From positions 806,001 to 870,000 of the forward strand of contig NZ_CP113917.1 in NCBI RefSeq assembly GCF_029395475.1: DNA of 64,000 nucleotides. The letters are read 5' to 3'. Below the pieces are notes generated by a model. That model saw nothing but the letters and a program-made list of their open reading frames with translations, searched no databases and was not told where the DNA came from. The stretch comes from Bifidobacterium sp. ESL0775. GTDB lineage: Bacteria; Actinomycetota; Actinomycetes; Actinomycetales; Bifidobacteriaceae. Positions 1 to 64,000 of this stretch are shown piece by piece (within the stretch, counting starts at the first letter, position 1; every line of letters begins with the position of its first letter). The position numbers and the translations under genes are program-made.

Positions 1-2463
1 GTATGGAATCTCATTCAGGAGTTGCAGGTTCTTTGCGGCTTGAGCAATGAGCTTGATTCGACACGCACTCGTCATGCTGAGATCATGGCAGCCATTTCCG
101 ACAGCCTTGATGCCATAGACATCGCGGATGTCAAGGATAGCGCCAAAGACGCACGCAAGGCTTTGGTAGACGTGCTTGCCTCGCCGGCGGTCAATGATGG
201 GCATACGGTCTATGCCATCGGGCACGCCCATATCGATTCGGCATGGCTATGGCCGTTACGCGAGACGAAGCGCAAAGTGGCCCGCACTTTCAGCAACGCA
301 GTGGAGCTGGGAGACGAGGATCCAGACTATATCTTTGCGGCTTCCTCGGCCCAACAATACCAATGGCTGAAGCAGAACTACCCGGGCGTGTTCAAGGAAG
401 TGCAACGCAAGGTGCGTGAGGGCCAGTTCATTCCTGTTGGCGGTATGTGGGTGGAAAGCGACGCCATGCTCACCGGAGGGGAATCGTTGGTTCGTCAGTT
501 CGTGCAGGGCATGAAATTCTTCAATGAGAACACCGGAGGGGCCGCTCCTATTGTGTGGCTACCTGACAGCTTCGGCTATTCCGGGGCGTTCCCGCAGATT
601 GCCCGGCTTGCCGGTATCCAATACTTCCTGACGCAGAAGATTTCGTGGAACGACACCAACGTCTTTCCCCACCACTCCTTCTTGTGGCAGGGGATTGATG
701 GCACGGAGATCTTTACCCATTTCCCGCCTTCCGATACATACAACGCCCATATCAGCCCAGCCGAAGTCGCCCTTTCCGAACGACAGTATTCCGAGAAGGG
801 CAATGGCGGCAAATCAAGCCTTATGCTCTTTGGGTGGGGTGATGGCGGCGGCGGCCCTACCCGTGAGATGATGGCTGCGGCAAGGTTGCAGAGCAACCTC
901 GAGGGATCTCCGAAGGTCAAGGTGGCTTCCCCGATCGAGTTCTTCGACAACGCGTCTTCCGAGATACGTGAGATGCCGCGATGGAACGGTGAGCTTTATC
1001 TGGAAAAGCACCGCGGAACCGGTACTTCCGAATCCAACACGAAACAGGGCAATCGGCGTTGTGAGGCCCTGTTGCGTGAGGCCGAGATGTGGGCGACCTA
1101 TGCTACGGTGGAAACAGGAGTGGCCTATCCATATGACAAGTTACAGGATATCTGGCAGAAGGTCCTGCTTTACCAGTTCCATGACATTCTTCCAGGTTCC
1201 GCTATCGCGTGGGTCTATGCCGAGGTGGAGCGCTCGCAGCGTCAGCTCATCAGTGAGTTGAACGATATCATTCATGAAGCGATCGTGTCGTTGTGCGGCG
1301 AAGGAAATCTGGAGCTGAAGGCGAATGCCGGTCCGTTACCTCAAGAGGGTATCGCCTCCACTGCCATTGATGAACCCCATTTGGATGGACGGATAAGCGT
1401 TCATGGGGAGATTAATGGCATCGTTTTGGAAAATGACGCTGTTTCCTACACGCTTGACGAGCAGGGACGCATCATCTCGGCGTTCGATAAGCGTGCTGGC
1501 CGAGAAACCATAGATAGTGAGCTGCCAGGCAACGATCTGCAGCTTTTCGGCGATGCCCCATCACATTACGATGCATGGGACATCGAGAAGTCCTACCAGC
1601 GTATGCGTGTTGAGCGGGCCAGAAAGGTATCCTCCTGTCGCATTGTGGAGCAAAGCGTTGAAGTGAGCGGAACAATCGGTTCTTCCGGCTATTCGCAGAA
1701 GCTCGCATTGGACAACGACACCAATATGCTGCGTATTCACACTCATGTTGATTGGCGGGAAAGCGATAAGCTGCTCAAGCAAGCATTCCCGGTGAATCTT
1801 TATGCCAAACAGGCCTCCTGCGAGATTCAGTATGGCCATCTTGACAGGCCTATCATCAAAAACACTTCATGGGACGAAGCGAAATTCGAAAGCTCCGCGC
1901 AACGTTGGGTCCATGTGGCTGATGGTGATTTCGGTGTCAGCGTGGCCAATGCATCCAGCTATGCCTATGATTTCGAGCAGGTGCGTCTGTCTAATGGACG
2001 TCCGGGCACATTGATCAGGGCTTCATTGCTGCGCGCGACCCACTATCCGACTCCTAGGGCCGATGTGGGCGAGCACGACTTCGACATCGCTTTCGGCATC
2101 GGCACCACGCTTGGTGACGCCATTCGCGCCGGATATCGGATGAACGTGCCCGCGAGACTTGTCAAAGTGGATCACGGAGTTCCGCCGTTCCTTTCATTGG
2201 ACAATTCGAATGTTCTTCTTGAAGCTGTGAAGATGGCCGAAGACCAATCTGGAGATGTGGTGGTCAGACTCTATGAAGCATCCGGCACTTCTTCGCATGC
2301 GCATCTGTCCACAGGTTTCCCTTATCAGGAAGTCCGTGAGGTCGGCCTTCTCGAAAGTGAATGCGATGCGGTGCAAAACGCTGTGACTGAGCAGGACGGT
2401 TCGGTGATTGGCCTGAGTCTGCATCCTTTCCAGATCGTAACCTTGCGTTTCTGCAGGAAGTAA
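1..2463 (+). CDS. GH38 alpha-mannosidase, 5' end cut by window edge
   Basis: Retaining alpha-mannosidase of glycoside hydrolase family 38, expected to release mannose from N-glycan or other alpha-mannoside fragments in the cytoplasm. The frame is open to base 1, so the start lies outside the window; family members are usually about 1000 residues and about 820 are seen. Visible marks are the zinc-site motif GHAHIDSAWLWP near base 220, GGMWVESD near 440, and WLPDSFGYSG near 556 with the nucleophile Asp at about 565. HDILPGSAI lies near 1180, and the C-terminal beta-sandwich region follows. A strong terminator lies just downstream, and the next gene (ROK regulator) converges on it. The AGE isomerase and sugar kinase nearby suggest a mannose pathway. 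Confidence 0.93.
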   Translation, partial: VWNLIQELQVLCGLSNELDSTRTRHAEIMAAISDSLDAIDIADVKDSAKDARKALVDVLASPAVNDGHTVYAIGHAHIDSAWLWPLRETKRKVARTFSNAVELGDEDPDYIFAASSAQQYQWLKQNYPGVFKEVQRKVREGQFIPVGGMWVESDAMLTGGESLVRQFVQGMKFFNENTGGAAPIVWLPDSFGYSGAFPQIARLAGIQYFLTQKISWNDTNVFPHHSFLWQGIDGTEIFTHFPPSDTYNAHISPAEVALSERQYSEKGNGGKSSLMLFGWGDGGGGPTREMMAAARLQSNLEGSPKVKVASPIEFFDNASSEIREMPRWNGELYLEKHRGTGTSESNTKQGNRRCEALLREAEMWATYATVETGVAYPYDKLQDIWQKVLLYQFHDILPGSAIAWVYAEVERSQRQLISELNDIIHEAIVSLCGEGNLELKANAGPLPQEGIASTAIDEPHLDGRISVHGEINGIVLENDAVSYTLDEQGRIISAFDKRAGRETIDSELPGNDLQLFGDAPSHYDAWDIEKSYQRMRVERARKVSSCRIVEQSVEVSGTIGSSGYSQKLALDNDTNMLRIHTHVDWRESDKLLKQAFPVNLYAKQASCEIQYGHLDRPIIKNTSWDEAKFESSAQRWVHVADGDFGVSVANASSYAYDFEQVRLSNGRPGTLIRASLLRATHYPTPRADVGEHDFDIAFGIGTTLGDAIRAGYRMNVPARLVKVDHGVPPFLSLDNSNVLLEAVKMAEDQSGDVVVRLYEASGTSSHAHLSTGFPYQEVREVGLLESECDAVQNAVTEQDGSVIGLSLHPFQIVTLRFCRK

Positions 2464-2478
2464 GGTGATGACATGATT

Positions 2479-2525
2479 TGAGGGTCGGTTTCGGACGTGG
2501 AAGATGAGTTCGAAACCGACCCTCA
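2479..2525 (+). terminator. Rho-independent terminator of the mannosidase gene
   Basis: A 15-bp perfect stem (TGAGGGTCGGTTTCG at 2479-2493 with its complement at 2511-2525) is followed by GATTTTT. It sits 16 bases after the mannosidase stop and separates it from the convergent ROK gene. Confidence 0.85.
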
Positions 2526-2656
2526 GATTTTTAACTTTATGATGCCATCGGGATTTTGAACTTGGCGGCTTCAGTGTTTTCGGATGTTTGGTCCTTGCTC
2601 TGTGTTTGTAGAACCCATGTTTGCATTGCAAACTGTGCATTGGTCAAACGAACGGT

Positions 2657-3928
2657 TTATTGAATTTTAGGAATGACCAAGGAGTTGGTGTTCGGCGAAA
2701 GGTCTCGATCCAGCACCGTGCTGGCGGCCCCATACGCTGCGATGTCCTCGTCGCGTTCAGCCGATCTGACCATCGGTGTGTGTTCCTGGCGCATGACAGC
2801 TTTCTCGCGTACGGTATTGAGGATGTCATCGATGGCGAAGTCCTTGATTTTGTTCCAATACGGGCCGCCCAGCACGATGTTGTTCATGTCGAGCACGTCA
2901 CAGAACGTTGTGGCGGCACGCCCGAGATGGATGCCGGCCTGGTGCATGAGTTTGAGACAGGCGTCCTCCCCGTTTCTGGCGCGTTCGCACAGCTCGTCAA
3001 AGTAATGTTCAAGTTGCACGATGTCATCGGAGGTGTTGAATTCCTGGGGTTTGTGAACGTGTGTGGGCTCTTTGAAAAGACCGAGCGCCTCGGCTTCCTT
3101 CACGATAGCGCGTGGGTCGGTGGTCACCGTCAGACAGCCTCGTTGGCCGCACCAGCATTCCGGACCATCGACCTCTACTACAAGGTGCCCAGCGTCGCCT
3201 TCATTGCCGGTGCCTCCGTGGAAGACTTCGCCGTGGTGGGTGAAGCCGAAAGCGACACCAATGCCCATGTAGATGAATAGAAAATCCTCGTTCGTCGCCG
3301 GATCGGTGTTCCAGGCCTCACCTTGGCATGCGGCGGTGACGTCCTTGCCTAGAGCCACGGGCAGACGCACGAGTTTTTTCAGTTCGTCGACGATGGGGAA
3401 ATTCCACCAGCCCGAAAGGTTCGGCGGGTTGACGATGATTTGGTTCTTGGCGTCAAGAGGGCCAGGCGAGGCGATGCCGACGCCGCTGATACGTTCAATG
3501 GGTATGTGATAATTTTCGATGGCTTTGAGAATGGTGTCCGCGATGATTTTTATCGAGCTGGCCGCGTCCTTTTGCAACTGAGGATGGTAACGGGCGACAG
3601 TCTCACCGGCGAAATTCATCAGTACGATGCCGGTGTGCTCAGGCTCGAGATGCACTCCGAAAGCGTAACGGCCTTCCGGGTTGAGCGTCAGTGAAGTCGG
3701 TGGCTTGCCGCGTTCCCCGGTGACGGTGCTTCCTTCTTTGATGAGGTTTTCCTTGAGCAAGGAACGGACGATGTTGGAAACCGTCTGTGGGGTGAGCCCG
3801 GTCTGCCGGCTGATGTCGATGCGGCTGATACCCGATTCTTTTCTGATTGTCTCAAGGACCACACTGTGGTTGTAGCTGCCTAGGGCGGGCAGATTCGTGC
3901 CGCGTATTAACGGTTTGGTAGCGGTCAT
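2657..3928 (-). CDS. ROK-family transcriptional regulator
   Basis: Sugar-responsive repressor of the ROK family: an N-terminal winged helix-turn-helix (around residues 25-75, containing SRIDISRQTGLTPQTVSNIV) is joined to a sugar-kinase-like domain. The zinc motif reads CWCGQRGCLTV, so the three cysteines and GxxGC are present but the usual Glu after GCL is Thr. I chose the ATG at 3928 because AAGGA lies about 11 bases upstream; the open frame reaches 3979 only through TTG. It lies between the mannosidase (convergent) and the AGE isomerase (same strand), so it probably controls mannoside genes. AAACGTTT-type palindromes upstream of it and of the isomerase are candidate operators. Confidence 0.85.
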   Translation of the reverse strand: MTATKPLIRGTNLPALGSYNHSVVLETIRKESGISRIDISRQTGLTPQTVSNIVRSLLKENLIKEGSTVTGERGKPPTSLTLNPEGRYAFGVHLEPEHTGIVLMNFAGETVARYHPQLQKDAASSIKIIADTILKAIENYHIPIERISGVGIASPGPLDAKNQIIVNPPNLSGWWNFPIVDELKKLVRLPVALGKDVTAACQGEAWNTDPATNEDFLFIYMGIGVAFGFTHHGEVFHGGTGNEGDAGHLVVEVDGPECWCGQRGCLTVTTDPRAIVKEAEALGLFKEPTHVHKPQEFNTSDDIVQLEHYFDELCERARNGEDACLKLMHQAGIHLGRAATTFCDVLDMNNIVLGGPYWNKIKDFAIDDILNTVREKAVMRQEHTPMVRSAERDEDIAAYGAASTVLDRDLSPNTNSLVIPKIQ

Positions 3929-4041
3929 GCCAGCAAAGGTCCTTTCGGAAATATCATGTATTCTGTCGTACAACATCAATAATTCAAAACATTAGAAATA
4001 CTACTTGATGTCGTGGATGAAGTTATCTCGTGACAGATATG

Positions 4042-4050
4042 AAACGTTTT
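4042..4050. promoter_or_regulatory. Candidate AAACGTTT operator upstream of ROK regulator
   Basis: AAACGTTTT lies about 115 bases upstream of the ROK start. The same palindromic core (AAAACGTTTT) occurs at 5448-5457 upstream of the AGE isomerase. LacI-type and other sugar regulators often use such CG-centred palindromes. That the neighbouring ROK protein binds here is inference. Confidence 0.3.
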
Positions 4051-4095
4051 GGTTTGAAGGAAAAGTGCCGGCGTCAATGCCAGGTGGGGATATGG

Positions 4096-4151
4096 TTAAC
4101 CCGTTATCGCGAGAATATTGTGGTTGTCGGATTGTGGCGATAACGGGTTAA
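4096..4151 (-). terminator. Long inverted repeat after AGE isomerase gene
   Basis: A 15-bp perfect inverted repeat (TTAACCCGTTATCGC at 4096-4110, complement at 4137-4151, 26-base loop) begins 30 bases beyond the isomerase stop on the minus strand. No T-run follows, so it may be a terminator or mRNA-end hairpin of the kind seen repeatedly in this window. Confidence 0.6.
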
Positions 4152-4180
4152 GTGTCACGGTTCATCTAAACTGCCTGGGG

Positions 4181-5416
4181 CTAGTCGATGGTGTTCCTTA
4201 CGGCGGTGGCGATGCTGACGGAAGGCTCCAGATAGGGGATAAGCGTGGATTGGAAGGCGTGGTAGACATCGGACTTGCCGGGCCATACCGTGTCGAGGAC
4301 ATTGTTGTCTTGGTCCAACTGGTGGAACCAGCTGCCTTTTTCATGGTCGATCAGATGCGCGTCGATGTATTCGAGGAATCCGGCGTAGCGTTCCTTGTAT
4401 TCAGGCTTGCCCGTCACGCGGTAAAGCGTGGAGGAGGTATTGATTGACTCGGCCAAGGTCCAATGCATGCAGTCGGTGACCACGGGATTTCCGTTCCAGT
4501 CAACGGTATAGGCCATGCCGGAGTGACCATTGCGATTCCAGCCATCGGCGACGGCTTGGTGGAACAGGTGTTCGGCCGCGTCGATGTATGGCTTGGCCAA
4601 CTCCGTGTTCTTGAAGGTGCTCAGCGCCCACTGTGTGATAAGCCTCGCCCATTCGATGCCGTGGCCGGGGGTTGAACCGTATGGTTTGAATTGATCGGCC
4701 TTGTTGTCGGCGTTGTACTCGAGATTGGGTTCCCAATCGCGGCTGAAGTGCTCGGGGATTCGCCAGGAGTTCGCCTTGGCCCAGTTGACGACATGATTGA
4801 CGATGCGACCGGCGCGTTGGCGGTATGTCTCGTCTCCTGTGGCATCGGCGACGGCCAGGAATGCCTCGGTGGTGTGCATGTTGGCGTTGATGCCACGGTA
4901 GTCATCCAGTTTTGTAAAGGTGGAATCCCAGGTGTCTACGGCCAGTCCGGCTTCGTCGTCCCAGAAGTACTTGTCGTAAATCCCAAGCGCTTCATCAAGA
5001 AGTTCCCGAGCGCCAGGCCGCCCAGCGAGCAACGCGCTGGACGCCGCAAGAATTACGAACGCGTGAGGATAGCAGGTTTTCCCAGATTCCGGGGTCCCGT
5101 CCTCACCGATGGAGGGATACCAGCCACCGTTCTCATTGTCGTGCAGAATGCCGGTGAACCCTTTGAGGCCTGCGTCCACAAGCGTTTCAGCGCCTTTGAG
5201 ACCCAGGAGCGTAGCTATGGAGTAGACGTGAATCATTCGTCCGGTGATCCACGTCTGTATGCCATGGGAGGGGTCGATTGTTCCGTCGTTGTCCAACCAG
5301 CCGGAGCCACCTTGAGGTGCTGGGAATCCTTTACCGAAATCAAGCAAATCGTATGATTGCGAAGCCATGAACAGGCGATTGCCTTCAGTGTCTAATTGAT
5401 ATTTGACGAACATCAT
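4181..5416 (-). CDS. AGE-family aldose-ketose isomerase (mannose isomerase-like)
   Basis: N-acylglucosamine 2-epimerase superfamily protein of 411 residues, about the family's usual length, with an alpha6/alpha6-barrel pattern. Motifs such as WLDNDG, RMIHVYS and HGIEWARL resemble the aldose-ketose isomerase branch (YihS and mannose isomerases) more than true epimerases. The likely role is free D-mannose to D-fructose, in the cytoplasm. AAGGAGG immediately upstream supports the ATG at 5416. Between a GH38 mannosidase and a PfkB fructokinase-like gene, it would complete a mannose to fructose to fructose-6-phosphate route. Substrate is inferred from context. Confidence 0.82.
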   Translation of the reverse strand: MMFVKYQLDTEGNRLFMASQSYDLLDFGKGFPAPQGGSGWLDNDGTIDPSHGIQTWITGRMIHVYSIATLLGLKGAETLVDAGLKGFTGILHDNENGGWYPSIGEDGTPESGKTCYPHAFVILAASSALLAGRPGARELLDEALGIYDKYFWDDEAGLAVDTWDSTFTKLDDYRGINANMHTTEAFLAVADATGDETYRQRAGRIVNHVVNWAKANSWRIPEHFSRDWEPNLEYNADNKADQFKPYGSTPGHGIEWARLITQWALSTFKNTELAKPYIDAAEHLFHQAVADGWNRNGHSGMAYTVDWNGNPVVTDCMHWTLAESINTSSTLYRVTGKPEYKERYAGFLEYIDAHLIDHEKGSWFHQLDQDNNVLDTVWPGKSDVYHAFQSTLIPYLEPSVSIATAVRNTID

Positions 5417-5447
5417 ATTGTTCCTCCTTGAAACATTTTATTATTTC

Positions 5448-5457
5448 AAAACGTTTT
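5448..5457. promoter_or_regulatory. Candidate AAAACGTTTT operator upstream of AGE isomerase
   Basis: A perfect 10-bp palindrome lies 32 bases before the isomerase start in an AT-rich promoter region. It shares its core with the site at 4042-4050, suggesting one regulator for both genes. Confidence 0.35.
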
Positions 5458-5530
5458 CCTAATTATACATCAATAATGCCATAACTGGCAATTTAATATG
5501 TTTTCACATGGGAGCGGACTGGTGCTGCAT

Positions 5531-5571
5531 GCAAAATCGGTGTCCTTTCGTTGGAAAGGACACCGATTTGC
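5531..5571 (-). terminator. Hairpin terminator after PfkB kinase gene
   Basis: A stem built on ATCGGTGTCCTTTC and its complement, with a GTTG loop, follows the kinase stop codon on the minus strand by a few bases. It lies between the kinase and the downstream isomerase promoter. Confidence 0.7.
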
Positions 5572-5578
5572 GTTTGCG

Positions 5579-6475
5579 TTATTTCTGTGCTTCGCCGAGA
5601 TAGTCCGGGATGTTCTCCGGATACTCGGGCCAGGCGCCGGATTGGGTGCAGACGAAAGCGGCGGTGTTGACGGCGGCGCGATGCGCCTCCTGCAATGACG
5701 AGCCGGTGAGCACCTTGGCGGTGAACGTGCCGGAGAACGAGTCGCCGGCGCCTACGGTGTCGGCGACTTCGACGCGCGGGGTGTCCAGCGTCGAGGATTC
5801 GCCGTCCTTGGCGATGATGGTGCTGAAGGTCGAGCCGCCGGTGAGGATGACGTAGTTCAGGTCGTACTTCTCCATGAACCAGTTGCAGGCTTCCTCATCC
5901 GAGGTGCCGCGGATGTCGAACATGTCGCGCAACAGCAGCAATTCCGCGTCGTTGATCTTGAAGACGGTGGCATAGCCCAGCAGCTCGTTGATCAGGTCCT
6001 TGGAATAGTGGTCGCCGCGGATGTTGATGTCGAAGAACTTCATCGCCGTGGGCTTGGCGTGCTTCAGGAGCTCCACGATGGTGTCATGGGATTCCTGCGA
6101 ACGAAGGGCGAGCGTGCCGTAGCAGATCGCGTCGGCCTTCTGCACCAAGTTGATGAGCTCGCGGGTGTAGAGGATGTGGTCCCAGGCGACGTTCTTGATG
6201 ATGGTGAACTCCGGGATGCCGTTTTTGAGGGCGACTTCGGCGGTGGAGGTCGGCCATGCGTTGCGCTGCACGATCGATTCGACGCCGGACTGCTTGATGG
6301 CCTCGACGAGCTCATCGCCCAGCGGATCCTCGCCCACGGCGCTGATGGCGTGGCCTTCAGCACCGTTCATCGCGGCGTGATAGGCGAAATTGACGGGGGC
6401 GCCGCCCGCGCGCTTGCCGGTGGGGAGCATATCCCAGAGCAGTTCTCCTAGGGAGACAACGATTGGCTTGGTCAT
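5579..6475 (-). CDS. PfkB-family carbohydrate kinase (fructokinase-like)
   Basis: Ribokinase/PfkB-fold sugar kinase of 298 residues. It carries the N-terminal GGAPVNFAYHAA substrate region and the C-terminal DTVGAGDSFSG signature with the catalytic base Asp. Closest in feel to fructokinases (ScrK type), phosphorylating fructose to fructose-6-phosphate with ATP in the cytoplasm. AAAGGA lies seven bases before the ATG at 6475. It sits downstream of a ROK repressor on the same strand (gap 111 bases) and upstream of the AGE isomerase. Sugar specificity is inferred from context. Confidence 0.85.
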   Translation of the reverse strand: MTKPIVVSLGELLWDMLPTGKRAGGAPVNFAYHAAMNGAEGHAISAVGEDPLGDELVEAIKQSGVESIVQRNAWPTSTAEVALKNGIPEFTIIKNVAWDHILYTRELINLVQKADAICYGTLALRSQESHDTIVELLKHAKPTAMKFFDINIRGDHYSKDLINELLGYATVFKINDAELLLLRDMFDIRGTSDEEACNWFMEKYDLNYVILTGGSTFSTIIAKDGESSTLDTPRVEVADTVGAGDSFSGTFTAKVLTGSSLQEAHRAAVNTAAFVCTQSGAWPEYPENIPDYLGEAQK

Positions 6476-6586
6476 GATGTGATCCTTTCTTACAACTGTT
6501 TAAAAAATCTTAAGTTATGGGTTTACAAAAATCTTGGCTTTATTATCCGTTTGGACTAAGAGATTGGTGGGTAGTTTTGCTTCGGC

Positions 6587-7930
6587 TCATCCGGTATTTT
6601 CCGTAGGCCTTGCGGCGAGGAAATAGGAGGGATGATCCAAAAACTGGGTGATGGCCGTGGCGGCGGCGCCAAGCACGGCCGCGTCGGTGGGCAGCCCGGA
6701 AAGGGTGATTTCGGTGGATTGCACGATTTCGGGGATGACCCGTTCGTTGACCACGGCCTGTGCGGCTTTGAGCAGCTGCTGGCCGCCGAGCGCGCCGATG
6801 TCGCCCAAGACGATGCGACGCGGATTGAAGGCGTTGCAGATGGTGACGCATCCGTAGCCGACATAGCGGCCGATGTCGGCGACAAGCGTCCGGGCGTCGG
6901 TGATTCGCCGGGCGTCTGTCGCCTTGTCGCTTTGTCGCACGGCCAAAGCGAACAGCGCCTGGCACGCCTTGATATGCGTCATGTCAGCGGAGCCTTCGAC
7001 GATGCCGAGCTGGTCGATCTGCTTATGGATCGCGCCGGCGGAACAGTAGCATTCCAGGCATCCGACATTGCCGCATTCGCACTTCCTGCCGTCGATGGCG
7101 TCGATGGAGACATGGCCGAGTTCCGTGGACGCTCCAAGGCTGCCGTAGACAAGTCTGCCGTTTTCGATGACTCCGAGGCCGACGCCTTCGCCAAGCAGGA
7201 AATAGGCCAGGCTTCCGGCGTCGGCGAGCCCGCCGAAAAGCCGTTGCGCCAACGCGCCGGCACGTGCGTCCTGTTCGATGAACAAGGGGACCGGGCAGTC
7301 CTGTCCGAATTCCTTTTGGAAGTTGATATTACGCCAGTGCGGCATGCTCGAGACGAGCGCTGTGTGGCCGGTGGAGTGCAGGTATGGGCCGGGCACGGCC
7401 ATGCCGATGGCGACGATGTCGGGGTCGGTCGCGAGCAGGGAATCGATGGCCTTGTGGGTCGCGGCGATGGCCGCGTCGATGGTGTCGTCGCTGACCTTTG
7501 GCATGTCCTCAAGGCTCAGCCGCGTGCCTTTGAGGTCGAAGACGCCGATCTGCACCAGGCTGCGCGCGAATTTGACGCCGATGAAATGGAACCTTGAGGT
7601 ATCGATTTTCAGTCCGATGGAACGGCGGGATTTGCTGCCTTTGATGTCACCGGTTTCGGCGGCGATGCCCGCATCGATAAGCCGTGCGGTGATTTTGGTG
7701 ATGGCGGCCGGCGTGAGCCCCAAGGACTTGGCGATCTGCGCTCGCGAGGTGACGCCATGGTGGTAGAGGTGCCACAGCGTCCGTGAACGATTGCGTTCGG
7801 AGACGACGGATTGCGGTGCTGTGGCGTGCGTGGGGTCGTCGGGAAAGTCCGGTGTCGAGGGGGCCAGATGGTCGATGGAGATTGCCGGCGATGTTCGCTT
7901 CTGTGCTCGCTTTTCGTTTCGTTTTTCCAT
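6587..7930 (-). CDS. ROK-family transcriptional regulator
   Basis: Second ROK repressor of the locus, 447 residues. A basic, disordered N-terminal tail of about 45 residues precedes the helix-turn-helix (about residues 50-95, VTSRAQIAKSLGLTPAAITK), followed by the ROK sugar-binding domain. The zinc signature CECGNVGCLECYC is complete, unlike the other ROK protein here. GGAGG lies upstream of the ATG at 7930. It is co-directional with the PfkB kinase 111 bases downstream, so kinase control is likely. Confidence 0.87.
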   Translation of the reverse strand: MEKRNEKRAQKRTSPAISIDHLAPSTPDFPDDPTHATAPQSVVSERNRSRTLWHLYHHGVTSRAQIAKSLGLTPAAITKITARLIDAGIAAETGDIKGSKSRRSIGLKIDTSRFHFIGVKFARSLVQIGVFDLKGTRLSLEDMPKVSDDTIDAAIAATHKAIDSLLATDPDIVAIGMAVPGPYLHSTGHTALVSSMPHWRNINFQKEFGQDCPVPLFIEQDARAGALAQRLFGGLADAGSLAYFLLGEGVGLGVIENGRLVYGSLGASTELGHVSIDAIDGRKCECGNVGCLECYCSAGAIHKQIDQLGIVEGSADMTHIKACQALFALAVRQSDKATDARRITDARTLVADIGRYVGYGCVTICNAFNPRRIVLGDIGALGGQQLLKAAQAVVNERVIPEIVQSTEITLSGLPTDAAVLGAAATAITQFLDHPSYFLAARPTENTG

Positions 7931-8102
7931 TCGACACCTCCTCGGGTCAGAGTCATATCCTCAACCGTGCTGCTGACGATTTCGTATTGATGAACTGACT
8001 TCATATATTAACGAGGTTAACGAAAAACTGCAAATCGAATCGTGAAGAAAAGCGAATTGCAATAGGTTATCGCTCGCCGAAGCTTGGATGCGGCGTTATT
8101 GA

Positions 8103-8138
8103 CATGGTGCTTCGGGCCATTTTGGCTAAGGCACCATG
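8103..8138 (-). terminator. Hairpin after NUDIX gene
   Basis: An 8-bp perfect inverted repeat (CATGGTGC at 8103-8110, GCACCATG at 8131-8138) lies just beyond the NUDIX stop on the minus strand. No long T-run, so termination is tentative. Confidence 0.45.
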
Positions 8139-8146
8139 GTTTCGAG

Positions 8147-8668
8147 TCAGTGAAGCTGATCGTCAACGACGAACAGGGCATGGCTGTCGCCGTTGGCCTT
8201 GTTGCGCCGGTACTCATCGAAAATCTTGAGGCGTTCGACGGTGCTTTTGGCCAGCGGCTGGGGTAGGGCATCGCGCGAGAACCAGCCGACCTTGAGGCTT
8301 TCGTCGTCGCCGACGAACGGGTTGGCGTTGCCGCCAGGCTTGAGCCGGCATAGGAACGAATGATCCATGTATTGCGTGCGGTCGCCGTTGGCATAGGTGA
8401 TGATGTCCGACGACGAGATGACGGCCACCAAGTCGGTGACTTCGGCGTCAACGCCGGTCTCCTCTTTGATCTCGCGCACTACGGTGTCGGCCGGTTGCTC
8501 GCCGGGTTCGTTGACCCCATACACCATCGCCCATTCGCCGATGTCGGCCCGTTGCCCGAGCAGAATCCGCCCCTGCGAATCCTCCACAAGCCCGGTGACC
8601 CCATTGAGCCACAGCAAATCATGTCCGATTTTCCTGCGTAGCTCGATAATGAACGATGGTGTAGTCAT
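8147..8668 (-). CDS. NUDIX hydrolase
   Basis: Nucleoside-diphosphate-linked hydrolase of 173 residues with an intact Nudix box (GX5E, then REIKEETGV, about residues 52-75), so catalytically competent. The substrate cannot be read from the sequence. It follows aminopeptidase P by nine bases on the same strand with AAGAGG before its ATG, suggesting a two-gene transcript; a housekeeping or pool-cleaning role is plausible. Confidence 0.85.
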   Translation of the reverse strand: MTTPSFIIELRRKIGHDLLWLNGVTGLVEDSQGRILLGQRADIGEWAMVYGVNEPGEQPADTVVREIKEETGVDAEVTDLVAVISSSDIITYANGDRTQYMDHSFLCRLKPGGNANPFVGDDESLKVGWFSRDALPQPLAKSTVERLKIFDEYRRNKANGDSHALFVVDDQLH

Positions 8669-8677
8669 GAAAACCTC

Positions 8678-10276
8678 TTACTCGTTGACCGCCGCGCGCT
8701 GAGCCATCCATGCTTCCACGTCGTCGATCTGCTTCGGGATGGCCTTGGAGATCCATTCCGGGCCGTTCTCGGTCATCAGGACGTCGTCTTCGATGCGCAC
8801 GCCGATGCCACGCATCTCCGGCGGAATCAGTAAATCGTTCTTGGCGAAGTAGAGGCCAGGCTCGATGGTGAAGATCATGCCCGGCGTGATCTTCGCGCCC
8901 TGATAGGACTCGTAGCGGGCCTGCGCGCAGTCGTGCACGTCGAGACCGAGGTGGTGCGCCACGCCGCAGGCGATCCAACGGCGGTGCTGCTGGCCGTCGG
9001 GGGAGAGCGATTCCTCCACATCGACCTTCAGGATGCCCCATTCGTGCAGGCGCTCGGCGATGACGCGCATGCAGGCGTGGTGGATGTCGGAATAGGTGGC
9101 GCCTGGCTTGGCTGCCTCGAAACCGGCCTGCTGCGAGTCGAGTACCGCCTGGTAGATCTTCTTCTGCAACGGTGTGAACTTGCCGTCCACCGGGAAGGTG
9201 CGGGTGATGTCGGCGGTGTAGAGGCTTTCCACTTCGATGCCGGCGTCGATCAGCACGAGCTCGCCGTGGCCGACGACGCCGGTGTTGCGCATCCAGTGCA
9301 GGATCGGCGCGTGCTCGCCGGAGGCCACGATGGTGCTGTAGCCGACGCTGTTGCCTTCCTCGCGTGAGACCGAGGTGAACGCGCCTTCCAGCATGCGCTC
9401 GCTGCGCGGCTTGCCCACGGCCTGTGGGATGCGCGAGAGGATGCGGTCAAAGCCGTCCTTGGTGGCGGCCACGGCCTTGCGTACCTCGCCGATCTCGTAA
9501 GAGTCCTTGATCATTCGCGCGGTCGAGGCGAACTCCTGCAGTTCGTCATCGGCCTTTTCATTGGCGTCCGGGTCGGGGAAGCCATTGGCCTCGCGCACGC
9601 TTTCGACCTCGGCGGTCATCTGCGGGTCAGCCTGGCGCACCACGCGCATGCGAACGGCCCCGGCTTCGGCTCCGACGTCCTTGCCCAAGGCGTCGGGAAG
9701 CTGGGCGATGTCGTGTGTAGGGATGCCGGTCATCGCGGCCAGCTCCTTGACACCGGCGCGCGGCCCGACCCAATACTCGCCATATTGGGCGTTGGCGTAA
9801 TAATCGACCGTGCTGTTGTCGGCGCGCGGGGTGACGAACAACTCGGGAGCGTGGGTCTTGCCGGCCTTGGCTTCGTCGGAATCAGGGTCGAGCGGGTTCA
9901 ATACCAGCACCGCGCCCGCCTCGTAATCATGCCCAAGCCCGGTGTAATACGAAAACTCGGTGTTCGGACGGAAGGCGTAATCGTCGTCGTTGTTGCGGTT
10001 CTTGTAGTTGCCGGCGGGGATGACGATGCGCTCGCCGGGGAAGCGCCTGCCCAGCGCCTTAAGCCGCGCGGGCGTGAACTTGCTGGATTCCAGCGGCTCG
10101 ATGTCCGGCTCCTGGTTGTCCCAGCCCGTCTTCATGAAGCTCTGGAACGCCTTGGACATGTTCGGACGCAACGTGCGGTTGTTGGTCCGGTCCTCCATGG
10201 GCTGCTCGGCTCCCGGTGCCTCGGCCAGCTCCTGGGCCTCGTACTTCTTGTCGTTGTCTGTGATGACGTCTGTCAT
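8678..10276 (-). CDS. pepP: Xaa-Pro aminopeptidase (aminopeptidase P)
   Basis: M24-family dinuclear metallopeptidase that removes an N-terminal residue preceding proline, cytoplasmic. The N-terminal AMP_N domain (FPGERIVIPAGN) is followed by the pita-bread catalytic domain. The metal ligands are visible in LIDAGIEVESLYTADITRTF, GVAHHLGLDVHD, FTIEPGLYF and GVRIEDDVL. I place the start at the ATG 10276 (GGGAG seven bases upstream) instead of the longer frame from 10312; this gives 532 residues. The N-terminal 50 residues are acidic and probably disordered. NUDIX follows in the same transcript, and folC diverges. Confidence 0.9.
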   Translation of the reverse strand: MTDVITDNDKKYEAQELAEAPGAEQPMEDRTNNRTLRPNMSKAFQSFMKTGWDNQEPDIEPLESSKFTPARLKALGRRFPGERIVIPAGNYKNRNNDDDYAFRPNTEFSYYTGLGHDYEAGAVLVLNPLDPDSDEAKAGKTHAPELFVTPRADNSTVDYYANAQYGEYWVGPRAGVKELAAMTGIPTHDIAQLPDALGKDVGAEAGAVRMRVVRQADPQMTAEVESVREANGFPDPDANEKADDELQEFASTARMIKDSYEIGEVRKAVAATKDGFDRILSRIPQAVGKPRSERMLEGAFTSVSREEGNSVGYSTIVASGEHAPILHWMRNTGVVGHGELVLIDAGIEVESLYTADITRTFPVDGKFTPLQKKIYQAVLDSQQAGFEAAKPGATYSDIHHACMRVIAERLHEWGILKVDVEESLSPDGQQHRRWIACGVAHHLGLDVHDCAQARYESYQGAKITPGMIFTIEPGLYFAKNDLLIPPEMRGIGVRIEDDVLMTENGPEWISKAIPKQIDDVEAWMAQRAAVNE

Positions 10277-10527
10277 TGCTGCTCCCATTTGACGAAATTC
10301 GTTGTCTTCCATCCTAATAATCCAGTGTGACTCTTCCGTTCGTATAAGAATTTCGTAATACAGTTAGTAGGTGATTCGTGCATTCATGAACATGGAATCG
10401 CTCCGCGGAATCTCCTTGCGGCGGTTGAGGAACATCCTGCCATTCGCCGTTCGGCTTAGCGCTTTCGAGGCCGTTTCATACAATGGTTACAGCTATTTTC
10501 AAGGGTTTCACACCAAAACGAGGTCTT

Positions 10528-12162
10528 ATGTCATTCGAGCATCCGAAAATCAACGGGGTCACCATTCGTCAGGTCGAGCGCGAGATCATGGGCAGGCGCA
10601 CCACGCACGAGGAACTGGGCCACGACCTCGAGGTGATGAACCTGATGCTTGATCTTTTGGGACATCCGGAAGACACGTTCCGCATCATCCACATCACCGG
10701 CACCAACGGCAAGGGCTCCACCGCCCGCATGGCCGAGGCCATCTGCCGCGCCTACGGCATGCGTACTGGCCTTTACACTTCGCCGCACCTCCAGAAGATT
10801 AACGAGCGCATCGCCGTGGATGGCCAGCAGCTTTCCGACGACGATTTCATCGACACGTGGATGCAGATCAAGGATTTCGTCGCGCTGGTCGACAAGAAGA
10901 TGGAGGCCGACGGCAAAGCTCCGATGAGCTATTTCGAGATCCTTACGGTGATGGCCGTCTGGAAATTCGCCGACGCGCCCGTTGACGTCGCCATTTTCGA
11001 AGTCGGCATGGGCGGCAAATGGGACGCAACCAACGCGCTTAACGGCGACGCGGCAGTCATTGGACCGGTCGACATGGATCACATGCAATGGCTGGGGGAC
11101 ACGGTCGAAAAAATCGCCACCGAGAAGGCCGGCATCATCAAGCACGAATCCACCGCCATCATCGGCGCGCAGCCGCACGAGGCCGAAGTCATGCCCATCC
11201 TTGAGGCTGCGGCCGTTAAGGAACACGCCACGCTTATCCGCGACGGCGAGGAGATGGAAGTCGTCTCGCGCCAGCCTGCGGTCGGCGGCCAGCTGGTCAC
11301 GTTCCGCACGCCGAACGGTACCTACGAGGACATTCCGGTCGCCAAGTTCGGTGAACATCAGGCGCATAATGCTTTGGCGGCGCTCGCGGCGGCCGAAACC
11401 GTGATTCCCGTGGCCGGGCAGCTTACTCAGGATGTGGTGGCTGAGGCGTTGGGTGGGGTCAAGATTCCCGGCCGCATCGAGCAGGTACGCACCTCGCCGA
11501 CCATCATCGTCGACGGCGGGCACAACGTCAACGCCGCCGAGTCGCTGCGCGCGGCCATCGAGGAGAATTACAGCTTCGAGCAGCTGGTCGGCGTGGTCGC
11601 GATGATGAAAGACAAGCAGGTCGAGGAATACCTCGGCACGCTGGAGCCGATCCTGAGCCACATCATCGTTACCGAGAACTCGTGGCGCGACCGCGTGATG
11701 CCTGCCGAGGAACTTGAGAAGATCGCCGTCGGCGTGTTCGGACGCGACCGTGTCACCCGCATCGACAACCTCCCCGACGCCATTCAGGAGGCCGTCAACA
11801 TGGTCGATGCCGATGACGAGCTGGGTGTCGGCTACGGTCACGGCGTGCTTATCTGTGGCAGCTTCGTCACCGCCGGCGATGCCCGCACGCTGCTCGCGGA
11901 AAAGAAGAACCCCGAACTGGCGTTGCCCAAAGCCCAGCGCGTGTCCGGCAAGCCAAAGGACGGCAAAGCCGATTCCGAAACTGCAAACACCAAAGACGAG
12001 GACGAGGACATCGTCTCGGAGGTTTTCGGTGACGCATTCGGCGATTTCGGAGTCAAGCAGGTTCCGTTCGAAGGTGAGCCCGAGCCCGGCAACACCGCCG
12101 AGCAGCTTCGTCATCATGCCAATGGCACCGGCAATGGCGGCAAAGGCGGCAGTCAAGCATAA
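10528..12162 (+). CDS. folC: Bifunctional folylpolyglutamate/dihydrofolate synthase
   Basis: Mur-ligase-fold enzyme adding glutamate to dihydropteroate and folates with ATP, cytoplasmic. The P-loop ITGTNGKGSTAR (about residues 50-60) and the DGGHNVNAAE C-terminal-domain motif are present. Start placed at ATG 10528, preceded by CGAGG; an in-frame ATG at 10483 lacks a ribosome site. The last 80 or so residues form a charged, low-complexity tail (KDEDEDIVSEV, then GNGGKGG) beyond the catalytic core, which is unusual for the family. A long inverted repeat follows, then smc. Confidence 0.92.
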   Translation: MSFEHPKINGVTIRQVEREIMGRRTTHEELGHDLEVMNLMLDLLGHPEDTFRIIHITGTNGKGSTARMAEAICRAYGMRTGLYTSPHLQKINERIAVDGQQLSDDDFIDTWMQIKDFVALVDKKMEADGKAPMSYFEILTVMAVWKFADAPVDVAIFEVGMGGKWDATNALNGDAAVIGPVDMDHMQWLGDTVEKIATEKAGIIKHESTAIIGAQPHEAEVMPILEAAAVKEHATLIRDGEEMEVVSRQPAVGGQLVTFRTPNGTYEDIPVAKFGEHQAHNALAALAAAETVIPVAGQLTQDVVAEALGGVKIPGRIEQVRTSPTIIVDGGHNVNAAESLRAAIEENYSFEQLVGVVAMMKDKQVEEYLGTLEPILSHIIVTENSWRDRVMPAEELEKIAVGVFGRDRVTRIDNLPDAIQEAVNMVDADDELGVGYGHGVLICGSFVTAGDARTLLAEKKNPELALPKAQRVSGKPKDGKADSETANTKDEDEDIVSEVFGDAFGDFGVKQVPFEGEPEPGNTAEQLRHHANGTGNGGKGGSQA

Positions 12163-12220
12163 CCCCGCGGGAGAAGCGCTTTCTTCGGCTCAAGTGGCGT
12201 TTCCCGCTGATTGACGAATC

Positions 12221-12274
12221 AACTGCGACGAAAAGCACTAAAATCAGACCAAAATAGTGCTTTACGTCGCAGTT
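12221..12274 (+). terminator. Long inverted repeat after folC
   Basis: Two 20-base arms (12221-12240 and 12255-12274) pair at 19 of 20 positions around a 14-base loop, beginning about 58 bases past folC. There is no clear T-run beyond the AAAA of the loop; a terminator or mRNA-end structure is the simplest reading. Confidence 0.6.
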
Positions 12275-12422
12275 GCGGCATAGATCGATGTGGATGAGCC
12301 ATCCGTTCCCTTGATATTGCACAATGCGGTTAGGTGTGCTGGCCGGTATGATAGCAAGTGATAACAGGACGCGCCCGATCTTGCGGGGCGGTAAGCGGGA
12401 GAACAGAGGAAGTCAATAATCC

Positions 12423-15400
12423 ATGTATCTGAAGGAACTGACGCTCAAGGGATTCAAGTCCTTCGCTTCCGCGACCACGCTGCGCTTTGAACCGGGCATC
12501 ACGGCCGTGGTGGGCCCGAACGGTTCCGGAAAATCCAATATCGTCGACGCGCTGACGTGGGTGATGGGGGAGCAGGGTGCCAAGAACCTGCGCGGCACCT
12601 CGATGGAAGACGTCATTTTCGCCGGTACCTCCTCGCGTCCGCCGCTGGGACGTGCGCAAGTCAGCCTGACGATCGATAACACCGACGGCACGCTCGACAT
12701 CGACTACACGGAAGTCACCATCAGCCGCACCATCTACCGCAACGGCGGCTCCGAATACGCCATCAACGGTTCGCCCTGCCGCTTGCTCGACATTCAGGAG
12801 CTCTTGAGCGATACCGGCTTGGGCCAGCAGATGCACGTCATCGTAGGCCAGGGCAGGCTTGACGAAATTCTCAAAGCCGACCCCGCCGGTCACCGCGCCT
12901 TCATCGAAGAGGCCGCCGGCATCCTGAAGCACCGCAAGCGCAAGGAACGCGCGATACGCAAGCTCAAGAACACCGAGGCGAATCTTGCCCGCACCGATGA
13001 TTTGCTACACGAGATTCGCCGGCAGCTGGGGCCACTCGGGCGACAGGCCAAGATCTCGCGGCGCGCGGCAAGCATCCAGATTTCGTTGCGTGACGCGCAG
13101 TCAAGGATTTTCGCCGAGGATGCCCAGAAATCCATGGAAAGCCGCGCCAAGCTGCGCAATGAGCTTGGTGATGTGCGTCGGGAACTGGAAATCGCGCAAC
13201 GCGAACTGGCAAAGGTCAAGGTGCATATCGAGCAGGTCGAAGCGCTGAGCTCCGAGTCCAGTCCGGCCATGGCCAAGATCAACGATACCTGGCACGAGCT
13301 TTCCAGTATCGAGGAACGGTTCCGCTCGTTGGCTTCGCTTGCCGACGAACGTGCGCGTTCCCTTGCCGGCCAGATGATCACGAATTTCGGCGAGAATCCT
13401 GACATTCTCGAATCCCGAGCGAAAGAACTGGACGGACAGGCCGAGGCGCAGAAGAAGGCCGTTTCCGACAGACGTTTGGACTACGACAAAGCGACCGAAG
13501 CGCGGGCCGGCAATGAAAAGCAGCTCGCCGCGGCCCGTCAGACCCTGACGGAACTACGTAAAGCCGCGCAGGAACACACCTCAAAGGTCGCCAATCTGCG
13601 TGAGCTCAAAACCCGTGAGGAATCGGCCATTGAGCTGGCACAAAGCCGTGCTAAGGATTTCAATGTTCAACGTGAGTCCATCACCAAACAGCGTGACGAT
13701 GCCACTGCCCAACGCGAGGCACTTGAAGCCGAAACGCGCAACGCCGGTGAGGAAGACAGCGCCGCCGAACTTGAAGCGGCGAAAACCGCGATGCAGCAGC
13801 GTCAGGAGGAACTTGATGCCTTGCAGGAGCAGCTGCGTGCCGCCAATGCCAAGGTGACATCGCTTAAGGCCAAGGCCGATGCTTTGAAGGAGACGTTGGA
13901 AAGCCGCAACGCTTCAGGTGAGCTGGAACAGGACGATGCCGTGGCGGCACTGGGCAGGCTTGCCGACTTCATCCATGTCGAGGACGGTTGGGAAGAGGCC
14001 ATCGCCCACGCGCTCGATCAGTTTGCCAGCGCCATCGTGGTGCCCGGCAAATCCAATATGGTTCAGGCTCTGCGCCGAGCCAGCGAAGACAAGCTTGGAC
14101 AGGCAGTTGTATTACATCCGCTGGAAGGTCTAACTGATGATGACCCAGATGGACAGAGCGAAAACGACGGTGCACAAGACGGCCAGTATCCCGTTCGTTG
14201 TGCTTCGACTTTGGTGAGCGTTAATAGCTTTGCAAAAGATGCGGTTTTCGCGGCCAGTGTCGTCCGTGCCGTTCGTCTGCTGCTCGATGATGTCGCGGCT
14301 GTGCCCGATATGGATACCGCACTGGAAGCCGTGGAGGGGAAGCGGTTCAGCCAGGCCGTCACCAAATCTGGCGAAGTGGTCAACGCTGTGGGCGCCATCG
14401 GTGGGTCCTCGCGCTCGCAGAGTGACCTTTCGCTGGCCGCCCGTCGTGACAAGGCAAGTGCGGAAGCCAAAAAACTTCAGCGTGAGGCCGATGCTATACA
14501 GCCAAAGATTGAAGCCGCGAAAGAGGCTCGCGACAAGGCTCGTCTGGAAGTCGACAAGCAATCGCAACAGCGTATCCAAGCCAAAGTGAGAGCCGATCAG
14601 GCGCGTAAGAACCTTAAGACTGCCGAGGAACGGGTCAGGCAACTGGAGCGACAGCTCAACGGGCTTGATGAGAAGATCAAACAGACTGACGACGACCGGC
14701 AGACCCATCAGCTCAAGCTTGAAGATTTGAGCCAGGCGCTGGAAACCGCAGAACATTCCGACACCGACAACGAGGACTTCGACGATCTGGACAAACGAGT
14801 CCATGAGTTGGAGACCACGCTCGACAAGGCGCGTGAAGAGGAAGTCTCGGCCAAAATCGTCTGGAATGACGCCAGTCATAAGGTCGATTCGCTCGTACGA
14901 CAGGCCGGTCTGCTGCACGATCAGGCGAGCGAAGCCGTGGCACGGCGTGCGAAAATGAAAGCGCTCAACGAGAAGCGCGAACGCCAGCAGGCCCACGAAC
15001 GGCGGATTGCCGCCGATGCGCGGGGCATGGCCGCACTGGTCGCCGCCGAACTCAAGTCCGTGGTCGCCAAACGGGATGAGCTTTCCAAGGCGGTTTCAAG
15101 CCATGATAGCGAGCTGAAGCAGTTGCGTGCGCAACGCGACGAGGCCGAGCCAAAAGTAGCCACTTTGCAGCAACACGAGCATGAGCTGGACGTGAACCGC
15201 GAGCGACTGGCCGCGCAATATGGCCAGATCGAGCAGAAGGTCTCGGACACGCTGGGCATGGATCTCGAGGCTTTGGTCAACGAATACGGCCCAGATAAGC
15301 TGGTTCCCGTCTTGGATGAGGAAGGTCGTCCGATTCCGCTTGAGCCGGAGAATGACGGCGGTGTTGGTACTGAAAATCGTCAAAGCAATACAATTGCCGA

Positions 15401-16235
15401 TGATGGACATTCTGCTGTTTCAAATGGTGATTCCGCTATTGAAAACGCCGAATCGGTGCCGGTTGCAACTGATGGCGTCGATGACTTCAATCAGGATGTT
15501 TCCGGCTCCAATGGTCATCGAGATTCAAGCGCAAATGAGAACATGCCGATCGATGCCGACCACTACCAGATGGTGCCGTATGCTCGTGTCGAGCAGGAGA
15601 AGCGTCTGCAAAAGGCCGAACGCGATCTGAAGGCGCTGGGCAAGATCAACCCGCTGGCGGCCGAGGAGTTCGATGCGCTCGAGACGCGCAACCAATATCT
15701 GAACGACCAGCGCAATGACGTCGCCAAGAGCCGTGACGACCTCCTGAAGCTCATCAAGGACCTCGACCATACGATGATCGAGGTGTTCAAAAACGCCTTC
15801 GACGACACCGCCGCCGCGTTCGAAAAGGTCTTCGCCACGCTCTTCCCGGGCGGTACGGGACGCCTGCGCCTGGAGAATCCGGACGATTTGCTCACCACCG
15901 GAGTCATCGTCGAGGCAAGCCCGGCGGGCAAACGTGTCAAACAGTTGAGCCTGCTTTCTGGCGGCGAACGTTCGCTGACCGCGCTGGCGTTGCTCTTTGC
16001 CATCTTCACCGCGCGTCCGAGCCCGTTCTATGTGATGGACGAGGTCGAGGCCGCGCTCGACGACATCAACCTGACCCGTCTGATCAACGCGTTCAATGAC
16101 CTGCGCAAGCACGCCCAGCTCATCATCATCACCCATCAGCAGCGCACGATGGCCATCGCCGATGCCCTCTACGGCGTGACGATGCGCTCCGACGGCGTCA
16201 CCGCAGTCGTGAGCCAAAAGCTTGAGCATGAATGA
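12423..16235 (+). CDS. smc: Chromosome segregation ATPase SMC
   Basis: Condensin ATPase that works with ScpA/ScpB (both in this window at 38-40 kb) to compact and segregate DNA. At 1270 residues it is slightly long. Walker A GPNGSGKS is at residues 31-38; coiled coil follows to about 490; the hinge is about 495-640; the second coil runs to about 1130. The ABC signature LLSGGERS and Walker B FYVMDEVEAALDD close the head. Odd feature: an acidic, Asn/Ser/Asp-rich, coil-breaking insertion at about residues 980-1045. It lies between the descending coil and the C-terminal head and has lower GC than its surroundings. The ATG follows GAGGAAG. Confidence 0.96.
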   Translation: MYLKELTLKGFKSFASATTLRFEPGITAVVGPNGSGKSNIVDALTWVMGEQGAKNLRGTSMEDVIFAGTSSRPPLGRAQVSLTIDNTDGTLDIDYTEVTISRTIYRNGGSEYAINGSPCRLLDIQELLSDTGLGQQMHVIVGQGRLDEILKADPAGHRAFIEEAAGILKHRKRKERAIRKLKNTEANLARTDDLLHEIRRQLGPLGRQAKISRRAASIQISLRDAQSRIFAEDAQKSMESRAKLRNELGDVRRELEIAQRELAKVKVHIEQVEALSSESSPAMAKINDTWHELSSIEERFRSLASLADERARSLAGQMITNFGENPDILESRAKELDGQAEAQKKAVSDRRLDYDKATEARAGNEKQLAAARQTLTELRKAAQEHTSKVANLRELKTREESAIELAQSRAKDFNVQRESITKQRDDATAQREALEAETRNAGEEDSAAELEAAKTAMQQRQEELDALQEQLRAANAKVTSLKAKADALKETLESRNASGELEQDDAVAALGRLADFIHVEDGWEEAIAHALDQFASAIVVPGKSNMVQALRRASEDKLGQAVVLHPLEGLTDDDPDGQSENDGAQDGQYPVRCASTLVSVNSFAKDAVFAASVVRAVRLLLDDVAAVPDMDTALEAVEGKRFSQAVTKSGEVVNAVGAIGGSSRSQSDLSLAARRDKASAEAKKLQREADAIQPKIEAAKEARDKARLEVDKQSQQRIQAKVRADQARKNLKTAEERVRQLERQLNGLDEKIKQTDDDRQTHQLKLEDLSQALETAEHSDTDNEDFDDLDKRVHELETTLDKAREEEVSAKIVWNDASHKVDSLVRQAGLLHDQASEAVARRAKMKALNEKRERQQAHERRIAADARGMAALVAAELKSVVAKRDELSKAVSSHDSELKQLRAQRDEAEPKVATLQQHEHELDVNRERLAAQYGQIEQKVSDTLGMDLEALVNEYGPDKLVPVLDEEGRPIPLEPENDGGVGTENRQSNTIADDGHSAVSNGDSAIENAESVPVATDGVDDFNQDVSGSNGHRDSSANENMPIDADHYQMVPYARVEQEKRLQKAERDLKALGKINPLAAEEFDALETRNQYLNDQRNDVAKSRDDLLKLIKDLDHTMIEVFKNAFDDTAAAFEKVFATLFPGGTGRLRLENPDDLLTTGVIVEASPAGKRVKQLSLLSGGERSLTALALLFAIFTARPSPFYVMDEVEAALDDINLTRLINAFNDLRKHAQLIIITHQQRTMAIADALYGVTMRSDGVTAVVSQKLEHE

Positions 16236-16254
16236 GCTAGTAATTTTGGGTCCC

Positions 16255-16341
16255 GTGGGGTCTTGGGATATACAATGTTCGGGACACTCAAGGCCGTTCG
16301 GCCAAGCCTACGCCCGAACATCGCATATCCCAAGACCCCAC
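16255..16341. repeat. Nested 87-bp inverted repeat between convergent genes
   Basis: Outer arms of 17 bp (GTGGGGTCTTGGGATAT at 16255-16271, complement 16325-16341) and inner arms of 8 bp (TGTTCGGG 16276-16283, CCCGAACA 16313-16320) enclose a third small hairpin, GGCC-GTTC-GGCC. It lies between convergent smc and the ATP-grasp gene and has no T-run. It could be a bidirectional terminator or a small mobile-type palindromic element. Confidence 0.7.
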
Positions 16342-16428
16342 TACCTAAGTAGATAAGGGTACGTTGGGTGAGTTAAACTTATTTGATTATTCTTTGTTAT
16401 TTAATATTTGCTCGGTAATCAGTTCGGT

Positions 16429-17685
16429 TTATCGCTCCGACGGCTTGCCAAGAAGCTTGTGGAACTTGATGATTTGGTGGTAGTAGTTGATGACCGACCA
16501 GAACCAATGTGTAAACGTATCCTTGCGGTAGAAGAGCGGGTTGCCGGCGGCGCCGGAGCGGATGCGTTTGAGCGCGCGTGAACGCTGCGGCTCGGCGACG
16601 TAGCCTTTGATGACCGAGGTGGGCACCATCCGGAAAAGGAAGGGCTTGTTGGCGGCCACGGTGTCGAGCTTCTTGCCCAGCACGTAATAGTCGACGAACA
16701 GCTTGGCGAAGTTTTGCCCGGCAAGCGTGAGGTAGTACGTGTTGCGCCCAGGGCGGGTGTTGATTTCGAAGAACCGGTAGGTGCCGTCGCGCTCGTCGTA
16801 TTTCGCGTCGAAGTTGGAATAGCCTTCGTAATGGACGTGCTTGAGGAATTTGGCGGCCTGTTCGAGCAGTTCGGGCTGCACGTCGTCGATGATGCACAGC
16901 GGGTTGCCGATGGCCGAAGGCAGGTGGTCCTGCAACAAAACCTGCCCCACGCAGGAAACTTTCACATTGCCCTCGGCGTCCGAGAAGCAGGTGATGGAGC
17001 GCAGGTGCGAATCGTCGCCGGGGATGCAATCCTGCACCAAAAGCTCTTTGTCATACACAGAGGCCTTGAGCTGTTCGAAGACCTCCTGCAGTTTCTGCGG
17101 GGTTTGGATGGTGTAGACCTTCTCCTTGCCGGGGAACTCCGCGTAATGGTAGCGCGCGGAGTTCGAGGGCTTCGCGATCACGGGATAGGTGAATTCGTCG
17201 ACCGGAATCGTCGCGTTCGGGTCGGAGCAATCGTAGCTTTGCGTCTTGGGGTAGGGGATGCCGAGTTCCTCGCAGATGTTGTAGAACGTCTCTTTCTGCG
17301 TGATGCTGTCGAGCAGGTCAAAATCGATATAAGGGACGATGAAGTAACGGCTCAGCTTCTCCTTGTTTTTGGAGAAGATGCGGGCGTACCAGTCGCCGGA
17401 ACCGAGCAGAATCGGAATCTTGTGGCCTTCCAATTGCTTGCCGAGCGCCATGAGGTAGTCGATTAGCACGCTTTCCTGGTCGATGTGCTTGACGATGCGG
17501 TAATCGGTGAACCGGCTGCGGGAGACGAAACGCTGGTCGGCCGCGCTGAGCACGATGCTGGTGATGCCATAGAGTTCATTGAAGCAGCGTACGTACGAGT
17601 ATCCCAGCGTGTCGGCACCTAGGATGACCGGCTGAAGATATGTTTTCACATCGGCTTCACTGCGAATGAGACTATGTACGTCCAA
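16429..17685 (-). CDS. ATP-grasp carboxylate-amine ligase, D-aspartate ligase-like
   Basis: ATP-grasp ligase of 418 residues, a length like the D-aspartate ligases (Asl) that attach D-Asp to the lysine of peptidoglycan precursors. Visible features are an N-terminal Rossmann-like start PVILGADTLGYSYVRC, VIAKPSNSARYHY in the ATP-binding region, the loop IPGDDSHLRS, and the Mg-binding FFEINTRPGRNTYY. The start is TTG at 17685 with GAGGGA seven bases upstream. It follows a lysine-type murE by 63 bases on the same strand, so a cell-wall cross-bridge role fits well. Assignment to D-Asp and not another amino acid is inference. Confidence 0.72.
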   Translation of the reverse strand: MDVHSLIRSEADVKTYLQPVILGADTLGYSYVRCFNELYGITSIVLSAADQRFVSRSRFTDYRIVKHIDQESVLIDYLMALGKQLEGHKIPILLGSGDWYARIFSKNKEKLSRYFIVPYIDFDLLDSITQKETFYNICEELGIPYPKTQSYDCSDPNATIPVDEFTYPVIAKPSNSARYHYAEFPGKEKVYTIQTPQKLQEVFEQLKASVYDKELLVQDCIPGDDSHLRSITCFSDAEGNVKVSCVGQVLLQDHLPSAIGNPLCIIDDVQPELLEQAAKFLKHVHYEGYSNFDAKYDERDGTYRFFEINTRPGRNTYYLTLAGQNFAKLFVDYYVLGKKLDTVAANKPFLFRMVPTSVIKGYVAEPQRSRALKRIRSGAAGNPLFYRKDTFTHWFWSVINYYHQIIKFHKLLGKPSER

Positions 17686-17748
17686 GCGAATTCCCTCACT
17701 ATCGAGCTGTTTGTCTGTTAATGCCTATCTTAGCGTGTGGCCACACAA

Positions 17749-19446
17749 TCATCGGCCAGCGGGCGTTCCGGCCGAGTTGTCGCTGGCGGCAAACATCCGC
17801 TCGATGATGCGGTCGTCGCCTTCGAACGGGGTGTGCTTGTTGTGCTCCTTGATCCAGCGTTCGTTGCCTTTGCCGATGATGAGGATGACGTTGAACCGGT
17901 CGGCGTGCGCGCGGGCGTCGTAGACGGCGTTGGTGACCGCGGTGGTGCGGTTCGAAATGACCGTCGAGGAGCGGTCGGGTGCGGTGATGTAGCCTTGCAT
18001 TTCCATGCAGATGTCGATGAACGGCTCCGTGTCCGTGTCCTCGGCGGTGAAAATGAAGTTTTCGACGCGGCTTTGCGCGGCCTCCACGATTTCCTTGCGG
18101 CGGTCGTAGGCCTTGTTGCCGGCGGAACCGGTCACGAGCGTGATGCGCGGGTGTTTCGCGCCGTAGCGTTCGTCGACAAAGTCCAGCAACGCGCGCACCG
18201 AGGCGAAATTATGGGCGTAATCGACGATGGCGACGGTATCGCTTTGCTGGTCCTTGAACTGCTCCATGCGCCCGGCCACACGGACCTTTTCCATTGCTTT
18301 GATGACCTCGGGATGATTGGAAACATCCATCCCCGCCGCAGTTGCGATGGCAAGCGCCGCGGCCGCGTTGGCGTAATTGAAATCGCCGAGCATGCTGAGG
18401 GAAATTCCGTTCGCTAGCACTTTGGAATCGGTGGCCGTCTTGACGACGGAAGGCTCGGCGACCGCAGGATTACCAAGACGTGATGAACCGTCATCCGCTT
18501 TATCCGACCACACCGCGGTGAAGGACTGGTGCCGCGGATCGTCGGGACGAATGGTGACATTGGCCGGCGCGGTTTTCGGTGCGGAGGCATCGGCGTTGTC
18601 GTTGTCAGATTCAAGCCTCAACGCGAACGTGGTGACCGGCACATCGTCTTTGGCCGCATCCTGCCGGACCAGCGAGGCGTACGCGTGGTCGGCGTTCAGC
18701 ACGAGCTTGCGGCTGTTGGCCGTGATCTGGCGCTTGCAATAGAGATAATCCTCGAACGTCGGATGCTCGATCGGGCTGATATGGTCGGGGGAGATGTTCA
18801 GAAACGCGCCGACGTCGAAAGTCAGCCCGTAAACGCGGTTGACCTTGTAGGCCTGCGAGGAGACCTCCATGACAAGGTATTTCATCCCGTTTTCAACGGC
18901 CGTGTGCATCATGCGGAAGGCATCGAGCGATTCGGGGGTGGTCAGGTCGGATTCGACGTAGGTATGTCCGTCGAGGCAATTGTCGACTGAAGAGAAAAGC
19001 GCCGCCTTGCCGCCGCTCACGGCGTTCAACAGGGCCTGCGTGAAGTAGGCGGTGGTGGTCTTGCCCTTGGTGCCGGTGATGCCGATCATGGTCAGCTTGT
19101 CTTGCGGGCGGTCGTAAAACTCGGCGGAAAGCAGGGAAAGCGCCTCGCTGGCGTTGTCGACGATAAGCCCTGGGGCGCTTGTTACGTCGCTGAATTCCTC
19201 AGTAGCCACATAGCAGGCTAGTCCCTTGCCGTCGATGCCCTCGAGGAATTCCTTCTTGAAATGGCCTTTGGCCACGAGTATGCTGCCGGGCTTCACCTCA
19301 CGGGTGTCGTAGGTGATGGCGTCGAAAGCCTTGTCGTGTCCGTCGATATCCGCCGGATTGAGCGTCCAGCAAGAGCCCTGCACGATCTCGCGCAGCAGAT
19401 GATGTTCCTCGAGTAGGCGTGCGGCGGATGCCAGCGACAAAGCCAT
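17749..19446 (-). CDS. murE: UDP-MurNAc-tripeptide synthetase, L-lysine-adding type
   Basis: Mur ligase that adds the third residue to UDP-MurNAc-L-Ala-D-Glu in the cytoplasm. The P-loop ITGTKGKTTTAY (about residues 120-131) and the stretches LTTPESLDAF, VMEVSSQAYKVNRVYG and FLNISPDHISPIEHPTFEDY closely recall streptococcal and lactobacillal lysine-adding MurE. The DNPR motif of diaminopimelate-adding enzymes is absent (FTAEDTDTEPF in that region), which fits lysine or ornithine. Its 565 residues include an extra loop of about 60 residues rich in Asp, Ser and Ala after about residue 285. GAAAGG precedes the ATG. The ATP-grasp ligase follows. Confidence 0.86.
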   Translation of the reverse strand: MALSLASAARLLEEHHLLREIVQGSCWTLNPADIDGHDKAFDAITYDTREVKPGSILVAKGHFKKEFLEGIDGKGLACYVATEEFSDVTSAPGLIVDNASEALSLLSAEFYDRPQDKLTMIGITGTKGKTTTAYFTQALLNAVSGGKAALFSSVDNCLDGHTYVESDLTTPESLDAFRMMHTAVENGMKYLVMEVSSQAYKVNRVYGLTFDVGAFLNISPDHISPIEHPTFEDYLYCKRQITANSRKLVLNADHAYASLVRQDAAKDDVPVTTFALRLESDNDNADASAPKTAPANVTIRPDDPRHQSFTAVWSDKADDGSSRLGNPAVAEPSVVKTATDSKVLANGISLSMLGDFNYANAAAALAIATAAGMDVSNHPEVIKAMEKVRVAGRMEQFKDQQSDTVAIVDYAHNFASVRALLDFVDERYGAKHPRITLVTGSAGNKAYDRRKEIVEAAQSRVENFIFTAEDTDTEPFIDICMEMQGYITAPDRSSTVISNRTTAVTNAVYDARAHADRFNVILIIGKGNERWIKEHNKHTPFEGDDRIIERMFAASDNSAGTPAGR

Positions 19447-19524
19447 AGTGAACCTTTCCGTACCGTTTCGTGCGATAACTTTCTCGAAAAGCCTATATCA
19501 ACCGCATCATCGCATCAAGCGTTC

Positions 19525-19788
19525 TTGGCGGTACCCGCACACTTGCGGCATGTCGCGCGTTCGATCCTGGATTACGCCGCCGAGAATCCGCGGACAGCCT
19601 GGATATCCCGCATTCAGAGAATCCCATCATCGTTGGTCACTTTGGTCGTGTCCATAGTGGCCGCGTGGTTTATCGTCGCGGGCCGCAGCGATATTGTAAT
19701 GCGCTATGAGCGCGAAATGACCTTCGGGCTCGTTATAGCCAGGTGTCGGAAACCGGCCTGCGCCCGTGCGAGACCATCCATTTGTTGA
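19525..19788 (+). CDS. Possible small membrane protein, unrecognised
   Basis: An 87-codon frame from a TTG, with one hydrophobic segment (SLVTLVVSIVAAWFIVAG) and basic flanks. It lies in the 286-base space between divergent murE and the convergent exonuclease, overlapping the latter's 3' end by 56 bases. No convincing ribosome site. Third-position GC looks coding-like, but the overlap and start are poor; it may be spurious or a gene remnant. Confidence 0.25.
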   Translation: MAVPAHLRHVARSILDYAAENPRTAWISRIQRIPSSLVTLVVSIVAAWFIVAGRSDIVMRYEREMTFGLVIARCRKPACARARPSIC

Positions 19789-20524
19789 ACGACACCCGCC
19801 ATTTCTCGTGCGCCTGCCGTTGCCAATCCATCAGCTCGCTCAATTTCAGCGCGCCGACCTGCGGGTAAAGCGTGGACATTGGTTTGATGAGGTCCACAGC
19901 CGCGGTCGTGTCCGCTGTGGCGTCGTGGAAATCGCCGTGCGGTTCCACGCCGTAATATTCGGTGGTGTAGGTCAGCGTGCGCTTGCCGTGTCGATGCGAA
20001 ATCTCGCGGTCGATGACCAGCGGGTCGACGACCAGAAGCTCCTGTGGCAGCGCCTCAAGGTTCCAGCGCTCGAGGTCGCCGGAGAGCATGCGCACGTCGA
20101 ACGGGGCGTTGTAGGCGAGCAGGGGGATGCGCTTGGCCTGCGCGGCGGTGACGATGGAGCCGATGGCGGCGATGGCTTGGGCTGGTTCGGCGCCGTTAGC
20201 CTCGAGGAATTCATCGGTGAACCCATTGACGCGGCTCGCGCCGGCGCTGATGTGCCGATGCGGATTGATGACCCATTCCGCCACGGCGTCGCCCTCATAG
20301 CCCTTTGCCGGGTTGCGCAGCACCAACGAGGCGGAGACGATGGCGTCCTTGGAGCCGGTGCCGGTAGTCTCGGTGTCGAAACCCAACAGCCAGGTCTGGC
20401 TGAGCGTCGTGTCGTCATCTTGCTGCGGGGCCTGAGCAAGCGCTTCCATCATGATGTCGGGGCCGTCTTCTTGGGTGTTTGTTGATGCTGTCATACCAGT
20501 AATTGTGCGTGTCGATTTCGACAT
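19733..20524 (-). CDS. DnaQ-like 3'-5' exonuclease
   Basis: DEDDh exonuclease-fold protein of 263 residues. The catalytic acids are in LGFDTETTGTG (ExoI), YNAPFDVRML (ExoII) and the HDATADTTAAV block (ExoIII). Stand-alone proteins of this type act in DNA repair or proofreading, or on RNA; which applies here is not visible. The first 45 residues are Gln/Asp-rich and likely disordered; a second in-frame ATG at 20494 is possible. Divergent from the permease gene. Confidence 0.85.
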   Translation of the reverse strand: MSKSTRTITGMTASTNTQEDGPDIMMEALAQAPQQDDDTTLSQTWLLGFDTETTGTGSKDAIVSASLVLRNPAKGYEGDAVAEWVINPHRHISAGASRVNGFTDEFLEANGAEPAQAIAAIGSIVTAAQAKRIPLLAYNAPFDVRMLSGDLERWNLEALPQELLVVDPLVIDREISHRHGKRTLTYTTEYYGVEPHGDFHDATADTTAAVDLIKPMSTLYPQVGALKLSELMDWQRQAHEKWRVSFNKWMVSHGRRPVSDTWL

Positions 20525-20557
20525 TCTGCTTGTTGGTAAACGTTTAAATAGCTGATG

Positions 20558-20587
20558 TTGAAAAAACTAGATATAACTATTTATTAT
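20558..20587 (+). promoter_or_regulatory. Putative promoter of the amino-acid permease
   Basis: TTGAAA (20558-20563), 18 bases, TATTAT (20582-20587) in an AT-rich stretch, about 260 bases upstream of the permease ATG. The rest of the 324-base gap (20525-20848) holds the hairpins at 20647-20688 and a plain leader. Confidence 0.4.
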
Positions 20588-20646
20588 GTTTATTTTGCTT
20601 TGCTGCAAGTTTCTATCAAAATGGTGTGTCTGGAGTGTTCTTGATG

Positions 20647-20688
20647 CCCGTGCTTTCGGGTGTGCAAGGGTGTAGTCTTGCACACGGG
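20647..20688 (+). promoter_or_regulatory. Competing hairpins in permease leader
   Basis: GTGTGCAAG (20660-20668) pairs perfectly with CTTGCACAC (20677-20685). CCCG at 20647 can pair either with CGGG at 20657-20660 or with the G-run after the second arm, so two folds exclude each other. The position in the long 5' leader suggests attenuation or a regulatory element; no known riboswitch class was recognised. Confidence 0.35.
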
Positions 20689-20848
20689 TTTCTGTGGTTT
20701 CGTGCGGAATCTCGTTGCCGTGTCTTTGGAAACGGGAATACGGGTAGCGCGTGATTCAATGCAGACCAGTGGATTTCGGCGCGTCACGCCTTTCGAGCGT
20801 GGCTTTCCGATATCCCGGCGATACCTGCACGACTTAAAAGAGGACGGA

Positions 20849-22174
20849 ATGTCAGACAACAAGCCAAAGGCCGCGACGACGACATCGGCGAGTGGCGCGG
20901 GCAAACCCTATGACCCGCTCAAATGGCATCGCAAGGATACGGTGTGGATGCTGAGCCTCTTCGGGACGGCCGTGGGCGCGGGGGTGCTGTTCCTGCCCAT
21001 CGACGCGGGTGGCGCCGGCGGCATCGGCCTGCTCTTCATGGCGATCATCTCCTACCCGATGGCTTATTTCGCGCATTTGGCGCTGAGCCGCTTCGTCCTT
21101 TCGGCGGACAGGCTTGACGACGACATCACCGATGTGGTCGAGCAGCGTTTCGGCTTTAATTTCGGCATGGTCTTCACGATTCTGTACTTCATCGAGACGT
21201 GTATTACGTTGCTGGTCTACGCCATCTCCATCACCAACACCGTCGAAAGCTTCATCGGCAACCAGTTGCATCTGCCCACGCCGCCGCGTTGGCTGCTTTC
21301 GCTGATTCTGATCACCGCCCTGGTCGGCATCGCCAGCCTCGGCATCGACGTGATCACCAAGGTCGTGAGCGCCCTGGTCTACCCGGTCATCATCGTCCTC
21401 GTGCTCTTCTCGCTGTATCTGATCCCCAAGTGGAACATGTCGATGGTGACGAGCTACCCCAAAACCGCCAACGGCGGCTTCAATGTGGGCGCTCTTCTGG
21501 AGAACCTGTGGCTCCTGATCCCGGTGATGATCTTCGCTTTCGACCATTCCGCCATCGTCTCGTCCTTCTCGGTGGCCGAGCGCAAGGAATACGGCGACGA
21601 CGAGGTGCACCTGAAGATCCGGCAGATCCTGCGCTGGGGCGAGCTCTTGATGGTGGGCGTGGTGATGTTCTTCGTCATCAGCTGCGACCTGTCGCTGACG
21701 CCGGGGGATCTGGCGCTCGCCAAGTCCCAGAACGTCTCAATCCTGACGTATATCGCCAACAAATCCGCCACCCCGTTCATCTCCTGGGTCGCGCCGATCA
21801 TCTCTTTCGTGGCCATCGCCAAATCCTTCCTCGGCAACTATTCCGGAACCAAGGAAGGCCTCGGCGGCATCATTCGCAAGGCGGCCAGCAAGATGAATCG
21901 CACGGTCTCCAAGCGCGGCCTGATGATTTTCATCAGCTGCTTCGTCTTCCTGATCGACTGGCTCGTCGCCTGGGCCAACCCTTCGGTCATGGACCTTCTG
22001 GAGACCATGGTCGGCCCGATCATCGCCTTCATCCTCTTCCTCATGCCGATGTATGCGATTCACAAGGTGCCCTCGCTCAAGAAGTACGCGGGCAGGATCA
22101 GCAACGTCTTCATCGTGGTCGTCGGCCTTGTCGGCGTGAGCGCGATTTTCTACAATATCGTCAAGCTGTTCTGA
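20849..22174 (+). CDS. Serine/threonine-type amino-acid permease (HAAAP family)
   Basis: Inner-membrane transporter of 441 residues with about eleven hydrophobic segments, resembling SdaC/TdcC proton- or sodium-coupled serine/threonine permeases. The first helix carries the typical LFGTAVGAGVLFLPI; AFDHSAIVSSFSVAERKEYG follows the middle helices. I start it at ATG 20849 (AGAGGA upstream); an open extension to 20660 through GTG has no support. The N-terminal 20 residues are Lys/Ala/Thr-rich and cytoplasmic. It stands alone; the substrate is inferred from family resemblance. Confidence 0.85.
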   Translation: MSDNKPKAATTTSASGAGKPYDPLKWHRKDTVWMLSLFGTAVGAGVLFLPIDAGGAGGIGLLFMAIISYPMAYFAHLALSRFVLSADRLDDDITDVVEQRFGFNFGMVFTILYFIETCITLLVYAISITNTVESFIGNQLHLPTPPRWLLSLILITALVGIASLGIDVITKVVSALVYPVIIVLVLFSLYLIPKWNMSMVTSYPKTANGGFNVGALLENLWLLIPVMIFAFDHSAIVSSFSVAERKEYGDDEVHLKIRQILRWGELLMVGVVMFFVISCDLSLTPGDLALAKSQNVSILTYIANKSATPFISWVAPIISFVAIAKSFLGNYSGTKEGLGGIIRKAASKMNRTVSKRGLMIFISCFVFLIDWLVAWANPSVMDLLETMVGPIIAFILFLMPMYAIHKVPSLKKYAGRISNVFIVVVGLVGVSAIFYNIVKLF

Positions 22175-22262
22175 TTTTCATTCATGCGTAGGCGTGATGT
22201 CTCAATAAATCCGCGTGAAGACGTGTGTCGGCCGCCGGAGGGCCGATGCGTAGAATGGTAAT

Positions 22263-23000
22263 GTGACACAAACCGATCAGGCGCAATTAGAACACCGCGA
22301 AACCGAGACGACCGCGCAGAAGCGCGCGCGTTTCGAGTCTCTTGCCATGCCTGCGGTGGATGCGCTATATCGGCAGGCCATGAAGCTGACGAACAATCCG
22401 GAGGACGCGCAGGATTTGGTGCAGGACGCCTACGAGCGCGCGTTCAAGGCATTCGACAGCTTCCGTCCCGGCAGCAATTTCGAGGCGTGGATGACCACCA
22501 TCGAGCGCAACGCCTACTTCAACCAATACGCCAAGGCCAAGCGCCGTCCCCAACGCGCCAACGATTCCACGGGGGAGTACGACGACTGGGACATCTATTC
22601 CGCCTCCGACCATTCCTCCGAGGGGCTCAAGTCGGCCGAGCAGGAGTACCTGGACGGCTTCGCGCCCGCCGAGATCATGCACGCGCTCGACACGCTTTCG
22701 CCCGAGCGGCGGCAGGTTTTCATCGACACCGCCATCGATGGCAAGTCATACAAACAGGTCGCCAAGGAGCAGGGCATCAAGATTGGCACGGTAATGAGCC
22801 GGCTCAACCGCGCGCGCTCGCAGTTGAAGGACGAGCTGACCGAGTACGCCCATGCACGGGGGTATGGCAAAGACGAAAGCGCGCAAAACCAAGATGAAAC
22901 GGGCTCTTCACTATCCGCGAACCCCAAAACCGCCAAAATGAGTAATAATAGTGAATTAGTCGAGCCGCGAAAGGAGATCAACGATGGACGGAAGCATTGA
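22263..23000 (+). CDS. sigH: ECF RNA polymerase sigma factor, SigH/SigR type
   Basis: Extracytoplasmic-function sigma factor of the stress SigH/SigR group. Region 2 (about residues 30-95, NNPEDAQDLVQDAYERAF) and region 4 (about 150-205, KSYKQVAKEQGIKIGTVMSRLNRAR) are both clear. GTG start at 22263. A C-terminal tail of about 35 polar residues is extra and overlaps the next gene by 17 bases, indicating translational coupling with a small Cys-rich protein in the position of the anti-sigma factor. Confidence 0.9.
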   Translation: MTQTDQAQLEHRETETTAQKRARFESLAMPAVDALYRQAMKLTNNPEDAQDLVQDAYERAFKAFDSFRPGSNFEAWMTTIERNAYFNQYAKAKRRPQRANDSTGEYDDWDIYSASDHSSEGLKSAEQEYLDGFAPAEIMHALDTLSPERRQVFIDTAIDGKSYKQVAKEQGIKIGTVMSRLNRARSQLKDELTEYAHARGYGKDESAQNQDETGSSLSANPKTAKMSNNSELVEPRKEINDGRKH

Positions 23001-23277
23001 GCGCACCAGCCGTGTGGTGATGACCAGCCGGAGCGCCGACGGCGTTACCCGCACCGACATCGAGATTTCCCGTTACGACTCCAGCAGCCGGGTTTCCGAC
23101 GACGAGCGCTTCAATCCGGAATCGTGTTGCGACGCGCGTGAAAAGGCCGTGATCGCCGAGTTGCGCGAGTTGTTGCGTCCGACCTGCGCCCCGCAATGCC
23201 TGATCGCCAAGCTCGAGGCGACGCTTGACCGTTGCTGCCTGGAGGAATCCTGCGGCGGGGAAGTCGCCTCCGCATAG
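22984..23277 (+). CDS. Small Cys-rich protein, probable anti-sigma factor
   Basis: A 97-residue protein overlapping sigH, with AAAGGAG before its ATG. Seven cysteines: 48-49, 68, 72, 84-85 and 90. Position and the double Cys near the end recall RsrA/RshA zinc anti-sigma factors that release the sigma factor on thiol oxidation. However, the canonical HxxxCxxC is missing; the equivalent stretch reads CAPQC. The first 45 residues lack Cys and look extended. The role is inferred from context. Confidence 0.7.
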   Translation: MDGSIERTSRVVMTSRSADGVTRTDIEISRYDSSSRVSDDERFNPESCCDAREKAVIAELRELLRPTCAPQCLIAKLEATLDRCCLEESCGGEVASA

Positions 23278-23300
23278 CCATACGCAGAAGATGGATTTTT

Positions 23301-23322
23301 AGCCACGCATCCGTGCGTGGCT
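23301..23322 (+). terminator. Terminator of sigH operon
   Basis: AGCCACGCA (23301-23309) pairs with TGCGTGGCT (23314-23322), followed by TTTT. Classic intrinsic terminator 24 bases past the anti-sigma stop. Confidence 0.85.
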
Positions 23323-23444
23323 TTTTCATTGGTTTTGGTCGATATTCGTTGATTTGGCGCCGATTGAGCAATCTCTCCGGAATACGAAAAATGTCCCGCA
23401 ATTGCTGCGAGACATTCTTTCGTTTACTGCGTACCTAACGGAAC

Positions 23445-23519
23445 TCAGGCATTTGGCCTTTTGCCGTGGTTGGCCGCCTTTTTGCGGCGTGCCTTACGCT
23501 TACGTCCGCGCATTCCCAT
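23445..23519 (-). CDS. Mini ribosomal protein bL37 (24 residues)
   Basis: A 24-residue, very basic peptide beginning MGMRGRKRKARRKK and ending ANHGKRPNA. The C-terminal half matches my memory of mycobacterial bL37, a 50S subunit protein also annotated as an AURKAIP1/COX24-domain protein. AAAGGAG lies eight bases before the ATG. Such genes are easily missed by gene finders because of length. It stands alone between the sigH terminator and the aldose epimerase. Confidence 0.85.
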   Translation of the reverse strand: MGMRGRKRKARRKKAANHGKRPNA

Positions 23520-23632
23520 GATGGACTCCTTTACTTCAATGAATAAGCCTTAGGCATTATCGCACGTCGTTGCGACTTCGCGCAAGCCTCCATCAACTTT
23601 TCAGGGGAGGCTTGCGGTATGTATTACGCGGT

Positions 23633-24580
23633 TCAGCGCTGTTCCGCCTTGAAGCGGATGTTCGTTGTGCTGGTCTCGCCGGGCTTGATGGTGATGAGGT
23701 CGCGCCCGGTGTTGAAGGCGTTGGCGTATGCTGTCTGCGGCTCGATGGCGACGCCGGCCGGGTGGCTCTCGGGGGCGAAACCGGTGCCGGTGCACATCTG
23801 GAAGGAGGTGATGTTGTCGCCGCCGACGCTCACGGTGAGGCCGTCGGGGCGTGTCAGCGTGGCGAAGGCGTTGCCGTCGGCGTCATGTTCCAGGTCGGTC
23901 CAGGCATCGTCGAAGGGTTGCTGCGTCAAAGCCGTGGGCTGGCGCAGGTCGTATTTGCCGCTGACTGGCTCGGTGCTGGTGGGCAACAGGCGTTCGTTGG
24001 CGATGACGTGCGTGCGTGCCGGAATGGTGACCAGGCACCGCGCGTTCTGCCCGTCGATCTCGTCGCCATAGCCGTCAAACCCGTTGGCGATCCAAGGATG
24101 GATGGCCATGGCCCAGGGTGCGTCGATGGTGTCGTTGTTGCTCGCGGACAGGGTGAGTTTGAGCCCGTCGTCGTCGACATGGAACGTGGCGCGAACCAGA
24201 AGGTCGAAGGGATAGCCTTTCATCCCGCCGGTCCGCCAAGTGAGCGTCACCTGGTCCTCTTCGAGGCGTTCGAGCTTCCAGAAGGCGCGGTAGCCGTAGC
24301 CGTGGATGGCGTTGTACTTGTCATGCTCGTCGATGGGCAGCTCGTAGGTCTTGCCCTCGAAGGTGTAGGTGCCGTCCTCGATGCGGTTGGGGAAGGGGAC
24401 GAGCAGCTCTCCGTTGGTGCAGGGGACCGTCTTGTCCGGATCCCACGAGGCGATCATGTCACGCCCGCGATAGGTGAGTTTGCGCAGCGTGGCGCCGAGT
24501 TCGGTGACCACAGCCGTGTAGTCGCCGTGCGAGATGGTGAATTGCTGGCCCGAGCGGGGAGGCAGAATGGATGAGGTCAT
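23633..24580 (-). CDS. Aldose 1-epimerase-like protein (galactose mutarotase family)
   Basis: Beta-sandwich mutarotase-fold protein of about 315 residues that interconverts sugar anomers, or acts on a related sugar. YNAIHGYGYRAFW and AMAIHPWI provide the catalytic histidines, and IEPQTAYANAF the catalytic Glu. Start set at ATG 24580, six bases after AGGAG; an open extension to 24646 would overlap the next gene. Cytoplasmic, single gene; substrate not resolved. Confidence 0.82.
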   Translation of the reverse strand: MTSSILPPRSGQQFTISHGDYTAVVTELGATLRKLTYRGRDMIASWDPDKTVPCTNGELLVPFPNRIEDGTYTFEGKTYELPIDEHDKYNAIHGYGYRAFWKLERLEEDQVTLTWRTGGMKGYPFDLLVRATFHVDDDGLKLTLSASNNDTIDAPWAMAIHPWIANGFDGYGDEIDGQNARCLVTIPARTHVIANERLLPTSTEPVSGKYDLRQPTALTQQPFDDAWTDLEHDADGNAFATLTRPDGLTVSVGGDNITSFQMCTGTGFAPESHPAGVAIEPQTAYANAFNTGRDLITIKPGETSTTNIRFKAEQR

Positions 24581-24639
24581 GTCAACTCCTGATTGAAACG
24601 TTGTTGTTGTCATCCACCATTCTAATCGTTCATTGTGGT

Positions 24640-25149
24640 TTACCAAGTCCCGATTTTGGCGACGGTCGCGCCGAGTACGCGAACCAGATCCTTCGGGTTG
24701 ACGCCGACGCTGAAGCCGCGTTTGCCGCCGGAGACGAGGATCTCATCGAACTGCATCGCGCTTTCGTCGAGCACCGTCTTGTGTTTGGTACGTTGCCCCA
24801 GCGGGGAGATGCCGCCGACGACATAGCCGCTTTCGCGCTGCGCCACCTTGGGGTCGGCCATCGCGGCCTTTTTGGCGCCTACGGCGGCCGCCAGGTCTTT
24901 CATGTCCAGATGCCCGCTCACCGGCACCACGCCGATGACCCGTTCCTCGCCGGTGTCGGCCATCAGCGTCTTGAACGCCTGGTGCGGGTCGATGCCCAGC
25001 TTCTCGGCGCCTTCGAGCCCATAACCCTCATCCATGTGGTCGGAGGAATGCTCATACTCGTAAATCTTGAAAGGGATGCCCGCTTCGGTAAGCTCGCGCG
25101 TCGCGGGGGTGGACGCGGTTCCGGCCTCTTTCTTATGTTTCTTGCTCAT
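24640..25149 (-). CDS. ybaK: YbaK/EbsC-family Cys-tRNA(Pro) deacylase
   Basis: Trans-editing deacylase of 169 residues that clears cysteine mischarged on tRNA-Pro. The conserved DPHQAFKTLM (about residue 50), VSGHLDMKDLAAAVGAKKA and GGISPLGQR stretches are present. It begins with a Lys-rich tail. Co-directional with gap and the aldose epimerase; no obvious operon partner. Confidence 0.9.
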   Translation of the reverse strand: MSKKHKKEAGTASTPATRELTEAGIPFKIYEYEHSSDHMDEGYGLEGAEKLGIDPHQAFKTLMADTGEERVIGVVPVSGHLDMKDLAAAVGAKKAAMADPKVAQRESGYVVGGISPLGQRTKHKTVLDESAMQFDEILVSGGKRGFSVGVNPKDLVRVLGATVAKIGTW

Positions 25150-25197
25150 GTCCCCAAGTTTAATCGTTGTCGATTATCATTTTTCATTGCGCATACG

Positions 25198-25226
25198 AAA
25201 AAATCCCCAACCGTATGGCCGGGGAT
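25198..25226 (-). terminator. Intrinsic terminator of gap
   Basis: On the minus strand ATCCCC (25226-25221) pairs with GGGGAT (25208-25203) around a 12-base loop, followed by six T. It lies about 60 bases past the gap stop. Confidence 0.8.
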
Positions 25227-25287
25227 CTTTTCATCACGAATCACGTCTCTTTTACGAAACGTTGTTGCAGCTTAGCGCCGCATGTGC

Positions 25288-26343
25288 TCACTTGCTGAGT
25301 TCGGCGAAGTAGAGCAGAGTGCGAATCATGTTGCAGGTGAAGCCGTACTCGTTGTCGTAGAAGGCGACGGTGCGGGCCAGCGTGGTGCCGTCAATGGTGT
25401 TGACGTCGGTCTGCGTGGGATCGAAGACGCCGCCGTGGGTGTCATCGATGATGTCGGAGGTCACGATGCTGTCGGCGTTGTAGCCGAAAGTCTCGTTGTC
25501 CTCGAAGGCCTTCTTGGCGGCGGCGTTGATGTCGTCGGCGGAGACTTCCTTGTTGAGCACGGTGAAGAGCTCGGTGAAGGACCCGTCCGGAACCTGCACG
25601 CGCTGGGCATGGCCCTGCAGCTTGCCGTTGACCGAAGGAACGACCTTGCCGATGGCCTTGGCGGCGCCGGTGGAGTGCTCGATCGTGTTGACGGCGGCGG
25701 CGCGGTTATTGCGCGGCTTGGAGCCACGCGGGCCGTCGAGCAGCATCTGGGTGCCGGTGTAGGCGTGCACGGTGGTCATGAAGCCGACCTTGATGCCGAA
25801 CTGGTCGTCAAGCAGCTTGACGAGCGCCGCGAAGGAGTTCGTGGTGCAGGAGCCGGCGGAGACGATGTCGTCGCTGGCCTTGAGGATGTCCTGGTTGACG
25901 CCGAAGACGACGGTCGGGGTGGTGTCATCTTTCGCCGGAGCGGAGATGAGGACCTTCTTGGCGCCGGCGTCCAGGTGGGCCTGGCTCTTGGCGGCGGAGG
26001 TGTAGAAGCCGGTGCACTCGAGCACGAACTCGACGCCATCGTTCTTCACCCACGGAATGTTGCGGGCGTCCTTCTCGGCATAGACCTTGTATTCCTTGCC
26101 GTCGACGACGATCGCGTCATCGGTGGACTTCACGTCGACCGGGGTGCCGTCATCGTGACGGAAGGTGCCGTGGACGCTGTCGTACTTCAAGAGGTAGGCA
26201 AGCATCGCAGGGGTCGTCAGATCGTTGATTGCTGCGACTTCGATGTCACCGGCCTCGCCACCGCGGGCCTGAAGTTCGAAAATGCGACGGAACGCAAGGC
26301 GGCCGATACGGCCAAAACCGTTAATACCAATCTTTACTGTCAT
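25288..26343 (-). CDS. gap: Glyceraldehyde-3-phosphate dehydrogenase
   Basis: Glycolytic enzyme converting glyceraldehyde-3-phosphate to 1,3-bisphosphoglycerate with [17 protein letters not shown] at the N-terminus binds [16 protein letters not shown] carries the catalytic Cys (about residue 155); the C-terminal YDNEYGF is intact. 351 residues from ATG 26343, which has AGGGAG upstream; the open frame to 26412 is not needed. Own terminator downstream; highly expressed codon use. Confidence 0.97.
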
Positions 26344-26414
26344 GTAATTCTCCCTAAAAGGAAACAGTCGGGGAATACAGGCTCGTATTCCTCTCTGTAT
26401 ATTTACCAACACTT

Positions 26415-26843
26415 TTACTGTAACGTGTCAGCTGTACTAGAAAACGCGTTTTCCCATGCTTCTGGAGAAAAACCGACCAGAATTTTGTTAGCGTTCACAA
26501 TGATCGGGCGCTTGACCAGCATCCCATTGCTGGCAAGGACTTTCAACTGTTCGTCTTCGCTCATCCCGGGCAGTTTGCTCTTGAGTTTCATCTCCCGGTA
26601 CGGCATGCCCGAGGTGTTGAAGAAGCGCTTCAGCGGCAGGCCGCTGGCCTTCCACCAGCGCTTGAGTTCCGTGGCGGTGGGGTTGTCGGTCTTGATGTCG
26701 CGTTCGGTGAAATCCACACCGTTTTCGCCCAGCCACTTGCGGGCCTTGGCGCAGGTGGTGCAGTGGTTGTAGCAGACGAAGAGCACCTTGCCATCCTCTT
26801 GCGCCGGATCCGGCTTTGCGGTTGCCGTCTTTGTGTTCGCCAT
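26415..26843 (-). CDS. ArsC/Spx-family thioredoxin-fold protein
   Basis: About 142 residues with the N-terminal CTTC active-site pair ([15 protein letters not shown]) and the [14 protein letters not shown]-terminal strand typical of ArsC/Spx/YffB proteins. The family includes arsenate reductases and redox regulators; CxxC with no further Cys tells little about substrate. Start at ATG 26843 (AAAGGA seven bases upstream). It lies 71 bases upstream of gap on the same strand. Confidence 0.8.
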
Positions 26844-26945
26844 GATGAATCCTTTCAACGCGTATTGACTTGATTCTTGAGGTTTCTAGGAGCGCGGAGC
26901 GGGGAAACGCCTCAATATGCGCCATCAGACAAAAACCGTCACGTC

Positions 26946-27689
26946 TCAGCGTGACTTGTTGAGCAACGCCGAGACGTGGGAGGCCAGTGGGCCCAACGTC
27001 TCCGAGGCTTTGATACCGGTTTTGAATGCCGGCAATGTTGACTCGATGGGGAAGGTGACGATGAGGGTTCCGTCGGAGACGCTGATGGAGGCAGCACAGC
27101 CGTCGAGGCGCTCGTTGCTGACCCCGAGCACGGTGTCGCTATGCATCGTGCCGTTTTCGAGCTCGTATTTGAGGCCGGTTTCGGTGACCCCTCGCGAAAT
27201 GTCAGCGTGCGAGAAAACCGAGACCATGCGGTTTGCGGCCGCGTGGGGTAAACCGTCGGCGGGGAAATGGACCGACCCGTCGCAAATGGCGGTGACCACG
27301 CTGTGTTCGCCGTAGAGCAGCCCGTGGCCGCCGTTGTGGGCCAAAAGCGCGAGCATCTGGATGTTGGCGATGGTGTGGTCGATTCGCCCACCCAGGCCGC
27401 CATAGATGTGGAAGTCCCGATAACCTCTCGACCAGCCGACCTTCAACGCCGAAAGCATATCCGGATCGTCGTGTTCCGCCGGCAGCTGTATGGTTTCGAC
27501 GTCTTGCGGCGCCTGAGCGTTCACGGAATCGAAATCGCCGATGACCAGATTGGGGCGGACGCCCAAAGCGCGCACATGGTCGAGCCCGCCGTCCGCGGCG
27601 ATGACGTAAGCGTCACGCGGCAGTTTTTCGGCGGATGGTTCATTGCCGTAATAGGCTCCGGCGGCGAAAACGACGCAAGTTTGGGACAT
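26946..27689 (-). CDS. Thiamine pyrophosphokinase
   Basis: Converts thiamine to thiamine diphosphate with ATP. The N-terminal catalytic domain shows VIAADGGLDH and NLVIGDFDSV, then YGGLGGRIDHTIANI, all family hallmarks; the C-terminal thiamine-binding domain follows. About 247 residues from ATG 27689; the frame extends to a TTG at 27734. No ribosome site is clear, so the mRNA may be nearly leaderless. Divergent from the infC promoter. Confidence 0.9.
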   Translation of the reverse strand: MSQTCVVFAAGAYYGNEPSAEKLPRDAYVIAADGGLDHVRALGVRPNLVIGDFDSVNAQAPQDVETIQLPAEHDDPDMLSALKVGWSRGYRDFHIYGGLGGRIDHTIANIQMLALLAHNGGHGLLYGEHSVVTAICDGSVHFPADGLPHAAANRMVSVFSHADISRGVTETGLKYELENGTMHSDTVLGVSNERLDGCAASISVSDGTLIVTFPIESTLPAFKTGIKASETLGPLASHVSALLNKSR

Positions 27690-27759
27690 ACGGCAATTGT
27701 AGATGGACGGGCTACAATAAACCGCGAAAGACAAGGCCGCGCTATCACGGACATGGGGT

Positions 27760-27789
27760 TTGCCGCGTTGTCAGCGTATGTAGTATACT
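27760..27789 (+). promoter_or_regulatory. Promoter of infC-rpmI-rplT
   Basis: TTGCCG (27760-27765), 18 bases, TATACT (27784-27789). This is a good vegetative promoter placing the transcript start near 27796, about 240 bases upstream of infC. Confidence 0.6.
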
Positions 27790-27795
27790 TGTCTG

Positions 27796-28030
27796 TTGGC
27801 TTGAGAAATCAAGAAAGTGGGTGCGCCCCACCTGGAAGCTTTTCGCAGCTTCGGGTTCAAGACATTCCTTGGATTTGCAAGGAATCGGAAATCGGCATGT
27901 GCCGTATGTTCCGTGCGTCGGTTGATGTCGGCGCTTTGTTTTGAATTCCAGTTGCGAGTGATGCCAAGACATTTTGGTGCCGCGGCTTTCCGGATGATGA
28001 CGCGTCCGACGGAAGCAAGGATTGGAGTTC
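27796..28030 (+). promoter_or_regulatory. Structured leader of the IF-3/L35/L20 operon
   Basis: Four tight hairpins lie in series. CTTGA-GAAA-TCAAG at 27800-27813 has a GNRA tetraloop; GTGGG/CCCAC is at 27817-27831; GAAGC/GCTTC at 27835-27852; ATTCCTTG/CAAGGAAT at 27864-27885. In other bacteria this operon is autoregulated by L20 or IF-3 through its leader; that this leader does the same is inference. Confidence 0.5.
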
Positions 28031-28033
28031 ATC

Positions 28034-28882
28034 ATCAGCGCAGAACCACGCATTAACGACGAGATACGCGTCTCCCAGGTACGCCTGATCGGCCCGAACA
28101 GCGAGCAGGTCGGGGTCATCGCGACCTCAGTCGCATTGAATCTGGCCAAGGAAGCGAATCTCGATTTGGTTGAGGTGGCGCCGAATGCGAAGCCTCCGGT
28201 CGCCAAGCTCATTGACTATGGCAAGTACAAGTACAACGAGAAGATCAAGCAGCGTGAGGCCCGTCGCAACCAGAGTGCGGCCGAGATCAAGGAGATTCGT
28301 TTCCGCTTGAAGATCGACGAGCATGACTTCGACGTCAAGAAAAGCCATGTGATCCGCTTCCTGCAAGGCGGCGACAAGGTCAAGGTCACCATCATGCTGC
28401 GTGGCCGCGAGCAGTCCCGTCCGATCGGCGGCGTCGAGCTTCTGCAACGCCTGGCCGATGAGGTCTCCGAGTATGGCACCATCGAGTTCTATCCGAAGCA
28501 CGAGGGACGCAACATCTTCATGACGTTGGCCCCCAAGGGCAAGAAGGTGCACGCCCAGTCCGAGCAGCGCCGTCGCGGCGCCGACACCCGTGCCGACCGC
28601 CAGGCACGCCAAAAGGCGAGGCTAGCGGCCAAGGAAAAGGAAAAGGCGCAGGAAGCCGGCGAAGCCAAGGCCGCGGTCGACGAGATCAAGGCCACAGCGG
28701 CAAGCAAGCCCGCGAAGGCTCCCACGCCATCGCCCGCCAAGCCCGCTGCGAAGGCAGCGCCCAAGGACGGCAAACCCAAGGCGGCCGCCAAGCCTGTGCA
28801 AAAGGCCAAGCCGGGCACGTCGGCAAAGCCGGCGAAACCCGCGAAGCCGGCCAAGCCGGCGCCCAGGGCGAGCAAGAAATAA
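28034..28882 (+). CDS. infC: Translation initiation factor IF-3 with long basic tail
   Basis: Binds the 30S subunit and checks initiator tRNA and start codon. N domain from ISAEPRINDEIRVSQVRLIG, then IF-3 linker and C domain (IKEIRFRLKIDEHDF) to about residue 180. Beyond that, about 100 residues rich in Lys, Ala and Pro (PAKP-type repeats) are extra. No ATG is available; GGAG at 28024-28027 points to ATC at 28034, a rare start like the AUU of E. coli infC. A TTG at 28022 is the alternative but sits against its own ribosome site. First gene of infC-rpmI-rplT. Confidence 0.93.
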   Translation: MSAEPRINDEIRVSQVRLIGPNSEQVGVIATSVALNLAKEANLDLVEVAPNAKPPVAKLIDYGKYKYNEKIKQREARRNQSAAEIKEIRFRLKIDEHDFDVKKSHVIRFLQGGDKVKVTIMLRGREQSRPIGGVELLQRLADEVSEYGTIEFYPKHEGRNIFMTLAPKGKKVHAQSEQRRRGADTRADRQARQKARLAAKEKEKAQEAGEAKAAVDEIKATAASKPAKAPTPSPAKPAAKAAPKDGKPKAAAKPVQKAKPGTSAKPAKPAKPAKPAPRASKK

Positions 28883-28970
28883 ACAATGATTTTTGCGCGG
28901 GCCGATGAAGTCGGCCGGTGCAGGGTGCCGATGACACGATTCGACACCTGTTGAAAATAGGAGGGCAGCA

Positions 28971-29165
28971 ATGCCGAAGATGAAAACCAATTCCGCCGCG
29001 AAAAAGCGCGTCCGCGTCACCGGTACGGGCAAGCTCATGCAGGCTGGCAGCGCGATGCGCCACAACCTTGAGCACAAGTCCGCGCGCAAGCGCCGCAACC
29101 TCTCCCGCGACCAGGTGCTGGCCACGTCGCAGAGCAAGAACATGCGCAAGCTGCTCGGCCTCTGA
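28971..29165 (+). CDS. rpmI: 50S ribosomal protein L35
   Basis: 64-residue basic protein of the large subunit, beginning [21 protein letters not shown] with the usual bL35 pattern. GGAGGG before the ATG. Second gene of the IF-3 operon. Confidence 0.96.
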
Positions 29166-29219
29166 AATCGGCTTGGTTCATAAGGTTTAATAGGTTTATA
29201 GAAAGCTAGAGGAAACAAT

Positions 29220-29603
29220 ATGGCACGTGTCAAGCGCGCAGTGAACGCTCATAAGAAGCGTCGCGTCGTTCTCAAGAGGGCTTCGGGCTACCGCGGCCAG
29301 CGCTCTCGTTCGTATCGTCGTGCGAAAGAGCAGCTGCTCCATTCATTTAACTACAACTTCCGCGACCGCAAGGCGCGTAAGGGCGACTTCCGCAAGCTGT
29401 GGATCCAGCGCATCAACGCCGCGGTCCGTGCCCAGGGCATCACCTACAACCGCTTCATGCAGGGCCTGCGCCTTTCAGGCATCGAGCTCGACCGTCGCGC
29501 GCTCGCCGAGCTGGCCGTTTCCGATTCAGACACCTTCAAGACCATCGTCGACAAGGCGAAGGCCGCGCTGCCCAAGGACGTCAACGCCCCGGTGGCCGCC
29601 TGA
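29220..29603 (+). CDS. rplT: 50S ribosomal protein L20
   Basis: 127-residue 23S-binding assembly protein, starting [19 protein letters not shown]. It is the autoregulator of this operon in several bacteria. It ends the operon, with AGAGGAAA before the ATG and a terminator 60 bases after the stop. Confidence 0.97.
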
Positions 29604-29662
29604 GTGCCTCCCTGCAACGTTTTCCGTTGCGCACGCTTTGCGTGGTGATGGCATTGATACTG

Positions 29663-29689
29663 AAAAGTCCCGCTTATGCGGGGCTTTTT
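29663..29689 (+). terminator. Terminator of infC-rpmI-rplT
   Basis: AAAAGTCCCGC (29663-29673) pairs with GCGGGGCTTTT (from 29678), ending in a T-run; one G-U pair. Confidence 0.85.
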
Positions 29690-29799
29690 GTGTTTGTGCC
29701 CGCTTTTCTGCGGTCTTTGTGACGCCTTTATCCATCGGTGTTATGGGCGCCAACCATTGCGAATTTGTTGAAGTCGCTCAATGAGGCGAGAATGGGGCT

Positions 29800-30768
29800 A
29801 TGGACACAACGGCTCAAGGTGCGACGTTCGGCGACGTCATGGCTCGTGGCAGACGCCATTATCTGCTCATTCGCCGCAAACGCCGGCTCATCACCGCATT
29901 GAAGGCGCTGATGGTCATGTTCGTCGTGGCGGCCGTCGCCTTGGCTGCGTGGTTGCCGATCAACCAATACGTGAGCGCCCGCAAGCAGGCGGCTGTAGCC
30001 GTCGCCGCGATGAACCGCGTGCGCAAATGGCCTCAGGGCCGGATCGCCGAGGAACTCAAAGAGGTCCAGCGCTACAATGCCGGCATCGCCGCCAGTGGCC
30101 AGTCCTCACTGGGCGAGTTCCCTGATCCCTTCGCCACCGGCGCCGATAAAAAGGATGCGAACAAGGTCGTGACGCGATCCGAACGGGATGGCACCTACCA
30201 AAGCCTGCTCAACGAGGGCCGTGGGGTGATGGGCGCGATTCAGATCCCCAAGATCTCGCTGAAACTGCCGATCTACCATGGAACCTCCGACGAAGTGCTC
30301 GACAAGGGCGTCGGCCACTTGTACGGCACCAGCTTGCCGGTGGGCGGGAAAAACACGAACACGGTGCTCACCGGACATCGTGGGCGGCCCAACACCCTGC
30401 TGTTCACGCGTCTGGACGAGTTGAAGGTGGGTGATGTCTTCTACCTCAACACCTTGAACCACACCTTTGGTTACCAGATCACGGCCATTCACGTCATCAG
30501 GCCGGATGACACGCACCTCTACAAGGTCAAGCCGGGCAAGGACCTGGTCACCCTGATGACCTGCACGCCTTATGGTGTCAACACCCAGCGTTTAGTGCTG
30601 ACCGCCGAGCGGCGGCCGATTCCCAAGGACATCCCGTACCCTGAGGACGCGCAGGGGGATGCCTTGCTGACGGGTGGGCTGACGATTCTGGGCGTGCTTG
30701 CCCTTGGCCTCGTCACGCTGGCGATTCGGCATCGCCGTCATTGGCCGGTCCGCCATGGCGCGCGTTAG
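29800..30768 (+). CDS. Class C (pilus-polymerising) sortase
   Basis: Membrane transpeptidase of 322 residues joining pilin subunits through LPxTG motifs. An N-terminal transmembrane helix (about residues 32-52) and a C-terminal one (about 288-310) bracket the extracellular domain. Catalytic residues are His193 (LTGHRG), Cys255 (TLMTC) and Arg264 (TQRL). The lid loop has DPF at residues 109-111, diagnostic of class C. Two LPxTG-type substrates follow downstream, so it belongs to a pilus locus; here the sortase comes first. Confidence 0.93.
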   Translation: MDTTAQGATFGDVMARGRRHYLLIRRKRRLITALKALMVMFVVAAVALAAWLPINQYVSARKQAAVAVAAMNRVRKWPQGRIAEELKEVQRYNAGIAASGQSSLGEFPDPFATGADKKDANKVVTRSERDGTYQSLLNEGRGVMGAIQIPKISLKLPIYHGTSDEVLDKGVGHLYGTSLPVGGKNTNTVLTGHRGRPNTLLFTRLDELKVGDVFYLNTLNHTFGYQITAIHVIRPDDTHLYKVKPGKDLVTLMTCTPYGVNTQRLVLTAERRPIPKDIPYPEDAQGDALLTGGLTILGVLALGLVTLAIRHRRHWPVRHGAR

Positions 30769-31109
30769 TGGAATCGCCTTTTCGCCCTATATTCCGGTCT
30801 TCATGGCTTGATGTGAGTGACTAACCCGATACGTTATCGCTTTGAGAATAATTTTCCTTAACTGTGTCATCGCGCGTGGTCTAGATGAGCGTCAAAAGAT
30901 TCTAAACCTTATATACGCCTTTTTAGTAATGCGACATTCAAGTTCGTATATCGATAGATGACGATTCTCAGTTTGTGCAAAATATCATTCACATCGTGCA
31001 TCCGAGCCATTCTGATACAACGGAATATCATTTTATGACCTATGATGGTTTCTAACAGCCGGTAGCAATGGAGAACCGGTCGGCACCACACTTGGACAAG
31101 GCGGTCATC
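30769..31109 (+). other. AT-rich gap upstream of pilus structural genes
   Basis: A 341-base space of markedly lower GC than its neighbours, with no frame I can support. TATGAT at 31041-31046 is a possible -10 element for the downstream surface-protein gene, without a clear -35. The sortase and the pilins may thus be separately transcribed. Confidence 0.4.
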
Positions 31110-33728
31110 ATGGTCACCAGGACGAAGCTAACCAAACGGGGGAAGGCGGTGTGGTGCGCGCTGTGCGCGATCGCCATCACATTGGCCCCGCTGCTTGGCG
31201 CGATGCTCACCCCGTCCTCAGCCACCAACGAAGCCCAAGCCGACGAGCCTAGTACCCAGGCCCTTGAGCCCATCGATTACAAGCCCAGGCTCTACAAGAT
31301 GCTGGCGATCAACAACCACATCGATACCGCCCATGACGAGTTGCGCATGGATTTCGTGCTGCGCGTCGCCCACGGTCAGGTCAATCCGGTGACACCCACC
31401 TCCTGCGCTCCGGGCATTTCTTCCGCTGGCAGAAGTTGCGGGCTTAAGCTGTTTTATCAGCCGGCTGCCAGCCCGACAGCCCCGTTGTGGGAGCCTGACT
31501 ATATCTATGCTCTTGGCAACGGGTTGCTTGGTGCCGCAGGCGCTTTGGCGTGGGCGCAGAACATGTTGAACAGCTATACGATTCATAATATCGTCAATTC
31601 AGGCGTCTACGACTATCTGACGATTTCGCTCGAAGGCGGTATGGCTTTAAGCAATACCGTGAATCAATCGGCGATAGGAGGTGTGACGACACCGCAATAT
31701 GTCTATGCGCAGATTGGTGATGTGGGTTCCGGTTGGACGGTTCCCGTCAATCGTGTCGAGGCGAACAATTGGACGAATCTGACGGCTGACTATCCGGCCC
31801 AAGTGTATGACGATATATGCGGCGGCAATGGTGTCAACGCTCAATGCAACGGTCCGCGCGCCTTTGTCGGATATGATGGCAGCCCCGGTTCATGGCTGCT
31901 TACCGGCGGCCAGCCCAACTGGGGGTTGATGACCGACGTCGGCATCGACGTCGTCAGCGGAACGCCGATCAGTGCGGGCACCGCTCCTCCGAAATCGTTC
32001 TTCGTCTATTGGTACAATCCCTGGTTTCCTGTCGAGGGCAGTTTGTTGCCTCCTTACAACACTCAGTCGTGTTCACGCAACACCTCGTTCTATTTCCAGT
32101 GGCTCGGTCTGAAGGGCGGCAAGGACTGGGTCCCGGTCAACGATCTGACACCTACGGCCCAACGTGTAGACGGCCAGGTTCCTGAGGGGATTACCCCCTT
32201 CACGGGAGCGCCAGCTGGCTCGGCCTTTAACGTACCTACCGTCAGTGGTCACGATATCCGTTCGAGAGGCAGCGGCGGCTCGATGTCTTTGGCACAGAAC
32301 CTGGATGGAACCATCGATTTCGCACAGGCCAAGGCCGACCAGCCTGAGCTGGACGGTTATTTCAAATTGGTGACGTGGCCCATTACCACCAATCCTGCCG
32401 GTTCTACAGATGACTGCGTGGCGTCCAATATGGTCGATGCCTACAATCCGCTCGTAGGGCAACCGACAGGCGCAAAAGGTGTGACCGCGGGTATGCCGCA
32501 GTCCACGGTCAATACGTTGATCAACAAGGGCTGGACCATCGACACGGCCTACTACAAGTACAAGCTTCCCGTCGTTCAGCCTCCGGTGATCACCAAGCCT
32601 GACAATGACACCTACTCACCGACTATCCATCCGACCATCAGCGGCACCGGCGAGCCCGGCCATATCGTCTACCTTTATGCGGAGGATCCTGCCAACCCCA
32701 TTGATCCTTCAGACCCCGACAATCCGGATACCCGTGGACGCTATATCGGTCAGGCCACCGTTGGCTCGGACAGTAAATGGTCCATCGTCGACAACGACAA
32801 CACGGTGACCGACGGCTATGTCAACTATCACGCCTGGCAGGCCGAGCAGACAAGCGGTTATGGGATCACCTCCGGATTCTCCAACATCCAAAAGGTGAAC
32901 TTCGGCACCGATCCCGCCCCGGTGGTCAACCCGGTGGTTACGGTGCCGCACACGAAGCGCGCCGAAAACGGGCAATTGGAAGCGAGTGCCAAAGTACACA
33001 TATCCGGCACGGCCGCACCGCTGACAGACGATACGACGCTCAAGGTCTACGCCAGCCACGCCACCACGGCCAATGTCAGCACCGTGGCCGCCACGCCGCC
33101 TTCTGAGACCGACCTGATCAGCGAGTGCACGCAGACTCTGGACGACGCCGGCTCGCAGAGCTGGTCGTGCGACGTGAGTCCTTCATATTTCCTGGACCAG
33201 ACATCAAGCGGCGAGACCTATCTCTTCCGCGCCAGACTTGTCAACTCCGCCAACGTGGAATCGGGCTTCTCCATTCAAACCAACGTGGTTACGGTCGACA
33301 TGACCTCCACCCAGATCGCCATCTCGAACACCTCCGATTACCAGACGCTTCGAGGCACGGGCTACACGCTTCCCGCAGGCAGCACGGGCGATCTCAATGC
33401 GGTCATGATCGTGAAATGGCCGGACAACACGGAGAGCCACCCTGTGGTCGCCGCCGACGGCACCTGGTCGGTGGACGTGCCTTCCAGCATGACCACGTCG
33501 GGCACGGTCTATGTCACCGCTGACGACACCGAGACCAACGAGGCCGGATGGGTGAGCTACTACCTCAATGTCGTGCCGCCCGCGGTCGCGTTGCCGTTCG
33601 CCGGCGAGCGTAGCCGCACGGTTCCAATCGTCGCGGCATTGGTGGCGGCGATGCTTGCCATCGCGATGATTCTTTATCTGTGTATCGGACATGCGATGAA
33701 GCAAGGAAAGGCGGGCGATGATCCATAA
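31110..33728 (+). CDS. Large LPFAG-anchored surface protein, probable pilus tip/minor subunit
   Basis: About 872 residues from ATG 31110 (AAGGCGG upstream; a longer ATG at 31068 lacks a site). Signal peptide (KLTKRGK, then a hydrophobic stretch ending near PSSATNEAQA). A central region of about 450 residues is unrecognised, then come several bacterial Ig-like modules (PTISGTGEPGHIVYLYAEDP and similar). The C-terminus has LPFAG, a hydrophobic helix and a basic tail: a sorting signal with Ala instead of Thr. Placed between sortase and major pilin, it is probably the tip adhesin. No von Willebrand domain seen. Confidence 0.82.
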   Translation: MVTRTKLTKRGKAVWCALCAIAITLAPLLGAMLTPSSATNEAQADEPSTQALEPIDYKPRLYKMLAINNHIDTAHDELRMDFVLRVAHGQVNPVTPTSCAPGISSAGRSCGLKLFYQPAASPTAPLWEPDYIYALGNGLLGAAGALAWAQNMLNSYTIHNIVNSGVYDYLTISLEGGMALSNTVNQSAIGGVTTPQYVYAQIGDVGSGWTVPVNRVEANNWTNLTADYPAQVYDDICGGNGVNAQCNGPRAFVGYDGSPGSWLLTGGQPNWGLMTDVGIDVVSGTPISAGTAPPKSFFVYWYNPWFPVEGSLLPPYNTQSCSRNTSFYFQWLGLKGGKDWVPVNDLTPTAQRVDGQVPEGITPFTGAPAGSAFNVPTVSGHDIRSRGSGGSMSLAQNLDGTIDFAQAKADQPELDGYFKLVTWPITTNPAGSTDDCVASNMVDAYNPLVGQPTGAKGVTAGMPQSTVNTLINKGWTIDTAYYKYKLPVVQPPVITKPDNDTYSPTIHPTISGTGEPGHIVYLYAEDPANPIDPSDPDNPDTRGRYIGQATVGSDSKWSIVDNDNTVTDGYVNYHAWQAEQTSGYGITSGFSNIQKVNFGTDPAPVVNPVVTVPHTKRAENGQLEASAKVHISGTAAPLTDDTTLKVYASHATTANVSTVAATPPSETDLISECTQTLDDAGSQSWSCDVSPSYFLDQTSSGETYLFRARLVNSANVESGFSIQTNVVTVDMTSTQIAISNTSDYQTLRGTGYTLPAGSTGDLNAVMIVKWPDNTESHPVVAADGTWSVDVPSSMTTSGTVYVTADDTETNEAGWVSYYLNVVPPAVALPFAGERSRTVPIVAALVAAMLAIAMILYLCIGHAMKQGKAGDDP

Positions 33729-33877
33729 ACTGCAGGCGAGGACGTCGCCGATGGGATGGCGGGTCTTAAGACCTGTACCCGTTGGCCTTCAGGGCCGGTG
33801 ACCCGGCGTCCGTCAAATCGAGCATTCGAAGATTCAATCACCAACAACATGTCAAACAAACAAGAAAAGGAACAACC

Positions 33878-35767
33878 ATGAAAGTCCCTCAAGTATTCAA
33901 GCGCATCGCCGGTGGCGCCATAGCCGTCGCGGCCTTGCTCGCCTTGACGGTACCCGGAACGGCGAACGCCGCCAGTATCACCATCGACCCCACCAAAACC
34001 ACCACGTTGACCATCAAAGGTACGAATAGGACCCTGGCGGGCCATAGGTTCAAGGCTGTGCGACTGGCAGCGTACTCGGAGGCGCAGGCCACCGGGGCCG
34101 ATCTGACCTCGGTTTCCGTCACCTCGTCGTTAGGCCTGGCCACTGGTTTGGCTGCGGCCTACAACGTAGCCAACAGCGGTCCGATCGATGCCGCACATAG
34201 TGGCAACGTCATGTCGGCGGTCGCCGAAAAGTGGCTTGGCTTCGATTCGGCAGCCAGCTCCACGAACATCGATGAGACGTCGAACAGCGTCGGCGCACGG
34301 TGGACCGGTGAATTGCGTAACTTCGTGACGAGCCTCGTCAACCAGCCCGATGTTCAGGCCGCAGTGACCGCTTCCTTGCTGAGCGCCACAGGCCCGACTT
34401 TCGATTCAGCGAATCCGGATGTCGATGATACCGTTGTCTTCCCGGCCGTTCCGCAGGGAATATATCTGGTAGTCGATGTGACTGGAACACCCCCCAGTGG
34501 CCCGGTCTCCGCCAACCCTGCGCCTGCCACGATTCCGATCCTCGTAAGCTCGGCGTTGAGGACCGCCAGCACGACCTATGACCACTTCCTGAACGATGAG
34601 CTGATCAAGCTTGGTGAGGTCGACATGAAGAACAACGTGCCGACCATCAAGAAGAAGCTCACCAGCCCGACCACCGGTTCGGCGGCCGTCGGCGATACGC
34701 TGACCTATCAGATCATCGCCAGCATGCCGTTGACCACGGGATTCACCCACTACACCTACAAGATCACCGATGTCCCCGAACCCGGCCTGACATTCGTGTC
34801 ATTGGATTCCGTAGTGGTCTCGCCTTCCGAGCTCGGCGGTGTCACAACGACTCTGTCTTCACCCAGCCAATATACGGTGACGACCCCCACCAATCCTGGC
34901 GACTCGTTGATCATCAACCTGTCTCCCGGTATCATCTCGCTGAGTGAGACATATCCTACCAGCGTCATCCGCATCCAGTTCAAGATGAAGATCAACAACG
35001 ACGCGACCAGCAGTACCACCCAGAACGGCGTCAAGCTCGCGTATTCCAACGATACTCGCACCCCGCCTTCCAACAACGCCGGTGACGACACTGGTCTCAA
35101 CGGCACCGTGAGCATCATCAACAACACCGATCCTGGCACTCAGGTCTACGCGTACTTCTATCAATTCACGCTGGATGTCCAGGCGAAGATTGACCCGTCC
35201 ACCAAACTCTCCGGAGCCACGTTCTTCGTCTATGACCCTGCGGATCCCACCAACAACACCAAGCTGAAGTTCATGAAGCTTGGACCGGGCAACTACAAGA
35301 AGGTGGCGGATGATACCACCCTTGGCGGCAATATCGTCGATACGCTGGTATCCTCGGATGGTTCCAACCTGATCACCGGTGTGCCGTTGGGCCGGTTGAA
35401 GGTGGATGGCCTGAAAGCCAACGCCTATACTGTCCACGAAAATACCGTTCCTGTTGGCTACAGCAACGCGTTCGCCTCAGAGTTCACCGTGACGTTCGAT
35501 ATCGATGGTTCTCATTCGGCGGCGGAGCCCGAGTACTCCAACTCCGATGATGCCTGGCATCTGGTCAATGAGGCGTATTGGCCCTACACCGATGCCGCCT
35601 CCCATCTGATCCCGGTGCAGGAAGTCACGTCCTTCTCGCAGCTGCCGATGACCGGCGGCGCGGGTGCCATCGTGGTCGGCCTCGTCGTCATCGTACTGCT
35701 CGGTGTCGCGGGTGCGCTGTTCATCATCACCCGCCGCGGCGAGAAGTCCCTGAACCAGGAAGGCTGA
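33878..35767 (+). CDS. Major pilin with isopeptide D2 domain, LPMTG anchored
   Basis: About 629 residues from ATG 33878, with AAGGA eight bases upstream. Signal peptide ending TANAA. KNNVPTIKKKL, followed by GDTLTYQIIASMP, is typical of the fimbrial isopeptide-forming D2 domain. A CnaB-like domain has the E-box variant YTVHENTVPVGY. The C-terminus has LPMTG, a hydrophobic helix and RRGEK. The class C sortase upstream would link subunits through a pilin Lys, likely in the KNNVPTIKKK region. A very strong terminator follows. Confidence 0.9.
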   Translation: MKVPQVFKRIAGGAIAVAALLALTVPGTANAASITIDPTKTTTLTIKGTNRTLAGHRFKAVRLAAYSEAQATGADLTSVSVTSSLGLATGLAAAYNVANSGPIDAAHSGNVMSAVAEKWLGFDSAASSTNIDETSNSVGARWTGELRNFVTSLVNQPDVQAAVTASLLSATGPTFDSANPDVDDTVVFPAVPQGIYLVVDVTGTPPSGPVSANPAPATIPILVSSALRTASTTYDHFLNDELIKLGEVDMKNNVPTIKKKLTSPTTGSAAVGDTLTYQIIASMPLTTGFTHYTYKITDVPEPGLTFVSLDSVVVSPSELGGVTTTLSSPSQYTVTTPTNPGDSLIINLSPGIISLSETYPTSVIRIQFKMKINNDATSSTTQNGVKLAYSNDTRTPPSNNAGDDTGLNGTVSIINNTDPGTQVYAYFYQFTLDVQAKIDPSTKLSGATFFVYDPADPTNNTKLKFMKLGPGNYKKVADDTTLGGNIVDTLVSSDGSNLITGVPLGRLKVDGLKANAYTVHENTVPVGYSNAFASEFTVTFDIDGSHSAAEPEYSNSDDAWHLVNEAYWPYTDAASHLIPVQEVTSFSQLPMTGGAGAIVVGLVVIVLLGVAGALFIITRRGEKSLNQEG

Positions 35768-35801
35768 TGATCAGCTGATTTCCTGACCTCCTCATCTGAG
35801 G

Positions 35802-35852
35802 AAACCTGTGCGGTTCCATGTCGTGAAAACGGCATGTGAACCGCACAGGTTT
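35802..35852 (+). terminator. Terminator of the pilus locus
   Basis: 15-bp perfect stem (AAACCTGTGCGGTTC at 35802-35816, complement 35838-35852) continued by a CATG/CATG inner pair, then TTTCTTTATT. Confidence 0.85.
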
Positions 35853-35998
35853 TCTTTATTGCTTTTGTGCGTTTGACGGACTTGTGTAATTTCGTTAGGG
35901 TGCGATGAGACGGGAATGGAATGCTTGGATTGTGCTGTGTGCGAGCCTGGTAGCTGATGCAAAGCCACAAAGTCGCATAATGAGGCGAAAATAGAGCC

Positions 35999-36919
35999 AT
36001 GGACGGATCGGACGCATTGCTGGAGCAGTTTCTGGCGCATATCGACGTGGAGCGCGGGCTGGCGAAATCCACGGTCAAGGCGTACGCGGCCGACATCCGC
36101 AAATATCTCGGATGGCTGGATGCACGGGGCGTCAAGGATCTGGCGAGCGTCACCAGCCATGACGTCGAGGCGTATGTCGCGGCGCTCGACAAGGCGGGGG
36201 AGAGCGGGCGCAGCAAGGCCCGCCGGCTGGCCAGCGTCCACGAGTTCCACAAATTCGCGCTGATGCAGGGCGTGGTCGCCGACGATGTCTCCGCGCGCGT
36301 CAAAGCGCCGAAGGCCAGTGGGCACTTGCCGGATGTACTGAGCATCGACGAAGTCACCCGCTTGCTTGACACCGCTGCGATGGGCGGAACCGAGGACCCG
36401 GTGGTCCTGCGCGACAAGGCGTTGCTGGAGTTCATGTACGCCACCGGTTGCCGTGTCTCCGAGGCCGTTGGCGCGGATTTGAACGACATCGACACCGACG
36501 AGCGGGTGGTGGTGCTCACCGGCAAAGGCTCGAAGCAACGGCTGGTGCCGTTGGGGGAGTACGCCATCAAGGCGCTGCAACGTTACATTTCGTTGGGGCG
36601 TCCGCAGCTTGAGGCCAAAGCGAAAGACGCGAAGGAACGCCGCGCGATATTCCTCAACAAACGCGGCCGGCGCATCTCACGGCAAACCGTCTGGGAGGTC
36701 GTCAAAACCGCGGGGGAGCGGGCCCATATCGCCAAGCCGTTGCATCCGCACACGTTGCGCCATTCCTTCGCCACCCACCTGATCCAAGGCGGCGCCGACG
36801 TGCGTACCGTGCAGGAGCTTCTGGGCCATGCCTCGGTGACCACCACGCAGATCTACACCCATGTGAGCCCCGAGACCCTCATCGAGACCTACCTGACCGC
36901 CCATCCCCGCGCAAGGTGA
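35999..36919 (+). CDS. xerD: Tyrosine recombinase XerD
   Basis: Site-specific recombinase of 306 residues that resolves chromosome dimers at dif together with XerC (also in this window, 53 kb). SAM-like N-terminal core-binding domain, then the catalytic domain with Arg in TGCRVSEAVG, Lys in GKGSKQR, HTLRHSFATHL, His in LGHASVTTTQIYTH and the Tyr nucleophile. Followed 63 bases later by parA and then scpA-scpB, a conserved actinobacterial order that supports XerD over an integrase. Confidence 0.9.
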   Translation: MDGSDALLEQFLAHIDVERGLAKSTVKAYAADIRKYLGWLDARGVKDLASVTSHDVEAYVAALDKAGESGRSKARRLASVHEFHKFALMQGVVADDVSARVKAPKASGHLPDVLSIDEVTRLLDTAAMGGTEDPVVLRDKALLEFMYATGCRVSEAVGADLNDIDTDERVVVLTGKGSKQRLVPLGEYAIKALQRYISLGRPQLEAKAKDAKERRAIFLNKRGRRISRQTVWEVVKTAGERAHIAKPLHPHTLRHSFATHLIQGGADVRTVQELLGHASVTTTQIYTHVSPETLIETYLTAHPRAR

Positions 36920-36982
36920 TATGGCTGTTGCTTTCCGGTTATGATGGCAGGAATACAGGATGCATGGAGATGGAGAGGCGTG

Positions 36983-37933
36983 ATGGCGAAAAAGAAATGC
37001 AAAGCCGTCCAGGGCCAGTTGCCGTTGCCGGGCACGGTTTCGGTCAGGCCCGCGCCGGAGCCGGTGAACAGGCCTCTTGATAGCATGAAAGACATGCCTA
37101 CCGATCTTCTTGGACGTAAATATGAGACGTTTCCAGCGCCGAAGCCGCTCAGCCACCATGGCCCGGCGCGCATCATCGCGATGTGCAACCAGAAGGGCGG
37201 GGTCGGCAAGACGACCAGCTCCATCAACATCGCCGGGGCGCTGAGCCAGTACGGCCGGCGCGTGCTCATCGTCGATTTCGATCCGCAGGGCGCCGCCAGC
37301 GTCGGCCTCGGGATCAACGCGAACACGGTGGACGCCACCATCTACAACGCGTTGTTCGATTCCTCGCTGGATGTGCACGATGTGGTGCAGCATACGCAAT
37401 TCGAGAACCTGGACGTCATTCCCGCCAACATCGATTTGTCCGCGGCGGAAGTGCAATTGGTCACCGAAGTGGGGCGCGAACGCATCCTCGCCAGTGTTTT
37501 GGAAGGCGTGCGTGACGAATACGACGTCATCATCATCGATTGCCAGCCCTCGTTGGGCCTGCTGACCGTCAACGCCCTGGCCGCCGCCGATGGCGTGATC
37601 ATCCCCGTGGCCGCCGAGTTCTTCGCGCTGCGCGGTGTGGCGCTCTTGATGCAGTCCATCGAGAAGGTGCGCTCGCGCATCAACCCACAGCTTGAGGTCT
37701 ATGGCGTTTTGGTGACGATGTACACCTCGACCCTGCACTGCGAGGAAGTGTTGCAACGCATCTACGAGGCCTTCCAGGACAAGGTCTTCCATTCAGTGAT
37801 CTCCCGTTCCATCAAACTGCCTGATTCCAACGTCGCGGCCGCGCCGATCACCATCTACGCGCCGAACCACAAGACCGCCAAGGAATACCGCGAGACAGCG
37901 CGCGAGCTTATCGCCCGTGGCATCGTGGATTGA
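36983..37933 (+). CDS. ParA-family ATPase
   Basis: Walker-type partition ATPase, 316 residues from ATG 36983 (GGAGAGG upstream). The deviant Walker A CNQKGGVGKTTSSIN is at about residue 70, with Walker A' LIVDFDPQGAASVGLG and Walker B IIIDCQPSLG. An N-terminal extension of about 60 Pro-rich residues precedes it. No parB is adjacent; instead scpA follows. Likely a chromosome-organisation accessory, not a plasmid partition protein. Confidence 0.9.
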   Translation: MAKKKCKAVQGQLPLPGTVSVRPAPEPVNRPLDSMKDMPTDLLGRKYETFPAPKPLSHHGPARIIAMCNQKGGVGKTTSSINIAGALSQYGRRVLIVDFDPQGAASVGLGINANTVDATIYNALFDSSLDVHDVVQHTQFENLDVIPANIDLSAAEVQLVTEVGRERILASVLEGVRDEYDVIIIDCQPSLGLLTVNALAAADGVIIPVAAEFFALRGVALLMQSIEKVRSRINPQLEVYGVLVTMYTSTLHCEEVLQRIYEAFQDKVFHSVISRSIKLPDSNVAAAPITIYAPNHKTAKEYRETARELIARGIVD

Positions 37934-37996
37934 GATTTTCTGGCGTAGACGGAGTTTTGGTTTCCCAGTGGAGTCGATCGGTGTAAGTGAGGTGTC

Positions 37997-38884
37997 ATGA
38001 ACGAGGACGGGCTTGAGGCTCACGTTGATGACACGACTTTGACGTCGAATCCGGCGGACGGCGTCGAAGAATCGCAAAAGTCCGGGAACACGGGATTTTC
38101 CGTCAATCTTTCGGTCTATTCCGGGCCGTTTGACGCGTTGCTGACGATGATCGCCAACCGCAAGCTCGAGCTTACGGAAGTCTCGCTTTCGGCCATCACC
38201 GAGGAATTCATCGAATATGTGCGTGGGCTCGACATGGCCCGCGATATGGAGCAGGTCAGCGCGTTCCTCGACGTGGCCTCCGTTCTGGTCGAGGCCAAAA
38301 GCGCCACCATCCTGCCGGGGGACGAGAACGGCGAGCGCGACGAGCAGAGCATGGAGGCTTTGCGCGAGCGGGATCTGCTCTTCGCCAGGCTTGTGCAATA
38401 CCGCGCGTTCAAAAGCGCCGCCAACGATTTTCGCGGGCTATTCGCCGCCAATTCCGGGCGGTACCCGCATCCCTCCTTCAGCGATCCGGCTATTGCGGCG
38501 ATGCTGCCGGAACTGGCATGGACGCTGGGGCCGGAGGATCTGGCCAAGATCGCCGTTGAGGTGTTCCTCAACGCTCCCGATGACCAGGTACGGCTCGACC
38601 AGTTACACGTTTCGCAAGTCGATTTGAAACAGCAGTCGCAGATCGTTCGTGACCGTTTGCGTGGTTTGGCTTCTGGCGCGTCAATGACGTTTGGCGAGCT
38701 GACGGCCGACGCCAAGAGCACGTTGGTGGTCGTGGCGAGGTTTTTGTCTATTCTGTTGTTCTTCAAACAGGGTGTCTTGCAGTATAAGCAGTCCGGCCCC
38801 TTTGAGGATTTGCATTTACGATGGATACCAGGTGCCGATGATGGGGACGACGCCGTGGAAGTGAATGAAGGTGATTTCGCATGA
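37997..38884 (+). CDS. scpA: Segregation and condensation protein A
   Basis: Kleisin subunit bridging the SMC heads. The FSVNLSVYSGPFDALLTMI start (about residue 35) and the LELTEVSLSAITEEF stretch are typical. 295 residues, with GAGGT before the ATG. Overlaps scpB by four bases (ATGA), so coupled translation. Confidence 0.93.
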   Translation: MNEDGLEAHVDDTTLTSNPADGVEESQKSGNTGFSVNLSVYSGPFDALLTMIANRKLELTEVSLSAITEEFIEYVRGLDMARDMEQVSAFLDVASVLVEAKSATILPGDENGERDEQSMEALRERDLLFARLVQYRAFKSAANDFRGLFAANSGRYPHPSFSDPAIAAMLPELAWTLGPEDLAKIAVEVFLNAPDDQVRLDQLHVSQVDLKQQSQIVRDRLRGLASGASMTFGELTADAKSTLVVVARFLSILLFFKQGVLQYKQSGPFEDLHLRWIPGADDGDDAVEVNEGDFA

Positions 38885-39798
38885 GTGAGACCAATGATAT
38901 GGCCGAAAACAGCATGGAGCCAGCAACTGAAAACGATCGTGACGAAAGCCAAGCCGAGGATTTTTCAATAGACTTAAAAATGTCAAATAGCGATAATTCC
39001 TCATCGGATGATGCTCAAAGCGAAACCGATGGACCGATTGCCGATGATCGCCTGAAGGGCGCTGTCGAGGTCGATGGCGATGGCAATCAATCGGCTTCGG
39101 AAGAGGGTCCGGACGGTGCGCCCACACGGCCGGAATATGTCGATTTCACCGTCGAGGATTTCCCTGGTGGCTTGGAATCCTGCCTTGAGGCGATCTTAAT
39201 GGTGGCCGACCAGCCGCAACAGGCGGCGGATTTGGCCCGTGTGCTCGCCCTTGACGAGGGCGAGGTGACCAAGGCGCTTGAATCCATGCAACGCGAGTAC
39301 GACGGCGATGAGTCCCGCAACCTCGCCCCACGCGGCTTCGAGCTACGCCATACCGCTCGCGGTTGGCAATACGGTAATCGGGCTGTGTTCGAACCGGTCG
39401 TTTCGGCTTTCGTCACCGATGGGCAGATGGCCCGGCTTTCGCAGGCGGCGCTCGAGGCGCTCGCCATCGTGGCCTACAAGCAACCGGTCACCCGTGCCCA
39501 GATCGCGGCCATCCGCGGAGTCAATTCCGACGGTGTGGTGCGCGCGTTGAGCGTGCGCGGCCTGATTCGCGAGGAGGGTACGGATGAGGACTCGCGCGCG
39601 GCGCTTCTGGTGACCACCGGCCTGTTCCTGGAGAAAATGGGCTTGGAGTCGCTCGACCAACTTCCGGAGCTGGCCCCGTTCATGCCGGCCGCCAGCGATG
39701 TGGTCAACCAGGCGGAATCGAGGGGCGGTGCCGCTTCCGCCGGTGCCGCTTCTGCGCTTGATGACGACATGGCCCCGGACGAAACGCCCGGACTGTAG
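38881..39798 (+). CDS. scpB: Segregation and condensation protein B
   Basis: Winged-helix dimer binding ScpA. The first 80 residues are acidic and disordered; then LESCLEAILMVADQP and the second winged helix, ALEALAIVAYKQPVTRAQIAAIRGVNSDGVV, a family hallmark. 305 residues; starts within the scpA stop. Confidence 0.93.
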   Translation: MSETNDMAENSMEPATENDRDESQAEDFSIDLKMSNSDNSSSDDAQSETDGPIADDRLKGAVEVDGDGNQSASEEGPDGAPTRPEYVDFTVEDFPGGLESCLEAILMVADQPQQAADLARVLALDEGEVTKALESMQREYDGDESRNLAPRGFELRHTARGWQYGNRAVFEPVVSAFVTDGQMARLSQAALEALAIVAYKQPVTRAQIAAIRGVNSDGVVRALSVRGLIREEGTDEDSRAALLVTTGLFLEKMGLESLDQLPELAPFMPAASDVVNQAESRGGAASAGAASALDDDMAPDETPGL

Positions 39799-39959
39799 TG
39801 TCGAATCGTTCGGCTGGATAAAGGTGTCCTGCCGGGAAAGTTTCGCGGAAGCTGAAGCGAAAGGCTTGATATTGGCGGGCTGTCGGTGATGATGGCCGCT
39901 GTTGTGATGTAATACATTCGCATGAAATGTCAAAAGCCGTTCAAATCGCGGTGTCTGAA

Positions 39960-39980
39960 TTATAGTCATGTTGACTATAA
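39960..39980. promoter_or_regulatory. 9-3-9 perfect palindrome, probable NrtR operator
   Basis: TTATAGTCA (39960-39968), three bases, TGACTATAA (39972-39980). It contains TATAGT, usable as a -10 element, and lies about 103 bases before the niacin-transporter ATG. The NrtR-like gene downstream makes it a natural operator. No other site of this form was noticed. Confidence 0.6.
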
Positions 39981-40082
39981 GTGCTATCTTAAGAACGTCG
40001 ATGCCGGATATGGCATCGCTTTCATATCGATGGGCCATGGTGTTTGAGCAAAGCACCGGCCCGCGAAAAGAAGAAGGACACT

Positions 40083-41447
40083 ATGGTTACACAACTTTCG
40101 GGCGGGGCGACGGCCGGGGAACCCAAGACCCTGACCCGCAATGAACGGCTTGACAGGCTTCCGTTCAACAAGGCGCACCGCAAACTGCTGGTCGCCTCCG
40201 GCATTGGCTGGGCGTTCGATTCGATGGATGTCGGCCTTGTCTCGTTCGTCGTCACCGCCATCGCCAAGGATCCGCATTTCGCGCTGAACCCCTCGCAGAA
40301 GTCGTGGGTGCTTTCCATCGGCTTCGTCGGCATGGCCATCGGCGCGGCGCTCGGTGGCTATCTCGCCGACCGCATCGGCCGCAAGAAGGTCTTCACCTAC
40401 ACGCTCATTATCTACGGTCTCGCCGATGCGCTGATGGCCGTCGTTTGGTCGCTGCCGGTGTTGCTGATAGCCCGTCTGATCATCGGTCTTGGCCTCGGTG
40501 CCGAACTGCCCGTCGCCTCGACGCTCGTGAGCGAGTTCTCGCCGGTCAAGCAACGTGGACGTATGACAGTATTGCTCGAATCCTTCTGGGCCGTTGGCTG
40601 GATCATCGCCGCCCTCATCGGTTTCTTCATCATCCCGAACACCGGCGATTGGGGTTGGCGCTGGGCGCTCCTGATTGGCGCCATCCCGCTCTTCTACGCC
40701 ATCGTCACCCGCAAGCAGATTCCCGAATCCGTGCGGTTCCTCGAATCCAAAGGCCGTGAGGACGAGGCCGAGCAGGCCGTCCGCTACTTCGAGAAGGCCA
40801 GTGGCGTGAAGCCCGTGCCGTCCCCGAATGGCAAGCCGTTGCCCAAGGTTCCCACCAGCGCCCTGTTCGGTCACAAGTATCTCGGCCGCACCATCGCCAT
40901 CTGGCTGACCTGGTTCTTCGTCAACTTCTCGTATTATGGCGCGTTCACCTGGATGCCCTCGCTTTTGGCCGACCAGTTCGGCTCGCTCACCAAGTCGCTG
41001 GGCTACATGCTCGCGATCACCATCGCCCAGCTGCCCGGCTACTTCCTCGCCGCATGGCTCGTTGAGATCTGGGGCCGTCGCAAGACGCTGAGCATCTTCC
41101 TCGCCGTCTCCGCCGTCGCCGCCTTCCTCTTCTCGCAGGCCTCCAGCGTGGCCATGGTGCTGGTCTTCGGCATGCTGCTTTCCGCCGCGAACCTCGGTGC
41201 TTGGGGCGTGCTCTACGCCGTCACCCCAGAGATCTATCCGACCCGCCTGCGTGGCGCCGCCGCTGGTGCCTCCGCCGCCATCGGTCGTATCGCCGCCATT
41301 GTCGCCCCGCTCTTGATGCCGTGGTTCCTCACCATGTCCGGCGGCAACAAGGCCATCGCCTTTGTGGTCTTCGCCGTCGCGTTCATCCTCGCCTGCGTCT
41401 CGGCGCTCGCGCTGCCTGAGCTCACCGGCAAGGAGCTCGAGGACTGA
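40083..41447 (+). CDS. niaP: MFS transporter, NiaP-like niacin uptake
   Basis: Twelve-helix major facilitator of 454 residues. It resembles NiaP (B. subtilis) over the whole length: IGWAFDSMDVGLVSF in helix 1, LPVASTLVSEF then RMTVLLESFWAVGW in helices 4-5, and NLGAWGVLYAVTPEIYPT in helix 10. It would import nicotinate or nicotinamide for NAD synthesis. ATG 40083 has AGAAGGA just upstream; an earlier TTG at 40044 is not needed. An NrtR-like regulator follows and a palindrome precedes, supporting NAD-linked control. Confidence 0.8.
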   Translation: MVTQLSGGATAGEPKTLTRNERLDRLPFNKAHRKLLVASGIGWAFDSMDVGLVSFVVTAIAKDPHFALNPSQKSWVLSIGFVGMAIGAALGGYLADRIGRKKVFTYTLIIYGLADALMAVVWSLPVLLIARLIIGLGLGAELPVASTLVSEFSPVKQRGRMTVLLESFWAVGWIIAALIGFFIIPNTGDWGWRWALLIGAIPLFYAIVTRKQIPESVRFLESKGREDEAEQAVRYFEKASGVKPVPSPNGKPLPKVPTSALFGHKYLGRTIAIWLTWFFVNFSYYGAFTWMPSLLADQFGSLTKSLGYMLAITIAQLPGYFLAAWLVEIWGRRKTLSIFLAVSAVAAFLFSQASSVAMVLVFGMLLSAANLGAWGVLYAVTPEIYPTRLRGAAAGASAAIGRIAAIVAPLLMPWFLTMSGGNKAIAFVVFAVAFILACVSALALPELTGKELED

Positions 41448-41458
41448 TTTGTCGCCGC

Positions 41459-41528
41459 ACAAGTCGGCATATAGGTTTTACACAACCTTGGAATTCCGGG
41501 GATGTCAAAAACCTATATGCCGACTTGT
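41459..41528. repeat. 21-bp perfect inverted repeat after niaP
   Basis: Arms at 41459-41479 and 41508-41528 pair over 21 of 21 positions around a 28-base loop that itself contains GGAATTCC. It begins 12 bases past the transporter stop. A terminator is most likely, with T in GGTTTT at the loop side only. Confidence 0.7.
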
Positions 41529-41609
41529 ACGGATTTATCGCCGTCTTGGTAATCTCAAGGCGGTGGTTTTTTATTACGACTGGCCATCAATGACAGGAGA
41601 TACAGCGAA

Positions 41610-42425
41610 ATGCGGCAAGGCAATGTGACGGAACGGAAGGCCGGCCCGCCCGAGGTCGGGGTCTCCGTCATCATCTTTGCGCTCGCCCCTTCGCCCAATC
41701 CCTCGCAAAACGCCAAAACGCGACGTGACGAGCTTTGGCTGCCATTGGTGCGCCGCGTTCGCGAGCCATACAAAGGCATGTGGGCCCTGCCTGGTGGCGA
41801 TGTACAAGCCGGGCGTTCGCTGGAATCCTCGGCGTATGACGCCTTGGAATCGACCACGAACCTGCGTCCGGGCTATCTCGAGCAGCTTTATACGTTTGGC
41901 GACCCCGACCGCTCCGGTTCCGGCCTGCCCATGGTCTCGATCGTCTATTGGGCCCTGATCGGCAGCGCGGAGGCCGATGATCTGCGCGATGGCGACAACG
42001 TGCGCTGGTTCGCCGAATCGGCGTTGCCGGACCTCGCCTTCGACCATTCGGTCATCGTGCGTTACGCCTTGGACCGGTTGCGCTCGAAGATGTCATACCC
42101 CGATGTCGCCTCGAAGCTGGTCGGCCCGCGCTTCACGTTGCGTCGGCTGCACGATGTCTATGAGGCCATCGCCGGCCGCACGTTCGACCTGGGCAATTTC
42201 CGCCGCAAGATGCTCGCCTCGGGACAGCTCGAGGAGACCGGGGAGAAGCTGGTCGAGGGGCGTCACCGGCCGGCCGCGGTCTACCGGTACACTTCCGAGG
42301 TGATGACCGCAGGCAGCGAGGTGTGGCGGCCATGGGGCTCGCAATTCAAACCTCCAGCGGATCATGGGCGATCGGAACGCGGTGCTGCCGGTGACGACGT
42401 GCTTTCGGCGCTGACCACCGACTGA
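41610..42425 (+). CDS. nrtR: NrtR-like NUDIX-related transcriptional regulator
   Basis: 271 residues with an N-terminal NUDIX-fold domain and a C-terminal winged helix (about 170-230, FTLRRLHDVYEAI then NFRRKMLASGQLEETGE). The Nudix box is broken: GGDVQAGRSLE is followed by ALESTTNL instead of REXXEE, so the domain should sense and not hydrolyse. NrtR proteins repress NAD genes and let go on binding ADP-ribose. The niacin transporter just upstream and its palindrome are probable targets. AGGAG precedes the ATG. Confidence 0.85.
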   Translation: MRQGNVTERKAGPPEVGVSVIIFALAPSPNPSQNAKTRRDELWLPLVRRVREPYKGMWALPGGDVQAGRSLESSAYDALESTTNLRPGYLEQLYTFGDPDRSGSGLPMVSIVYWALIGSAEADDLRDGDNVRWFAESALPDLAFDHSVIVRYALDRLRSKMSYPDVASKLVGPRFTLRRLHDVYEAIAGRTFDLGNFRRKMLASGQLEETGEKLVEGRHRPAAVYRYTSEVMTAGSEVWRPWGSQFKPPADHGRSERGAAGDDVLSALTTD

Positions 42426-42568
42426 ACCACGCCTACGCGTGCTTAGCAAATAGCGTATTCACTGTCGGGATACATGGATACTATTGTGAAGGTTTGTGTG
42501 TAAGCAGAAGGTTAGAGTAATTCTATTCTTATAGAGCACCAAGAAAATATGCAGTAGGAGAGGCTTTT

Positions 42569-44497
42569 ATGGCGGTACGTGGTGATATTCGGAATGTGGC
42601 GATCGTGGCTCACGTCGATCACGGCAAGACGACGCTGGTCAATGCGATGCTTCAGCAGTCGCATGTGTTCAACGAACGCGAGGAAGTGCCGGACCGTGTG
42701 ATGGATTCCAACGACCTCGAGCGCGAGAAGGGCATCACCATCCTCGCCAAGAACACCGCAGTGCAATACACCGGTCCGCTGGCCGCCAAGTACGGCGAGC
42801 CGCAAGGCATCACCATCAACGTCATCGACACCCCCGGCCACGCCGATTTCGGCGGCGAGGTCGAACGCGGCATCTCCATGGTCGACGGCGTCGTGCTGCT
42901 GGTCGACGCTTCCGAGGGCCCGCTGCCGCAGACACGTTTCGTGCTGCGCAAGGCGCTTGAGGCCAAGCTGCCCGTGATCCTGTGCATCAACAAGGTGGAC
43001 CGTCCCGACGCGCGAATTTCGGAAGTCGTCAGCGAGACCACCGACCTGCTGCTCGGCCTGGCGCAGGACGTCACCGAGGAAGGCGTCGACCTTGACGTTG
43101 ATTCCCTGCTCGACCTGCCAGTCATCTACTGCGCGGCGAAGGCCGGATACGCCTCCACCAACCAGCCCAAGGACGGCGGCCTGCCCGACAACGACAATCT
43201 TGAGCCGCTTTTCGACACCATCATCTCCAACATCCCCGCTCCTGAATATACGGAAGGCGCGCCGTTGCAGGCGCACGTCACCAACATCGACGCCTCCGAT
43301 TACCTCGGCCGCTTGGGCTTGGTCCGCATCTACAACGGCACCCTGCAGAAGGGCAAGCAGTACGGCCTTTCCCGCGTCGACGGTTCCATCGAGAACTTCA
43401 AGCTGACCGAGATCCTGCGCACGCAGGGCCTCGACCGCACGCCCGTCGAAGAGGCCGGCCCCGGCGATATCGTCGCCGTCGCGGGCGTTGACGACATCAT
43501 GATCGGCGAGACCATCGTCGACCCCAACGACCCCAAGCCATTGCCGCTGATCCACGTCGACGACCCCGCGATCTCCATGACCTTCGGCGTCAACGATTCC
43601 CCGCTGGCCGGCCGCGAGGGCAAGGACCACAAGCTCACCGCCCGCATGATCAAGGACCGCCTCGACCGCGAGCTCATCGGCAACGTCTCCATCAAGGTCT
43701 TGCCGACCGACCGCCCCGACGCCTGGGAGGTGCAGGGCCGCGGCGAACTCGCGCTCGCGATCCTCGCCGAGCAGATGCGCCGCGAAGGCTACGAGCTGAC
43801 CGTCGGCCGCCCGCAGGTGGTCACCAAGACCATCGACGGCAAGCTCAACGAGCCTATGGAGAACGACACCATCGACGTGCCCGAGGAATACATGGGCGCC
43901 GTCACACAGCTCATGGCCGACCGCAAGGGCCGCATGGACTCCATGTCCAACCACGGCTCCGGCTGGGTCCGCCTGCAGTTCACGGTTCCTTCCCGTGGCC
44001 TGATCGGCTTCCGCACAGCTCTGCTGACCGCCACGCGCGGCACCGGCATCTCCAGCTCCATCTCCGCCGGATACGCCCCGTGGGCCGGCGAGATCGTGAC
44101 CCGCCAGAACGGTTCGATGATCTCCGACCGCGCCGGTGTGGCCACACCTTACGCCATGCAGCGTCTGCAGGCCCGCGGCAACTTCTTCGTCGAGCCGCAG
44201 TCCAACGTCTATGAGGGCCAGGTCGTCGGCATCAACAACAAGCCCGACGAGCTGGACGTCAACATCACGCTGGCCAAGCACATGACCAACATGCGTTCCT
44301 CCACCGCCGACGTGCTCGAGACGCTCACCCCGCCGATCAAGATGAGCCTTGAGGAGGCGCTTGATTTCGCCAACGAGGATGAGTGCGTCGAGGTCACCCC
44401 CGAAGCCATCCGCGTGCGCAAGGTCATTCTCGACCGCGACGAATGGTACAAGTGGCACGCCTGCCAGCGTCGCCAGAACGCCAGCAAGGCCAAGTGA
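42569..44497 (+). CDS. typA: Ribosome-associated GTPase TypA/BipA
   Basis: EF-G-like translational GTPase used in stress and 50S assembly. G1 [14 protein letters not shown]3 [15 protein letters not shown] and G4 NKVDR are intact; domains II, III and V and the BipA C-terminal domain complete the 642 residues, the usual length. AGGAGAGG before the ATG. Its own long hairpin follows. Confidence 0.96.
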
Positions 44498-44544
44498 TTC
44501 TCGGCCGTCTAAGGCTCGTTTGAACGTGTGGATGTGATCCACTG

Positions 44545-44589
44545 GAAACGTCATACTTCCGTCTTTTTAGAGACGTGGTATGGCGTTTC
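44545..44589 (+). terminator. Hairpin terminator after typA
   Basis: GAAACGTCATAC (44545-44556) pairs with GTATGGCGTTTC (44578-44589) with one T-G pair; the loop holds a further GTCT/AGAC hairpin. Confidence 0.65.
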
Positions 44590-44676
44590 TTTGTTATCGT
44601 GAGATTGTGTTGTCAGAGCCGTTTGGAATATGGCGGTTTCGCGCCGATTGACCGCCCGGTGAGGCATACTGGCACT

Positions 44677-45471
44677 ATGACTTCTCATGCCGCCTCCCAT
44701 GCCGTCGCAACCTCCGCCCCCGTGGCCGTTCCAGCCCATGAGGCCCCTGCGCCTTCGCGCAAGAACCTGCCGTGGTCGTTCCGCCAGAACGCCGTGGTGC
44801 GTGCGCTCATCTGCGTGGTCTCCGGCATCGTGGTGGGCGTGTGCGGCACGCTTGTGCATCGGCTCGGCGCGCAATACAATGTGCCGATTGGCCTGCTGCT
44901 GGCGTTCCTGATCCTGGTGATCGCCACATGGAGCGCCCGCGCCCGCAGCGGCATTGTGGGCCTGGCCCTGCACCTCATGTTCTCGACCTCGGTGGCCGGG
45001 TTCTTTGCCAATTTCATGGGCGACATTCTTTTACCCATGGGCTTCTACAGCACGACACTCTCGTTCTTCAGCCAGTACGTGGGCTGGCTCTGGCTCGGTG
45101 GACTCATCGTCATTCCCGTGATTTTCGTGTTCTTCCCGGAACGATGGTTTGATATCAATGCAACGAAAAAAACGAAGGCGAAGGACAGGGGCAAGATGGC
45201 GCACGGTTCCAAAGAGACCGATGATGTCGTGAATGCTCGTGATGCTGATAATTCGGTTGATTCTGAAGTTACCGGTGATTCCAACAAGATTGACAACACG
45301 AAAGAACCAGCGGAATCCGGACAATCGGAGGCCTTGGTGGGAGCCGGTGATTCCATCAATACCATCGAGTCGAACGATTCAGACAATGCGGCTGCGGCTA
45401 TTGGCGTTGACGGGTCGGCCTCCGCTGATTCCAGCGAGTCCGACGGAGACAAGCCCGTCGAGGAAGTTTGA
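44677..45471 (+). CDS. Four-helix membrane protein with acidic tail, unrecognised
   Basis: 264 residues from ATG 44677 (the open frame reaches 44575). About four hydrophobic helices between residues 40 and 165 (ALICVVSGIVVGVCG, then LLLAFLILVIATW and others), then a cytoplasmic-looking tail of about 100 Asp, Ser and Asn residues whose base use is more AT-rich. Similar four-helix proteins of unknown role are common in actinobacteria. The stop lies just before pheA. Confidence 0.7.
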   Translation: MTSHAASHAVATSAPVAVPAHEAPAPSRKNLPWSFRQNAVVRALICVVSGIVVGVCGTLVHRLGAQYNVPIGLLLAFLILVIATWSARARSGIVGLALHLMFSTSVAGFFANFMGDILLPMGFYSTTLSFFSQYVGWLWLGGLIVIPVIFVFFPERWFDINATKKTKAKDRGKMAHGSKETDDVVNARDADNSVDSEVTGDSNKIDNTKEPAESGQSEALVGAGDSINTIESNDSDNAAAAIGVDGSASADSSESDGDKPVEEV

Positions 45472-45479
45472 GGACTTCG

Positions 45480-46571
45480 ATGGACGCACGCAGCATCGCC
45501 GATGATAGGCAGGTTTCATCCGTTAAGCCAAGGACCTTGTTTTTTCTAGGGCCGCAAGGATCATTCACCCATCAGGCGGCGGCCATGGCGGCGCGTCGGC
45601 TCGGGCAACCGGGTGGCAATGGGGTTTCGCTTGAGGCGCGTGAGAACGTGCCGGCCATCATCCGCGACGTCGAGGCGGGCCTTGGCTGGGGCGTCATCGC
45701 TTGGGAGAACAGCGTCGAGGGCTACGTCGTGCCGAATCTCGATGCCGTGATCGACGCCAACGATGTGGCCGGTCTGGCCCGTCTGAGCGTCGATATCGCG
45801 TTCGACGCCTTTGTGCGTCCGCGAAGTGGCGATGCCGATGATGGCAACGAGGACTCGGAGATTCACCCTTATGGCTTGGACGGTAACGGCAAAGAATCCC
45901 CCAATCATCATGATGTATTACGTGAGGTCGTGGCGCATCCGCACGGTCTGGCGCAATGCACAAGATTCGCCCGAGAACGCCATCTGACGCCAGTGCCCGC
46001 CTCATCCAACGCGGCGGCCTGCCGGGATGTGAAACCGGGGCAGGTGGCGCTTGGACCGGCCTTATGCGGCGAACTCTATGGACTTGAGACGCTGGAACGC
46101 AATGTGCAGGACTTTGGCGGCGCCAACACGGATTTCCTTGTCGTGGCTCCGCGCGATGCGGTGCGTCGCAGGTTGCAGGACGAGCGGTGTGACAGTGTCG
46201 TCGATTACGAGACCATCATCGCCGTGGTGCCGTTGAGCACCGGCCCTGGCGTCATTGCCGAACTGCTTGACGCGGTGCGTGACGAGGGGCTCAACATGAC
46301 CAGCCTCATGTCGCGGCCAATCAAAGGCCATGCGGGCACCTACAGCTTCATCATCACGCTCGACGCCGCCCCATGGCAAAACAATTTCAACCACCTGCTC
46401 TCGCAGATCGTGGCCAAAGGCGATTGGGTCAAGACCCTGGCCGTCTACCCGCGAGGTGAGCACCCGAACCCGCCGGTCGACACGTGGATGCTGCCGCAGG
46501 GCGGGGTATGCCTGAAACGCACGCAGGCTGGCAAGGTCGAGACGAAAGAGGAAAGGGAACTGCTGTGGTGA
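45480..46571 (+). CDS. pheA: Prephenate dehydratase
   Basis: Converts prephenate to phenylpyruvate for phenylalanine. The two-lobe catalytic domain starts FFLGPQGSFTHQAAAMAA. The ACT domain follows (GPGVIAELLDAVRDEGLNMTSLMSRP), allowing feedback by phenylalanine. The usual TRF motif reads NTDFLVV, so the catalytic Thr is there but Arg is replaced by Asp. 363 residues from ATG 45480 (GAGGA upstream). Overlaps tyrA, so the two form an aromatic-acid operon. Confidence 0.92.
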   Translation: MDARSIADDRQVSSVKPRTLFFLGPQGSFTHQAAAMAARRLGQPGGNGVSLEARENVPAIIRDVEAGLGWGVIAWENSVEGYVVPNLDAVIDANDVAGLARLSVDIAFDAFVRPRSGDADDGNEDSEIHPYGLDGNGKESPNHHDVLREVVAHPHGLAQCTRFARERHLTPVPASSNAAACRDVKPGQVALGPALCGELYGLETLERNVQDFGGANTDFLVVAPRDAVRRRLQDERCDSVVDYETIIAVVPLSTGPGVIAELLDAVRDEGLNMTSLMSRPIKGHAGTYSFIITLDAAPWQNNFNHLLSQIVAKGDWVKTLAVYPRGEHPNPPVDTWMLPQGGVCLKRTQAGKVETKEERELLW

Positions 46572-47644
46572 GATCAGTCGGGATTGTGGGCCTCGGGCTC
46601 ATCGGCGGCTCGCTGGCCAGAAGGTTGGTCCAGCGCGAGGTCGAGGTCGTCGCGTGGAACCACACCGAACGCCCGTACGCCGCGGCTCGCGAGGACGGCA
46701 TCACCTGCGTAGACTCGCTTGAGGACTTGGCCATAGCCAGGCCCGAGGTCCTTTTCCTGTGCAACCCGCTGAAGGCCATGCCCGAGATGCTTCAGCGGCT
46801 GGCTCCGATGCTCGACCGTGAGGCCACCACGTTGAGCGATGTCGGCAGCGTCAAGGGGATGGTGCGCCAGCAGGTCGAGGCCGCCGGACTTGGAGATTGC
46901 TACGTCGGCGCGCACCCGATGGCCGGCACCGAGTTCTCGGGATTCGCGGCCAGTGACCCCGCGATATACGACGACGCGCTCTGGGCCGTGACGGTTGACG
47001 AAAACACGGATTACCAGCGGTTCCTGAAGGTTGCCACGTTGATCACCGGCGTCATCGGCAACCGCGTCATCGTGCTGGACGACACCACCCACGACCGCGC
47101 CGCCGCGATGATCTCCCACGCCCCGCACGTCGTCTCCACGGCGTTCATCAACGAGCTGAGCGAGAGCCAGGACCGCAACATCGCCGCCGCGCTCGCCGCC
47201 GGCTCCTGGCGTGACATGACTCGTGTGGCCCTGACCGACCCGGCCCGCACCCGCGCGATGATCGAGGAAGACGCCGACAATGTCGAGGCGTTGCTGCGAG
47301 ATCTGGCCGCCCGTTTGACGTTGTTCGCTGACGACCTGCACGCCCATGACGATGCCGCTCTGACGCAGTTCTTCGAGGCAGGCCAGCCGTTCCGTGATTA
47401 CAAGGCCCATGAGCGTGAGCTTCAAAATTCCGAAGAATCCAGCGTGATTAATAGGCCAGGCGACTCTCAAGGTTCCAATGATTTCAACGAACCAGGCGGC
47501 CAAAACGATGCCGAGCGCAAAGTCGTCGCCATCCCCGAGACCGACTGGCAGCGCACGTTCCTAGATTCCGCCCGCCGCGGCGAGCACGTCGTCCGTTTCA
47601 TCCAGCCATGGCAGGTAGAGGTCGAGACCCGTTCCAAGGTATGA
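46565..47644 (+). CDS. tyrA: Prephenate dehydrogenase
   Basis: NAD-dependent oxidative decarboxylation of prephenate to 4-hydroxyphenylpyruvate for tyrosine. Rossmann GLGLIGGSLAR at the very N-terminus, LSDVGSVKGMV and YVGAHPMAGTEFSGF follow. GTG start at 46565 (or the next GTG at 46568) overlapping the pheA stop, with AAAGGGA upstream; a longer open frame from 46484 is a shadow inside pheA. The last 90 residues are less conserved. Confidence 0.92.
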   Translation: MVRSVGIVGLGLIGGSLARRLVQREVEVVAWNHTERPYAAAREDGITCVDSLEDLAIARPEVLFLCNPLKAMPEMLQRLAPMLDREATTLSDVGSVKGMVRQQVEAAGLGDCYVGAHPMAGTEFSGFAASDPAIYDDALWAVTVDENTDYQRFLKVATLITGVIGNRVIVLDDTTHDRAAAMISHAPHVVSTAFINELSESQDRNIAAALAAGSWRDMTRVALTDPARTRAMIEEDADNVEALLRDLAARLTLFADDLHAHDDAALTQFFEAGQPFRDYKAHERELQNSEESSVINRPGDSQGSNDFNEPGGQNDAERKVVAIPETDWQRTFLDSARRGEHVVRFIQPWQVEVETRSKV

Positions 47645-48167
47645 TTGTTTACGATGGATAATGTGAATTTTGGATAATGAACTTTTGCTCATGTTCTTCA
47701 TCGCCAACGGCAACCTATGCAAAACGATACGGCCCTGTAGTCGCTGAATTCATGATACGCTATTGGATACCTGGGTAGGTCGTCCTACCTCGGATCTCAT
47801 CGGCCTCCTGCGAGAGGCCGGTTGCTTTTCAGGTGAATAAGATTTAACCTAGTAATTGACATCGGTGTTCCGTGTGTGATGGTGGTTCTCATCGTGCCTG
47901 AGATGAGAACCAGCTGGTGTCAGGTAGAAAGAATCGACTGCCGCAGGTTCCTCTGGTCTCCGGATGGTTCCGGATTCCGGTTGCGACAAATGGGAACCTA
48001 GCCCCATGGCGGGCAATACGGAAAAGATATGGGCGATGTCTGTTCCGAGCCATATCGCTTCCGTTTAGGAAGATGTCAGACAGGAGACGTTAAAACGATT
48101 CGCCATAAGCCTCGCAGGCTGCATTTCAACAGTCTGCGAGGCTTATCCACATCATAGGGAGACGAAG
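47645..48167 (+). other. 523-base non-coding stretch rich in hairpins
   Basis: No supported gene. CGGCCTC/GAGGCCG (47801-47820) followed by GTTGCTTTTC is a plausible tyrA terminator. TGGTTCTCAT (47883-47892) pairs with ATGAGAACCA (47903-47912). ATAAGCCTCGCAG (48105-48117) pairs with its complement at 48134-48146, just before the ribosome site of the next gene. This could be the edge of an inserted segment or hold a small RNA. Confidence 0.5.
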
Positions 48168-48713
48168 ATGTCCGACAGCTCGGTGGCCAAGATTGATAAG
48201 CAGCACCGCCAAACTTTGCTTAAGATGGCCGAAGAAGTCGTGAGAATATATAACGATGATCTGCTTGACCGCCATACTGTCATCACCTGCGATGATGGAT
48301 TGCGCGTCAAGGTTTTATAGGAAAAGAAAAACTTCGAGCATCTCTGCGGAGCTCTCTGTAACTCGAGAAATGAGCAGGAATACTTTTACGACATGGTTCT
48401 TGCGAAACATCTTGGGTGGAGGGAATTTCGTTATCGAAATTACAAGGACTCGAAGGCCAAGCTGAGTGTGCTCCCTGACATCCTCGATTATGCGAATTAT
48501 GAAGGCAATGTCGTTGTGGATACAGAGAAGGACAGGATGCTCTGGTATTACGGCAATGAAGAATGGTCGTTAGGGCTTACGAATGGGAACCGATCAAGGG
48601 ACTACGAGCATAATGTTTATTTTCCCTCCAGCGTCCGCCATCAAAGTGTCCTCAAACAACTCCGCGCTGATGGGGGAGAAATTCATCAAGTCAGCAAGGT
48701 GGAAAGAATCTAA
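48168..48713 (+). pseudogene. Nuclease-like (PBECR4-type) gene split by amber stop
   Basis: One continuous frame of 181 codons broken by TAG at 48318 after 50 codons. The part before starts MSDSSVAKIDKQHRQ with AGGGAG upstream. The part after continues EKKNFEHLCG, later FYDMVLAKHLGW, then KAKLSVLPDIL and LWYYGNEEWSLGL. The HLCG and KL-VLP pattern reminds me of the phage-type BECR-fold (PBECR4) nuclease-like domains of Gram-positive toxins. The amber stop could be a true inactivation or a sequencing error. Lower GC than surroundings, accessory. Confidence 0.7.
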
Positions 48714-48888
48714 AAGTGGGTGGGTGTCGGCGCGGTGGTTGGTTTGGGTTTGGTTGCCGTGCCGGCACCCGGTTGGGTTCCCGTCGGGCCGGGGTGTTGG
48801 TTGGCCTTGGCGGGAAGTCTTTATTGTTGGGACACCGGGATGTGGTTGGTGCCCCGTGTCTTGGCTGGTTGTTTACTGGTTTTGGGTT

Positions 48889-48918
48889 GGGCCTGTTCAT
48901 GTCGGGATGAACAGGCCC
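48889..48918 (-). terminator. Hairpin terminator after BspA-like surface gene
   Basis: GGGCCTGTTCAT (48889-48900) and ATGAACAGGCCC (48907-48918) form a 12-bp perfect stem with a six-base loop, 12 bases past the surface-gene stop on the minus strand. No T-run; may serve both strands. Confidence 0.6.
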
Positions 48919-48930
48919 ACGCATGCTGTC

Positions 48931-51900
48931 TTATCTGCTGTGGCGGGCTTTGGCTTGGCGTTGATGGCGTAGCCAATTCGCGGCGGCGAGCAGGAGGAGG
49001 GCCAGGCCCAGCCCGGCGGCGAGGAACGCGGCGAGCCTCTGTGGTTGTCCGCCGGTCAGTGGCAGGGAGCTTGTGTAGAGGCCGCTGATGCGGGTGTTGG
49101 GGGCGGTGGCGTCCTGGCTGTTGACGGTGGTGGTGGAGGTGCGCCAGGCGTCGTTGGTGACCAGTGTGGCCGTCAGGTCGTAGCCGCCCGCCTTGTCGAG
49201 GGTCGTGCTGCGCGGGAACGTGTAGGACCAGGTGTGGCTGTCGGTTCCGTTCCAGCCGCTGCTGCTCGGAGTCCATGTGGCGGTCTGGCAGTCGGGCGTG
49301 CCGGGGGAGCCGGTGGGTTTGATGCAGACTTTGATGGTGTCCGCGCTGGTCCATGGCAGGGCGGTGCCGGTGGCGGCGATCCGGTTGTCGCCGGCCTGCC
49401 GTCCCACGGTAGTGAACGCGGGTGTGCTGATCGTGGCCCACACCGGGTGCAGGGTGACGGAGGTGTGCCCGTTGGTGGTGGTGCCGTCGGTGGTGGGGAT
49501 GCTGACGGTTCCCGGGGTATTGTATTCGGGTGTGGTCTTGCCGGTGAGGTGGTGCCAGCCGGCGAGCAGGTGTCCCGCGTAGGCGAGCCCGCCGTCGGAC
49601 GTGAGGGCGAGTTTGGGCAGAGTGACGTCGGCCTGGTCGGTGTCCGAGTCGGTCAGCACGGCCGGGATGGCGGGCACGTTGCCGGTGCCGCCGTCGGTGG
49701 CGAGTGTGGTGGTCGTGTAGTCCAGCGTGCCCTGCAGGACGCTGTCGGGGCTGGTGACGGTGGTGTTGGTGGTGTCGTCGTGCGCGCTGGTGCGCGCGGT
49801 GACCCGGTAGGGGGAGCCGATGGGGTAGCGGGTGGTGAACCGGCTGGCCGTGAACCCGGCGTCCCAGGCCGCGCCGTCACGGGTGGCGTCCACACAGTCG
49901 CCAGCCGTCAGACACGCGGATACCGTGTCGCTGGTCGTGCTTGTGCCGGTGATGTCCACGCCCGTGCTCTTGTGGCATTTGGCCTGCAGTCCTGTAGGGG
50001 CGGTGAGGGTTCGCCATTGGGCGTAGATGGTGATGGTCTGCTCGGGGAAGTACTCGCGCAGACCGAGGTCCTTGATCGTCTCTCCGGGAGCGTATTGGAC
50101 GCATCCTCCAGTGGTGCCGCCCTGGCGGCAGGTATTCCATCCGGCGAACACGGCGTGGGGTTTGTGACCGGTGAGCCTGTTCGCGGCGGGCGCGCTGACG
50201 GTCTGGGCGGTGTCCCAGGTGCTGTACTCCCGGCTGTAGGAGCCGGCCCCGCCGTTGGCGTCGACGACCAGGTCGGCACCGACGTACTTCTCGTCGATGT
50301 AAAAGCCGGCGGGGTTGGTGCCGGCCTTCGAGGCCAATGCCGGCGTCAGGCCCACTGTGCCCACCACCGCGGTGCCCAGATCAAAACTGACGGTCTGCAT
50401 CCAGTTGATGTTCTGGTTGACGCTGTAGAAGGAGTTGGGCCAGGTGGTGCCGCTGATAGTGATGGCCTGGTCTTGGAGTCTGGTGTTGGGGCCGAGGGCG
50501 AGCATGCGTAGGCCGCTGGGAAGCAGGTTGCTGACGCCGAAGTTGGGGAGGTGGCCTGTGTCCCAGCCGCTGAGGTCCAGGCTCTTGAGGTTGGTGTCGC
50601 CTTTGAACATGGACCTCATGTAAAGTACATGGCTGATGTCGAAGCTGGAGAGGTCGAAGACAGCGAGGTTGGGACAGTTTCTGAACATGTAGTCCATGCT
50701 GGTGACGTTGGTGGTGGTCCAGGTGTCCAGGCCGGTGATGCTGGTGAGTTTGGCGCAGCCGTCGAACAGGCCGGCCAGGCTGGACAGGGTTTCTGTGTTG
50801 CGCCAGCCTGACACGTCGATGGTCCAGAGGTTGGGCGCGCTCTTGAAGGATTGGCCGCTTGCCAGGGCGCCGATGGTGGTGTTGCTGACGGTCCAGCCGT
50901 GGGTGTCGAGGGTGTCGAGGCTGGTGGCGCCGGTGAACGGGTTCTCGGCGTATCGGAGGGCGCGCATGTCCCAGCCGGACAGGTCGAGGCTGGTGAGGCT
51001 GGCGCAGCCGTTGAACATGCCGCTTATGCTGGCGAGGCTGGTGGTGTCGCGGGTGCCCAGGCCGGGGATTGTGGCCAGTCTGGCGCAGCCGTTGAACATG
51101 GCGCTCATGTTGTTGGTGTTGTGGGTGTCGAAGTGGCTGACGTCGATGCTGGTGAGTTTGGCGCAGCCGTCGAACAGGCTTTCCATGTTGGTGATGCTGG
51201 TGGTGGTCCAGGTGTCCAGGCCGGTGATGCTGGTGAGTTTGGCGCAGCCGTAGAGGAGCTTCTTCAGGCTGGTGGCGCCGGACAGGTCCCAGCCGGACAC
51301 GTCGATGGCCTTCAGGTTAATGGCTGACTGGAAGGCGCCGGGCAGGCACCAAGTGGTGTGGTCGTCGATCTTCCAGCCATGGGTGCCGATGGTGGTGAGG
51401 CTGGGGTCGCTGCTGAACATGTACGACATGCCGTTGTCGCCGCGGATGCCGGTGAGGTCCCATCCGGACAGGACCAGGCTGGCCAGTTGGGTGCAGTTGC
51501 TGAACATGCCCCACGTGCTGGTGGTTTGGCTGGTGTCCCAGCCGGTGGCGTCGAGGGTGGTGAGGGCGGCGTCGTAGGCGAACATGCGGTATCCGGCCGG
51601 GCCGGTGAGTTTGAGGTGGCCGGCCGGGGCCGTGGTGAGGCGCCGCAGGGAGGTCCAGGAGTCGAACGCGCTTTGGGAGTTGATGGTAAGGTTGCCGTCG
51701 ACGGCCACGCTGACCGCGGTGTTAGCGATCGTTCCTGATGTTGAGCCGGTGCCGAAGGGCGTGGAGCTTGGGGTGGAGCCGGTGTCGCCGCCGTGGATGG
51801 TCAGCGTGCAGTCCGCGCCGAAGTCCCATCCGGCCGCGCCCCACGTGCCGGCCCGCGCCGCGCAACCGGACTGCGGGCCCACGGATGGCCCGCCACGCGT

Positions 51901-52259
51901 CAACGGCGACGACGGCTCCGCGGAAGAGGGTCGGCCCGGGCCTTCGACGGTGTGCGATGCGGAGCGGACAGTGGTAGAAACGGAGGGTGAGGCGGGACGA
52001 TTGCGAAGCGACGTTGCTTTGGGGGATGCGGAAGGCTTGGAAGCGTGCGTGGGCTGTGGTGCGTTGGGAAGACGGGTCGGACCGGAAGGTTCAGAAAAAG
52101 AAGAATGGGGAAGATGACGGGATGAGGATGGGGATGCGGGTTGAATGGTGTCCGGAAATGATGGGAAAGTTTCGTTTAGACTAGAATTGCGGGGGGGGTT
52201 AGTGTTGACATCGTTGCAATACAAACCAGCACCGAGACCAACGTGCGGATGACACCCAT
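48931..52259 (-). CDS. BspA-like repeat LPLTG surface protein, frameshifted at G8 tract
   Basis: Cell-wall anchored protein of about 1100 residues. The body has many 24-26-residue DUF285/BspA-like leucine-rich repeats (MFNGCASLTSLDLSGWDM and similar), then an InlB/flg-new type module (ITIYAQW), Ig-like parts, and a C-terminal LPLTG, hydrophobic helix and basic tail. The body frame, read upstream to 52419, has no signal peptide. One begins at ATG 52259 in another frame (MGVIRT then LVSVLVCIATMSTL) and stops after 27 residues. The frames meet at eight C on the coding strand (52198-52191). One extra base would join them. So this copy is read as OFF; phase variation is likely. Confidence 0.82.
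50709..51251. repeat. 54-bp direct repeats inside BspA-like gene
   Basis: Bases 50709-50762 and 51198-51251 are identical over 54 bases, 489 bases apart (a multiple of three). A second 35-base pair lies at 50737-50771 and 51145-51179, 408 bases apart, also in frame. Recombination between them would change repeat number without breaking the frame. Confidence 0.85.
52191..52198. repeat. Eight-G homopolymer at signal peptide of surface gene
   Basis: Run of eight G on the plus strand (eight C in the coding sense) right after the predicted signal peptide hydrophobic core. It is the longest G or C run I noticed in the window. Homopolymer runs at this place change length by slipped-strand mispairing. 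Confidence 0.85.
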
Positions 52260-52647
52260 GGCAAACACCAACCTTTTTCTTCAAAACCGGAACCCGGCGA
52301 TGTAATACATTGTCGTATGCGGTTCCGCCGTTCCGATGAATCCACACCTTAACGGCTTTCCGGTACAAAAACAACTGTCCGCGGGCGCGTGGAAACAGTG
52401 TCACACCATGTTCTGTCAAATAAGTTTGGAAGGTTTGAAGTATATTGATTTCAAGTTTTTGACGTGATTAGTAAAATCTTTGACATAGTACTGAAATGTC
52501 TTTGGAAATGTTTTCGAGACGTGGATGCTACGGCGTGTCGCATTTTATGACAAGCTAAGTCTGAATGTGATAAATAGGGCACTGAATGAAGGGAGTCACA
52601 GATTTTGGGCTGCTGAAAACTGGCCTATCTTAGCAGTGAGGTTCATG
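52260..52647 (-). other. Upstream region of the BspA-like gene
   Basis: 388 bases between the surface-gene ATG and the stop of the small downstream gene. On the minus strand TATACT (52444-52439) is a possible -10, giving a leader of about 170 bases; no good -35 was seen. AAAAAGG lies 12 bases before the ATG at 52259. The remainder is AT-rich with no gene. Confidence 0.4.
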
Positions 52648-52920
52648 TCAGTTTCGGATAGTGTCTGATTTAGGATTGTGGGTTTTCCGCTCGGGAATCG
52701 GCTTGAGGGCGACGATTCGGTCGCGGGGGATAACCACGTTCTGTGCGGGGCGAGAGCCGTTGGCGGCTGGGTCGCGGGTCAGGGCGAGGGTTTCGCCGTC
52801 CCATGAGCGGACGTGGCCGATGTAGTCGCGGAACTGTTGGCGGCCGGTCTGCGGGTCTTTGCCGTCGAGCGTGCGCACCGTCAGCCGCGCGCCGGTAGGA
52901 ATGGATTGTGGCAGTGGCAT
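52648..52920 (-). CDS. Small conserved actinobacterial protein (DUF6725-like)
   Basis: 90 residues: a beta-rich core (GARLTVRTLDG, then YIGHVRSWDGETLALTRD, then VVIPRDRIVALKPIP) suggests an SH3-like barrel. I believe the family is DUF6725, seen in bifidobacteria, but the function is unknown. ATG at 52920 preceded by GCGGAAA. Single gene, divergent from xerC. Confidence 0.7.
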   Translation of the reverse strand: MPLPQSIPTGARLTVRTLDGKDPQTGRQQFRDYIGHVRSWDGETLALTRDPAANGSRPAQNVVIPRDRIVALKPIPERKTHNPKSDTIRN

Positions 52921-53162
52921 ATTTCCGCTTTCGTAAGGTTATCAATAGCTTTGCGGTCTCCATAGTAGGTCTAGATATGGTGAGGCATAGTGGGTCTGCG
53001 ATTGGTTTGTCGTTGCCAAGTAAAAATGACATGAGGGTGACGGAAAGCTTAAGCAGAAAACTGTTAGACTGGCAAACTGGTAAGTCGTCAACCGCCAAGT
53101 CGGTGATTCATCAAAGACAAGATGTGCCAAGCCATTGAGGCCGAGAATGAAAGGGAAGAGAC

Positions 53163-54275
53163 ATGGAATATCAGCAGCAGATAGACCGGTTTCTTGACTT
53201 CCTTAAGGCCAACCGCGGGCTGGCGGACAACACGCTCAAGGCGTATCGCTCCGATTTGGAGGAATGTCTGGGATTTCTTGATGGACGTGGCGTAAAGGGC
53301 CTGGGCGACGTGACGTTGGAGGATTTGCGCGAGTGGATGGCCAATGCATCGCGGGAGCACGCACGCAGTTCCATGGCGCGCAAGACGGTGGCGGTGCGCA
53401 ATTTTTTCGCTTGGGCCGACGAGCACGATGTCATCGCCACCAATCCTGCGGCGACGCTGATGACGCCGAAGATTCCCCAGACCTTGCCGACCGTGCTCAA
53501 CGAATCTCAGGCCGAACGGCTGATGGATACCGTCGATGCGGATTGTAAGGATCCACAGGTTTCTGAAAGTAAAGCCAAAAGTCAGATTAACGGCGATGTA
53601 GCAAGTGACATTGGCCAAGAAAAATCTTCGGATGATTCACCAAAACGTACTGTCAAAGACGAGGCGTTGGCGTTGCGGGACGCGGCGATGGTGGAGCTAC
53701 TCTATGCCACGGGCATCCGTGTGGCGGAGCTGACCGGGCTTGATATCGGTGATGTCGCATTTGACACGCACACCGTAAGAGTGACCGGCAAAGGCGACAA
53801 ACAGCGCGTGGTGCCGTTTGGCGCTCCCGCTGCGCATGCGCTTGAGGCGTGGTTGGGTAGTAACGGCCGGCCTGTGCTTGTCGCCAAAGTGGGGAAACGG
53901 TCTGCTGGGCTTGCAGGAAGCGTTTCGGAGAAAAGAGCATCGGCTGGATTCGTGGGAGACAGCAGGAAAAAGCGAAAGTCGGACAAGTCAAGCGGTGCCG
54001 AGAATGCGCTCTTTCTCGGCGCTCGTGGCAAACGTATCGACCAGCGCATCGTGCGTGAGGTGGTGCATGAGAAGGCCGAGGAGGCGGGCGTGCCCGATAT
54101 TGGCCCGCACGCTTTGCGGCACAGCGCGGCGACGCACCTGCTCGACGGCGGCGCGGACCTGCGCGAGGTGCAGGAGATGCTGGGCCATTCCTCGCTGAAA
54201 ACCACCCAGCGCTATACGCATGTCTCCATCGAGCAACTCAAATCGCGTTATAAGCAGGCGTTCCCGCGGGCGTAG
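53163..54275 (+). CDS. xerC: Tyrosine recombinase XerC with insertions
   Basis: Partner of XerD at dif. Catalytic residues: Arg in TGIRVAELTG, Lys in GKGDKQR, HALRHSAATHL, LGHSSLKTTQRYTH with the Tyr nucleophile. At 370 residues it is about 65 longer than usual. One polar insertion of about 40 residues lies near residue 125 (between the two domains) and another Lys/Ser-rich one near residue 240-280. Both have lower GC and look disordered. GGGAAGAG before the ATG. Assigned as XerC because XerD is elsewhere in the window. Confidence 0.85.
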   Translation: MEYQQQIDRFLDFLKANRGLADNTLKAYRSDLEECLGFLDGRGVKGLGDVTLEDLREWMANASREHARSSMARKTVAVRNFFAWADEHDVIATNPAATLMTPKIPQTLPTVLNESQAERLMDTVDADCKDPQVSESKAKSQINGDVASDIGQEKSSDDSPKRTVKDEALALRDAAMVELLYATGIRVAELTGLDIGDVAFDTHTVRVTGKGDKQRVVPFGAPAAHALEAWLGSNGRPVLVAKVGKRSAGLAGSVSEKRASAGFVGDSRKKRKSDKSSGAENALFLGARGKRIDQRIVREVVHEKAEEAGVPDIGPHALRHSAATHLLDGGADLREVQEMLGHSSLKTTQRYTHVSIEQLKSRYKQAFPRA

Positions 54276-54282
54276 GCAGCAA

Positions 54283-54351
54283 AAAGGTCGGTCGATGCAA
54301 AATACAGAACCTTGATTTCCGCCGTTTCTGTTTCGCTATCTGCCGACCTTT
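54283..54351 (+). terminator. Branched hairpin after xerC
   Basis: AAAGGTCGG (54283-54291) pairs with CCGACCTTT (54343-54351); within the loop CAGAA (54305) pairs with TTCTG (54326). Confidence 0.5.
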
Positions 54352-54378
54352 GTGCTCGTGTGACGATAGACTGGCGGC

Positions 54379-55245
54379 ATGAGCATAACTGTGACTACTT
54401 CGAATCTGAATGGCATCCGTGCGGCCAAACGCAAGGGTGTGCTTGGCTGGGCCGAGGCCAACACCCCCGACATCTGGTGCATGCAGGAGGTGCGCGCCCC
54501 GCAGGAGGAGATCGACCCGATTTTCACCGCGATGGCCGAAGGCTATGAAAAGGCCGGTAAGGTTTCCGGAGCCAGCGATCTTGGGCGGATGGACGAGGTC
54601 TGCCGCATCAAAGGGCGTGCCGGCGTCGGCTTGTTGAGCGACCTTAAGATCGAGGAACAGCGTTACGGATTGATGGATCTGAGCGATGACGTGGATTCTG
54701 GCCGCTGGATCGAAGCCGATGTCACCACGCCGAGCGGTATGAAGCTGACCGTCGCCAGCGTCTATGTACACGCCGGCAACACCGACGACCCGAACAAAAT
54801 GGAGCAGAAATACCGCTTCCTCGACCGCATGCTTCAGCGCATGGGGCAACTGCGCGACGAAGCCGAAAAAGGTGGCCGGCAGGCGCTGCTGTGCGGCGAC
54901 ATGAACATCGCGCATACCCCGCTCGACATCAAGAACGCCAAGGCCAACGAGAAACATTCAGGCTTCCTGCCCGAGGAGCGCGCCTACGTCGACAAGTGGC
55001 TCGACCCGGAACAATACGATTTCGTCGATGTGATGCGTCATCTGGCCGGCGATGTGCAGGGGCCCTACACCTGGTGGAGCCAGCGCGGGCGGGCGTTCGA
55101 CAACAACGTCGGCTGGAGAATCGACTATCAGCTGGCCACGCCTGGATTGGCGCAGAAGGCGGTGTCCTTCGACATCGACCGCGCACCCTCCTACGACACC
55201 CGTTGGTCCGACCACGCGCCGCTGAGCGTGGTGTATGACGTCTGA
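54379..55245 (+). CDS. xth: Exodeoxyribonuclease III (AP endonuclease)
   Basis: Base-excision-repair nuclease cutting at abasic sites, with 3' exonuclease activity. ATTSNLNGIRAA-type start (TTSNLNGIRAAKRKG), WCMQEVRAP with the metal-binding Glu, GDMNIAHTPLD, and SDHAPLSVVYDV at the end. 288 residues; cytoplasmic. Ribosome site weak. Confidence 0.93.
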   Translation: MSITVTTSNLNGIRAAKRKGVLGWAEANTPDIWCMQEVRAPQEEIDPIFTAMAEGYEKAGKVSGASDLGRMDEVCRIKGRAGVGLLSDLKIEEQRYGLMDLSDDVDSGRWIEADVTTPSGMKLTVASVYVHAGNTDDPNKMEQKYRFLDRMLQRMGQLRDEAEKGGRQALLCGDMNIAHTPLDIKNAKANEKHSGFLPEERAYVDKWLDPEQYDFVDVMRHLAGDVQGPYTWWSQRGRAFDNNVGWRIDYQLATPGLAQKAVSFDIDRAPSYDTRWSDHAPLSVVYDV

Positions 55246-55459
55246 TTGACGCGTATGAAACTGTGGGTTGATTGGCGGGGTTTCGGACAATCAAGGACGA
55301 ATCGCGGTAATCGTTGATATCGCAATGTTTTGAGAGCGATTACCTATCCCGGAACCGATAACCGAGCCCACGCCGGTCCCGGCCTGGTTTTCCGGAGCTG
55401 GGAGACGTTGCCCGGTGATACGCTTGTTCCAAGATATTGATCGTTTTGAATGGAGAACC

Positions 55460-56437
55460 ATGGGATTGTTCGGATTCGGCAAAAAGAAGCGCCGCGACGA
55501 CGATGATGAGACCGAAGCCAAGGCCAATGAGGCCGAGGCGAAGGATGAGGATGCGGTTGCGCAGGCTGAGGACGACAAGGCCACCGAGACCAGTGCGGAT
55601 GCGGATAAGGACGCCGGAAACGACGCGGTGAAGGATTCCGGGGACGAGGGATCTGAAGCGGAATCGGACGCGGAGTCTGATGCTGACGCCGACGATGACG
55701 AGGCGGACGAACGCAAGGTTCCCGATGAGCCGAGCGAGGCTTACCCGGATCGCGGCGAACTTTACGGGCCGTGGGACATCGATGAGGAGGACGCGCCCGA
55801 CTACGACGAGTACCTCGACATGGGTGCCTACTATCTGCCGTTCATGCCGGGCATCGAGCTTCGTGTGAAAGCCAACCGTGCTAGTGGCCAGGTGCTTGGT
55901 TGCACCGTGTCCTACAAGGCTTCCAGTCTGGAGATCGAAGCGCTCGCGGCGCCCAAGACCTTGAGCCTCTGGGACGGGGTGAGCGAGGATCTGCTCGCGG
56001 CCAATCCCAAGGCCAGCCAGCAGCCGGGTATTTTCGGCACGGAGATCAAGCTGCCGGTTACCGTCAAGGGCAGTAAGACGCTGGTCACCCGCATCGTCGG
56101 CGTTGACGGCCCGCGCTGGATGCTTCGCGGCATTTTCTCCGGCCGCGCCGCCACGCATCCGGAAAGCCCGGAGACCAAGGCGCTGAACCAGTTCTTCTCC
56201 GACATCGTGGTCGATCGCGGTGAGGAGCCGCTGGCGCCGCGCGATTTGATCCCGATGCACGCGCCGGTCTCGCCGGAAGAGCGTCGCAAGGCCGATGAGG
56301 CCGCCGCGGCCGCCGCCGAAAAGGACGGCAAGGGCCACAAGATTCCCAAGCGCATCAAGGGCCCGTTCGTCGCCGACCAGCAGACCGAGGTGCAGACCAC
56401 GATCTCGCGTGGCCCGATGTTCTCGGAACTGCGCTGA
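55460..56437 (+). CDS. DUF3710 protein
   Basis: About 325 residues from ATG 55460. The first 95 residues are highly acidic (Asp, Glu, Ala), probably disordered; then YGPWDIDEEDAPDYDEYLDMGAY starts the conserved domain. Function unknown, conserved in actinobacteria, typically beside DUF3159 and a TRAM methyltransferase as here. The open frame to 55415 is not supported by a ribosome site. Confidence 0.85.
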   Translation: MGLFGFGKKKRRDDDDETEAKANEAEAKDEDAVAQAEDDKATETSADADKDAGNDAVKDSGDEGSEAESDAESDADADDDEADERKVPDEPSEAYPDRGELYGPWDIDEEDAPDYDEYLDMGAYYLPFMPGIELRVKANRASGQVLGCTVSYKASSLEIEALAAPKTLSLWDGVSEDLLAANPKASQQPGIFGTEIKLPVTVKGSKTLVTRIVGVDGPRWMLRGIFSGRAATHPESPETKALNQFFSDIVVDRGEEPLAPRDLIPMHAPVSPEERRKADEAAAAAAEKDGKGHKIPKRIKGPFVADQQTEVQTTISRGPMFSELR

Positions 56438-56576
56438 TTGATTCCACGGATTTCGCCGGTTTGCTTTGCACAGACCGGCGAATTGTGTAACCGCTTAAGG
56501 TGACATGGAATGACGGAACTTATCGGAAATTGATTTGCCGCAACCTTTTTAAACCATTGCAACGGAATAGGAAAAC

Positions 56577-57416
56577 ATGGCCGACACGAAAAAACGTCAA
56601 GGACTGGCGGCGCTGGCCGCGGCTGGCAACGGCGAGGACTTCTCCGTCATCGACGCCATTGGCGGGGTGCGTGGTGTCATCGAATCGATGCTGCCAGGCT
56701 TCGTCTTCGTGGTCATGTTCGTGGTGACGTCCGATCTCAAACTCACCATCATCGTTTCGGCGGTTCTTGCGGTGCTTTTGGTCTTGGTGCGTCTCGTCCA
56801 ACGTCAGACCGTGCTGGGCGCGTTGGCCGGACTCATCTCCATCGCCATCTGCCTGATTTGGGCGTGGAACACCCACGAGGCCCGCAATTACTACATGTAC
56901 GGGTTCATCACCAACAGCGTCTACATCGTCGTGCTGGCCATCACACTGGCCATCCGTGTGCCGGGGGTCGGTTTTCTGGTCGAGTTCATCCGTTCCCTGC
57001 CCACGGAGCATTACCGCGCTTGGCTGGCCGATTGGCGCGGCGACAAAGACCTTATGCGTGCCTACGACATCGTCACGGCCATGTGGATCGGCGTCTTCGC
57101 GTTGCGGCTGATCGTGCAGGTGCCGCTCTACCTCACCAACCACGTCACTTGGCTGGGCACGACGCGCCTATTGATGGGCTTGCCGTTCTGGGCATTGGCC
57201 ATCTGGATCTCATACTTGCTGATCGCCGATCCGATGAGGCACCATCCCAAGTTCAAGCCGGAAGACCAGGATAATGGCGATAGTAACACGGTTACAGACA
57301 ATGCAAGTACAGATGCTGATGATAGTAAAACAGGTAACGATGCCGGAACAGATGCCAAAAATGAAGGCGCTGTCGGCAATATGAAAGCGGCAACTGTTGC
57401 GGCCGCGGTGAACTAA
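56577..57416 (+). CDS. DUF3159 membrane protein
   Basis: 279 residues with about five transmembrane helices (DFSVIDAIGGVRGVIESMLPG before the first). Polar C-terminal tail of about 60 residues (DNASTDADDSKTG). Function unknown; the partner gene DUF3710 lies 139 bases upstream and the methyltransferase follows. Confidence 0.85.
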   Translation: MADTKKRQGLAALAAAGNGEDFSVIDAIGGVRGVIESMLPGFVFVVMFVVTSDLKLTIIVSAVLAVLLVLVRLVQRQTVLGALAGLISIAICLIWAWNTHEARNYYMYGFITNSVYIVVLAITLAIRVPGVGFLVEFIRSLPTEHYRAWLADWRGDKDLMRAYDIVTAMWIGVFALRLIVQVPLYLTNHVTWLGTTRLLMGLPFWALAIWISYLLIADPMRHHPKFKPEDQDNGDSNTVTDNASTDADDSKTGNDAGTDAKNEGAVGNMKAATVAAAVN

Positions 57417-57646
57417 AGATATCGTGAAAGCCGCAGCATCACGGACGGGACAAATCGAAGAATATGTTGAAAAGTCTATGAAGTGCGGACGAGGGGCAAC
57501 GATAGACTGAGTTTTCAGTCATGAGGATATGCCGGTTCCGCAAATAATGGATATCGTCTGCAATATGCCATACAAAAATGAATGATTGAACGCGAAATCG
57601 TTGGTATGCGACCGCGTCGAAATGAATCTTAGAAGCAGGGGTAAAA

Positions 57647-58945
57647 ATGCAAGCCACAGTACGTATCGAACGTTACGCCGACCAAGGGCGTTGCGTCGCC
57701 CATATCGACGGACGGGTGGTGTTCGTGCGTTTCGCACTGCCCGGCGAACTGGACACCATCGAGCTGGACGAGCCGCACGAGCGCGACGACCGTTTCTGGA
57801 CCGGCGAAGTCGTCAACGTGGTCGAGCCCTCCGAGGACCGCGTCGAGCCGCTTTGGCCGTTGGCGGGACCTCTCGCGCAGGGCGGGGGAGTCGGCGGCGC
57901 CGATCTGATCCATGTCTCGCTTGCGGGCCAGCTCAAATGGAAGTCAGCGGTCATCACCGACCAGATGCGGCGTATGGGTCATCTTGACATCGACGCCGTG
58001 CCGGTGGCGCGTATGGATGGTGACGTCGAGGAGAAGGGCCTGCACTGGCGCACTCGCATCGAATTGATCGCCGACGAGGAAGGCCGCGTCTCCATGCGCC
58101 GCCGCGCCTCGCATACCCGCGTGCGCATCGACACCATGCCGTTGGCCACCCGCGCGCTCCTTGCCGTCGCCCGGGACCAGAAGCTTTGGGACGAAGAGTT
58201 CGAACCGGGTGCCAAGATCCGCGTCGCGGTGCCGGAGCCGCGCGATATCCATACCTCCAGGGTCCCCAACAAGGCTTTGCTTGAGGCCATCGGCGACAAC
58301 TTCGCCATCACCGTTGACGGCCACTTGCGCCGCGGAACGAAGCGGCTCAAGGAAGTCGTGGACGTGGACGGCAAACGCTACAAATATGGCGTGGAGGCCG
58401 ACGGGTTCTGGCAGGTGCACCGCATGGCCCCGCCGACACTTGTCAAGTACGTGATGCGCCTGGTCAGCCAGGAGCTTTCCGGTGTGCAATCCGCCACGCT
58501 CTGGGACCTCTTCTCCGGTTCCGGCCTCTTCACCGTGCCGCTGGCCAAGACCTTCGCCCATACGAAGATGCTGTCCGTCGAAGGCGGGCGCATGGCCGTG
58601 CGCAATGCCGAACGCAACCTGCATATAGCCAAGGACGCCAACGTCACCGTGATGCAGGGCGACGTCTCGCACTGCCTGCGCAACGTGCCCGAGGAACTGG
58701 CCAACCCCAACGTCGTCGTGCTCGACCCGCCGCGCGCCGGAGCCAAGGCACAGGTCTGCCGCCAGCTCGCCGACGCGGGTACACGCTCCATCATTTACAT
58801 CGCCTGCGACCCGACCAGCCTCGCCCGCGACACGGCCACGCTCACCAAGCTGGGCTATGGCCTCAAATCGATTCAGGCGTTCGATATCTATCCGATGACC
58901 CACCACGTCGAGACCGTGGCGCTGTTCGCGCGCGAAGGCCAGTAA
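57647..58945 (+). CDS. TRAM-domain class I SAM RNA methyltransferase
   Basis: RumA/RlmCD-type uridine-5 methyltransferase of 432 residues. N-terminal TRAM RNA-binding domain (about residues 1-60), then the SAM site DLFSGSGLFTVPLA, VVLDPPRAGAKAQV and IYIACDPTSLARDTATL with the catalytic Cys. The exact rRNA or tRNA target is unknown. Third gene of the DUF3710-DUF3159 block. Confidence 0.9.
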   Translation: MQATVRIERYADQGRCVAHIDGRVVFVRFALPGELDTIELDEPHERDDRFWTGEVVNVVEPSEDRVEPLWPLAGPLAQGGGVGGADLIHVSLAGQLKWKSAVITDQMRRMGHLDIDAVPVARMDGDVEEKGLHWRTRIELIADEEGRVSMRRRASHTRVRIDTMPLATRALLAVARDQKLWDEEFEPGAKIRVAVPEPRDIHTSRVPNKALLEAIGDNFAITVDGHLRRGTKRLKEVVDVDGKRYKYGVEADGFWQVHRMAPPTLVKYVMRLVSQELSGVQSATLWDLFSGSGLFTVPLAKTFAHTKMLSVEGGRMAVRNAERNLHIAKDANVTVMQGDVSHCLRNVPEELANPNVVVLDPPRAGAKAQVCRQLADAGTRSIIYIACDPTSLARDTATLTKLGYGLKSIQAFDIYPMTHHVETVALFAREGQ

Positions 58946-58958
58946 GTAGGTCGGCTCG

Positions 58959-59675
58959 ATGCGATGGTCTTGGCAATCAGGCAATCAAAGGCGTGAAAGG
59001 CATGACGACCTTTCTCGTCGTGGCCTTGCGTGGCATGGACATGCCATCAGCGGATTTCATGGGCTAAGACATAACCATGGATGGCGGCGTCCGTTGGGAA
59101 TCGTTCTCGGTATATGTATGACATTATCGGCTTTGCCCGCGCTCGCTTCCTGCACGCCGAACAACGCGGCCGTCGGTGACACGAAGTCGGTTTCTGGGCA
59201 TGTGGGCCACGACAGCGTCGACAAATCCGACATGCTGATCGGCGTGGTCGCCGCCGGTGACGAGGACCTTGACCGGACGATGCTCGACGCCTTCAAAAAG
59301 GTGGGCATCAAAGCCATCTACGCTTCCGTTCCGGAAGGTGGGACGCCGCTACCCGGCCAATCCTTCAAGGACATGGCACGGCGGCCCGTCACCGCGTTCG
59401 TGGTCGATGGCCTCGATATGAAAAGCGGCCAAACCAATGGTTGGAACCAAGCCTTGCAAACGGCCCGTGACGCCGGGATCCCGGTGATACTGATCAATGC
59501 TGTGCAAGGGCCGAAGGATGCCGATCTTTATGCCGAATTATTGCGCATCGTCCCAACGGGCAACGGCAAGGGAAGCACAGGGGATGGCAAAGGGCCGGTG
59601 CCGTTCGACCAGGCTGTGCAAGCCGCGATCAACGACAATCCACATGCCAAGACGATGAGCGTGACATTGCCGTGA
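58959..59675 (+). CDS. Lipoprotein resembling a periplasmic binding-protein lobe
   Basis: 238 residues with a lipobox (LPALASC) near residue 60, preceded by a hydrophobic stretch. The extra basic N-terminus (about 40 residues from ATG 58959) could mean the start is downstream. After the Cys, DMLIGVVAAGDEDLDRTMLDAFKKVGIKAIY resembles the first lobe of a sugar-binding protein, but the second lobe is missing. No transporter genes are adjacent. Role unknown. Confidence 0.65.
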   Translation: MRWSWQSGNQRRERHDDLSRRGLAWHGHAISGFHGLRHNHGWRRPLGIVLGICMTLSALPALASCTPNNAAVGDTKSVSGHVGHDSVDKSDMLIGVVAAGDEDLDRTMLDAFKKVGIKAIYASVPEGGTPLPGQSFKDMARRPVTAFVVDGLDMKSGQTNGWNQALQTARDAGIPVILINAVQGPKDADLYAELLRIVPTGNGKGSTGDGKGPVPFDQAVQAAINDNPHAKTMSVTLP

Positions 59676-59845
59676 ATGTGCTCACGCGCCCACCGCGAAC
59701 GTGGGGATACGGTAGAGTGGCACCGCATATACTTTTAACGGTAATGAGCCGTCCAAGAATCCAAGCGCCGGCGGCAGATGAGACATACGAAACGCAGTGA
59801 GAAACCGTGCGTCCGCAGGACGGATGCACGGGTAAGGGGCAACCA

Positions 59846-62515
59846 ATGAGCGCAACCGGGATGTTCGGGCAGAACGACGGCGAGACCGCGGCTGGGAAGG
59901 CACGTGGCGACGCCGGCAACGGCGGCAACGGCGGGCAGCAAAGCGCTTCCGCGATCCGCCTTCCCCAAATCGCCGAAGTGGGGCTGACCTCCGCCGAGGT
60001 CGCCGAGCAGGTCCAGCAAGGCAACGTCAACAAGATCGACACCGAATCATCGCGCTCGATGGGCCAGATCATCCGCGAGAACGTCTTCACGCTCTTCAAC
60101 GCCATCATTTTCGTGGCCATGGTCCTGGTGCTTCTGACCGGCCAATGGAAGGACGCCGTTTTCGGACTGGTCATCATCATCAATTCCGGTATCGGCGTCT
60201 TCACCGAGATCCGGGCGAAGCACACGCTCGACAAACTCTCCATCCTGGTCGCCTCGAAATCCCTGGTGCGGCGCGACGGACGGGACGTCGAGATCGAGCA
60301 TGAGGACATCGTACTCGGCGATCTGCTTTGGCTCCGTAGCGGCGAGCAGGTGCCGGCCGACGCCACCATCGTGCACACATGGGGCTTGGAGCTCGACGAA
60401 TCCATGCTCACCGGCGAATCCCGAACCGTCAAGAAAGGCGAGGGCGCCGAGGTCTATTCCGGTTCCAACGCGACTTCCGGTATGGCGCTGGTCCGAGTCG
60501 ACGCGGTGGGCGAGCACGGCTACGCGGCCAAGCTGACGGCCAAAGCCAAGGTCTACAAGAAGACCGTCTCCGACTTGAGCAAGGGCATCAACACCATCCT
60601 CAAGGTGATGACCATCGTCGTCATCCCGCTCTGCATTCTTTTGGTCGCCTCGCAGATTCGCACGGTGGGTGGCTGGCAGGTCGCCTTCACCACCGGCGCG
60701 TGGCGTTCGGCCATCGTCTCGGCCGTCGCCGGCGTGGTCGGCATGATCCCCGAGGGCCTGGTCCTCCTGACCTCGCTCAACTTCGCCATCGCCGCGATGC
60801 GTCTGGCGCATCAGCACACGCTGGTCCAGGAGCTGGAAAGCGTCGAGACGCTGGCCCGCGTGGATGCGCTCAACCTTGACAAGACCGGCACCATCACCGA
60901 TGGCGGCATCGTCTTCAACCAGGTCGTCATGCTCGGCGAGGCCGACAACGCAAGCCCGATGGCCGACGCCGATATCGTGGTAGACGCCCCGTCTGGCGAG
61001 AACGCCGTGCATGCCAGCGTGACCGTCGGCACTACCGATGACGAGAAGACCGCGGCGGTCCAGGCGCTGTACGATCTCTCCAACGAGGAGAACCCCAACG
61101 GCACCGGGGCGGCGGTGCTCAAGGCCCTGAACGCCAAAGGTGTGCGGCCTCAGCCGGTCGACGCCCGTGTGCCGTTCTCCTCGGCCCGCAAATGGAGCGC
61201 CATCGTGCGCGGCGGGGACGCATGGTATATGGGTGCCCCGGAAATGCTGTTGAGCGGCTTTGAGGGGGACAGCACCGCGGCCAAGAACATGGTGGCCAAG
61301 TACGCCAATCAGGGCATGCGTGTGCTGTTATTGGCCCGTGCCTCGGGGGCGGGGAGCACTCCGGAGGCGGCCAACGCCTTCGCCAACAATCCCGTGCTGA
61401 TTCCTTCCTCGCAACCGGTCGCGCTGGTGTTGTGCAGCGAGCATATCCGCGACGACGCCGAGGAGACGCTGGCCTGGTTCCGCGAGCAAGGCGTGCGCTG
61501 CCGCATCATCTCCGGCGACAGCCCTGCCACAGTCGGCGCCATCGCCAGAACTGTCCGCCTGACTGGCGACCGAGAGCCGGTGGCGATGGACGCGCGCGAG
61601 CTGCCCAGTGATGTCAAGAAACTTTCCACCGTGATGGAGAATGTTGATGTGCTAGGCCGCGTCCTGCCCGAGCAGAAGAAGGCCATCGTCGACGCGCTGC
61701 ACGAAAGCAAGCACGTCGTGGCGATGACCGGCGACGGCGTCAACGACGCGTTGGCCCTCAAGGAAGCTGATCTGGGCATCGCGATGGGCAACGCCGCGCC
61801 CGCCACCAAGGCCGTGGCACAGGTCGTTCTGGTCGATTCCAAGTTCTCTCATCTGCCGAGTGTCGTCGCCCGCGGCCGTCAGGTGATGGCCAACATGGAG
61901 CGCGTCTCGTCGTTGTTCCTCGTCAAGACCGTCTATTCCGCGCTGATCTCGCTCGGTGTGGTCTGCACGTTCATTCCCTTCCCTTACCTGCCGCGCCACA
62001 TCACCTACATTGGTGCGCTGACCATCGGCATTCCGGCGTTCATCCTCGCTCTCGCGCCGAACAACCGCCGCTATATTCCGGGCTTCCTGGGGCGCGTGGT
62101 GCGTTTCGCCTTGCCGGGCGGCATCGCCGTGGCGCTTTCCGTCCTGCTTACCGCCTGGACCTTGCCGGGCTTCATGAACTGGAACCTTTCCAAGCCGGGC
62201 GACCTCTTGAAACTGCGTGACATCTGCGCCATCATCGTCTTCGTTTTGGGCATCCTGGTGATGGCCCGCGTGGCTCAGCCGTTGAAATCCTGGCGTGGAG
62301 TTTTGGTCGCCGGATTCGCCGCGGCGGGTCTGATCGGCATGTTCATCCCGATCGTCTCGCACTTCTTCGAACTGACGTTCCCGACCGGCTGGACGCTGGT
62401 GGCCACGATCATCGTGCTGTTGCTTTCGGTAGTCGTCTTCGCTGGAATTCAGACCATCGCCGACCTGATCGGCCGCCTCTATTCGAGCATCGCCAACCGC
62501 AAGAAGAGCGAGTAG
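59846..62515 (+). CDS. ctpE: P-type cation-transporting ATPase (CtpE-like)
   Basis: 889-residue pump. Actuator motif LTGESRTV, phosphorylation site DKTGTITD, hinge MTGDGVNDALALKEADLG, and about eight to ten helices including PEGLVLLTSLNFAIA. It follows mycobacterial CtpE, a calcium transporter, through most of its length (INSGIGVFTEIRAKHTLDKL and IGIPAFILALAPNNRRYIPGF). Start at ATG 59846 with AAGGGG upstream. Calcium is inferred from the family. Confidence 0.88.
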   Translation: MSATGMFGQNDGETAAGKARGDAGNGGNGGQQSASAIRLPQIAEVGLTSAEVAEQVQQGNVNKIDTESSRSMGQIIRENVFTLFNAIIFVAMVLVLLTGQWKDAVFGLVIIINSGIGVFTEIRAKHTLDKLSILVASKSLVRRDGRDVEIEHEDIVLGDLLWLRSGEQVPADATIVHTWGLELDESMLTGESRTVKKGEGAEVYSGSNATSGMALVRVDAVGEHGYAAKLTAKAKVYKKTVSDLSKGINTILKVMTIVVIPLCILLVASQIRTVGGWQVAFTTGAWRSAIVSAVAGVVGMIPEGLVLLTSLNFAIAAMRLAHQHTLVQELESVETLARVDALNLDKTGTITDGGIVFNQVVMLGEADNASPMADADIVVDAPSGENAVHASVTVGTTDDEKTAAVQALYDLSNEENPNGTGAAVLKALNAKGVRPQPVDARVPFSSARKWSAIVRGGDAWYMGAPEMLLSGFEGDSTAAKNMVAKYANQGMRVLLLARASGAGSTPEAANAFANNPVLIPSSQPVALVLCSEHIRDDAEETLAWFREQGVRCRIISGDSPATVGAIARTVRLTGDREPVAMDARELPSDVKKLSTVMENVDVLGRVLPEQKKAIVDALHESKHVVAMTGDGVNDALALKEADLGIAMGNAAPATKAVAQVVLVDSKFSHLPSVVARGRQVMANMERVSSLFLVKTVYSALISLGVVCTFIPFPYLPRHITYIGALTIGIPAFILALAPNNRRYIPGFLGRVVRFALPGGIAVALSVLLTAWTLPGFMNWNLSKPGDLLKLRDICAIIVFVLGILVMARVAQPLKSWRGVLVAGFAAAGLIGMFIPIVSHFFELTFPTGWTLVATIIVLLLSVVVFAGIQTIADLIGRLYSSIANRKKSE

Positions 62516-62677
62516 CTTTTAGGTCTCACATAGTGAATTGGGCTTTTCGTTGATTTTCCAAGCGTTTTATCGTGAAATCAAAGCGGAATCGACGTTGGGA
62601 CGACATTGTTAACGTTTCTGACGTTCGGTTGACCGATAATGAAAAGGGAACATCGTCAAAACGTTCGGAGGATTTCA

Positions 62678-64000
62678 ATGTCATTGCGGGACGAGCAGCT
62701 GGATACGTTGCGGGTCGGGGACAAGGATGTCGATTATTACCGGATTGCGGATCTGCCGGGCATCGAGCACCTGCCGTATTCGTTGAAGGTCTTGGTCGAA
62801 AACCTGCTGCGCCGCATTGATGGCGTCAACGTTACCGAAGACCAGGTCAATGAGCTGCTCAAATGGGACCCCAACGCCGAGCCCAGCCACGAGATTGAAT
62901 TCGGGCCTTCGCGCGTGCTGATGCAGGATTTCACCGGCGTTCCCTGCATCGTCGACCTTGCCACCATGCGTGACGCGGTGGCAGATTTGGGCGGCAATCC
63001 CGAGGTCATCAACCCACAGGTCGAGGCCGACATGGTCATCGACCACTCCGTGCAGATTGACAACTACGCCGTCGCCGATGCGGTGGCACGCAACATGGAC
63101 CGTGAATACCAGCGCAATGGCGAACGCTACCGCTTCCTGCGCTGGGGCCAGCAGGCGTTCAAGAACTTCCGCGTCGTTCCGCCGGGGACAGGCATCATCC
63201 ATCAGGTCAACATCGAATATCTCGCCAAGGTCGTGATGAGCAAGCCAGGGGAGCGTGGACGCGACCTCGCCTATCTCGATTCCTGCGTCGGCACCGATTC
63301 CCACACCACCATGGTCGGCGGCTTGGGCGTGCTTGGCTGGGGGGTCGGCGGCATCGAGGCCGAGGCGGCCATGCTCGGCCAGCCCATCTCGATGCTGGTC
63401 CCGCGCGTCGTCGGCTTCAAGCTCACCGGTTCCATCCCCGAAGGCGTCACCGCCACCGACGTGGTGCTCACCATCACGCAGATGCTGCGTGAGCACGGCG
63501 TGGTCGGCAAGTTCGTGGAATTCTACGGTGACGGCGTGGCTTCCGTGCCGCTGGCCAACCGTGCCACCATCGGCAACATGAGCCCCGAATTCGGCTCGAC
63601 CTGCGGCATCTTCCCGATCGATCAGGTCACGCTGGATTATCTGCGCCTGACCGGCCGTAGCGACGAGCAGATCGCGCTGGTCGAGGCCTACGCCAAGGCC
63701 AACCGCCTCTGGGGAGACACGAGCGACCCCGATTATGTCGAGCCGGAATATTCCGAATACATGGAACTCGACCTCGGCACGGTCGTTCCGTCCATCGCCG
63801 GTCCCAAGCGCCCGCAGGATCGCATTCGCTTGGACGAGGCCAAGGCGACCTTCGAAAAGACGCTGCCGGATTACGAGACGCCGAAGACCAATCAGAACCC
63901 GGTGCCGGTGCATACCGATTTCCGCGGCGATTTTGAGATCACGAACGGCGACGTCGCCATCGCCTCCATCACCAGCTGCACCAACACTTCCAACCCGTCG
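62678..64000 (+). CDS. acnA: Aconitate hydratase, 3' end beyond window
   Basis: Interconverts citrate and isocitrate. Reads open to the window end (441 codons of about 900). [21 protein letters not shown] and the first iron-sulfur Cys in [12 protein letters not shown] at the end are visible. ATG 62678 follows GGAGG by six bases. Bifidobacteria keep a partial citrate cycle for glutamate synthesis. Confidence 0.95.

Follow-up and report, generated by a model that had tools for sequence, protein, structure and literature searches.

Poly-C runs between export-signal leaders and DUF285/BspA wall-protein genes: a putative phase-variable family in Bifidobacterium sp. ESL0775

Slippage at homopolymers has been measured directly in bifidobacteria for the coding-sense poly-G tracts of sortase-dependent pili (Penno, 2022; PMC9187656), and the mention of such tracts in the first-pass annotation of the DNA described here is correct according to the available text of that source. 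The same text reports that bbr_0113 of Bifidobacterium breve UCC2003 is annotated with a G11 tract while maximum depth sequencing finds G12 in 59% of molecules, that limits of sequencing or assembly are one possible cause of this mismatch according to its authors, and that both recorded B. breve pilus tracts lie mainly one base from the productive length (PMC9187656). The pili of B. dentium are named as another case of such tracts in the portion of a further paper considered here (PMC12104195). In Gardnerella, tracts of at least 8 bp are found near genes for surface proteins including LPXTG proteins, and the tract of a GA-module gene has 9 or 10 bases among colonies, as far as the accessible part of the report goes (PMC11287997). 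A search of open PubMed Central by titles and abstract openings returned no tract-gated DUF285/BspA family in bifidobacteria. Here, we describe such a candidate family, starting from one gene of Bifidobacterium sp. ESL0775 in a stretch of 64,000 nucleotides (the window).

The gene lies on the minus strand and consists of a leader and a body that are in different frames on either side of a C run, and inspection of the sequence bears out this part of the first description. The leader (52176..52259) resembles an export signal; it starts with the ATG at 52259-52257 and stops after 27 codons with a TAG just past the run, its own-frame translation being MGVIRTLVSVLVCIATMSTLTPPAILV before that TAG. 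The run comprises eight C in coding sense (G8 on the plus strand; 52191..52198) and is the proposed site of slippage. Downstream, the body (48931..52188, minus strand) has 1,085 codons and a stop, and encodes leucine-rich repeats of the DUF285/BspA type (PARCEL), with matches to PF03382 (DUF285; 143.8 bits against a curated cut-off of 25, E = 2.5e-42), TIGR02167 (PARCEL repeat, E = 1.1e-40) and LRR_5 (E = 2e-8), the DUF285 and LRR_5 matches both exceeding their cut-offs. A text match places LPLTG at 49051..49065 (minus strand), followed by a hydrophobic stretch and the basic tail RHQRQAKARHSR. Situated at the C-terminus of the body, this is a motif that we take to be a sortase-type wall anchor. 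The leader had been called a clean signal peptide, a term that suits its hydrophobic core but not its end, as leaders of this type have by eye neither an AxA site nor a canonical lipobox.

Ahead of the leader ATG, a purine-rich AAAAGGT (52271..52277, minus strand, by eye) may act as ribosome binding site, and a similar AAGGTTGG precedes the leader in most paralogues. The region at 52260..52409 (minus strand), recognised by identity among paralogues, forms the conserved upstream part of a cassette, with an untranslated leader and possibly a promoter; a promoter scan of 52180-52700 gave two weak sites against a shuffle mean of 1.0. The body frame is also open for about 90 codons upstream of the tract, with TTG 52419 as the first listed start, and in this stretch neither a ribosome site nor a signal-like segment was seen by eye. 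The seven neighbouring ORFs match prephenate dehydratase, prephenate dehydrogenase, DUF6725, Phage_integrase, Exo_endo_phos and DUF3710, with one unmatched, and Pfam matches identified no sortase among these seven at the window locus. No Rfam element was matched in the window, and the window body had no match to defence families and no sequence match to solved structures.

In its layout the gene is like bbr_0113 and bbr_1889 of B. breve UCC2003, where the available text likewise describes an export signal and an LPXTG body as two ORFs split by a homopolymer, tract length deciding their fusion and the recorded state being out of frame (PMC9187656). The differences are several. By the same text, the pilus tracts are G on the coding strand, whereas all 14 loci of the present genome have C in coding sense; the B. 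breve pilus gene heads a cluster that has a dedicated sortase, while no sortase adjoins the window gene; a table gives one or two pilus clusters per strain, in contrast to 14 loci with shared leaders here; the productive change in B. breve is mainly the loss of one base, whereas the offset here is in the opposite direction; and the bodies are DUF285/BspA repeat proteins and not the B. breve pilus genes (PMC9187656). The Gardnerella tracts share the proximity to surface-protein genes, but about 70% of the G/C tracts there lie upstream of ORFs, and the accessible part of that report describes no leader-run-body family (PMC11287997). The body repeats exceed the curated cut-offs of the PARCEL/DUF285 surface proteins (TIGR02167, PF03382), although the definition of that family mentions no run and many tract-less relatives have by eye an ordinary in-frame signal.

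The first-pass annotation treated the locus as a single gene, and while the layout is real, it is one of 14 in this genome with a further 31 tallied in relatives. The 2.255-Mb single-contig genome has 14 C8/G8 or longer runs, 12 of which are placed directly between a leader and a large open frame; the two outside this layout are in L018 and L020. The phosphoketolase of the genome aligns over its full length with the solved enzymes 8io6, 3ai7 and 3ahc at more than 1,600 bits; these are enzymes of B. longum and B. breve, in keeping with the genus. Searching the genome with the leader motif likewise gave 14 loci (reversed-pattern control 0), two of them with C7 runs in addition to those found through C8+ runs. 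Run lengths are thus C9 at six loci, C8 at six and C7 at two. Five of the C9 loci are clustered at 167-198 kb; their bodies measure 1,731-1,906 aa, except for a fifth that is clipped by the fetch edge (open frame 2,009 aa), and the other nine loci lie elsewhere. None of the 14 is recorded in frame: 12 share one offset and both C7 loci have the other. Twelve bodies reach an LP.TG end (LPLTG or LPMTG), one is edge-clipped and one, L022, is broken. In L022 (5285-6055 onwards; G000:C1, about 2,007 kb) the body frame breaks about 257 residues in, by eye away from any homopolymer, and the remainder of the protein with its repeats is encoded in a different frame. Tract length, proposed from the start as a point of comparison among homologues, differs among paralogues: it ranges from C7 to C9 among own loci, is C8 and C7 on near-identical leaders of the MGVIR group, and is C9 and C8 on the near-identical leaders of L148 and L153 in the related genome G088. 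The ESL0775 genome also has two tract-less DUF285 genes in which a leader of similar kind is in frame with the body.

Leader and upstream region are far better conserved than what surrounds them. Among six MGVIR paralogues, mean identity is 78-84% over -150 to the ATG and 97% over the leader, as against 20-25% upstream of -350 and 54% at +400 to +900 of the body, so that leader, upstream region and run act like one cassette common to bodies that are themselves diverging. Cys13 is invariant in all 21 distinct leaders of the window type (G000, G085, G086; compared were the 14 own loci, L084 with two, L179-L181, L187 and L192-L196), and over these leaders the first, second and third codon positions of the leader frame differ 1263, 523 and 1391 times. 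The low variation at second positions and the invariant cysteine fit selection on the leader as a peptide. The leaders of G088 are of other kinds, some resembling ordinary signal peptides by eye, and lie outside this set of 21. Searches of the other 111 genus genomes for the window leader with its run, and of the other 188 family genomes for the leader core with up to three mismatches, gave no hit; two leader cores had none in viral contigs and the 1.1 kb around the leader none in plasmids (near mode only). Close relatives of the body were absent from GTDB contigs, where five distant loci at 29-38% identity were found.

If the leaders were disconnected remnants and the bodies pseudogenes, the out-of-frame record of all 14 own loci and the second frame break in L022 would be accounted for. 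The bodies speak against this. Thirteen of the 14 are open as far as covered, 12 of them with the LP.TG end, and a crude simulation of 20% unselected substitution in the window body produced at least four stops in 500 of 500 replicates (median 14, never none), whereas the body itself has no stop. The run, too, is pure at all 45 tallied loci, a count to be read with the fact that purity over 7-8 bases was part of the criterion by which loci were found. Decay is therefore very improbable as an explanation of the family. The open frames kept despite divergence suggest that the bodies are translated at least part of the time. Their residues are another matter: dS of 0.47-0.60 and dN/dS of 0.62-1.06 for the 15 pairs of six own bodies, and dN/dS of 0.58-1.46 for the best-matching body pairs of G085 and G089, some of them poor matches, point to sequences that are weakly constrained or diversifying while the frame stays open.

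Of 112 genomes in the genus, 34 have DUF285, and the arrangement of leader, run and body recurs with other leaders in G088 (17 loci in four leader groups, grouped by eye), G085 (six), G089 (five) and G086 (three). These come from 80 of the 105 C8+ runs of eleven relatives, classified in C sense only; the 80 comprise all runs of G085, G086, G088, G089, G090 and G093, two of six in G084, one of six in G083 and none of the 16 in G087, G091 and G092. A filter on leader hydropathy (1.9) and body length (300 aa) passed 33 of the 80, from which L159 (antisense side of the L161/L162 region, offset one) and L211 (the single G093 locus, offset two) were dropped; L097 (G086, C6, offset two) has a run under 8 and falls outside the 80. 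DUF285 was matched in 11 of 13 bodies sampled from own loci and relatives, L161 having a List_Bact repeat instead and L179 remaining unmatched. Two side observations concern other runs of relatives. L188, L190 and L191 in G085 and L200 and L201 in G089 are copies of a repeated element with a C10 run and no large downstream ORF. At L221 (G084:C1:681754-685762; ORFs 2791-3513 and 3491-4009, both on the plus strand) a G11 run interrupts an ORF that by eye resembles a DNA cytosine-5 methyltransferase and whose remainder is in another frame; the methyltransferase of this related species may thus be phase-variable.

The three G086 loci have C8, C11 and C8 and are in frame. The first-pass annotation had held homologues with an intact signal peptide in the body frame to count against a switch; such homologues do exist, as these three run-bearing loci and as tract-less genes, and in our reading both favour a fused leader and body as the functional form and do not refute the switch. 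Together, the evidence makes it probable that the window gene belongs to a 14-locus contingency family switched by slipped-strand phase variation. In each gene, a putative export-signal leader is followed by a pure run of 7-9 C and then by a large LPxTG leucine-rich-repeat protein predicted to be wall-anchored; replication slippage would alter the length of the run, and only lengths that join leader and body in one frame would yield an exported, anchored protein, other lengths leading at the own loci to a stop about 25-30 codons in. Each cell would then display a subset of the family. The sequences themselves establish the arrangement, the number of copies, the frames, the recurrence in four relatives and the open bodies; variation of length within the population, surface exposure and an adhesive or antigenic role are what we infer. 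The mechanism is favoured because 12 of the 14 C8+ runs occupy an equivalent position in genes of one kind, because lengths differ among near-identical leaders (the MGVIR group, L148/L153), because run-bearing G086 loci and tract-less DUF285 genes of this genome have the leader in frame, and because the bodies stay open though diverged; published slippage at bifidobacterial pilus tracts (PMC9187656) and the 9/10-base variation in Gardnerella (PMC11287997) add to it, as far as those texts were available. As for the criteria applied to contingency loci, a homopolymer of at least eight bases in frame is present at the window (C8) and, as C8 or C9, at 12 of the 14 own loci, and that run length decides full reading is seen on the sequence from the leader and body frames and the three in-frame G086 loci. 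Against phase variation we count the dN/dS of the own bodies, which combines open frames with weak constraint on residues, and against independent switching the phases, which are too uniform. The original proposal of a phase-variable surface protein thus stands in its layout and in slippage as best mechanism, and is less secure in the OFF state assigned to this copy.

The uniformity is considerable. Among the 45 tallied loci (14 own and 31 in relatives), 39 have one offset, three the other and three, all in G086, are in frame (39 of 46 with one offset if L211 is included); in G088, G085 and G089 together, 28 of 28 are out of frame and 27 have the majority offset. With leader groups as units, G085 and G089 merged and several leaders homologous so that the units are not fully independent, the ten groups outside G086 have this offset without exception (P = 1.7e-5 if phases were equally likely), or 10 of 13 with G086 included (P = 0.0016). 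Since the in-frame length is 9, 10 or 11 depending on the group, the offset is not simply one preferred run length, and on these counts its uniformity is more than independent switching would predict. It would be due to one of three things: a modal OFF state, long runs consistently called one base too short, or recoding at the run. We lean modestly towards the recorded out-of-frame state being the true majority state, in which case slippage together with selection may hold the majority one base from fusion. The two recorded B. breve pilus tracts are comparable in being mainly a single base away from the productive length, but in the other direction (PMC9187656). The window copy was called OFF; it is out of frame as recorded and OFF remains likely, with less certainty than first given because a modal state, a short call or recoding could each produce the uniform record.

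A short call would mean that runs of 9-11 C were assembled one base short and that the sampled population really has most or all family genes in frame. They would remain prone to slippage, so that the mechanism overlaps with phase variation and the state differs. This would account for the uniform offset in four genomes as well as for the in-frame G086 loci, and the bbr_0113 mismatch is a precedent in the available text of PMC9187656. Calls two bases short, however, amount to two of eight at in-frame length 9, one of 22 at 10 and none of 12 at 11, a share that does not rise with run length, which is unlike compression and argues against under-calling, and the frame is intact across 13 of 13 scorable coding runs in 378 kb (12 of six bases, one of seven), neither tally reaching runs of 9-11 directly. 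A G8 run at L174 was dropped as an in-frame control of base calling, as the frame spanning it overlaps a real-looking gene on the opposite strand. We regard general under-calling as rather unlikely.

Recoding would instead make the recorded offset the working state, a -1 ribosome slip on C CCC CCC or a slip of RNA polymerase giving constant low-level fusion across the whole family. The frameshift heptamer C CCC CCC is present in the run, every leader frame with the majority offset by arithmetic reads at least two CCC codons within it, and the one offset at 39 of 45 loci extends across leader groups that differ in run length and frame alignment. In G088, an A-to-C difference of L151 against L147 extends the run to 10 and leaves the offset unchanged, and in G085 and G089 all 11 loci have C10 despite clearly diverged bodies. 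On the other hand, no stimulatory RNA fold was found downstream in 10 regions sampled from the 45 loci (z above -1 in 10 of 10), three open-body loci (C7, C7, C8) would need another shift, and the in-frame G086 loci need none. Ribosomal slippage, moreover, is not known to require long pure runs of 8-11 bases, which we count against this explanation, and we consider it quite improbable. More speculative than the phase-variation reading itself is the idea of the offset as a built-in set point. All members of the family would be kept one base from fusion, a single slip in replication or by recoding being enough to switch on giant surface proteins one by one, and this set point would be retained across species although bodies, and even run lengths and flanks, diverge; we think this unlikely.

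All 45 tallied genes are head-on to replication, compared with 20 of 34 tract-less DUF285 genes, listed by hand, and 14 of 21 such genes within the five tract genomes. Orientation was taken from the position of dnaA (152.7 kb, minus strand, in the present genome), with the terminus assumed at the midpoint and two loci, one in G085 and one in G089, within 3% of it; sampled GC skew flips near 152.7 kb and near 1.3 Mb (33 samples, five of other sign). Non-family C8+ runs of eight genomes have C on the same, lagging-sense strand in 45 of 52 cases. Head-on orientation as a feature specific to the family is weakened by this (Fisher P = 0.014 for the rest), and the bias is mostly a general strand property of C8+ runs in these genomes.

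Tract switches on pili are known in bifidobacteria, and what is found here looks like a larger, family-wide version acting on DUF285/BspA wall proteins. Annotation would tend to log such genes as truncated or signal-less, and the uniform offset poses a question that reads can answer, namely whether the recorded homopolymer state is biology, base calling or recoding. If the switching is real, a commensal genus would have a bank of switches that acts on wall-anchored repeat proteins, beyond pili, and differences in the cell surface would arise from cell to cell within a clonal culture.
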